From: a bacterium
Lineage (GTDB): Bacteria > UBA8248
Assembly (NCBI GenBank): GCA_030922375.1
Contig: JAVEPB010000040.1
Location: 1-33,836 of the forward strand
Reading direction: 5' to 3'
Length of the DNA: 33,836 nucleotides
In this document: positions 1-33,836 of the stretch, piece by piece
Layout: each line of letters starts with the position of its first letter
Position numbering within the stretch: position 1 is the stretch's first letter
Program-made: the position numbers and the translations under genes
Notes under the pieces: generated by a model
Seen by the model: the letters and a program-made list of their open reading frames with translations, nothing else
Databases searched by the model: none
Told to the model about the DNA's origin: nothing

Positions 1-17
1 GTCGAAGGAGATATCAA

Positions 18-386
18 ATGCCCTCGGACTCTGATCACATCCCGCAGCGGCCGCCCTTTATTCCGGGCACCCCCGAGGAACTCGACGCCGTCGCTGCCTC
101 GCCGGAAAATCACACCGTCGTTTTCGAGAACGAGTATGTTCGCGTTCTTCGCGACAACATTCCGCCGGGCGTCGTCGAAAAGAAACACACCCACGCCCGG
201 CCGAGCATTTTTGTCATCAACGCGAGCCTGGACATGGACTAATATAACGAGGAGGGCGAAATCGTCGCCAGAAGCGGCAAGCTCAAGGACGGCGAGCCCT
301 TTTGGGTGGAGCCCGAGGGGCTCCACTGGCTCGAAAACCACGATACCTTTGCGTTCGACGCGATTCGGGTGGAGATCAAGGTTTGA
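18..386 (+). pseudogene. Cupin-like small protein interrupted by in-frame TAA
   Basis: The frame from ATG 18 to TGA 384-386 would encode about 122 residues of a cupin-fold protein, but codon 75 (240-242) is TAA. The first part has the run N-H-T-V-V-F-E-N-E-Y-V-R-V and then K-K-H-T-H-A-R-P-S, which looks like the metal-binding histidine strand of a cupin. After the TAA the same frame continues with Y-N-E-E-G-E-I-V and ends W-L-E-N-H-D-T-F-A-F-D-A-I-R-V-E-I-K-V, a normal closing strand. A good ribosome binding site (GAAGGAGATATC) precedes ATG 18. The coherent sequence on both sides of the stop points to a recent nonsense mutation or a sequencing error in a Tyr-like codon. The function is unknown; similar small cupins often accompany catabolic dehydrogenases such as the next gene. 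TAA is not a known recoding codon here, so I treat it as a broken gene. Confidence 0.7.
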
Positions 387-607
387 GCCGCGGCGGCCGG
401 GAAGCGGGGATTTCAATACCGGAATCAAGCGGAATCCGATGATGACGATGTCCGGAATCCGGCGATTTCTGGAATCCGGCTATATATATGGATTTGCCGG
501 CGAAACGGGGCGAAGCGCTTCGCCCGCCAGTTGACCCGGACGAGTTTGACGCCTGACGATATTGTTTCGAAGGGCGATATAAGGACGCTACCCTCAAGGA
601 GTTTCGA

Positions 608-1735
608 ATGAGCAACGGAAACGGCAAGAAAAAACCAATCGGTCTGGCTATCGTCGGCTGCGGGAAGATCGGGCGAATCCGCGGCGAGTTGGCGCGCGAT
701 TATCCCGGCGTCGAGTGGCTCGGGCTCTGCGACATCGACGAGAAGGCGGGCCGGAAACTCGCCGAGGACACGGGCGCCGATTTCTTCACCACCGACTCGA
801 GGGAGCTGCTCGCCCGGTCCGAGGTGAACGCTGCCATTATCGCGACCGAGGAGAACGAGCACTTCGGGCCGGTCATGGACTCGGTCGAGCGGGGGCACGA
901 TTTTTTCATCGAAAAGCCGCTGGCCACGAACGCGCTGGAGTCCGCCGAAATCGTCAAGGCCATCGAGGGCGAGGGAATCGACGCCGTCGTCGGATACACC
1001 CAGCGCTTTCGTCGGAAATTCCTGGTGGTGAAGGAAAAGCTCCGGAACAACGCGCTCGGCGACATCACCACCGTGACGACCCGCGCCTTCATGAACCGCC
1101 TGGTCCCCATCGCCACGGTCGAGAAGACCGAACACCGGGGCAAGCTCACCCCGATGGTGGTGTCTGGCACCCATAGCCTGGATGTCTGCATGTGGCTTCT
1201 CGAGGGCAAAAAGCCCGTCGAGCTCTATGCGCGGTCGGTGGACCGGGCGCTGGGCGCCTCCTTCGGGACCAAGGACGCAACGACCGGCATCTTCTCGTTC
1301 GAGGACGGAACCATCTGGAGCATGAGCATTAGCTGGGCGCTTCCGGTTGTCTGGCCGGGCTCGGTGTACAGCCTCGAGATCGGCATCGTCGGGACCGAGG
1401 GCGTGCTCACCATCGACGACACCCACCGCGACATGGTGCTGGCGAGCGAGCGGGCCCAGCCCGCGGGCTACACACCCGAGATCACGCGCAACGTCGATTT
1501 CCTCACGAGCTATCCCCCCGGCGACATCGCCTTCGATCAACTCTGGGGGCCGATGCGCGAGGAGACGAACGCCTGGTACCAGCGGGTGCACGTCGGGCTC
1601 GACACACCCCACGCCACCGCCGCCGACGGACACCGCAACCTCATGATGACGATGGCGATGGATCTTTCGGCCAAGCGCGGACAGGCGCTCAAGCTGCCCG
1701 TCGATCCAGCCGAACTCGTCGCCGAACTGGGCTAA
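608..1735 (+). CDS. Gfo/Idh/MocA family NAD(P)-dependent oxidoreductase
   Basis: This 375-residue protein belongs to the Gfo/Idh/MocA family, cytoplasmic dehydrogenases that usually oxidise or reduce sugars, inositols or their derivatives. The N-terminal Rossmann fold shows G-C-G-K-I-G (about residues 18-23) followed by a C-D-I-D acidic strand end. The family signature E-K-P-L lies near residue 103, where the lysine contacts cofactor and substrate. The C-terminal half contains G-T-H-S-L-D-V-C-M-W, matching the conserved histidine helix that supplies the catalytic His. The length is typical. The start ATG 608 has an AAGGAG ribosome binding site (TCAAGGAGTTTCGA). It precedes the intact cupin by 34 bases and MaoC beyond that, probably as one transcript. 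The substrate cannot be read from sequence. Confidence 0.9.
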   Translation: MSNGNGKKKPIGLAIVGCGKIGRIRGELARDYPGVEWLGLCDIDEKAGRKLAEDTGADFFTTDSRELLARSEVNAAIIATEENEHFGPVMDSVERGHDFFIEKPLATNALESAEIVKAIEGEGIDAVVGYTQRFRRKFLVVKEKLRNNALGDITTVTTRAFMNRLVPIATVEKTEHRGKLTPMVVSGTHSLDVCMWLLEGKKPVELYARSVDRALGASFGTKDATTGIFSFEDGTIWSMSISWALPVVWPGSVYSLEIGIVGTEGVLTIDDTHRDMVLASERAQPAGYTPEITRNVDFLTSYPPGDIAFDQLWGPMREETNAWYQRVHVGLDTPHATAADGHRNLMMTMAMDLSAKRGQALKLPVDPAELVAELG

Positions 1736-1769
1736 TTTCGAATTGAATCTGTGATCAAAGGAGATCGAC

Positions 1770-2174
1770 ATGCCGTTTTATCAGGTGGCCGAGATGGCCG
1801 AATCGACGAGCAAGCTTAACGCCGCCATCACCCGAAAAACCGTAGCCGGGGAATTGATGAAAGCCGGGGTCGTGACCAAGCTCGAGGGCGAGGGTCCTCC
1901 CCTTCACATGCACCCCAACGAAGAGCAATTCGCGCTGATTCTCGAAGGAAAGCTTCATTACATCCTGGGCAATGAGGAACGCATCGTCGAAAAGGGCGAT
2001 TTGATCCATATTCCCCGGAACACAAACCACAGGAGCCGTGCCGTGGGCGGTTCGGCGGTGTTTTTCGCGGTGAAGAGCCCTTGCGGGGACGGGGAACTCG
2101 ATCAGGACTACAACATGGCCGAGGGCGCCGAGGAGGCCGAAAAATCCTTCCCGGGAGGAAACGGAGCCAGCTAA
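1770..2174 (+). CDS. Single-domain cupin protein
   Basis: This 134-residue protein has the two classic cupin motifs. Motif 1 appears as P-P-L-H-M-H-P-N-E-E-Q-F-A-L-I-L-E-G, with two His and a Glu as metal ligands. Motif 2 appears as G-D-L-I-H-I-P-R-N-T-N-H-R, supplying the last His. Such proteins bind Fe, Mn or Ni and are dioxygenases, isomerases or ligand sensors; the exact role is not deducible here. ATG 1770 has a strong AAAGGAGATCGAC ribosome binding site. The last 25 residues are rich in Glu and Ala and are probably a flexible tail. The gene lies 34 bases after the oxidoreductase and 24 bases before MaoC, which suggests co-transcription in a small catabolic unit. Confidence 0.88.
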   Translation: MPFYQVAEMAESTSKLNAAITRKTVAGELMKAGVVTKLEGEGPPLHMHPNEEQFALILEGKLHYILGNEERIVEKGDLIHIPRNTNHRSRAVGGSAVFFAVKSPCGDGELDQDYNMAEGAEEAEKSFPGGNGAS

Positions 2175-2198
2175 CCGGGCTGGTTTCGGCCAAGACGC

Positions 2199-2648
2199 AT
2201 GGCCAGATACTTTGACGACTTCAGTGTGGGTGACCGCTTCGTCAGCGAAAGCGCGGAGATCAGCGAGGAGGAGATCGTCGCGTTCGCCCGGCGATACGAC
2301 CCCCAGCCGTTTCACATCGACCACGAGGCGGCGAGTGCGTCTCCCTACGGGGGCCTGATCGCCAGCGGGTTTCACACCCTCTCTTTCGGGTTCCGCCTCT
2401 TCGTCGACACCGGCGCGATCGCCGATTGCGGGATGGGCTCGCCCGGCGTCGAGGCGATTCGCTGGCTGGCGCCCGTGCGGCCGAGCGACATCCTTCGCAC
2501 CGAGGCCGAAGTGGCGGCGATGCGCCCCTCGGGGTCGGACCCCGGTAGGGGGGTGTTGACGATGGATTTCTCGGTGATCAATCAGGACGATACGGCCGTT
2601 CTCACCATGCGGAGCGTGGTACTTGTCCGCCGGCAGGCGAGGGGGTAA
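2199..2648 (+). CDS. MaoC-like (R)-specific enoyl-CoA hydratase/dehydratase
   Basis: This 149-residue single hot-dog-fold protein is of the MaoC dehydratase family, which hydrates enoyl-CoA or dehydrates hydroxyacyl-CoA in the cytoplasm. The N-terminus F-D-D-F-S-V-G-D-R-F is the standard MaoC opening. The hydratase-2 motif is seen as R-Y-D-P-Q-P-F-H-I-D-H-E-A-A (about residues 33-46) with the catalytic Asp/His pair, followed by G-G-L-I-A-S-G-F-H-T. Length agrees with stand-alone family members. It is the last gene of the unit starting at 608, and a strong terminator follows within 25 bases. The acyl-CoA substrate is unknown; a mesaconyl- or crotonyl-type substrate is possible but is inference. 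Confidence 0.92.
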   Translation: MARYFDDFSVGDRFVSESAEISEEEIVAFARRYDPQPFHIDHEAASASPYGGLIASGFHTLSFGFRLFVDTGAIADCGMGSPGVEAIRWLAPVRPSDILRTEAEVAAMRPSGSDPGRGVLTMDFSVINQDDTAVLTMRSVVLVRRQARG

Positions 2649-2672
2649 GTCCGCGCGGCTTTCGCAGGACAT

Positions 2673-2723
2673 AAAACAAGAGGGCCCCGGCGTCCAGGGT
2701 GGATGCCGGGGCCCTCTTGTTTT
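2673..2723. terminator. Bidirectional intrinsic terminator, perfect 19-bp stem
   Basis: Bases 2673-2691 (AAAACAAGAGGGCCCCGGC) pair perfectly with 2705-2723, leaving a 13-base loop. The stem ends in A/T runs on both sides, so both strands give a GC hairpin followed by U residues. It separates the convergent MaoC (+) and EamA transporter (-) genes. Confidence 0.95.
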
Positions 2724-2739
2724 AACGAGAGCCTTCGTT

Positions 2740-3636
2740 TCAGCGGGAGAGGATTAGAGTCACCGCTCCGGCGATGATGGCCGCCGCTCCAGCCACCACG
2801 CGCAGGTTAATCCGTTCGTGTGACTGGAAAAAAATCCAGGCAATCGCGATGACGAAAAGCGGACGCGACTGCGCGATCGGAAAAGCGAACACCACGGGCG
2901 CCCGGGCGAGGGCCAGGTAAAGAAACGTCACGCCCAGGCTCGCCACCGTGCCGGTCAGGCAGAGGAGCCCCCACGTTTTCGCCGGCCAAGAGCCTAATTC
3001 GACTTTAGAGAGTTTTCCCGAGAGAAACGGTAGAAAGGCAATAATTCCCGCTGCGGTGGCGTAGAGGTTCGCCTGGTTGGCGGAGGCAAAAGCCGGAATC
3101 CCCTTGCGGGCGAGGACGGTCGAAACCCCGAGGGCGAGCGCGCTCATCAGGGCGAGGCTCATCCCCTTGAAGCGGTTTTGGGGCGATACCGGAGTGGCCC
3201 GGCCGGAGCCGCTCTGCACCACGAGTATCGAGCCGGCCAGCACGAGGACTGCGCCCGCCGCCAGCGGCATCTTCAGGGGCTCGCCCAGGAATAAAACCCC
3301 GAGAGCCGAGGCGAAAAAGACGTTGGTCGAGTTGGTGGCGCTGGTTCTGGCCGAGCCGATGTGCTGGGTGGCGGCGAGGATGAGCGTGCGCGCGGCGGTG
3401 ATCCGGAGGACGCCCGCGAGGGCGATAAAGACCATTGGCCACCCGGAGGCGGGCAGCGGGGTCCTAAAGTCCCCCATCGCGGCGGAAACCGAGGCCAAAA
3501 CGATGAGGCTGACAACCGCCGTTACCGAGGAGCCGAGGACGGGATCGATGCCCCGCACCGCCAGGCGGCCGAAAGTGTCTCGGAGCGCCAGCATGAAAGC
3601 CGCGCTCAGGGCGAAAACAGCCGCTGCCGTGTACAA
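2740..3636 (-). CDS. EamA/DMT-superfamily membrane transporter
   Basis: This 298-residue integral membrane protein has about ten hydrophobic segments in two repeated halves, the architecture of EamA (DUF6) drug/metabolite transporters. The first half includes R-T-S-A-T-N-S-T-N-V-F-F-A-S-A-L-G-V-L-F-L-G-E-P, matching the conserved end of the first EamA repeat with its L-G-E-P turn. The second half ends with F-F-Q-S-H-E-R-I-N, a diverged copy of that turn. Such proteins export amino acids or small metabolites, but the substrate is unknown. The start used is TTG 3636 with GGAG about 9 bases upstream. It is separated from the chelatase gene upstream (ends 3784) by 147 bases with short GTTCGGGCGC repeats. 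Confidence 0.88.
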   Translation of the reverse strand: MYTAAAVFALSAAFMLALRDTFGRLAVRGIDPVLGSSVTAVVSLIVLASVSAAMGDFRTPLPASGWPMVFIALAGVLRITAARTLILAATQHIGSARTSATNSTNVFFASALGVLFLGEPLKMPLAAGAVLVLAGSILVVQSGSGRATPVSPQNRFKGMSLALMSALALGVSTVLARKGIPAFASANQANLYATAAGIIAFLPFLSGKLSKVELGSWPAKTWGLLCLTGTVASLGVTFLYLALARAPVVFAFPIAQSRPLFVIAIAWIFFQSHERINLRVVAGAAAIIAGAVTLILSR

Positions 3637-3783
3637 ATCCGGTATCTCCGGAAAACGGGGTACAGAGGATACGCCGGGCGGAATAATCCTCGCATTCTGG
3701 CAGGTACGGGCGAGTTCGGGCGCGTTCGGGCGCGCCCGTGCCGGTGGGGACTAGGGCGATGCGGCTATTCTATGCGCCTTTTC

Positions 3784-4209
3784 CTAGAAAGAAAAAGCGG
3801 AGGGAACAGGTTCAAGGGACTCCAGAAGACGCTCCTCAACGATCTCGACCAGTTTGGGGTGAAAGCCCAGGTGCCCGCCGAGGTGAATCTCGACGGCGGG
3901 GTGGCGGCGGCGGCCCTCTTCCATGAAGCGGGGCAGGTCTTTTTGCACATGGTTGCCCAGGTGCAGGAAGTAGGGCAGGAGAATGATTCGATCCGCGCCG
4001 GCCTCGGCGTGAAAATCGATTCCCTCGGGGATCGAGGGGGCGTTGATCTCGAGGAAGGCCGCGCTGAACCGATAAGCGGGCCATTTGATCTGGAGGCGGT
4101 GAACGACCTCGTACATGGCTCCGTTGGCCGCCTCCGCGCGGCTTCCATGGCCGAGGAGGAGGCCGGCCGTTTGACCCGAATCCTCCGGACCGCCGCTCAG
4201 GACATGCAC
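3784..4209 (-). CDS. CbiX/SirB-type sirohydrochlorin chelatase
   Basis: This protein of about 141 residues is of the CbiX/SirB family, which inserts Fe2+ (or Co2+) into sirohydrochlorin. It shows the family opening L-L-L-G-H-G-S-R, the strand R-I-I-L-L-P-Y-F-L-H-L-G-N-H-V, whose second His is the expected metal-binding residue, and G-G-H-L-G-F-H-P-K-L near the end. One domain of this length matches the short CbiX form. The likely start is GTG 4209, overlapping the last codons of the reductase gene (ends 4197), with GGGGGAAGG just upstream; translational coupling is likely. With uroporphyrinogen-III synthase and the siroheme reductase in the same operon, the ferrochelatase role in siroheme synthesis is the best reading. 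The methyltransferase/dehydrogenase steps (CysG/CobA type) are not in the window. Confidence 0.88.
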   Translation of the reverse strand: MHVLSGGPEDSGQTAGLLLGHGSRAEAANGAMYEVVHRLQIKWPAYRFSAAFLEINAPSIPEGIDFHAEAGADRIILLPYFLHLGNHVQKDLPRFMEEGRRRHPAVEIHLGGHLGFHPKLVEIVEERLLESLEPVPSAFSF

Positions 4210-5999
4210 TCGCCTTCCCCCCGTTCGAGCACATAGGGCTCCGACCGGTTCCAGTCGATAAACAGGTCGGGGTCGTCTCCGAACTGGCCGCCGACATGGA
4301 GATCCCGAAGGGCTTCCTCGAAAGGTGCCTTTCCTGCGCGCGCATAGAACTCGTTGAAGCGCTCTCCGGCCAGCCGCTCTCTCAGGTAGAGGGCGAGGAT
4401 TTTCTTGAGCCCCTCGGGAACGCGCTTCGCCGGCAGACGAATGGAAATCCGGTCGCCGAGGCGCGTGTTTCCCCCGGTGTTCTCGTATTGTCCGCCGAGG
4501 AAAATTTCGTAGGCCGGTAGCATTTTCCCCTCCGCCCGGAGCGTTCCGCCGTGGAAGCCGATGTTGGCGAGATGGTGCTGGCCGCACGAATTCGGGCAGC
4601 CGCTCATCTTGATGTGCATCTCGCGGATGAGCGGGTCGTCGATGTTCATCTCCTTGAGCGTCTGGATGAGTTCCCCGCCCAGGCCCATGGAGGCGGTGAT
4701 TCCGAGCTTGCACGAGTCGGTCCCCGGGCAGGAGACGATGTCGGTGATCTCGTGCGCCCCCGCCTCGCCGAGCCCGGCCCGGCCGAGGTCGCGCCAGAGG
4801 GCGTAAAGATCTTCGTCCCGGACCCAGCGAAAGACGATATTTTGCTCAAAGCTCGTCCGGGCGCGGCCGCGCGAGTAGCGCCGGCTGATATCGGCCAGGC
4901 GGTAGAACTGGTCCGCCTCGATGTCCCCGAGGGGAATGCCCACCTCTACGGCATGGTAACCGGGCTGACGCTGCTCCCTGACGTTCTTGCTCCGCCATAC
5001 CGAAAAAGCCCACGAGTCGCCGTTCGGGCTCGCTGCGTTGCCGTTCATCGGCAGCGCCGCCGCGGGGAGGTCCGCCTCCTCGTCGTCCACCCAGAGGTAG
5101 GGGGTGGGATCGATGGGCGAGCTCGCCCATTCTTTCTTGAGTTCGTTCTCGACGCGCTCCTTGATCCCGTCGATGCCGATCCAGGAGACGAGGAATTTGA
5201 TGCGCGCCTTGAACCGGGTCTTGCGGAGCTCGCTGGAGTCGTTGAAGACCCGGAGGATCGCCTCGCTCACCCGAAGAAAATCGGCGACCGGAACAAAATC
5301 GTAAAGCACCTCGGCCGGCCGGGGCAGGGTGGCCAGGCCTCCTCCCACAAGAAGGCGGAAACCCTTGACCCGCTCGCCCGCCGCCTCGCGGATAACGGGG
5401 ATGAAGCCGAGGTCGTGGATTCCGGCGATAACATCGTCCGCGGCGGTGCTCGAAAAGGCCACCTTCCATTTCCGGGGAAGATCCTGGACCAAGGGCTTGC
5501 GGACGAAGTAGCGCACGAAGGCTCCGGCATAGGGAGTGGGGTCGAAAACCTCGTTCTTGTCGACGCCGGCGTAGGGCGAGCCGGTCACGTTGCGCACACA
5601 GTTTCCGCAGGCCTCCCTGGTGGAGAGGCCGGCCGCCCCCACGATTCTCAGAATCTCGGACGCCTGCTCGAGAGGAATGAAATGGTATTGAACATTTTCG
5701 CGGGTGGTGACGTGGCCCTTGTTCAGCGGCGCGAAGTCCCGGGCGACTTGCCCCAGGGCCTCGAGCTGGTCCGCCGTGACCCCGCCGAAGGGAAGTTTCA
5801 CCCGGACCATCTGGACGTCCGACTGCCGTTGGCCGTAGACCCCGCGCTTGAGGCGGTAGCCCATGAACTCTTTTTCGTCGAGGGTGCCGCCGCGGAACTT
5901 CGCCGCCTCGGTCTCGAAGTCGTCGAACTCCTCGGGCAGTATCGGAATCACCGCCCGGGCCTTGGTTTCATCGGCATATGGTGTGGATTGCGGGCTCAT
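4197..5999 (-). CDS. Ferredoxin-type nitrite/sulfite reductase (siroheme, 4Fe-4S)
   Basis: This 600-residue enzyme of the NirA/Sir family carries out six-electron reduction of nitrite to ammonia or sulfite to sulfide. It has two repeated ferredoxin-like and siroheme domains. The first half includes R-G-V-Y-G-Q-R and H-V-T-T-R-E-N-V-Q-Y-H-F, arginine-rich siroheme contacts. The 4Fe-4S ligands are C424 and C430 (C-P-G-T-D-S-C) and C468 and C472 (M-S-G-C-P-N-S-C-G-Q-H), the C-x5-C...C-x3-C family pattern. ATG 5999 is chosen because GGAGAAAGAA lies directly upstream; the frame is open to 6074 but without a better site. It follows hemD by 71 bases and overlaps cbiX. Nitrite versus sulfite as substrate is not settled by the visible motifs. 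Confidence 0.93.
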   Translation of the reverse strand: MSPQSTPYADETKARAVIPILPEEFDDFETEAAKFRGGTLDEKEFMGYRLKRGVYGQRQSDVQMVRVKLPFGGVTADQLEALGQVARDFAPLNKGHVTTRENVQYHFIPLEQASEILRIVGAAGLSTREACGNCVRNVTGSPYAGVDKNEVFDPTPYAGAFVRYFVRKPLVQDLPRKWKVAFSSTAADDVIAGIHDLGFIPVIREAAGERVKGFRLLVGGGLATLPRPAEVLYDFVPVADFLRVSEAILRVFNDSSELRKTRFKARIKFLVSWIGIDGIKERVENELKKEWASSPIDPTPYLWVDDEEADLPAAALPMNGNAASPNGDSWAFSVWRSKNVREQRQPGYHAVEVGIPLGDIEADQFYRLADISRRYSRGRARTSFEQNIVFRWVRDEDLYALWRDLGRAGLGEAGAHEITDIVSCPGTDSCKLGITASMGLGGELIQTLKEMNIDDPLIREMHIKMSGCPNSCGQHHLANIGFHGGTLRAEGKMLPAYEIFLGGQYENTGGNTRLGDRISIRLPAKRVPEGLKKILALYLRERLAGERFNEFYARAGKAPFEEALRDLHVGGQFGDDPDLFIDWNRSEPYVLERGEGECMS

Positions 6000-6070
6000 T
6001 TCTTTCTCCTGGTGGTTATCGGCTTTTCTAGGAGCCGGAATTTTGTATAAATTCTTCTTACTCTCAAGGG

Positions 6071-6904
6071 TCAACTTTTTTCGACCGGGTACATTCGCGC
6101 GAGATCCTGAAGCAGACCGCCCATCCGCTGGCTTTCAGCCTCGAGGGCGGGCTCGACCCCGTTCTCGCGGATCGCATCGCTCGTCACCGGGCCGATCGAG
6201 GCCGTGGCGACACTTTCGTTCAGAGCGGCGGTCAACTCCTCGGCCTGGCCCGTCTCGTCCGCCGCGCCGAAAAGATTATTCACCGCCGGTGGGCTGGTGA
6301 ACGTGATGGCGTCGATTCCGCCATCGAGAAGGCGGCCGATAAGTCGGGAGACGGCCCCGGGGTCCTCGGACGGGAGGATCCGGTAGGGGGAGCCGTGAAT
6401 CAGCCGCACTCCGTAGGGAGCGAGGGCCCGGGGAAGGGCGCTTGGCATCGCTCCCGGCGTTTGGATGAATACCGAGGCGCCGTTCCCCCCGGCTTCGGTG
6501 ATTTCCCCGGCTTCGGTTAGAGACGCGATGACGCCCTCGGTGGTTCCCGGCTCGGCCTGGTAGTCGGGCGGCCGGCCACCCTCCCTGAGCGCCCGTAGGG
6601 CTTTTCTTCCACGTGAGAGGACCTTGGCGGCCTTGAGGCTCTCGAGATAGGCTCCGGCACAGCCGATCCTTTCTGCGGCATCGAATAGGGCCCGGACACC
6701 CACCCCGGTATAGAAAACCGCCCAGTCCACTCCCCCGATAACTTCCCTGACCAGACGCTCGGCCTCTTGGGTTGAATCCTCGAAGCGAAGGCTCACTGTT
6801 GAGGCGATATAGGGCTCTCCTCCCAAGCGGCGGACCAGCTCCGACATCTCGCCGGCGCGCCGCTGGCCAGTGATGGCGATAATGCGGCCGTCAAGACTGG
6901 GCAA
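6071..6904 (-). CDS. hemD: Uroporphyrinogen-III synthase
   Basis: This 277-residue protein matches HemD, which cyclises hydroxymethylbilane to uroporphyrinogen III, the branch point to heme and siroheme. It opens with L-D-G-R-I-I-A-I-T-G-Q-R-R-A-G-E-M, a typical HemD first strand. The family's V-F-Y-T-G-V-G-V-R and I-T-F-T-S-P-P-A-V-N-N-L segments are present, with A-S-I-G-P-V-T-S-D-A-I-R-E-N-G in the C-terminal part (the G-P-x-T signature). Sequence between motifs is poorly conserved, as usual for HemD. The start is taken as TTG 6904, inside the 3-prime end of the zinc-ribbon gene, implying coupling. The same operon continues with a siroheme enzyme and chelatase, so this copy probably serves siroheme supply. 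Confidence 0.88.
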   Translation of the reverse strand: MPSLDGRIIAITGQRRAGEMSELVRRLGGEPYIASTVSLRFEDSTQEAERLVREVIGGVDWAVFYTGVGVRALFDAAERIGCAGAYLESLKAAKVLSRGRKALRALREGGRPPDYQAEPGTTEGVIASLTEAGEITEAGGNGASVFIQTPGAMPSALPRALAPYGVRLIHGSPYRILPSEDPGAVSRLIGRLLDGGIDAITFTSPPAVNNLFGAADETGQAEELTAALNESVATASIGPVTSDAIRENGVEPALEAESQRMGGLLQDLARMYPVEKS

Positions 6905-7103
6905 CGAGGATACGCTTTTGATACGCGGGGGATTGAATTTCCCATTTTATTTCAATGGTTTGGGGAGGAATCGCGAGTGATTGACCTCCCGCCAGGAACT
7001 CCCAGTCACGGCACCTGTCGCAAACCGGGCCGAAGGGGCCAATATGGTCCGTGGGGGAGAATTCACCGCATTCCGTGCATTCGACTGCCTGTAGTTTGCT
7101 CAT
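6891..7103 (-). CDS. Small zinc-ribbon protein heading the siroheme operon
   Basis: This 70-residue protein starts at ATG 7103 (M-S-K-L-Q-A-V-E-C). It carries two C-x2-C knuckles, C9/C12 (C-T-E-C-G) and C28/C31 (C-D-R-C-R-D-W), spaced by 15 residues, a zinc-ribbon or rubredoxin-like metal site. The rest is a short beta-rich tail. It is the first gene of the operon that continues with hemD, the siroheme reductase and the chelatase, and it overlaps hemD by 14 bases. An AGGGG ribosome binding site precedes the start and a consensus-like promoter lies about 50 bases upstream. No family is recognised. It could be an electron carrier for the reductase, a metal chaperone or a regulator; these are guesses from context. 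Confidence 0.78.
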   Translation of the reverse strand: MSKLQAVECTECGEFSPTDHIGPFGPVCDRCRDWEFLAGGQSLAIPPQTIEIKWEIQSPAYQKRILVAQS

Positions 7104-7152
7104 GTCATTGCCCCTACAAAATAATGATTTTAACCTGACTGATACGTTCATA

Positions 7153-7181
7153 TATATTGCAAATAAGATACAGTCTGTCAA
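7153..7181 (-). promoter_or_regulatory. Probable sigma-70-type promoter of the siroheme operon
   Basis: On the minus strand TTGACA (7181-7176) matches the -35 consensus perfectly. A 17-base spacer leads to AATATA/TATATA (7158-7151) as the -10. The zinc-ribbon start codon lies about 50 bases downstream. Confidence 0.55.
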
Positions 7182-7190
7182 GTATAAAAT

Positions 7191-7219
7191 TTAACATACA
7201 TAAGTAAATTACTTATGTA
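7191..7219 (+). promoter_or_regulatory. Possible promoter of the selenoprotein operon
   Basis: TTAACA (7191-7196), a 17-base spacer and TATGTA (7214-7219) form a weak -35/-10 pair pointing toward the gene at 7317. It overlaps the 25-bp palindrome, so a protein bound there could block it. The match is modest. Confidence 0.35.
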
Positions 7220-7220
7220 T
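7196..7220. promoter_or_regulatory. Perfect 25-bp palindrome, candidate operator
   Basis: ATACATAAGTAA (7196-7207) is followed by a single central A and then its exact reverse complement (7209-7220). The AT-rich site lies between two divergent operons. Its centre is about 62 bases upstream of the expected start of the minus-strand transcript, a usual activator distance, and it overlaps the possible plus-strand promoter. No regulator family is recognised from the half-site. Confidence 0.7.
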
Positions 7221-7316
7221 AGGTCGGATGTTCTATTTCTTGCGGGAAAGCGGTTGTGCGATAATCCAGGGAGACGCCATGCTATCCCGGATTCAGCCAA
7301 ATAAAGGGGACAATTC

Positions 7317-7970
7317 ATGAATATCACGATGTGGAATTGCTACGTCTGACCCTATGCATACCGGGCCACGGAGTGGCTCACTCGTCTTCAGGAAAAGGAC
7401 AAGGATCTCAGGGTGGACTGCAGGTCGTTTGTACTTGAGCAGGTGAATTTCGCCAGCGCGCGCGGTGAGGACTGGAAGGCATGGGAAGACAAGCGCATGG
7501 CCAGCCGCGACATCCCCTCGCTCGAGGCTTCGAAATGCGCCGCCCTTCAGGGTGAAGGCCAGTTCGCCAAATATCATGTCGCCCTCCACCGGGCGAAGCA
7601 TCGGGATGGAAAGGACATCACCAACCAGCTCGTCCTCCGGGACGTTGCTATCGAGGTGGGGCTCGACGTGGAGCGCTGGGAGGAGGACATGAAAAACGGC
7701 GCGGGCATTCCGCTCCTCGCCGCGGATCACGAAGAGGCCGAGGGCGAATACGGCGTTTTCGGGGTGCCGACCCTGCTCTTCGAAAGCGGTAATCCGGTTT
7801 TCGTGAAGCTCGAGGAAGGAGATTGGGAGGGACAGGACGACAAAGGACTACTCGATGCCGTCCGCGCCGCCTCGGTCGATCGCCCCTATGTACTCGAGTT
7901 GAAAACGCCCGAGTCCGCGAAGCGGGGTACCGCTGCGCAGGTGAAATATAAAGATTACGGCAAGAAATAA
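7317..7970 (+). CDS. DsbA/FrnE-like thioredoxin-fold protein with predicted selenocysteine
   Basis: ATG 7317 to TAA 7970 gives 217 residues if TGA 7347-7349 (codon 11) is read as selenocysteine. The N-terminus reads M-N-I-T-M-W-N-C-Y-V-U-P-Y-A-Y-R-A-T-E-W-L. This matches the first strand and active-site turn of DsbA/FrnE and HCCA-isomerase-like proteins, where C-P-x-C-Y or S-P-Y-x-Y is usual. U11 sits at the nucleophilic position, the second Cys is Ala14, and Cys8 makes a C-x2-U pair. The cis-proline motif G-V-P-T is at residues 149-152 (F-G-V-P-T-L-L-F-E), and a helical insert lies between, as in the family. The ribosome binding site AAGGGGAC precedes ATG 7317. Starting at internal GTG 7413 would delete the active site. 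A SECIS-like hairpin follows at 7363-7379. DUF971 begins 33 bases downstream. Substrate unknown; a thiol/selenol oxidoreductase is likely. Confidence 0.85.
7363..7379 (+). promoter_or_regulatory. Candidate bacterial SECIS hairpin (first selenoprotein)
   Basis: GGGCCAC (7363-7369) pairs with GTGGCTC (7373-7379) through seven pairs, one of them G-U, around the loop GGA. The loop G lies 20 bases after the TGA ending at 7349. Bacterial SECIS elements lie within the coding region just after UGA, with a small loop having G in its first two positions, so size, loop and spacing agree. Confidence 0.7.
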
Positions 7971-8003
7971 ATCTTTTTCCGTTCGTTAGCAGGGTGGGGA
8001 ATA

Positions 8004-8351
8004 ATGACGACCGCCGAGGGGCACCGCCCCGTCGATTTAACGATGGACAAGACCGCCCGCGAGCTTCGGATCGAGTGGGCGGGGGGCGGCAAGAGCGTTT
8101 ACGGTTTCGATTATCTGGCGGCCATGTGCCCCTGCGCCAACTGCCGTGAGAAGCGGGCCGAGATGGAGAACAATCCGCTCCGCGTCGTATCGGACGAGCT
8201 CGGGCCCGCCGAGCTCGGGGACGCTTCGATGGTGGGCCGCTACGCCCTGAGCATCACCTGGCAGGCGGGTTGCGCGAGCGGCATCTACTCGTTCGATTAT
8301 CTCAGGTCCATCGATCCCGGAAATCTGGGCGAGGCCGGAGAAGGAAGTTAG
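8004..8351 (+). CDS. DUF971 (GBBH-like) domain protein
   Basis: This 115-residue protein matches DUF971. It has L-R-I-E-W-A-G-G, then Y-L-A-A-M-C-P-C-A-N-C-R-E-K-R with three clustered cysteines, and a final block Y-A-L-S-I-T-W-Q-A-G-C-A-S-G-I-Y-S-F-D-Y-L-R. In most family members the W-x2-G motif continues with His (G-H-x-S-G-I-Y), and here it is Cys. DUF971 resembles the N-terminal domain of gamma-butyrobetaine hydroxylase and is often found beside or fused to Mrp-type Fe-S carrier ATPases. A role in metal or Fe-S handling is suspected but not shown. It sits between two predicted selenoprotein genes, 33 bases after the first and 6 bases before the second, with a GGTGGGGAATA ribosome binding site. 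Confidence 0.88.
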   Translation: MTTAEGHRPVDLTMDKTARELRIEWAGGGKSVYGFDYLAAMCPCANCREKRAEMENNPLRVVSDELGPAELGDASMVGRYALSITWQAGCASGIYSFDYLRSIDPGNLGEAGEGS

Positions 8352-8357
8352 GGAGAG

Positions 8358-8537
8358 ATGCGCGTGAAATCCCAGGCGGCAGAGAAAGCTGAAACCACGG
8401 GGGAGGGGCAGGCTGCGGAGCGGGCTGACGCTCCCCGGAGCGAACCGGAGTATTGTCCGACCTGACTGAGCGGGCTCCTTTTTCTTCTGGTTCAGAAGGG
8501 TTTCAGGTGGGTCCGGAGGAAACTGGTACGGGCCTGA
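8358..8537 (+). CDS. Predicted 59-residue selenoprotein with C-P-T-U motif
   Basis: From ATG 8358 (or GTG 8364, better spaced from AGGGAG) the frame meets TGA 8463-8465 at codon 36 and continues to TGA 8535-8537. Read with selenocysteine it ends Y-C-P-T-U-L-S-G-L-L-F-L-L-V-Q-K-G-F-R, then a basic tail W-V-R-R-K-L-V-R-A. Cys33 and U36 form a C-x2-U redox pair like that of thioredoxin-type selenoproteins. The first 30 residues are charged, rich in Glu and Ala, and probably disordered. The segment after U is a short hydrophobic then strongly basic helix, perhaps amphipathic or membrane-associated. The gene starts 6 bases after DUF971 and a strong terminator begins 17 bases after its end, so the transcript is built to contain it. 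A SECIS-like hairpin follows the TGA. No family is recognised. The alternative is a meaningless 35-codon frame. Confidence 0.62.
8484..8498 (+). promoter_or_regulatory. Candidate bacterial SECIS hairpin (second selenoprotein)
   Basis: CTTCTG (8484-8489) pairs perfectly with CAGAAG (8493-8498) around the loop GTT, and two G-U pairs may extend the base. The loop G is 24 bases after the TGA ending at 8465, within the usual bacterial range. The three-base loop beginning with G parallels the hairpin at 7363. Confidence 0.65.
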
Positions 8538-8553
8538 GCGGTTGAGACATGCT

Positions 8554-8584
8554 CCCCCGGCCTCCCGGAGGCCGGGGGTTTTTT
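8554..8584 (+). terminator. Intrinsic terminator of the selenoprotein operon
   Basis: CCCCCGGCCT (8554-8563) pairs with AGGCCGGGGG (8569-8578), followed by six T (8579-8584). It starts 17 bases after the stop of the predicted small selenoprotein and precedes ridA. Confidence 0.95.
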
Positions 8585-8629
8585 GTTGCGATGTCGTTTT
8601 TCATTCCATCTTCCAGGGGAGAATCCAAA

Positions 8630-9016
8630 ATGCCCAAGATCACTCTTCAGCCCTCGTCGATGCGGGTGCCCTCGCCGCCCTATGTCCCGGGAACGAAACG
8701 GGGGCCTTTCGTTTTCACCGCCGGCCAGGTCGGGGTGGACGGTGAGGGAAATCTCGTCGGCGAGGGAGACGTTGCCGCCCAGACACGGCAGGTGCTCCGT
8801 AATCTTAAGGCCGTTCTGGAGGAAGGGGGCGCTACCGTCGCCGACGTGATGAAAACGACGGTCTATCTTGCCGATATCGGCGATTTCGCCGGGATGAACG
8901 AGGCCTACGCCGAATTCTTTGGAAGCGATAAGCCGGCCCGGACGACGGTCCAGGCGGCCCTCGCCAGCCCGAAGTTCCTGGTCGAGATCGAGGCGGTGGC
9001 TATGATCGAGGGTTAA
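8630..9016 (+). CDS. RidA family protein (Rid/YjgF/UK114), reactive enamine/imine deaminase-like
   Basis: This 128-residue trimer-type RidA-family protein removes reactive 2-aminoacrylate and related imines or acts in similar catabolic deamination. Family marks are P-F-V-F-T-A-G-Q-V-G-V-D near residues 26-37, Q-T-R-Q-V-L-R-N-L-K-A-V-L-E-E-G-G-A, V-Y-L-A-D-I-G-D-F-A-G-M-N-E-A-Y-A-E-F-F, P-A-R-T-T-V-Q-A-A-L, and the C-terminal V-E-I-E-A-V-A. The Arg of P-A-R-T and the Glu of V-E-I-E are the usual active-site residues and are present. ATG 8630 follows AGGGGAGAATCCAAA. The gene lies between two intrinsic terminators, so it is a single-gene unit unless it is reached by readthrough. A truncated relative is present at 13440-13580. 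Confidence 0.95.
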   Translation: MPKITLQPSSMRVPSPPYVPGTKRGPFVFTAGQVGVDGEGNLVGEGDVAAQTRQVLRNLKAVLEEGGATVADVMKTTVYLADIGDFAGMNEAYAEFFGSDKPARTTVQAALASPKFLVEIEAVAMIEG

Positions 9017-9025
9017 TGTTGACAG

Positions 9026-9064
9026 CCCTCTCGGCTGGCAGGTCTTTCGGCCGAGAGGGTTTTA
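9026..9064 (+). terminator. Intrinsic terminator after ridA
   Basis: CCCTCTCGGC (9026-9035) pairs with GCCGAGAGGG (9050-9059), followed by TTTT. It ends the ridA transcript; the next gene, a lipoprotein, converges from the minus strand. Confidence 0.92.
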
Positions 9065-9097
9065 TAGACGGGCAGGCTTTCCAGCCGGGTGGGGCAT

Positions 9098-9757
9098 TTA
9101 CTCGATGGTGAGTTTTTGCAGCCAGGACTGCCCGCCGTAGCGCGCTTCGATCTCCATGTCGCGGAGTATGGTGAAGTAGATCCGGAGGCGGGCGAGGTCT
9201 TCCCGGCTGAAGCGGACGGTTCCGCCCTCGCCGACCGGATATGATTTCGAGGCGCGGTTTTTGAGAAAGGTGATGTGCACCTCACCGCCCCCCGAGGTGG
9301 CTATGGCCGGGCCGCAGACTTTTCGTTCGGCGGTCCTCCAGTCCCCGGTAATCTGGCGGCCCGTCGGGCGGCGGTTTGTCGCGCTATAGCCCCCGCAATT
9401 TGAGGCGGGGTTGCCGGGGCTTCCGGACAGGACGTTTCCGAGCTCGGCGAATTTCGTGAGCCCGCAACCCACGCCCTGCGGGACGGCGGCGGCCGGGGAC
9501 TGCTTCGAGACCTCGACCTCCCGGAAAATCCGCCGTTCCTGCACCGGGCAGAGCGCCACCCTGCGCAGGGCGGCGAGGCCGGGGCCTTTTCCGGCGAGGC
9601 GATAGCTCTCGGAATCCGCCTTGAGCGTCCGGCGGTCGAGGCGGACGACATCGCCCTTCACGGTTTCGACCGACCCGCACCCGGTGGCCAGCGCCAACAG
9701 GAGCAGAAACCGAAAAATCCGAGCGGTCTTATAGGGGTGGATGTCGATCCGGCTCAT
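9098..9757 (-). CDS. Predicted lipoprotein of unknown function
   Basis: This 219-residue protein starts at ATG 9757 (M-S-R-I-D-I-H-P-Y-K) with an AGGA ribosome binding site. A basic region K-T-A-R-I-F-R is followed by hydrophobic F-L-L-L-L-A-L-A-T-G-C, a clear signal peptidase II lipobox with Cys as the first mature residue. The mature part has several more cysteines (C-P-V-Q-E, G-V-G-C-G-L-T-K, S-N-C-G-G-Y, V-C-G-P-A), which may form disulfides in the periplasm. A segment R-P-T-G-R-Q-I-T-G-D-W-R-T-A-E lies in the middle. I do not recognise the family. It is a lone minus-strand gene between ridA and the dehydratase pair. Confidence 0.8.
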   Translation of the reverse strand: MSRIDIHPYKTARIFRFLLLLALATGCGSVETVKGDVVRLDRRTLKADSESYRLAGKGPGLAALRRVALCPVQERRIFREVEVSKQSPAAAVPQGVGCGLTKFAELGNVLSGSPGNPASNCGGYSATNRRPTGRQITGDWRTAERKVCGPAIATSGGGEVHITFLKNRASKSYPVGEGGTVRFSREDLARLRIYFTILRDMEIEARYGGQSWLQKLTIE

Positions 9758-9962
9758 GGGAATCCTGTTCAGGTGAATTGACGGCGGGCGAACTTTGGTC
9801 ATTATCCTAGTCCGCAATCGAGCAGGCGGCAACGCCGGAGTTTTGTAATGTCCGGGCCTCGGTGATGACCGGGCCTAATCCGAAGTGTATGGTGCATAAA
9901 GATAATTTTATTTGGTGCTTTCCGCGTTCGGAGCTTTCCGCACTGAGTAATGGAGATCCCCC

Positions 9963-11240
9963 TTGGGCCAGACCATCGCGGAAAAAATTCTCTCCGCTCA
10001 CTCGGGGGCCGAGGCTCGCGCGGGCGACCTCGTCGTGGCCGAGATCGACTATCTCATGGCGGGCGACGCCAAGGGCCCCAAGGCGCTGGATATTTTCAGA
10101 GAGGCGAATCTGCCCTTTCGACTCGATCCGAAAAAGACCGACATCATTATCGATCATTTTGTCCCGGCGTTCGACGTTCGCTGGGCGAACGACCATGTGA
10201 AGCTGCGCGAATTCGCTTCGGAGCGCGGCGTGAACCTGTTCGACGCGGGGTCCGGGGTCTGTCACACCATCGTGACCGAGGAGGGAAGAGTCGGGCCGGG
10301 GGATTTGGCGGTGGGCGGCGACAGTCATGTCTGCACCTACGGCGCCTTGAACTCTATGGCGGTCGCCGTGGAAAGCGGAGAGACGGCCTCGGTGTTCGCC
10401 ACCGGCAGGCTTTGGTTCAAGGTGCCCCAAACGATTCGGGCCGAGTTCGAGGGGAGCCTCCCCGAGGGCGTGTTCGCCAAGGACCTGGCCCTCTATCTCG
10501 CCGAGGAGATCGGCCTGAACGGGGGCAACTACCGCGCCATCGAGTACGGCGGTCCGGCCCTTGCCGCCCTCTCGGTGGAGAGCCGGTTCACCATCGCGAA
10601 CATGGCGGTGGACACGGGAGCGAAGACGGGGATCATGGAGGCCGATTCGAAAACAATCGAATGGGCCAGGGCCGCGGGCCGCGAGGGAACTCCCGTCTCA
10701 CCGGACCCGGACGCCGCCTACGACCGCAGCATCCACCTCGATGTCACCTCGCTGGAACCGGCGATAGCGGTCCCCCCCACGACCGACAACGTATTCCCGG
10801 TGGGGGAATTCGCCGGGCTCCCGGTGCACCAGGTCTATGTGGGCACCTGCACGAACGGCCGCCTCGAGGACATCGAAATCGCTGCGCGCATTTTGCGCGG
10901 CAGAAAAATCGCCCCCGGAATCCGGTTTTATATCGCTCCCGCCAGCCGGCGGGTCCAGGACGCGGCGGAGCGGAGCGGGGCGATCCGCGCCCTCAACGAG
11001 GCGGGGGCAGTCCTCCTCCCGCCCTCGTGCGGCCCCTGCGTATCGATGACGGGAAATGGCATCGTGGGCGACGGGGAGCGCGTCGTCTCCACGGCGAACC
11101 GGAATTTTCCCGGCCGCCTGGGGAGCAAGAAGGCGGAAATCTATCTGGGCTCGCCCGCGACGGCGGCGGCCAGCGCCCTTGTGGGACAGATTGCCGACCC
11201 GCGCGAAATCCTGGCCGAGACGGCGGGAGCGGCACTATGA
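9963..11240 (+). CDS. Aconitase-family dehydratase large subunit (LeuC/HacA-like)
   Basis: This 425-residue protein has the short archaeal-type LeuC/homoaconitase architecture and acts in the cytoplasm with the small subunit encoded next. The 4Fe-4S ligands are C296 (G-T-C-T-N-G-R), C356 and C359 (P-S-C-G-P-C). Other family marks are I-I-D-H-F-V-P (about 62-68), G-V-C-H-T-I, V-G-G-D-S-H-V-C-T-Y-G-A and N-R-N-F-P-G-R-L-G. These enzymes isomerise or dehydrate hydroxy-di- or tricarboxylates such as isopropylmalate, homoaconitate or 2,3-dimethylmalate. The start is TTG 9963 with GGAG 8 bases upstream; ATG 9950 is in another frame. It overlaps the small-subunit gene by ATGA. No leuA, leuB or lysine-pathway partners lie nearby, so leucine synthesis is not assured. 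Confidence 0.9.
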   Translation: MGQTIAEKILSAHSGAEARAGDLVVAEIDYLMAGDAKGPKALDIFREANLPFRLDPKKTDIIIDHFVPAFDVRWANDHVKLREFASERGVNLFDAGSGVCHTIVTEEGRVGPGDLAVGGDSHVCTYGALNSMAVAVESGETASVFATGRLWFKVPQTIRAEFEGSLPEGVFAKDLALYLAEEIGLNGGNYRAIEYGGPALAALSVESRFTIANMAVDTGAKTGIMEADSKTIEWARAAGREGTPVSPDPDAAYDRSIHLDVTSLEPAIAVPPTTDNVFPVGEFAGLPVHQVYVGTCTNGRLEDIEIAARILRGRKIAPGIRFYIAPASRRVQDAAERSGAIRALNEAGAVLLPPSCGPCVSMTGNGIVGDGERVVSTANRNFPGRLGSKKAEIYLGSPATAAASALVGQIADPREILAETAGAAL

Positions 11241-11728
11241 TTTTGGCGGGAAGGGCGTTCCGCTTCGGTGACAACGTGAGCACCGACGTTCATCTTTCGG
11301 TCAAGTACCGCCCTCCCGACACGACGCTGGCGGACCTCACGAGGGACGCCTTCAAGGATATCGATCCGGCGTTTTCGGCCTCTGTGCGGCGGGGCGATCT
11401 GGTGGTGGCGGGGGAGAATTTCGGGCTCGTCAGCAGCCGCGCCGACGCCGCGGTCGTCCTTCGGGAGCTGGGCGTGAGTTGCGTGCTGGCGAAGAGTTTC
11501 GGCCACATGTTCTACCGAAACGCCATCAACATGGGACTTCCGGTCATTGAGTGCGACACAGGCCCGATTTCGGCGGGCGATGAGGTGGAGGTGGACCCGG
11601 GGGCGGGCACGATTCAAACCGGGGGCGGGGAGATTCGCTTTTCACCCTATCCCCCCTCGCTCCTGAAAATAATCTCCGCCGGGGGGCTGATCCCCTTTCT
11701 TCAAAAAGAAGGCGGCTATCCGGCCTAA
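11237..11728 (+). CDS. Aconitase-family dehydratase small subunit (LeuD-like)
   Basis: This 163-residue swivel-domain subunit pairs with the preceding large subunit. It opens with F-R-F-G-D-N-V-S-T-D-V, the usual G-D-N-x-x-T-D strand, and contains G-E-N-F-G-L-V-S-S-R and S-F-G-H-M-F-Y-R-N-A-I-N-M-G-L-P, both standard. The substrate-recognition loop after the first strand reads K-Y-R-P-P, unlike the Y-L-V-M of isopropylmalate or Y-L-R-T of homoaconitate enzymes. The phosphate/substrate loop has V-S-S-R in place of the common G-S-S-R. The ATG overlaps the upstream stop as ATGA, indicating coupled translation. The TAA stop overlaps by three bases with the convergent cyclotransferase gene. The substrate remains open; a 2,3-dimethylmalate-type substrate is one possibility. 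Confidence 0.88.
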   Translation: MILAGRAFRFGDNVSTDVHLSVKYRPPDTTLADLTRDAFKDIDPAFSASVRRGDLVVAGENFGLVSSRADAAVVLRELGVSCVLAKSFGHMFYRNAINMGLPVIECDTGPISAGDEVEVDPGAGTIQTGGGEIRFSPYPPSLLKIISAGGLIPFLQKEGGYPA

Positions 11729-12204
11729 TCCTTTTGTCCCAAGGCGGCTTCGAGCACCTCCATCGGCAGCCCGTTTTCCCGGTAGCCGTGTCTCAGGGTG
11801 GCGGCGTACTCGGGCGAGGGCCGCGCTTCCCGGATCGGGCCGATCATCATGTAGATAAGCGCCTCCTCGTCGCCGATATCGGATTCCACCGATATCTTCT
11901 CGCGGCCGTAAATCTCGGGGTAGTCCTCGTAGCTGTCGAGGGTGTCGATGTCGCGTTCGAGGAGGAGATAGAGCACGCCCGGCACCTGGGCGCCCGCTTC
12001 GGGCACGACGGTGGCCCAGCCGTGGGGGTTGGATATTTTTTGGGGGAGTGCGATTCGAAGGGCGTGGCCCATCAGGCGGGCGAGCCTGAGCGGACGGCTG
12101 CGGGGGCATCTGAGGCGCATTCCGTCGTGGTGAAGATTCGCGCCGTAGGCGAAATAGAGAATCAGGCGTTCAGGTGGCTCTGCCGAGATCCTCGCCCTCC
12201 TCAT
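11725..12204 (-). CDS. Gamma-glutamylcyclotransferase-like (AIG2/GGCT) protein
   Basis: This 159-residue GGCT-fold protein is of a family that releases 5-oxoproline from gamma-glutamyl peptides or amines. The glycine-rich opening L-Y-F-A-Y-G-A-N-L and then M-R-L-R-C-P-R-S match the family's substrate loop (Y-G-S-N...R-C-P). V-P-G-V-L-Y-L-L-L-E-R-D-I-D-T-L-D-S-Y-E-D-Y-P-E-I-Y-G-R contains the expected catalytic Glu. ATG 12204 lies inside the end of the cupin gene with GGGTGGGACG upstream; the longer frame to 12282 lacks support. Its stop overlaps that of the LeuD-like gene on the other strand. It is the last gene of a tight minus-strand cluster. The presence of 5-oxoprolinase-like subunits far downstream (30131-33836) is suggestive but not linked. 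Confidence 0.85.
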   Translation of the reverse strand: MRRARISAEPPERLILYFAYGANLHHDGMRLRCPRSRPLRLARLMGHALRIALPQKISNPHGWATVVPEAGAQVPGVLYLLLERDIDTLDSYEDYPEIYGREKISVESDIGDEEALIYMMIGPIREARPSPEYAATLRHGYRENGLPMEVLEAALGQKD

Positions 12205-12562
12205 CGTCCCACCCTTCCTTGTCGGGCTCGGCCTCCTCGCCCCCGCCGAAGGCAATGAGCAACTTGGCCGGTTTGCCGTCAACCGGTGCGGCGGCGTGGA
12301 TCGCTCCCTCGCGGATGGTGATCACCTCGCCCTTCTCGATCAGGACGAGTTCTTCCTCCACGTTGAATTGCATCCGCCCTTTGAGGACGATGAGCTTCTC
12401 CTCCTCGTCGTGGGTATGATAGGGAACCATCGCGTCCTTGGGCTGCTCGACCTCGAAGATGCGGAAGTCGCGCTCGGCCAGCGCGGAGACGATTTCATCC
12501 TGCACGGGCTCGCAACTGAAGGCCTTGGACACTTCTTCGACGGTGTAGAATGGCTTCGGCAT
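12170..12562 (-). CDS. Single-domain cupin protein
   Basis: This 130-residue cupin shows motif 1 as M-V-P-Y-H-T-H-D-E-E-E-K-L-I-V-L-K-G and motif 2 as K-G-E-V-I-T-I-R-E-G-A-I-H-A-A, giving the usual His/His/Glu/His metal set. The C-terminus is very acidic (E-E-A-E-P-D-K-E-G-W-D-D-E-E-G-E-D). ATG 12562 lies 20 bases after the yqeY stop, and the gene overlaps the cyclotransferase gene by 35 bases, so all three are probably one transcript. It is not a close copy of the cupin at 1770. The function is unknown; such cupins are often small-molecule dioxygenases or sensors. Confidence 0.87.
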   Translation of the reverse strand: MPKPFYTVEEVSKAFSCEPVQDEIVSALAERDFRIFEVEQPKDAMVPYHTHDEEEKLIVLKGRMQFNVEEELVLIEKGEVITIREGAIHAAAPVDGKPAKLLIAFGGGEEAEPDKEGWDDEEGEDLGRAT

Positions 12563-12582
12563 TTTCGGGTTCCCCGTAAAAT

Positions 12583-13032
12583 CTAGGCGCTGAGAAGTTC
12601 CTTGACGATTTGGCTGATTCGGGCGCCGGTCGCCTGACCGGCAAGCTGTTTCGATAAAACGCCCATTACCTTGCCCATCTCTTTGATGGAGGCGGCTCCC
12701 GTCTCCTCGATGGCCGCCTCGGCGGCTAGCCGGACGGCATCGTCATCCATCTGGGCGGGAAGATAGCCCTGGACCACGAGAATTTCCGTGCGCTCCTTGG
12801 CGGCGAGTTCGGAGCGCTCGCCCTTGTCGAACTGCTCGGCCGCCTCCTCACGTCTTTTTACCATGCTTTGGAGGAGTTTGAGAATATCCTCCTCGGAAGT
12901 TTCGTCACCCTTTTCCTTGTCTTTGTTCAAGATCTCGGAACGCATCATCCGAATCGTCGAGAGGCGGTCGGCCGCCTTCTCGCGCATGGCCGTTTTCATG
13001 TCCTCGGCCAACTGCTCGCGGATGTCGGGCAT
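12583..13032 (-). CDS. yqeY: GatB/YqeY domain protein
   Basis: This 149-residue all-helical protein matches YqeY, which is related to the tRNA-binding tail of the amidotransferase subunit GatB. It begins M-P-D-I-R-E-Q-L-A-E-D-M-K-T-A-M-R. It contains R-L-S-T-I-R-M-M-R-S-E-I, R-R-E-E-A-A-E-Q-F, A-K-E-R-T-E-I-L-V-V-Q-G-Y-L-P and M-G-K-V-M-G-V-L-S-K-Q-L-A-G-Q-A-T-G, all usual family blocks. ATG 13032 has a GAGGAAAT ribosome binding site; the open frame runs further upstream without one. The exact role of YqeY is not known, though tRNA or aminoacylation-linked activity is assumed from the domain. The gene sits 28 bases after the VanZ-like gene and 20 before a cupin. Confidence 0.92.
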   Translation of the reverse strand: MPDIREQLAEDMKTAMREKAADRLSTIRMMRSEILNKDKEKGDETSEEDILKLLQSMVKRREEAAEQFDKGERSELAAKERTEILVVQGYLPAQMDDDAVRLAAEAAIEETGAASIKEMGKVMGVLSKQLAGQATGARISQIVKELLSA

Positions 13033-13060
13033 GTTTATTTCCTCAAATCCCGGAAGACTA

Positions 13061-13456
13061 CTAAACCCTGGTCTTTTCCCGGTGTAAAAGCCAGAAAATG
13101 GCCGCTCCGGCTCCCAGCGCGTCCGCCGCCGCGTCCGCCCAGGAGGCGTGCCGGCCGGGGACGAACGATTGATGAAATTCATCGAGAACGCCATTCACCG
13201 TGACGAAAAGGAACAGAACGGCGGCCACCCTCAACTCCGGGTGGCGGGGGGCGGCATCGCGAACCGGGCGCCAAAAGACAAGCGCCAGGGCCCCAAACTC
13301 GCAGAGGTGGACGAGTTTGTCCACCCCCGCGAGGGGGATGAAGCCGGTCGGCCCGGGGGCGAAGGACGAGGTGAGGTGAACCAGCCCGAGATAGGCGAGT
13401 GCGAGCGCCCAGCGGCGGCCCGGGGACAACAATCCGGCGTCAGGGGAGGGGGACAA
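13061..13456 (-). CDS. VanZ-like membrane protein
   Basis: This 131-residue membrane protein of the VanZ-like family has about four hydrophobic segments. The family marks are D-K-L-V-H-L-C-E-F-G-A-L-A and D-E-F-H-Q-S-F-V-P-G-R-H-A-S-W-A-D-A-A-A-D-A-L-G, both near the membrane boundary. VanZ itself gives low-level teicoplanin resistance, but most relatives have no known role and resistance should not be assumed. The start is TTG 13456, overlapping the end of a truncated RidA frame (13440-13580), so the gene may be translated from a message running through that remnant. yqeY follows after 28 bases. Confidence 0.85.
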   Translation of the reverse strand: MSPSPDAGLLSPGRRWALALAYLGLVHLTSSFAPGPTGFIPLAGVDKLVHLCEFGALALVFWRPVRDAAPRHPELRVAAVLFLFVTVNGVLDEFHQSFVPGRHASWADAAADALGAGAAIFWLLHREKTRV

Positions 13457-13580
13457 TGGCCTCGATTTCCACCGGAAAATCGGGCTCGGCGAGGCTCGTT
13501 ATCCCCGGAAACGTATTGGCGGGCGGGCAGGCCCCGAAAAATTCCTTCCGCATGGCGGCAAGCTCCCTGAGTGCATAACA
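13440..13580 (-). pseudogene. Truncated RidA remnant (C-terminal third only)
   Basis: The minus-strand frame from 13580 reads C-Y-A-L-R-E-L-A-A-M-R-K-E-F-F-G-A-C-P-P-A-N-T, then F-P-G-I-T-S-L-A-E-P-D-F-P-V-E-I-E-A-I-V and stops at TGA 13442-13440. This is the recognisable C-terminal third of a RidA/YjgF protein (R-K-E-F-F-G...P-P-A-x-T...V-E-I-E-A). The N-terminal two thirds are absent; only 31 bases separate the frame from the stop of the M16 peptidase gene upstream, leaving no room for them. No ribosome binding site fits a start. I read it as a deletion relic, perhaps kept because it carries the VanZ start region. Confidence 0.75.
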
Positions 13581-13611
13581 GCCGGGGGAGGATGAAGGCC
13601 GGGGGCCGTTC

Positions 13612-14958
13612 CTAGTATTCCAGCTTCGCCTCGTCCAGGTTTCCGACGACGGTGAGGACAGCCTCGCCGAGGCGAATGTGCTTTTTCGCCGCCTCTTGCA
13701 CCTGCTCTTTCGTCACCGCGCGGATGAGGCCGAGATACTCGTCCGCGTAGCCGGGCCCAAAGCCGAGGCGCTCGACGGCGAGGATGTATTCGGCGATGCG
13801 CGAGGAGGACTGAAAACGGGTGGCGAAATTCCCGGTGATGAAGGCTTTCGCCTCGGAGAGCTCGCGGTCGCCCACCCCTTCGTCCTGCATCTTTCGGATT
13901 TCGGCGATCGATTCGGCGATGGCCTGATTGGCGCTGGCATTCTTCGTCTGAAGCGAAAGGCGCCAGTGCCCCGTGTCCATCCCGGCGGCGAAGTAGCTAT
14001 AGGCTGAGTAGACGAGGCCTTTTTCCTCGCGGATGTTTCTCGTGATCCGGCTCTCGAAGCTCCCTCCGCCGAGGATGTAGTTCATCACGCGGGCGGCGTA
14101 GAAGTCCTTATGGCGCCGGGAGATGGATCGGTTCCCGAGCAGGACGGTCGCCTGCTTGAAGGGCCGGTCGATCTTGATGATGGCCATCTTATCCTTGGCT
14201 TCGCCCGATCCGGCGGGCTCCGCCGGAGAGGGACCCGGCCGCGACCGCCACCCTCCGAAATGACCCATGACGATTCCCCGGGCCCGGGCGAGTGAGATAT
14301 TGCCCACGAAAATGAAGATCGCTCCCTTCATTCCGTAGCGTTGCCGGTGGAATTTAAGCAGATCCCTTCGCCTGATTTTTTTGATGGTCTCGGGAGTGCC
14401 CTCCACCTGCCGCCCGTAGGGATGGGAGCCGAAAAGGCGGCCGCGGAAGGCGCGGTCGGCGAGATGGCCCGGCCTGTCTTTTTTGCGCTGAAGGCCTCCC
14501 AGCGTTCTGGCCTTCATCTTCCTCAGTTCTTTTCGAGGAAAGGTCGGTCTTCTGAGGACGTCGGCGAGAAGATCCATCCCCCGCTCGAGGTCCCGGGTGA
14601 GCAGGCGGATCGAGGCGGCCGAGAAATCGCGGCCCGCGCTCGCCCCCACCCCGCCGCCGATCCGGTCGTTTAGTTTCTCGATGGCCGAGGCGCTTCGCCT
14701 CCGGGTCCCTCTGATGAGCATTCCGGCCGTCAGGCTGGCCAGGCCCTGCTTGTCCAGAGGCTCGTAGCGCGTCCCGCCCGGAAAGGAAACCCGGATGGTG
14801 ACGATCGGGAGTTCGTGCGACTCCTTGACGAGAAGGACGGCTCCGCCCGGAAGCTCCTCGCGGTCGTAGGTGAGGACCGCCGCCGAGGCGGGAAGAGAGA
14901 CGGCGAGGCTGATTACGATCGCGCCCGCGGCGAGGAAAATCGATCGCAGGGGATTCAC
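13612..14958 (-). CDS. M16 family peptidase homolog, non-catalytic partner
   Basis: This 448-residue protein has an N-terminal signal peptide (I-F-L-A-A-G-A-I-V-I-S-L-A-V-S-L-P-A-S-A-A) and two M16 domains. The zinc motif H-x2-E-H is missing; the matching place reads G-L-A-S-L-T-A-G-M-L-I-R-G-T, so it cannot be catalytic alone. The C-terminal half keeps the substrate-binding pattern S-F-E-S-R-I-T-R-N-I-R-E-E-K-G-L-V-Y-S-A-Y-S-Y-F typical of second subunits. GTG 14958 overlaps the TGA of the catalytic M16 gene (14955), indicating tight coupling. Known bacterial M16B pairs form one active and one inactive chain, as in mitochondrial processing peptidase, so this is probably the periplasmic partner of the next entry. 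Confidence 0.92.
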   Translation of the reverse strand: MNPLRSIFLAAGAIVISLAVSLPASAAVLTYDREELPGGAVLLVKESHELPIVTIRVSFPGGTRYEPLDKQGLASLTAGMLIRGTRRRSASAIEKLNDRIGGGVGASAGRDFSAASIRLLTRDLERGMDLLADVLRRPTFPRKELRKMKARTLGGLQRKKDRPGHLADRAFRGRLFGSHPYGRQVEGTPETIKKIRRRDLLKFHRQRYGMKGAIFIFVGNISLARARGIVMGHFGGWRSRPGPSPAEPAGSGEAKDKMAIIKIDRPFKQATVLLGNRSISRRHKDFYAARVMNYILGGGSFESRITRNIREEKGLVYSAYSYFAAGMDTGHWRLSLQTKNASANQAIAESIAEIRKMQDEGVGDRELSEAKAFITGNFATRFQSSSRIAEYILAVERLGFGPGYADEYLGLIRAVTKEQVQEAAKKHIRLGEAVLTVVGNLDEAKLEY

Positions 14959-16382
14959 CGGCTTCCTCCGTGAGTCTGTCCGCCCTTGGCGTTCTTGGGC
15001 CGGGGCTGTTTTTTGTCGAGCGGAATCGGGACGAGCGTCGCCGTCGTCCGGTTTTGGGGGCGGAGAAATTTTTTTGCGACCCGGACGATGTCCGCCGAGG
15101 TGACCTTGGCGAGGGAGGGCAGGTAGCCGTTCACCAGCTGCCAGTCGCCCGCGATCATCGCCCGCCCGAGCTGCATGGCGCGGTAGAAGTGGCTGTCCAT
15201 GGAGAAGATGGTCTGGGCCTCGATGCTGCGAAGGTTGCGCTCGAGCTCCTCCTTGGAGACGCCCTTGCGGATGAGGCGGTCCACCTCGTCGAGGATGGTC
15301 TTTTCGACGTCGATGGCTTCCTTGCCCGGAGCCGGTTGCCCGTAGAGGTAGAAAAGCATCGGGTCAAGGGATACGTAGGTGTAGTCGGCGCCGGCTCCGA
15401 GGGCGATGGCGTCCTTTCGGACGAGGCGCTGATAAAGACGGCTCGTCTCGCCGCCCCCCAGGATGTTTTCGAGCATGATGAGCGCCGGGCCGTCATCGTG
15501 CTTCCAGTTCGGTGCATGGTGGGCCATGGCGACGTAGGGAAGCTGCGCCTCCTTCCGGACGACCAGCCGGCGCGAGGTCGTCTGCTCGGGCTCCGTCATC
15601 CGGGGCCTGCCCTCGAAGGGGAGCGAGGGAATCGGGCCGAAGTGCTTCTCGAGAAGCCGGATGGCCTCTCCCACCTCGAAATCCCCGACGATGACGGCGG
15701 TCGCGTTGTTCGGGGTGTAGTAGCGCTTGTAGAAGGCCTCTAGGTCCTCGAGCGAGTAGCCGTCGATGTCCTCCGCCCATCCGATGATGGGATTGCGGTA
15801 GGCGTGTTTCGTGTAGGAGGCGGCCCTGAGTTTCTCGAACAGCGCGCCGGTGGGGCTGTCCTCTGTGCGCGAGCGGCGCTCCTCCATGACGACCTTCTGC
15901 TCGGGGGTGAGTTCCTCTTGCTTAAGGACGAGGTTCACCATGCGGTCGGCCTCGAGTTCCATCACCAGGCCGAGGCGGTCCGAGGCGATGCGCTCGAAAT
16001 AGGCCGTGTAGTCGAAGCTCGTGAAGGCGTTGTGGGAGCCCCCGTTCCGCATGACGATGTTACTGAATTCCTTGGGGCCGTATTTTTTGGTCCCCCGGAA
16101 CATCATGTGCTCGAGCATGTGGGCAACCCCGGTCTTGCCCTTGGGCTCGTCGCGGCTGCCCACCCCGTACCAGACCTGAAAAACAATCGAGGGCGCCCGC
16201 CGGTCCTGGAGCATGAGGGCCCGCATCCCGTTCGAGAGGCGGTGTTCGGCCACCCTCCAGGGCACCTGAAGAAGGCCGGAGGAGTCGGTCGGTCCTCCCG
16301 GAATTTCGCCCCCGCCCACCGCAATCGACACGGGATAGGCGGCCAGCAGGGCGGCGATGAGCGTTAGGACGATTCGTCGCAT
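14955..16382 (-). CDS. M16 family zinc metallopeptidase, catalytic subunit
   Basis: This 475-residue protein carries the inverted zinc motif H88-M-L-E91-H92 (A-H-M-L-E-H-M-M-F-R-G-T) with the third ligand Glu near 167-168 (V-V-M-E-E-R-R), the M16 spacing of about 76. A signal peptide (R-R-I-V-L-T-L-I-A-A-L-L-A-A-Y-P-V-S) predicts export. The second domain contains G-G-E-T-S-R-L-Y-Q-R-L-V-R. It likely degrades or processes peptides in the periplasm together with the degenerate subunit encoded downstream. ATG 16382 is the first gene after a 149-base gap from the dehydrogenase. The rest of the cluster (VanZ-like protein, yqeY, cupin, cyclotransferase) follows on the same strand and may be co-transcribed. 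Confidence 0.95.
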   Translation of the reverse strand: MRRIVLTLIAALLAAYPVSIAVGGGEIPGGPTDSSGLLQVPWRVAEHRLSNGMRALMLQDRRAPSIVFQVWYGVGSRDEPKGKTGVAHMLEHMMFRGTKKYGPKEFSNIVMRNGGSHNAFTSFDYTAYFERIASDRLGLVMELEADRMVNLVLKQEELTPEQKVVMEERRSRTEDSPTGALFEKLRAASYTKHAYRNPIIGWAEDIDGYSLEDLEAFYKRYYTPNNATAVIVGDFEVGEAIRLLEKHFGPIPSLPFEGRPRMTEPEQTTSRRLVVRKEAQLPYVAMAHHAPNWKHDDGPALIMLENILGGGETSRLYQRLVRKDAIALGAGADYTYVSLDPMLFYLYGQPAPGKEAIDVEKTILDEVDRLIRKGVSKEELERNLRSIEAQTIFSMDSHFYRAMQLGRAMIAGDWQLVNGYLPSLAKVTSADIVRVAKKFLRPQNRTTATLVPIPLDKKQPRPKNAKGGQTHGGSR

Positions 16383-16531
16383 GGGTTATCCTTCGTTTGA
16401 AGTGACGGCATTCGGTGTAACGGCGGCGGGGCGGATTTTCATCCCGTTTTTTTTCGTAAAAAATGGCTATCGCGGCACCCGGGATTCCACTCCCGGACGA
16501 CGAAGTTCGAATTATTCTCTCTAAACTCGAA

Positions 16532-17539
16532 TTATGCCGTTAGCCCCACTTTTTCCAAAACCTCGGGGTTGGCGACATCCGAGGGAACCCGCCCGGCCAT
16601 ATAATCGACCACCGCACGGACCGCGTGGCGGACGCAGTTCTCGCAGGCGTCCTCACCCACCCCCGCCGCGTGGGGTGTCACAATCAGGTTCTCGAGGCCG
16701 AACAGGGGGTGCGAGACGTCGGGCGGCTCTTCGGGGAATACGTCGATTCCGGCCCCTCGGATTCCCCCCGAGGCCAGCGCCTCGGCCAGGGCATCGATGT
16801 CCACCACCGGGCCGCGCGCGGTGTTGATTAAAAAAGCGCCCGGCTTCATGAGCTTGAGCAGAACGCGGCTGACGATCCCGCGTGTCTCGGGGGTGAGGGG
16901 CAGGTGGCAGGAAAGATAGTCGGCCCGGCTCGCCACCTCCTCGAGCGAGTGGAAATAAACGCCGACCTCGGCGGCGAACCGCTCGTCCCGCACGATGTCG
17001 CAGGCGATGATCTCCATGCCGAAGGCCGAGGCGCGAAGGGCGACCTGTTTTCCGATGTTCCCGAGTCCGATGATCCCCAGGGTTTTCCCCTTGAGGGGGG
17101 AGGCGGGAATCCGGAGCCCGGCCCATCCGCCCCCGCGGACGCCTTTGTCCATCCAGGGGATTTTCCTCGCGGCGCCGAGCATCAGGCCGAAAGTGTGCTC
17201 CGCAACCGAGTCGCGGTTCTGGCCCGCGGCGTGGGTGACGACGATGCCGTTTTCGGCGGCGGCGGCGAGGTCGATGGCGTTCAGCCCCACGCCGGTCCGG
17301 GAGATAATCCTGAGGTCGGGTGCGGCGGCGAGCACGCGGGCGGTGTAGGAGTCGTTGCTCGGCAGGGTGGCCACGACGCCCGGAAGCCCCTCGAGCAATT
17401 CCTCCTCGTTCAGGTGGACGCCCGAGGAGTCGAGTTTGATCTCAAGGTCCGCTTCGTCCTCGAGCGGGCGGAGGGTGCCCATCGGGTCCTCGAGCCCGCC
17501 GATCCAGGTCGTGGTGATCCACGCAACGCCATTCGCCAC
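16532..17539 (-). CDS. D-isomer-specific 2-hydroxyacid dehydrogenase (SerA-like, no ACT domain)
   Basis: This 335-residue NAD-dependent dehydrogenase shows the Rossmann motif G-I-I-G-L-G-N-I-G-K (about 155-164). Catalytic residues are R242 (N-T-A-R-G-P-V-V-D), E271 (D-V-F-P-E-E-P-P) and H290 (T-P-H-A-A-G). R-T-G-V-G-L-N-A-I-D and A-G-Q-N-R-D-S-V-A-E-H-T-F are phosphoglycerate-dehydrogenase-like segments. There is no C-terminal ACT or regulatory domain, so it is the short form. Substrate could be 3-phosphoglycerate or another 2-hydroxyacid; no serB or serC lies nearby, and I do not assign serA. ATG 17539 begins M-A-N-G-V-A-W-I-T-T. The upstream 210 bases hold a tandem repeat. Confidence 0.92.
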   Translation of the reverse strand: MANGVAWITTTWIGGLEDPMGTLRPLEDEADLEIKLDSSGVHLNEEELLEGLPGVVATLPSNDSYTARVLAAAPDLRIISRTGVGLNAIDLAAAAENGIVVTHAAGQNRDSVAEHTFGLMLGAARKIPWMDKGVRGGGWAGLRIPASPLKGKTLGIIGLGNIGKQVALRASAFGMEIIACDIVRDERFAAEVGVYFHSLEEVASRADYLSCHLPLTPETRGIVSRVLLKLMKPGAFLINTARGPVVDIDALAEALASGGIRGAGIDVFPEEPPDVSHPLFGLENLIVTPHAAGVGEDACENCVRHAVRAVVDYMAGRVPSDVANPEVLEKVGLTA

Positions 17540-17643
17540 TGGTATCCCCTTATTAATTCGCCTAATTATTGACCGGAAAGCCGGAGAGCTTTAGGCCGGG
17601 GGCCTCCAGGCCAGTACCGGAAAGCTTCGGGCTATTCCGAGTA

Positions 17644-17705
17644 CAGTTCCGTGCCGAGTGCAACTTCGTGCCGAGTGCAGCTTCGTGCCGAGTGCAGCTC
17701 CGTTT
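17644..17705. repeat. 17-bp tandem repeat, about 3.5 copies
   Basis: A 17-base unit close to CAGCTTCGTGCCGAGTG repeats at 17644-17660, 17661-17677 and 17678-17694, with a partial diverged copy to about 17705. Units differ by one to three bases. It lies between the methyltransferase stop (17750) and the dehydrogenase start (17539), with no spacers, so it is not a CRISPR array. The flank 17575-17635 holds short GC-rich inverted repeats that could fold. Confidence 0.9.
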
Positions 17706-17749
17706 CACCGAGGATGCCACAGACCCCCGGAGATCGCTATCCGGGCGGC

Positions 17750-18460
17750 CTAGAGCAGGCGGAGGATGGCGGCCCGCTTTTCGTCGCACCAGATCGCTTC
17801 GAATCCGAAGGCGTCGCAGATCCACTCGATTGTCTCCCGCCGGTAGAAACAAAGGTGGGTGAAGTCCCGCCGGTAGTGCCAGTTTGCCCGAAAGACCTCA
17901 TCGCTCCAGAAAGCCGTCATCAGCCCGAGTAGCCCCCCTGGCCGGAGCAGGGCGCGGATGCGTTCGATCTCGCGGCGGGGGTGGCGAAAGTGCTCGAAGG
18001 TTTCGGTCGAGACGATGAAATCGAAGGGCCCCTCGGGCGGCTCGGGAAAGTAGTGGGGGTCGTAGGGGAGGATCGTGAATCCTCTTTGCCGGAGGAGGCG
18101 GCATAGGACGGGCTCGGGGCCGCAGCCGTAATCGAGGCCACTGGCCCCGTCGGCAAGCCGTTCGGCGAGGGGAGCAGCGATCGTCTCCAGGAATGAGATA
18201 TAGCCCTCATCGTCCGGCGCGTTTTGGTGCATGTCGTAGCGGGCGCGCTCCTCGGGTGGGGAGGACCAGAATTTCTGGGGAACGAATATCAGCCGGCAGA
18301 CGGGGCAGTGGAGATACTCGCGTCCGTCGGCCACATCGAAGGGCTCGGCCGCCCCCTCCCCGCAGAGGGGGCAAGGGGGCCGGGGCGAAGGTGAAAGGTG
18401 CGAAGGAGAATCGGGCGAAGGTGTCAGGTGGAAACCTCCTTCTGGAATCGGTTCGCTCAT
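17750..18460 (-). CDS. Class I SAM-dependent methyltransferase with N-terminal zinc finger
   Basis: This 236-residue protein begins at ATG 18460 (M-S-E-P-I-P-E-G-G-F). After a Ser/Pro-rich linker comes a C-P-L-C-G...L-H-C-P-V-C zinc-binding pair. The methyltransferase domain follows with motif I as G-L-D-Y-G-C-G-P-E-P (reduced but recognisable), the motif II Asp in I-L-P-Y-D-P-H-Y-F, D-F-I-V-S-T-E-T-F-E-H-F (motif IV) and L-L-R-P-G-G-L-L-G-L-M-T (motif VI). Similar Zn-finger methyltransferases methylate small molecules or sugars; the substrate is unknown. The longer frame to 18565 lacks a good start. It is divergent from the SDR gene at 18653. The ribosome binding site AAGGAAG is distant, which leaves the start uncertain. 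Confidence 0.87.
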   Translation of the reverse strand: MSEPIPEGGFHLTPSPDSPSHLSPSPRPPCPLCGEGAAEPFDVADGREYLHCPVCRLIFVPQKFWSSPPEERARYDMHQNAPDDEGYISFLETIAAPLAERLADGASGLDYGCGPEPVLCRLLRQRGFTILPYDPHYFPEPPEGPFDFIVSTETFEHFRHPRREIERIRALLRPGGLLGLMTAFWSDEVFRANWHYRRDFTHLCFYRRETIEWICDAFGFEAIWCDEKRAAILRLL

Positions 18461-18652
18461 TATTCCGCGGTCTTCCTTTTTTCGAGCGTACGCTCCCGAT
18501 GAGACTGCATCTCCGACGTGGCGGCGTCCCCGCCAAGGGTGTTCGTCTCCACCCGTGGTTGACACTTCTCCAGTATATCCCCTAGCTTAAGGCGCTTAAT
18601 TCCAAAAAAATAATCCCAATAATTTCGTTTTCGAAAAAGCAGAGGGAATCGA

Positions 18653-19417
18653 ATGATTCTGGACAAAATGAGACTGGACGGCAAAGTGGCTCTGGTGACG
18701 GGCGCCGGGTCGGGCCTGGGCCGGGCCATGGCGGTGGCTCTCTCCGAAGCGGGCGCGGATGTCGCCCTCGCTGGCCGGCGGGCGGATGCCCTCGCCGAGA
18801 CCGAAGAGCTGATAGCCGGCGCGGGCCGAAAGGCCCTCGCTGTTCCGGCCGACGTTTCGAAGGCCGGTGACGTTAAAAGGGCGGTCGGTGAAACCGAGAG
18901 CGCCCTGGGGCCCATCGGTGTGCTGGTGAACGGCGCCGGCGTCTTCAGCGGGGATGAAACCCTCAAGCTCGCCGAGGAGGAATGGCGGCGCATCATCGAC
19001 ATCAATCTGACAGGGACCTTTCTCTGCTGCCAGGCGGCGGGCGAGGGCATGACCGCCCGGGGGAAGGGGAGCATCGTGAACGTGGCCACATTCCTCGGCG
19101 ATCGCGCCCAGCGCCCCGCCCGGGCTGCCTATAACGCGAGCAAGGCCGGGGTCGTCTCCCTCACGCGCTCCCTATCGGTCGAGTGGGGCTCTCTTGGGGT
19201 GCGGGTGAACTGCATCTCGCCCGGCGTCCACCGCACCCCCATGATGGCGCCCGGCCTCGAGAAGCCCGGAACAGAGGACTGGCTGAAGGAGAAAATCGTC
19301 CTCGGCCGGATGGGAGAGCCCGAGGACATCGCGGGCCTTTGCGTTTTTCTGGCCTCGGACGCCTCGGACTACATCACCGGCGTGAACGTCTTCGAGGACG
19401 GAGGCGGCTGGGTCTAG
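18653..19417 (+). CDS. Short-chain dehydrogenase/reductase
   Basis: This 254-residue SDR of the classical type has T-G-A-G-S-G-L-G (about 16-23) as the cofactor loop, N-G-A-G near 93, N118 in the D-I-N-L-T strand, and Y160-x3-K164 in A-A-Y-N-A-S-K-A-G. The catalytic Ser usually found 13 residues before Tyr is replaced: the segment reads I-V-N-V-A-T-F-L-G-D, so Phe147 is at that spot with Thr146 beside it. C-terminal R-M-G-E-P-E-D-I-A-G-L-C-V-F-L-A-S-D-A-S-D-Y-I-T-G and V-F-E-D-G-G-G are standard. Many such proteins reduce ketones or oxidise sugar-like alcohols. ATG 18653 has AGAGGGAATCG upstream. It is followed 5 bases later by a HAD phosphatase. Confidence 0.92.
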   Translation: MILDKMRLDGKVALVTGAGSGLGRAMAVALSEAGADVALAGRRADALAETEELIAGAGRKALAVPADVSKAGDVKRAVGETESALGPIGVLVNGAGVFSGDETLKLAEEEWRRIIDINLTGTFLCCQAAGEGMTARGKGSIVNVATFLGDRAQRPARAAYNASKAGVVSLTRSLSVEWGSLGVRVNCISPGVHRTPMMAPGLEKPGTEDWLKEKIVLGRMGEPEDIAGLCVFLASDASDYITGVNVFEDGGGWV

Positions 19418-19422
19418 CGGTC

Positions 19423-20118
19423 ATGACCGATCTCGGGGCTCTCATATTCGATTTCGACGGAACGATTGCGGACAGCGAGCCGTTCCACCTGGCCGCGTTT
19501 CAGCGGACTTTCTCGGAAGAACTGGGCCTCGAACTCACCGAAGCGCAGTACAGGGATCGTTATCTGGCCTTCGACGACAGGACGATGGTCCGGGCGTTCC
19601 TGGCCGACCGGGAGGCGGAGGTAGAGCCCGCGCGCTTCGAGCGCTTGCTCGAGGTGAAGGAGGCGCACTACGAGGCCCTCGGGGCGAGCCCCCGGATTCT
19701 GCCCGGAGCGGCGGAGTTGATTCGCGCCGCCTCGGCGCGCTGGCCGCTGGCCGTCGCGAGCGGGGCCCTGGAGGGGGAGATTCGGCCCGTTCTCGAGGCG
19801 GCGGGGCTGCTCGATTGTTTCGGGCCCATCGTGTCGGCCGAGATGGTCGAGCGGGGGAAGCCGGACCCCGAGAGTTTTCTCACGGCGCTGGGCCGAATCA
19901 ACGAGGCGCTCCCCGTGAAAATCCGGCCCGAGGGCTGTCTGGTTCTGGAGGATTCGGTGGCGGGCGTCGGCTCGGGTCGGGCGGCGGGGATGCGCGTTCT
20001 GGCGGTGACGAACAGCTTTCCCCGGGAAGCGCTCTCCGGGGCCGACCGGGTGGTGGACTCGCTCGAGGAAATTGCGGACACTGACGCCCTGGCGGCCTGG
20101 TTCCTGGAACTGGGATGA
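19423..20118 (+). CDS. HAD-superfamily phosphatase (phosphoglycolate phosphatase/beta-phosphoglucomutase-like)
   Basis: This 231-residue protein is of HAD subfamily IA. Motif I F-D-F-D-G-T-I-A-D-S-E (D10 nucleophile, D12) is intact. Motif II is the Ser of V-A-S-G-A-L, motif III is Lys of R-G-K-P-D-P-E, and motif IV is V-L-E-D-S-V-A-G-V. A helical cap lies between motifs I and II. Such enzymes hydrolyse phosphorylated sugars, phosphoglycolate or nucleotides; specificity is not clear. ATG 19423 follows the SDR stop by 5 bases, so the two are probably translated together. The peptide deformylase begins 46 bases downstream. Confidence 0.92.
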   Translation: MTDLGALIFDFDGTIADSEPFHLAAFQRTFSEELGLELTEAQYRDRYLAFDDRTMVRAFLADREAEVEPARFERLLEVKEAHYEALGASPRILPGAAELIRAASARWPLAVASGALEGEIRPVLEAAGLLDCFGPIVSAEMVERGKPDPESFLTALGRINEALPVKIRPEGCLVLEDSVAGVGSGRAAGMRVLAVTNSFPREALSGADRVVDSLEEIADTDALAAWFLELG

Positions 20119-20164
20119 TTCGAATTTCATCATAATATTCAGTTACTTATAAGGATTTTGTTCG

Positions 20165-20752
20165 ATGGCTATTCTGAAAGTCGCGCGGATGGGGCATCCG
20201 GTCCTGCGCCAGCTTGCCGAGGAAATTCCTCAGAACGCGCTCCGGAGCGCCGAGCTCAAGTCGTTGGTGGACGAAATGCTCGAGACCATGGACGAGTACG
20301 CCGGAATCGGTCTTGCCGCTCCCCAGGTCCACTTCGGCCTGCGCATCTTCATCATACAGCCCGATCCGGCGGACGAGGAGAGCCTGCGCGTGGCGGTGAA
20401 CCCGGTCATCACCCCGCTTTCGGAGGAGATGAGTGAGGGCTGGGAGGGCTGCCTATCCGTCCCCGACATCCACGGCATGGTGCCGCGCCACGTGAAAATC
20501 CGCCTCGACGCGCATGACCGGGACGGAAAAAATTACGCGGTCGAACTCGAGGACTTCCCCGCCCGCGTTGCCCAGCACGAGGGCGACCACCTCGACGGCG
20601 TTCTTTTCATCGACCGGATGACCAACCTCTCGACCCTCGCCTTCGGGCAGGAGTGGCGCCGCTACCACGCCCCCCGGCCCAAGCCCGAGGAGGGCGAGGA
20701 AGGCAAAGATGCCGAGGGCGCCGAGGCGCCGGAGGAGGATGAGGAAGGTTAG
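20165..20752 (+). CDS. def: Peptide deformylase
   Basis: This 195-residue enzyme removes the N-formyl group from nascent proteins. All three motifs are present: G-I-G-L-A-A-P-Q (47-54), E-G-C-L-S (94-98, C96 metal ligand) and Q-H-E-G-D-H-L-D-G (H138, E139, H142). The C-terminus adds an acidic tail of about 20 residues (E-E-G-E-E-G-K-D-A-E...) beyond the usual end. ATG 20165 has a TAAGGATTTTGT ribosome binding site. No fmt gene is in the window. A terminator follows within 35 bases. Confidence 0.96.
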   Translation: MAILKVARMGHPVLRQLAEEIPQNALRSAELKSLVDEMLETMDEYAGIGLAAPQVHFGLRIFIIQPDPADEESLRVAVNPVITPLSEEMSEGWEGCLSVPDIHGMVPRHVKIRLDAHDRDGKNYAVELEDFPARVAQHEGDHLDGVLFIDRMTNLSTLAFGQEWRRYHAPRPKPEEGEEGKDAEGAEAPEEDEEG

Positions 20753-20784
20753 GCTGGTCCGCACTCATCCAAAAGAAAAAATAG

Positions 20785-20817
20785 CCGCGGAGGGTTATTC
20801 ATCCCCCGCGGTTTTTT
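20785..20817 (+). terminator. Intrinsic terminator after def
   Basis: CCGCGG (20785-20790) pairs with CCGCGG (20806-20811), with G residues pairing further in past one mismatch, followed by TTTTTT (20812-20817). It ends the SDR-HAD-def transcript. Confidence 0.88.
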
Positions 20818-20859
20818 GCTTGGATTTCAAACGGTTATCTGAAGATTTAACTCATTTTT

Positions 20860-20887
20860 TTGATAGGGCTTCCGATAAGACTATTAG
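20860..20887 (+). promoter_or_regulatory. Possible promoter of the small gene at 20974
   Basis: TTGATA (20860-20865), a 16-base spacer and TATTAG (20882-20887) resemble -35/-10 elements. They would give a leader of about 80 bases before the GTG start. Confidence 0.4.
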
Positions 20888-20950
20888 TAGGCTAACGCTA
20901 ATGCGCCCGAGGGGCGCGAAATTTTGGAATTACGCACGAAAGCAGGTCAT

Positions 20951-20968
20951 CTCCTCAGGGAGGAGGAG
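20951..20968 (+). promoter_or_regulatory. Hairpin covering the ribosome binding site
   Basis: CTCCTC (20951-20956) pairs with GAGGAG (20960-20965) or with the overlapping GAGGAG at 20963-20968, which is the ribosome binding site of the gene at 20974. The site would be hidden when the hairpin forms, suggesting translational control. Confidence 0.5.
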
Positions 20969-20973
20969 TTGCC

Positions 20974-21168
20974 GTGGCTGATGCTAACCTCATTCTTGCC
21001 GTCGCAAAACACGAGAGGCCCCCGCAAATTGTCGGGGCCATAGCGAACGCGCGATCCAACGTGGCTCAACTCACGGCCAGGCATCAATTGGCGGACGAGA
21101 GACTTTTGGCCGTCCTCTCCGCCGCGAACGAGATCCAGAGTCCGAACGGAATCGACATCGCCGTCTAG
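20974..21168 (+). CDS. Small hypothetical protein (64 residues)
   Basis: GTG 20974 begins V/M-A-D-A-N-L-I-L-A-V-A-K-H and ends S-P-N-G-I-D-I-A-V at TAG 21168. A very strong GGAGGAG ribosome binding site lies 5 bases upstream, the segment has its own possible promoter, and a terminator follows, so it looks like a complete single-gene unit. The sequence appears helical, with A-I-A-N-A-R-S-N-V-A-Q-L-T-A-R-H-Q-L-A-D-E-R-L-L-A-V-L in the middle, without cysteines or signal peptide. I do not recognise a family. It could be a small regulatory or structural protein; alternatively the whole transcript could act as an RNA, though the coding features favour protein. Confidence 0.62.
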   Translation: MADANLILAVAKHERPPQIVGAIANARSNVAQLTARHQLADERLLAVLSAANEIQSPNGIDIAV

Positions 21169-21250
21169 GCCGGCGTCTCCGGTGCGGCGCGAGTGGCGTC
21201 GATTCGGTTTATGCGTACTTGAAATAAGTTTTTTTTTCAAAAGAAAAAAA

Positions 21251-21287
21251 GGCCGCGGGGGATGTCTCCTCCCGCGGCCTTTTGTTT
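21251..21287. terminator. Bidirectional terminator between small gene and tRNA-Leu
   Basis: GGCCGCGGG (21251-21259) pairs with CCCGCGGCC (21271-21279). T runs follow on the plus strand (TTTTGTTTT), and A runs before it give T runs on the minus strand. It can end both the gene at 20974 and the tRNA-Leu transcript. Confidence 0.92.
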
Positions 21288-21290
21288 TCC

Positions 21291-21377
21291 TGGTGCCCAA
21301 GAGAGGACTCGAACCTCCACAGGGTTTCCCCCACAGGCACCTCAAGCCTGCGTGTCTACCAGTTCCACCACTTGGGC
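21291..21377 (-). tRNA. tRNA-Leu (anticodon GAG)
   Basis: The minus strand folds as a type II tRNA of 87 bases. Acceptor GCCCAAG pairs with CTTGGGC, discriminator A, and CCA is encoded. The anticodon arm is CAGGC-TTGAGGT-GCCTG, so the anticodon (plus-strand 21341-21343) is GAG, reading CUC/CUU leucine codons. There is a long variable arm (TGGGGGAAACCCT), as expected for Leu. The T arm contains TTCGAGT. Confidence 0.97.
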
Positions 21378-21447
21378 TGGTGTCTTTCGACCCCGTCTTA
21401 TAGCCCCTTGTCTCCGGGGATGTCAATTTTCGCCGGGACTGGTTCGT

Positions 21448-21483
21448 CAGAAACCGCTCAGCCGGGCGGCGGAGTGGTTTCTG
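21448..21483. repeat. Hairpin-forming inverted repeat after oppC
   Basis: CAGAAACCGCTC (21448-21459) pairs with GAGTGGTTTCTG (21472-21483) with one mismatch and a GC-rich 12-base loop. It follows the oppC stop on the minus strand and could slow or end transcription, but no T run follows. Confidence 0.5.
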
Positions 21484-21514
21484 GCGCGGTCTGCAGAGCC
21501 CGGTCCGGGAAGAC

Positions 21515-22660
21515 CTATTCGGGGCGGGTGCGCGGGTTCAGGGCGTCGCGCAGCCCCTCGCCAAACAGGTTGAAGGCCAAAACCAGGATGAGGATGGCGA
21601 AGCCCGGAATGAACATCAGCCAGGGGGCGTCGAAGAGGAATTTTCTCCCGTCCGAGAGGATGTTCCCCCAGGAGGCGTCGGGCGGAGGGACGCCGAAGCC
21701 CAGAAAACTCAGCCCCGCCTCGGTGAGGATGGCGCCGGCGATGCCGATGGTGGCAGAGACCAGGACCGGAGCGAGGGAGTTGGGCACGAGATGGAAAAAG
21801 ATGAGACGCATGTCTTTTGCGCCGATGGCCCGGGCCGCCTCGATGAACGCCCGCTCCCTGAGCGAGAGAATCTCGGCGCGCACGAACCTGGCCGGACCCA
21901 CCCAGCCCGTGATGCCGATGACGATCATGATGTTCCAGATGCTGGGCGGCAAAACGGCGATGGCCGTGAGGATGAGGAAAAAGGTCGGAAACGAAAGCTG
22001 GACGTCCACGAGGACGATAAAAATAGTGTCTACGTTGACGATGGGATGGCGTCTGAGAAAGCCGAACGCAGGCAAGGATTCGGCCCACATGCCCAGGATG
22101 ACCCCGACGAACAAGAGCGCGCCCTCAAGCGGAAATAGCACCCACCAGGAAATTTCGCTGAATAAAAAACCACCGGCAACGGGAAAGAGGATGGCGCCCA
22201 GAAGGGAGGCCGGTCCGATATGCCTGTTTCCGTGGAAGCCCGCTATCCCCCCCAGGAAGACCCCGAGGAGCATCGAAATTCCCACGGCGACGAAGCCGAC
22301 CAACATGGCGATTTTCGAGCCCTCGAGCATGCGCGCGAAAACGTCGCGCCCCAACTCGTCGGTTCCGAAAAGGTAGATGCCAAGCGGGGGCGCATCCTCT
22401 GAAGCGACGGCATCAAGGTTCGGCTTCGCCATGGGAGCTTTGAAGCGGTCGGGAAGGCGGACAGTGCTCGGACTGAAATAGGGGTCATCTCCGGAGGTAC
22501 CCCACCATCCGGCAATCGCCAGGGCGAAGAAAAAGATGAGGACTACAGCGCCCCACATGGCGAAGCGATCCTGGCGGAGAGAGCGCCCGATGCGTTGCCA
22601 GGGCGTGAGAATTTCCTCGGGGAACTCGTCTCCTTGAGGCATTTCCGTCCAAGTCGTCAT
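21515..22660 (-). CDS. Peptide ABC transporter permease, OppC/DppC-like, with insertion
   Basis: This 381-residue membrane permease carries the OppC N-terminal segment (W-Q-R-I-G-R-S-L-R-Q-D-R-F-A), G-T-D-E-L-G-R-D-V-F and the cytoplasmic EAA loop F-I-E-A-A-R-A-I-G-A-K, where the ATPase docks. Typical OppC proteins are about 300 residues; here about 65 residues (near 145-210) with two extra hydrophobic stretches lie between G-I-A-G-F-H-G and V-D-T-I-F-I-V-L-V-D. ATG 22660 overlaps the oppB stop (ATGA). The ATPase subunits (OppD/OppF) are not in the window. It likely imports peptides or similar solutes with the two genes upstream. Confidence 0.93.
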   Translation of the reverse strand: MTTWTEMPQGDEFPEEILTPWQRIGRSLRQDRFAMWGAVVLIFFFALAIAGWWGTSGDDPYFSPSTVRLPDRFKAPMAKPNLDAVASEDAPPLGIYLFGTDELGRDVFARMLEGSKIAMLVGFVAVGISMLLGVFLGGIAGFHGNRHIGPASLLGAILFPVAGGFLFSEISWWVLFPLEGALLFVGVILGMWAESLPAFGFLRRHPIVNVDTIFIVLVDVQLSFPTFFLILTAIAVLPPSIWNIMIVIGITGWVGPARFVRAEILSLRERAFIEAARAIGAKDMRLIFFHLVPNSLAPVLVSATIGIAGAILTEAGLSFLGFGVPPPDASWGNILSDGRKFLFDAPWLMFIPGFAILILVLAFNLFGEGLRDALNPRTRPE

Positions 22661-23616
22661 AGGCGAATCCTGGGATCGGCTATGACGAGGAGGATGTCGG
22701 AAATGAAGGTGCCGATCAGTACGAGGACGGCCGCGATGAAATTGAGGCTGATGACTATCGGATAATCGCGCGCAAGAATCGCCTCGAAGGCCATCCGGCC
22801 CATGCCCGGCCAGGCGAATATGTTTTCGATAATGACCGAGCCGCCGATGAGGGCGGGGAGAAGAAGCCCGAACATCGTCACGAAGGGGAGCGCCGCGTTC
22901 CGGAGCGCATGAACATAATAGACGGTGTTCTCGTCAAGGCCTTTTGAGTGGGCGGTGCGCACGAAATCCGAGTCGATGACTTCTATCATTTGCACGCGCA
23001 CATAGCGCGAGAGAAAGGCGATTCCTCCGATTGCGCCCAGGACGCTGGGCAGAACCAGGTGCCAGATGCGGTCGTTGAGCCAGTAGAGGGTGGGCGCGGT
23101 TTCCTGCCCGAAAGTCCGCATGCCCAGCACAGGCACTTCGAGCAAACCGGCGACGCCGAGAATGAGCAGATAGGCCAGAAAAAAGCCGGGGAAGGAAATG
23201 AAGAAATACGAGAAAAATGTAGTCGTTCGATCGTAGACTCCTCCCCGGTTCAGGGCCGCCGGTATGCCCATCGGAAACGAGAGGCACCAGGTGAGGATGG
23301 TGCCGACGACGAAGAGGGGCAGGCTGTTCATGAACCGCCGCCATATTTTTCCAAGAACGGGTTGATTGTCCTTGAAACTCTTGAGCTCGCCCGAGCCGAG
23401 TTTTTTATAGAAGAGGTAATATTGCTTCCACAGCGGTTTGTCGAGGTCGAAGGCGGCGCGGTAGCGGGCGATGTCTTCTTTCCTGAAGCGCGGATTGAGC
23501 GGGTCGATTTGGCTCGGTTGGCCCGGCGCGAGGTGGATGATCAAGAAACTGATGATCGAAATGACTACGAGCGTAATAATTTTGAAGAAGGCTGTGCGGA
23601 TGATATATGCGGTCAT
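22657..23616 (-). CDS. Peptide ABC transporter permease, OppB/DppB-like
   Basis: This 319-residue inner-membrane permease has the OppB N-terminus (I-I-R-T-A-F-F-K-I-I-T-L-V-V-I-S-I-I-S-F) and six hydrophobic segments. The EAA loop reads D-F-V-R-T-A-H-S-K-G-L-D-E-N-T-V. P-A-L-I-G-G-S-V-I-I-E-N-I-F-A-W-P-G-M-G is the conserved final block. A periplasmic region near residues 40-90 is longer than the simplest DppB forms. ATG 23616 lies 3 bases after the oppA stop, and the gene overlaps oppC by ATGA, so the three are one unit. Confidence 0.95.
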   Translation of the reverse strand: MTAYIIRTAFFKIITLVVISIISFLIIHLAPGQPSQIDPLNPRFRKEDIARYRAAFDLDKPLWKQYYLFYKKLGSGELKSFKDNQPVLGKIWRRFMNSLPLFVVGTILTWCLSFPMGIPAALNRGGVYDRTTTFFSYFFISFPGFFLAYLLILGVAGLLEVPVLGMRTFGQETAPTLYWLNDRIWHLVLPSVLGAIGGIAFLSRYVRVQMIEVIDSDFVRTAHSKGLDENTVYYVHALRNAALPFVTMFGLLLPALIGGSVIIENIFAWPGMGRMAFEAILARDYPIVISLNFIAAVLVLIGTFISDILLVIADPRIRL

Positions 23617-23619
23617 CGC

Positions 23620-25695
23620 TTAGCCCTCAAACCGGGGGTTGGCGGGGAGTTTGAGCCACTTGCGAAAATCGTAGGTGTAGTTTCCCGTCGGGGTGGGATG
23701 TATTTTTCGGTAGCTGCTCTTGCCGCCGGCGCCTTTCTCGGCGATGACGATTTTCTTGTCGAGTAGAGCCGTCCATTTGCCCACGTATAAAAACGTGTAG
23801 GGCTGGTCGCGGTAGATGATCTCGTGGAGCCGGTGGGCGAAGCCGACCTGTTTTTGCAGATCGTACTCCTGGCGGATTTTGATGATGAGGTCGTCCGCTT
23901 TTGAATTTTTGTAGCCGACGAAATTGAGCTGGTGGGGGTTGGTCTGGCTCGAATGCCAGATTTGATACAAATCCGGATCGAGCCCCAACCGCCAGCCGAG
24001 TATAACCGCGTCGAAGTTGAGGGCGTTGATGTATTTTTGAAGAAAAACGGCCCATTCGACCCGGTCGAGGCTCACCTTGACGCCAATGCGCTTCCAGGAG
24101 TCCTGAACCACTTGGGAGATGGCCTTTCGGGACTCGTTGCCGTTGTTGGTGACAAGCTTGAAGGCGAGTTGCTTGCCGTCCTTGAGCATTTTTCCGCCCA
24201 CTTTTTTCCATCCGGCTTCGTGCAGGAGGCGCTCGGCCCCTTTCGGGTCGTGGGACAGGGGTTTGATCAGTTTGTTGTAATGCTCGCTCTGTTTTACGAA
24301 GGGGCCGGTGATGTTCTCGGCCTCGCCGTTTAAAACATATTTGTGGATTTTTCGGGTGTCCACCGCCATGCTCAGCGCACGGCGCACGCGAACGTCCTTG
24401 AAGGGTTCCCGGCGCAGATTGTAGCCAACATATGTGTAGCCGAACGAGAGACCCGAGAAGACCTGAAAGCGCGGGTCATTTCTCAGACGCTCGACCTGAT
24501 GCGTACCGGCGCCGTAGCTGTCCACCGTGCCCGCGTAGAAGGCCATCTCCTGTGTGAGAGGGTCGGGAATGATCCGCATGATGTATTCGTTGTATTTCGC
24601 CGGGCCCTCCCAGTAGTCGTCGTTGCGCACGAGGCGGATGAGCTCGTCCGACTGCCACTCCTTGAATTTGAACGCTCCGGCGCCCACCGGACTCCGGTTG
24701 AAGCCGCTGTCGCGCATGGTGAATTTTCCGGGGTCGCGGCCGAGGCGGCGGGCCTCGGTCTCAAGGGCCCTTTTATTGAGCAGGTGCTCGGGAAGTATTT
24801 GCATTCCCCAGGTGCCGAAGGCGGGGGAGTAGAGCCGCTTGTAGGTGACTTTCACGGTGAAGCGGGCGGGCGTCTCTACGTTTTTAATGGGCTCGAAATC
24901 GGGGACGCGGGGCGAAAGATTGCGCGGGTTCATGATTGACTCGTAAGTGAAGCGCACATCGCCCGAGTCGAACTCGTGGCCGTCGTGGAAGCGGACGCCC
25001 TGCCGGAGTTTGAAAATGATGACCGGGTTGTGTTCGGTGAGGTTGACCCGCCCGAGCGCGGCTTTTATTACGCGCGCGTCCAGCCCCTCGGGGAGATAAG
25101 GCGCGGGGTCGTCAGCGAAGGCGTCCTGCCCCAGCAGGGTTTTTAATTTCTTGAAAAAATCCTGATCCACGCTCTTGAGCGTCACCTTCACCCTCGCCGG
25201 GTAAGAGACGGTCACGGCCTCGCGCCGGGGCTTTTCGCCCTTTTTGGCGGGGGGGAGGAAAATCGAGACTTTCGCACTGGCGGCGGAGGCGATTTCAACC
25301 CCTGTGACCTCTTTCGCCCATGGGACGCTTTTGGCCGAGACTGCCGCCCGGATACGGTCCCGGAGCGTCTCGGCCGTGGGCCCGTCTGGCCGCGGAACGA
25401 AGAAGGTCTCCTCGTAGATTCGCCATGAGGTGGCCAGCCTGCCCCTGAACCTGAGGTTTTTGTCCCGGTCGATGAGACCATCGAAAACTTGGTCCACGAT
25501 GGCGCCGCTCGTGGTATCCGCATGAAGGATGGGGTTTAGAATCTGGGCGTCGCCAATCGAGCCCGAGATGTACTGGGAGAGCCGCCGGTCGCTTCCCTTC
25601 ACCTGGTCGCTGAAGGTGGGGACCCAGAAGTAGGACTGGAGAAGAGCCACGGTGACGAGGAGGGGTAGAAATACGAGGAGCCGTTTAATGGTCAT
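23620..25695 (-). CDS. Peptide ABC transporter substrate-binding protein (family 5), enlarged
   Basis: This 691-residue extracellular solute-binding protein is of family 5 (OppA/DppA). An N-terminal hydrophobic segment (R-L-L-V-F-L-P-L-L-V-T-V-A-L-L-Q-S-Y-F-W-V) serves as signal peptide or anchor; no lipobox Cys is seen. S-G-S-I-G-D-A-Q-I-L-N-P, L-A-T-S-W, then K-L-R-Q-G-V-R-F-H-D-G-H-E-F-D-S-G-D-V and V-G-Y-N-L-R-R-E-P-F-K-D-V-R-V-R-R-A-L-S are family blocks. About 130 residues (near 96-225) are inserted between L-A-T-S-W and the K-L-R-Q-G-V block. It precedes the permeases in the operon and follows secG by 31 bases. Bound substrate unknown. Confidence 0.93.
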   Translation of the reverse strand: MTIKRLLVFLPLLVTVALLQSYFWVPTFSDQVKGSDRRLSQYISGSIGDAQILNPILHADTTSGAIVDQVFDGLIDRDKNLRFRGRLATSWRIYEETFFVPRPDGPTAETLRDRIRAAVSAKSVPWAKEVTGVEIASAASAKVSIFLPPAKKGEKPRREAVTVSYPARVKVTLKSVDQDFFKKLKTLLGQDAFADDPAPYLPEGLDARVIKAALGRVNLTEHNPVIIFKLRQGVRFHDGHEFDSGDVRFTYESIMNPRNLSPRVPDFEPIKNVETPARFTVKVTYKRLYSPAFGTWGMQILPEHLLNKRALETEARRLGRDPGKFTMRDSGFNRSPVGAGAFKFKEWQSDELIRLVRNDDYWEGPAKYNEYIMRIIPDPLTQEMAFYAGTVDSYGAGTHQVERLRNDPRFQVFSGLSFGYTYVGYNLRREPFKDVRVRRALSMAVDTRKIHKYVLNGEAENITGPFVKQSEHYNKLIKPLSHDPKGAERLLHEAGWKKVGGKMLKDGKQLAFKLVTNNGNESRKAISQVVQDSWKRIGVKVSLDRVEWAVFLQKYINALNFDAVILGWRLGLDPDLYQIWHSSQTNPHQLNFVGYKNSKADDLIIKIRQEYDLQKQVGFAHRLHEIIYRDQPYTFLYVGKWTALLDKKIVIAEKGAGGKSSYRKIHPTPTGNYTYDFRKWLKLPANPRFEG

Positions 25696-25726
25696 CCATT
25701 GCCCCCGTGAGGCGAAGATGTGGCTG

Positions 25727-26077
25727 TCAGGAGCCGGGTTTTCCGGTCTCTGGGCTCTGCTGGGGGGCGGCGGCGCCCGGTATTGCGGGAGCGCTGCTTT
25801 GGGTTTGTGGACGGACGGGCGCGTCCGGGACGAGAGACCCGGTCTGGCTGCGCGCTCCGAAGAAGGAGAGCAGCAACGAGGTCGCCATGAAAAGGATAGC
25901 CGCGCCGGTGGTCAGTTTTCCCAGTATTCCGGCGGGGCCGCTCGAACCGAATAGGGTGTCGCTCGAGCCCCCGCCGAAGGCGGCGCCGATGCCCCCGCCT
26001 TTTCCGGCTTGAAGGAGCACGAAAAGGATCAGGGAGACGGCGGCGAGGATATGGATGACGGTGAGAAATACGTTCAT
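25727..26077 (-). CDS. secG: Preprotein translocase subunit SecG
   Basis: This 116-residue membrane protein is SecG, which assists SecYEG protein export. It has two transmembrane segments, V-I-H-I-L-A-A-V-S-L-I-L-F-V-L-L-Q and L-T-T-G-A-A-I-L-F-M-A-T-S-L-L-L-S-F-F. Between them the family signature G-K-G-G-G-I-G-A-A-F-G-G-G-S-S-D-T-L-F-G-S is present. A Pro/Ala/Gln-rich tail of about 40 residues follows the second helix. It lies 44 bases after tpiA, the classical neighbour. Confidence 0.95.
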   Translation of the reverse strand: MNVFLTVIHILAAVSLILFVLLQAGKGGGIGAAFGGGSSDTLFGSSGPAGILGKLTTGAAILFMATSLLLSFFGARSQTGSLVPDAPVRPQTQSSAPAIPGAAAPQQSPETGKPGS

Positions 26078-26121
26078 GTTATCGCTATTAACTCCTTGAT
26101 TATAATTTGAATACGCAGAGT

Positions 26122-26895
<774 letters not shown>

Positions 26896-26941
26896 CGGTG
26901 TTATCAAGGCTCCCGTTTCATGAACAAGGGATAGCGGTCCG

Positions 26942-28165
26942 TTATTTCTTGTCGGTTAGCGAGGAAAGGCCGGGGAGCTCCTTCCCCTCGAGCAACTCGA
27001 GGAAGGCGCCTCCGCCCGTGGAGATGTAGGAGATTCTCCGCGATTCGCCGGCCTTATGCACGGCCACATCGGTGTCGCCCCCGCCCACGATGGTGAGGGC
27101 GTAAGAGTTGGCCACGTGGTTGACCATCGCATAGGTCCCCCGGCTGAAGGCGTCCGCCTCGAAGACCCCCATCGGGCCGTTCCAGATGATTGTTTTCGCG
27201 TCTTGGAGGGCCTCGGCGAAAAGGGTGGTGCTCGCCGGACCGATGTCGAGGGCGTACCACTCCTTGGGAACCTCCTGGGCGGGGATCACCTTGGTTTCGG
27301 CGGAGGCCTCGAATTTATCGGCGACGACGTAGTCGCAGGGGAGGTAGAAGTTCACGCCGAGTTCCCTGGCTTTTGATATGATCGAGGCCGCCGTGTCGAT
27401 CATGTGTTCTTCGACGAGACTATGGCCCATCTCGAAACCCTGGGAGGCGTGAAAGGTACCCGCCATTCCTCCGCCGATGATGATCTTGTCCATCTTGCCG
27501 AGCAGGCGCTCGATGATGCCGATCTTGGTGCTCGCCTTGGCGCCTCCGACAATCGCCACAACGGGCCGCATCGGATTGTTCACGGCGCGGGAGAGGTAGT
27601 TCACCTCCTTGAGCATCAGGAAGCCGGCGACGGCGGGCTGGAGGAATTTTGTGATGGCCGACATGGAGGCGTGTTCGCGGTGGGCGTTTCCGAAGGCGTC
27701 GCTGACGTAGATGTCCGCCAGCGAGGCAAGCTCCTTGGCAAATTCATCGGAGTTGGCTCCCTCGCCCTCATGGAAACGGAGGTTCTCGAGAATGAGAATC
27801 TCCCCCTCCTGCATGGAATCGGCCATGGCCGCGACCTCGCTTCCCTTGCAATCGGGTGCGAGGGGGCACTCTTTTTCGAGGAGGCGGCTGAGCCGCTTCG
27901 CCGCCGGAGCAAGAGAGAATTTGTCGACTTTCTTGCCCTTGGGCCGGCCGAGGTGGGCGCCGACGATGACGCGCGCCCCCTCGTCGAGAAGAAAATTGAT
28001 GGTCGGCAGGACCGCCCGGATCCGGGTGTCGTCGGTGATTTTGAATTGATCGTCGAGGGGAACGTTGAAATCGACCCTGAGGAATACGCGCTTGCCCGCG
28101 ACATCGATTTCCTCGATGTCGAGTTTCGGCGTCCCGTTCTCGATAGAGCTGGTGAGGTTTCCCAT
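26942..28165 (-). CDS. pgk: Phosphoglycerate kinase
   Basis: This 407-residue glycolytic kinase transfers phosphate between 1,3-bisphosphoglycerate and ADP. The N-domain has R-V-D-F-N-V-P-L, A-H-L-G-R-P-K-G and S-D-A-F-G-N-A-H-R-E-H-A-S. The hinge and C-domain show V-A-I-V-G-G-A-K-A-S-T-K, I-W-N-G-P-M-G-V-F-E, T-I-V-G-G-G-D-T-D-V-A-V and S-T-G-G-G-A-F-L-E-L-L-E-G. About 18 residues precede the usual first strand. ATG 28165 has a GGAGGAAACG ribosome binding site, and the gene lies 31 bases after gap. Confidence 0.97.
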   Translation of the reverse strand: MGNLTSSIENGTPKLDIEEIDVAGKRVFLRVDFNVPLDDQFKITDDTRIRAVLPTINFLLDEGARVIVGAHLGRPKGKKVDKFSLAPAAKRLSRLLEKECPLAPDCKGSEVAAMADSMQEGEILILENLRFHEGEGANSDEFAKELASLADIYVSDAFGNAHREHASMSAITKFLQPAVAGFLMLKEVNYLSRAVNNPMRPVVAIVGGAKASTKIGIIERLLGKMDKIIIGGGMAGTFHASQGFEMGHSLVEEHMIDTAASIISKARELGVNFYLPCDYVVADKFEASAETKVIPAQEVPKEWYALDIGPASTTLFAEALQDAKTIIWNGPMGVFEADAFSRGTYAMVNHVANSYALTIVGGGDTDVAVHKAGESRRISYISTGGGAFLELLEGKELPGLSSLTDKK

Positions 28166-28196
28166 TTTCGGTTCGTTTCCTCCGGAGGCGGCGGCC

Positions 28197-29231
<1,035 letters not shown>

Positions 29232-29310
29232 TTAGGGCAAGGCCGGACCGCCTTAATGGAGGCCAGCGCACAAGCATGGGATATGTTTAGGAAGGGCCAA
29301 TAATCGCCGA

Positions 29311-29338
29311 TTTTTACAGGAACCGTCCTGAGCGTCAA
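29311..29338 (-). promoter_or_regulatory. Possible promoter of the gap operon
   Basis: On the minus strand TTGACG (29338-29333), a 16-base spacer and TAAAAA (29316-29311) resemble -35/-10 elements. The leader to the gap start would be about 100 bases. Confidence 0.42.
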
Positions 29339-29392
29339 TCCTTTCGCCTGCCTCTCGGAAGCCGCATCGCGGTCAAGGGAGGGGATGGGTCC

Positions 29393-30028
29393 TCATCCGA
29401 CCAGCCGCCTTCCGAGGCCGGGCAGGATTCGGTCGAAGGCCTCCGAGATGGAGCGGCTGAGCCATATTTCAACGTCCCGGGACTCCCAGAAGATGTTCCT
29501 TCTCGCCGAAGGATCGATCTGGATGGTTTTGATGATAACCGTCCCGGTCTTGGGTGAGCCCACCTTCAACTCGATTCGGAAGGTGCTCGAGGCCCGGGCG
29601 AGAGCGACGGAATCGCTGCCCGAGAACCAGAGCGCCAACACGCGGGCCGAAAGGACCAGATCCCCCTTTTTCCCCCAGATATTGTCGGGGTTGCCGTTCC
29701 AGGCCGATTTGAGGACACGTACGCTTCGCTTGCTGAAATAGCCGCGGAAGATTTTTTCCACCGCGCCGGAGACCCCTTTTTCCGGATGAAAGCGATCGAT
29801 TTCGGCTGTGAAGCGGACGCGCTCGCCCACCGCGCCGGCGGGCCGTTTTATCCTGGCGTCCTCGATCAGGCCGAGCCCCACAGTGTTCAGGCCGGCCAGG
29901 GGAGCGAATTTGGCCTCCTTCGACGGGAGATAGCGAAGGGAGATCGGCACCTCCCTTACGGCTCCCGCGCCGCATCCCCCAATGATGAAAAGGGAGAGGA
30001 GGGCTGTCATTAATTTTCCGAAATTCAT
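29393..30028 (-). CDS. Predicted lipoprotein (YajG/LptE-like size, family uncertain)
   Basis: This 211-residue protein begins M-N-F-G-K-L-M-T-A-L-L-S-L-F-I-I-G-G-C-G, a signal peptide with a lipobox ending at C19. The mature part reads A-P-L-A-G-L-N-T-V-G-L-G-L-I-E-D-A-R, then V-G-E-R-V-R-F-T-A-E-I-D-R-F and a long middle V-L-S-A-R-V-L-A-L-W-F. It ends with an amphipathic helix R-S-I-S-E-A-F-D-R-I-L-P. The order strand, D-x-R, helix resembles outer-membrane lipoproteins of the YajG/LptE kind, but I cannot name the family. It sits between the hyuB-like gene and the gap operon, with 102 bases and no terminator before it. Confidence 0.78.
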   Translation of the reverse strand: MNFGKLMTALLSLFIIGGCGAGAVREVPISLRYLPSKEAKFAPLAGLNTVGLGLIEDARIKRPAGAVGERVRFTAEIDRFHPEKGVSGAVEKIFRGYFSKRSVRVLKSAWNGNPDNIWGKKGDLVLSARVLALWFSGSDSVALARASSTFRIELKVGSPKTGTVIIKTIQIDPSARRNIFWESRDVEIWLSRSISEAFDRILPGLGRRLVG

Positions 30029-30130
30029 CGCGAGGTCTCCCGGCGCTAGTCCGCTTCGAGAACGGGGATACTATCTCTCCCCGGGGGCGTCAAGAGATGG
30101 AGGAATGCCGGCGCAGGGAAGGGACTCCAG

Positions 30131-31876
30131 TCAGCCTTTTTTCGGCTTCCCGTCCCGCAGATTCGCGGTCTCGTTCTTGTTCACGGGGTACTCGGGCGAG
30201 TGTCCCAGAGCGACGGCGTAAATTTTTCTCGCCGCTTCTCTCGATATCAGCCCGCGCACCGCGTCCAGGCGAACGGCCTCGGGGACCCTTTTCTTGGGGT
30301 CCCCCCAACCGCCGCCGCCAGGCGTCTCCACCCGGACCAAATCGCCGGGTTCGAAAGGATGGGCCGCCGTGACGGCGGGAATTTTCCGGGTTTTCCCGGA
30401 ATTTCCGGCCGCGCTGATCCGGTAGGCGCCGCCGGGCGCGCCGCCGTTTCCGCCGAAGGGCCCAGGGCCTCCCGATTCGGCCACGCTCGAGGCGTGGCCG
30501 CTGGCGAGCAGGCGGTATTCCCTGAAAGTTCCGGGACCTCCCCGGCGCTCCCCGGCGCCGCCCGAGTCCGGCACCAGCCCCGCCGATTCGATTCGAATCG
30601 GGTAGCGCGCCTCGACGACCTCGACGGACATTCCGCCGCTTCCGCCGATGGGGGGGATTCCCGAAATTCCGTCAAGACGAGGAGCGGCCCCGCCTCCCGC
30701 GCCGATCGCCTCCCGGAAAAGAAACGAGGACTCATCGCCGTTCCTGCCCCAGAGACTAAACGAGCGCAGGTTGTCGAATCCCGCCGGGACATTCCCTCCG
30801 GCCGAGAGAAAAAGCGCTTCGGCGAAGGCCGATAGCAGGCGGCCCATCGTCAGGGCGCGAAGTCCAGTGGGCGCGGGAAACCGGGGGGTCAATATCGTAC
30901 CCGGCCCCGGCAGACGGATGTCGATGGCGCGGCACGCCCCGTCGTTCAGAAGGATTCCCGCCGCCCGCGTTTGATCATCGGCCAGATAGAGGAGCAGGGG
31001 AGAGATGAGCCGGGCCAGTGATGTCGCGCCCTCGCCCTCAAGCGGGCAGTTGATCGGACCCCTGGCCTGGGGGGCGGCCCCTTCGAGGTCGACGACCAGA
31101 CGATCGCCCTCCCGGAAGATAGTCACCTTCAAGGGGTGCGGGCCGCCGAAGCCGTCCGTCTCCACACGGGTGTCGACCACCTGCTTTTTCTCCGAGATGT
31201 TCGGCAAAAGCTCCTCTTTAAAGGCCACTTCGCACTCGCGCAGCAAATCGGCGAAACAGGCCGTCAGTTGTTCGGAGCCGTAGCGCTCTAAGAGTTCCCT
31301 GATTCGGAGCGCGCCCACCTGGAGGGCACCGGCCTGGGCGTCGATATCGTCGCTGAGCAAATCGGGGAAGCGGCTGTTCCGGAGGAGGAGCGCCTGGATG
31401 TCCCGTACACGCTCGCCACCGAGGGCGATCCGGACGGGCGGGATGAGAAGGCCCTCGTGGTAGCTTTCGGAGGCCCCGGCCGCCCCGCCTCCCGGCCGCA
31501 CGCCTCCCAGGTCGTCGTGGCGCCCGCGCACCTGGAGGAAGGCGATGAGGCGGTTTTCGTCATACAGGGGGCGCGTCAGGCATATTTCGGCCACCTCGCC
31601 CAGCCCGGCGGGGGGGAGGTAGGGGTCGTTGTGGAGGAAGATGTCGCCCGGGTTCATCTCCCCGGCCCCGAAGGAGGCGAGGATGGGGCCGGGCCCCGCG
31701 CCGAGGCTCCTGCCCGTCAGCGCCCTCCCGAACCGGTCGTAGAGCGAGACGGAAAAATCCCTGGCGTCCCTTAGGGCGGGGCTCCGCCATATCCGGGCAA
31801 GAAGGTCTTCCACCTCCTCCTCGAGGGAGCGGAGGGCGCCCGAGACAATTTCGCTGACAACGGGATTGACGTTCAT
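30131..31876 (-). CDS. Hydantoinase B/5-oxoprolinase-type subunit
   Basis: This 581-residue protein is of the HyuB family, which forms ATP-dependent N-methylhydantoinase, 5-oxoprolinase or acetone carboxylase-like complexes with HyuA. It opens N-P-V-V-S-E-I-V-S-G-A-L-R-S-L-E-E-E. I-F-L-H-N-D-P-Y-L-P-P-A-G-L-G-E-V-A replaces the usual N-D-P-Y-x-G-G-x-H-x-x-D. The C-terminal S-G-G-M-S-V-E-V-V-E-A-R-Y-P-I-R-I-E and P-D-S-G-G-A-G-E-R-R-G-G-P-G-T-F-R-E-Y are characteristic. Its ATG overlaps the HyuA stop as TGATG. Substrate is not known; the loss of the conserved His in the N-D-P-Y motif suggests a changed active site. Confidence 0.92.
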   Translation of the reverse strand: MNVNPVVSEIVSGALRSLEEEVEDLLARIWRSPALRDARDFSVSLYDRFGRALTGRSLGAGPGPILASFGAGEMNPGDIFLHNDPYLPPAGLGEVAEICLTRPLYDENRLIAFLQVRGRHDDLGGVRPGGGAAGASESYHEGLLIPPVRIALGGERVRDIQALLLRNSRFPDLLSDDIDAQAGALQVGALRIRELLERYGSEQLTACFADLLRECEVAFKEELLPNISEKKQVVDTRVETDGFGGPHPLKVTIFREGDRLVVDLEGAAPQARGPINCPLEGEGATSLARLISPLLLYLADDQTRAAGILLNDGACRAIDIRLPGPGTILTPRFPAPTGLRALTMGRLLSAFAEALFLSAGGNVPAGFDNLRSFSLWGRNGDESSFLFREAIGAGGGAAPRLDGISGIPPIGGSGGMSVEVVEARYPIRIESAGLVPDSGGAGERRGGPGTFREYRLLASGHASSVAESGGPGPFGGNGGAPGGAYRISAAGNSGKTRKIPAVTAAHPFEPGDLVRVETPGGGGWGDPKKRVPEAVRLDAVRGLISREAARKIYAVALGHSPEYPVNKNETANLRDGKPKKG

Positions 31877-33836
31877 CAGTACTGGGTCCCCACGCCGTGC
31901 AGTCCGGTGGCGCGTCCGGCCCGCTCGGTACGCTCGGCCATCTCGGTGCGGTAGCGCAACACGAGGTTTCCGTAGCGGTCCACCCGCGCCTCCTGTTTGG
32001 GAAAGATTACAGCGGTGCTGCCGAAACTCTCCACCACGGCCGGTCCCGGGATGTAATTGCCCTCCTTCAACCGCTCCCGGTGGTAGACGGGCGTATCGAT
32101 GAAACCGCCGGTTTCGGGAAACCAGACGAGGCGCGCACCTTTATATGCGTCCTCGGGGCTCTCGTCGCCCACCGGAAGAAGGGGAAGGTTGGGCGGTTCG
32201 GTCAGGCCGATCCCCGCGACTCTCAGGTGCACAATCTCGGCCGGGCGCTTCCCCTTGTAGTTGTGGGTGAAACGCTGGCGGTAGAGAAGATGGAACCGCT
32301 CCATCACCGTAGACAGCGACTGGGGAGAGAGATAGCCCGAGGGAAAATCAATCTCGAGTTCGTGGGCCTCGCTCTGATAGCGGATGTCCACAGTCCGCCG
32401 GAGCATTCGCCGGTGGGGGGGAACCCCCTCGAGCGAGAGGCCTTCGTCGGCCAGCCTCTCCAGCCGCCCGAAAGCCTCGCTCAGCGATTCGGTGTCCGAG
32501 CTTTCCTCGCTTAGGTAGTGGGGGGCGGAATGGTCGTTCACCAGGTCCACCACCTCGAGGCCGAAGGCGCTGGTCATTCCCGCGAAGGGAGGGACGATGA
32601 CGGTTTCGATCCCCAAAAGATCGGCCACGAGGCCGGCGGTGAGAGGTCCCGAGCCGCCGAAGGCCATCAGGGCGAATTCACGGGGAGAGATTCCCCGCTG
32701 AACGGTGGCGCGGCGAATGGCGTGGGCCTGGTTCCAGGCGGCGATTTCGACGACGCCCGAAGCCATCTCGAACGGGTCGAGTCCGAAAGGGCGCGAGAGC
32801 TGGCGCATGGCGCGCATGGCGTAGGCCTTGTAGAGCTTGACCTCGCCACCGGCCAGGTGGAGCGGGCTGCGCGCCAGGACGAGATTGGCGTCCGTCAGGG
32901 TGGGCTCCTCGCCGCCGAGGCCGTAGCAAACGGGGCCGGGGTCGGCGCCCGCGCTCCGGGGGCCGACGCGGAGCCTTCCCTCCGGGCTCTGCCAGGCGAT
33001 CGAGCCCCCCCCGGTTCCCGTGGTGACGACATCGATCATGGGGAGCCTGAGGGTGAACTCGTCGAGCTGGTGCCGTGTGCCGCGCTTGGCCTCGCCGCCC
33101 TCGATCACGGCGATATCGCTCGATGTCCCCCCCCCGTCGAGGGTGATGAGACGTTCGTGACCGGAGATGTCTCCTAGATAGGCGGCCGAGAGGGCGCCCG
33201 CCGCCGGCCCCGAAAGGACGGTGCTGATCGGCTTTTTCGCCACCTCGCGGGCGGTGGAGACCCCGCCGTTGCTCTTCATGACGAGGAAAGGGACCTCACC
33301 GATGGACTCCTCGATGCGCCCCGAGCTTTTATCGAGATAAGCCATGATCCTCGGCTTGATGGAAGCGTCGAGAAGGGTGGTCACGGCGCGTTCATATTCA
33401 CCCGGTTCGGGGATCACCTGGCTCGATATGCTCACGAAGCATTCGGGAAATTCCCGGGAGAAGGCATCAAGCAGGATTCTTTCGTGGACCGGGTTGGTGT
33501 AGGCGTGGAGGAGGCAGATGCCCACCGAACCGATGCCCCGGTCCCGGAACCATCTGGCCTTTTCGGCGGCTTCTTCTCTATCGAGCGGGCGAAGGACATC
33601 GCCAGAGGCCGAGAGGCGCTCCTCGACCTCGCACACCCGCTCGGGGGGGACGAGCGCCTCGGGAGGGCGGTTCAAAAGGGCGGAGGCGAAATGACCTCCG
33701 TTGCGGCCGCCGGCGAACTGGGAGGTGCGGCCAATCTCAAGCATGTGGCGGAAGCCGCTGGTGAGAATCAGACCCAGGTTTTCGAACCGCCGCTCGAGGA
33801 TGGCGTTCGTGGCCACAGTGGTTCCGTGATAGACGC
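31876..33836 (-). CDS. Hydantoinase A/5-oxoprolinase-type subunit (partial, cut by window end)
   Basis: About 652 residues are visible; the N-terminal actin-like segment (roughly 70-80 residues with the first G-G-T-F-T-D) lies beyond the window. The visible part starts V-Y-H-G-T-T-V-A-T-N-A-I-L-E-R, the normal HyuA sequence. L-I-T-L-D-G-G-G-T-S-S-D-I-A-V-I is the second phosphate loop (usually M-G-G-T-S-T-D). G-T-G-G-G-S-I-A-W, G-P-R-S-A-G-A-D-P-G-P-V-C-Y-G and P-T-L-T-D-A-N-L-V-L-A are all family blocks. It hydrolyses ATP to activate a cyclic amide or ketone with HyuB. The stop overlaps the hyuB start, so the two are coupled. Confidence 0.93.
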   Translation of the reverse strand, partial: VYHGTTVATNAILERRFENLGLILTSGFRHMLEIGRTSQFAGGRNGGHFASALLNRPPEALVPPERVCEVEERLSASGDVLRPLDREEAAEKARWFRDRGIGSVGICLLHAYTNPVHERILLDAFSREFPECFVSISSQVIPEPGEYERAVTTLLDASIKPRIMAYLDKSSGRIEESIGEVPFLVMKSNGGVSTAREVAKKPISTVLSGPAAGALSAAYLGDISGHERLITLDGGGTSSDIAVIEGGEAKRGTRHQLDEFTLRLPMIDVVTTGTGGGSIAWQSPEGRLRVGPRSAGADPGPVCYGLGGEEPTLTDANLVLARSPLHLAGGEVKLYKAYAMRAMRQLSRPFGLDPFEMASGVVEIAAWNQAHAIRRATVQRGISPREFALMAFGGSGPLTAGLVADLLGIETVIVPPFAGMTSAFGLEVVDLVNDHSAPHYLSEESSDTESLSEAFGRLERLADEGLSLEGVPPHRRMLRRTVDIRYQSEAHELEIDFPSGYLSPQSLSTVMERFHLLYRQRFTHNYKGKRPAEIVHLRVAGIGLTEPPNLPLLPVGDESPEDAYKGARLVWFPETGGFIDTPVYHRERLKEGNYIPGPAVVESFGSTAVIFPKQEARVDRYGNLVLRYRTEMAERTERAGRATGLHGVGTQY

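Follow-up and report, generated by a model that had tools for sequence, protein, structure and literature searches.

A very probable small C-P-T-U selenoprotein gene downstream of DUF971 in a DsbA-like selenoprotein operon of an uncultured bacterial phylum

Placement of a Cys-x-x-Sec pair at the N-terminal end of a helix is characteristic of thioredoxin-fold active sites, and Cys homologues, which most selenoprotein families have, are the usual support for selenoproteins without being strictly defining. The closest described proteins to the gene studied here are the CxxU selenoproteins of thioredoxin fold (SELENOW-like, PF10262, and Grx/Trx) and the CC/Se motif family selenoprotein (NF041239), a Sec family with a CxxU motif and a poorly understood function. 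At the level of gene organization, SAO and Tso are multi-selenoprotein operons (reviewed in PMC13188914). A further published family, 'DsbA-like protein form 2', carries domain PF01323 and the motif DxxUP (Table 1, PMC13188914). For the decoding signal, the published bSECIS consensus has G at the first two loop positions and lies 16-37 nt from the UGA, and the consensus SECIS model has a minimum free energy of -7.5 kcal/mol or lower (PMC13188914).

In this work, we analysed a stretch of bacterial DNA of 33,836 nucleotides (hereafter the window). It contains a three-gene, two-selenoprotein operon, in which a DsbA-like CYVU selenoprotein gene (DsbA-U) is followed by a DUF971 gene and by a small gene whose product bears a C-P-T-U motif (CPTU). 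As in the SAO and Tso operons, several adjacent selenoprotein genes share one transcription unit, but the genes here are DsbA-U, DUF971 and CPTU. The features of the locus are as follows:

7317..7970, forward strand: DsbA-like selenoprotein with C-Y-V-U-P, first operon gene (PF01323, E 3.2e-17; UGA 7347-7349)
7363..7379, forward strand: SECIS-type hairpin of the DsbA-like gene (GGGCCAC-GGA-GUGGCUC, -9.2 kcal/mol)
8004..8351, forward strand: DUF971 / GBBH-like_N protein, middle operon gene (PF06155, E 7.3e-18)
8364..8537, forward strand: very probable gene of a small selenoprotein (the CPTU protein); 57 codons if read from GTG, the likely start; alternative start ATG 8358
8463..8465, forward strand: putative Sec UGA codon of C-P-T-U, TGA in 14 of the 14 genomes with the gene
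8466..8534, forward strand: conserved tail after the Sec codon, predicted to form a hydrophobic/basic helix, LSGLLFLLVQKGFRWVRRKLVRA (AlphaFold helix)
8482..8500, forward strand: bacterial SECIS-type hairpin, 7-bp stem 8482-8488/8494-8500, apical loop GGUUC 8489-8493
8554..8578, forward strand: intrinsic terminator after the CPTU gene, 11-bp stem and T6

The original prediction had described a frame of 59 codons carrying C33-P-T-TGA36, placed 6 nt after DUF971, closed by a terminator and truncated by gene finders that take TGA as a stop. All of this holds on re-reading: positions 8358-8537 translate as MRVKSQAAEKAETTGEGQAAERADAPRSEPEYCPTULSGLLFLLVQKGFRWVRRKLVRA (59 codons and a TGA stop), with the internal TGA at 8463-8465; DUF971 ends at 8351; the terminator starts at 8554, i.e. 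16 nt past the end of the frame; and ordinary gene calling cuts the CPTU protein short at the internal TGA. The start codon is probably GTG 8364 rather than ATG 8358, because the closest relative (G002) has no start codon at the position of ATG 8358, the aligned codon being a Thr codon ('GETRVKSQ'), but keeps the GTG. At this second position, +6 from ATG 8358, GTG is found in the genome of the window (G000) and in G002, and ATG in G001.

The upstream DsbA-U gene, co-directional and immediately preceding DUF971, had been missed at first. When TGA 7347-7349 is read through, its N-terminus becomes MNITMWNCYVUPYAYRA; ordinary gene calling sets the start at GTG 7413, and the active site is lost. 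The TGA is kept in 12 of 12 family loci examined and in three genomes of other phyla, and the hairpin of this gene, with 20 nt from UGA to loop, has the textbook SECIS form. DsbA-U preceded DUF971 in each of the 12 loci tested, and the order DsbA-U, DUF971, CPTU was constant. The gene shares the PF01323 domain and the U-P motif with DsbA-like form 2, and xxxUP was found in the 12 loci; the difference, in a comparison made by motif and domain, is that the motif opens with Cys where form 2 has Asp (C-Y-V-U-P). Because the relative in G049 has D-Y-L-U-P, i.e. a match to the published DxxUP, this neighbour is, on sequence grounds, probably a selenoprotein of known kind or close to it.

The distribution of CPTU was assessed in 18 genomes of one uncultured phylum (Nitrospinota/Tectomicrobia, UBA8248-type), all of one family by kinship. 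A pattern such as that at 8463-8465 is in itself not rare: 16 of the 804 TGAs of the whole window combine a C/U redox motif, an open frame and some bSECIS-type hairpin, and in six of these 16 the hairpin is at least as stable as that of CPTU. By our comparisons, it is conservation in relatives, and not the single-sequence pattern, that raises CPTU above chance. A search with the single CPTU protein retrieved relatives at E 5e-29, 3e-19 and 4e-14, and the gene was present in 14 of the 18 genomes, directly downstream of DUF971 in every genome where both share a contig. The four others are G005, with no DUF971 match either; G008, whose contig stops 78 nt past DUF971; G013, which is 67% complete; and G006, in which DUF971 is followed by an aconitase-type gene. 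As G006 keeps DsbA-U and DUF971 without CPTU, the latter is not essential to the pair.

All 14 genomes with the gene have C-P-T-TGA, and neither TAA, TAG, Cys nor a frameshift was found at the Sec site in any of them. The codons for Cys (TGT/TGC), Pro (CCG/CCC/CCA) and Thr (ACC/ACG) vary synonymously around the invariant TGA, and the final stop is itself variable (TGA in four genomes, TAG in six, TAA in three, one contig ending earlier). Over the tail, genus g1 had a pooled dN/dS of 0.24 and genus g4 one of 0.30. The columns that vary after the TGA fell at codon positions 1/2/3 in the ratio 11/7/16 (g1) and 3/2/8 (g4), a bias that is gone beyond the final stop (13/12/13 and 11/13/11, respectively). 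Judged by these substitution patterns, the frame past the TGA is under purifying selection. A general code change, in which TGA would be a sense codon, was ruled out by the DUF971 gene, which ends in TGA in most relatives.

The TGA might also be an ordinary stop that closes a peptide of 33-35 codons ending in CPT, the downstream region being conserved as a 3' element of the RNA, with a regulatory or terminator-linked role. The presence of a conserved hairpin and the constraint on synonymous sites in g4 would agree with this, but the product would then be the unconserved half of the frame and the conserved half would be left untranslated: amino-acid identity was 0.33 (g1) and 0.40 (g4) over the 20 residues before CPTU, against 0.69 and 0.90 over the 20 residues after it. 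Further evidence against it comes from the changes after the TGA, which are biased to third positions and keep the frame as far as the variable TGA/TAG/TAA stop, from the Sec machinery of the genome and from the second conserved UGA gene in the same operon. We therefore regard an ordinary stop as highly improbable.

The same genome encodes tRNA-Sec (74 bits, anticodon TCA), SelB (369 bits) and SelD (348 bits), and SelB was found in 15 of the 18 phylum genomes. For SelA, the match was weak and below the cut-off (49 bits; L185, G000:C49:60138-60617) in this draft of 272 contigs; this may reflect a gap in the assembly, the preferred explanation, or else a selenocysteine synthase of divergent sequence. 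The SelD frame (L186, G000:C111:14503-15465) holds one in-frame TGA, and from its sequence SelD of this genome is probably itself a selenoprotein.

Downstream of the UGA, the hairpins of g1 and g6 have the apical loop GGUUC, GGUCA, GGUC or GGUCU (the last in two relatives) at 23-24 nt, and both loops and spacing fit the published consensus (PMC13188914). The g4 element is different, with a 5-bp stem and the loop CGUGGC at 20 nt, and minimum-energy folds do not strongly favour it; in this genus a run of consecutive columns through the hairpin is invariant, third codon positions included, as expected for an RNA signal overlapping a code. When seven sequences are aligned, 98% of the cells are paired and two of the seven pairs are changed on both sides, while slid controls fare worse. 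The same covariation was reached in 13 of 500 shuffles of these seven related sequences, and we take the compensatory changes as supportive, not conclusive. The upper hairpin alone reached -7.5 kcal/mol in five of 14 cases and has a modest -5.7 kcal/mol in the window. The fold of the 52 nt from the UGA in the window gave -14.4, a value that GC-rich sequence easily reaches, and a 50-nt fold of the window RNA was no more stable than shuffles (z +1.5).

Conservation, Sec machinery, the SECIS-type hairpin and the lack of a family match (see below) together support the original prediction of a new small selenoprotein, which had named the loss of the frame past the TGA, frameshifts or TAA/TAG at the site in relatives as evidence against itself; the 14 genomes go the other way, with an in-frame UGA conserved and coding on both sides. 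We consider it very likely that 8364-8537 is a genuine small selenoprotein gene with Sec at UGA 8463-8465, a degree of confidence that covers identity and not mechanism.

Complete CPTU proteins have 46-64 residues. Structure prediction was done with AlphaFold using 11 aligned relatives and Cys substituted for Sec. The N-terminus was of low confidence (block pLDDT 42-50), and a single helix was predicted at residues 34-58 (block pLDDT 73, 90 and 80), with C-P-T-U at its N-terminus. A hydrophobic, Arg/Lys-rich helix after the TGA had been proposed from the outset, in agreement with this model and with the hydrophobic character and net charge (+3 to +6) of the tail; its hydrophobic moment is marginally above that of shuffles (p 0.04-0.09). 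In this model, the N-terminal stretch, which is poorly conserved, is probably disordered and leads into a single predicted helix, basic and hydrophobic and some 25 residues long, with C-P-T-U in its first turn.

The Cys/Sec pair at a helix N-terminus and the SECIS hairpin shortly 3' of the UGA are shared with the CxxU selenoproteins of thioredoxin fold. CPTU differs from them in having a single predicted helix, no beta sheet and no profile match, and neither profiles nor a PDB search with the CPTU protein placed it in the SELENOW/Rdx group or in a thioredoxin fold. The CC/Se motif family resembles it as a CxxU Sec family, but gave no profile match even at E<=1, nor did the other NCBIfam selenoprotein families with three representatives as queries. 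More generally, the first impression that no family has this layout was borne out by the resources searched: Pfam and NCBIfam profiles had no match at E<=1 (for NCBIfam, 0 families with the three representatives), the PDB had none, PHROGs gave only one borderline match for one CPTU member (E 0.058), and none of the 119 selenoprotein families catalogued in 2026 fits by name, motif and domain (Table 1, PMC13188914). Literature linking selenoproteins with DUF971 was not found in a search that left subscription journals mostly uncovered, and an earlier description is possible.

Outside the phylum, no convincing relative of CPTU was found among 368 genomes, nor in the viral contigs and phage records searched. 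The neighbours of the DsbA-U gene were inspected in G065, G112 and G049, and the CPTU gene was absent beside it; in the phyla to which G065 and G112 belong, profile searches spanned one and five genomes, respectively, and say little. Cys homologues (C-P-T-C) downstream of DUF971, which had been suggested as a check, did not appear: no such form was found in the 18 phylum genomes, the 368 other genomes or the 28 DUF971 loci inspected. Weak matches to the CPTU profile were rejected as relatives, i.e. CPTC segments inside long open frames in G199 and G054 (563 and 594 aa), a match within a 133-aa frame in G333, and a 25-aa frame amid many stops in G343. Matches to C-x-x-[CU] near DUF971 in other phyla were chance-like only.

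For the function of CPTU, we propose a mechanism in which SelB and tRNA-Sec would decode UGA 8463-8465 as Sec under the direction of hairpin 8482-8500, as conservation and machinery suggest. Cys33 and Sec36 (numbered from ATG 8358) would then form a redox pair of the selenenylsulfide/dithiol type, the helix N-terminus would activate the selenol of Sec36, and the basic helix would hold the protein at the membrane surface or on a partner. From the operon context, electrons or selenosulfide equivalents might pass to or from DsbA-U and/or the cysteine-rich DUF971 protein. That CPTU is a minimal selenol/thiol redox relay working with DsbA-U/DUF971 is a reading that we hold tentatively.

A genuine selenoprotein could instead use its Cys-x-x-Sec to bind metals or metalloids (Hg, Cu, Zn, As), serving as a small chaperone or a scavenger and not as a redox relay. 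Known families use CxxC/CxxU pairs for both jobs, the catalogue includes a selenoprotein with C/SxxU and a putative role in mercuric transport (PMC13188914), and CPTU has a single Cys-Sec pair and no fold, all of which would suit such a role; but no adjoining transporter, reductase or metal regulator was found, and its constant neighbours encode a DsbA-like oxidoreductase and DUF971, so that we judge metal binding unlikely.

DUF971 proteins of many other phyla have a second CPCxxC at the C-terminus, after FDYLR (FDYLRxLCPCxxC; L103, L104, L109, L110, L115, L119, L127), a motif missing from DUF971 in the phylum studied here. The iron-sulfur scaffold protein HCF101 contains a DUF971 domain (e.g. 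PMC7980591), so an iron-sulfur role is possible. CPTU might be a small subunit of the DUF971 protein, here of iron-sulfur carrier type, or a clip on it, and replace the second CPCxxC. The absence of this motif where the CPTU gene directly follows is what speaks for such a subunit, whereas G006 has neither the C-terminal motif nor CPTU, the similarity is limited to C-P and the gene order could be due to chance; this explanation appears rather improbable.

To return to the redox relay, the fullest form of that proposal is a seemingly Cys-form-free family of one phylum, with a disordered leader and a basic helix that starts with C-x-x-U; tethered to a membrane or partner and without a fold, the protein would serve a DsbA-U/DUF971 redox or iron-sulfur module as a selenol relay. 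We put this forward as a somewhat doubtful possibility; if it is true, few of the natural CxxU redox proteins known would be as minimal as CPTU, and a redox role would make it a natural minimal model for the tuning of a Cys-x-x-Sec pair by a helix N-terminus. Irrespective of mechanism, CPTU looks like a new family within a known class, that of selenoproteins, unusual in its size, its lack of a fold and its lack of a Cys form. It is of a type missed by standard methods, i.e. very short, devoid of a domain or a Cys homologue, and cut short in gene calling. Sec, it suggests, can be accommodated by a chain of about 46-57 residues that lacks a thioredoxin fold, and the locus defines an operon in which two selenoprotein genes accompany DUF971, a little-understood domain linked to iron-sulfur proteins.

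Finally, the surroundings of the operon were named by reading the sequences. On the divergent side, the minus-strand genes at 4197-7181 of the window presumably encode sulfite/nitrite reductase-type, HemD-like and small zinc-ribbon-like proteins, and what we take to be the reductase-type gene adjoins the operon on that side in family loci too. In g4, the DsbA-U gene is preceded by a co-directional gene (L095 3532-4179) that may be DUF4202-like.
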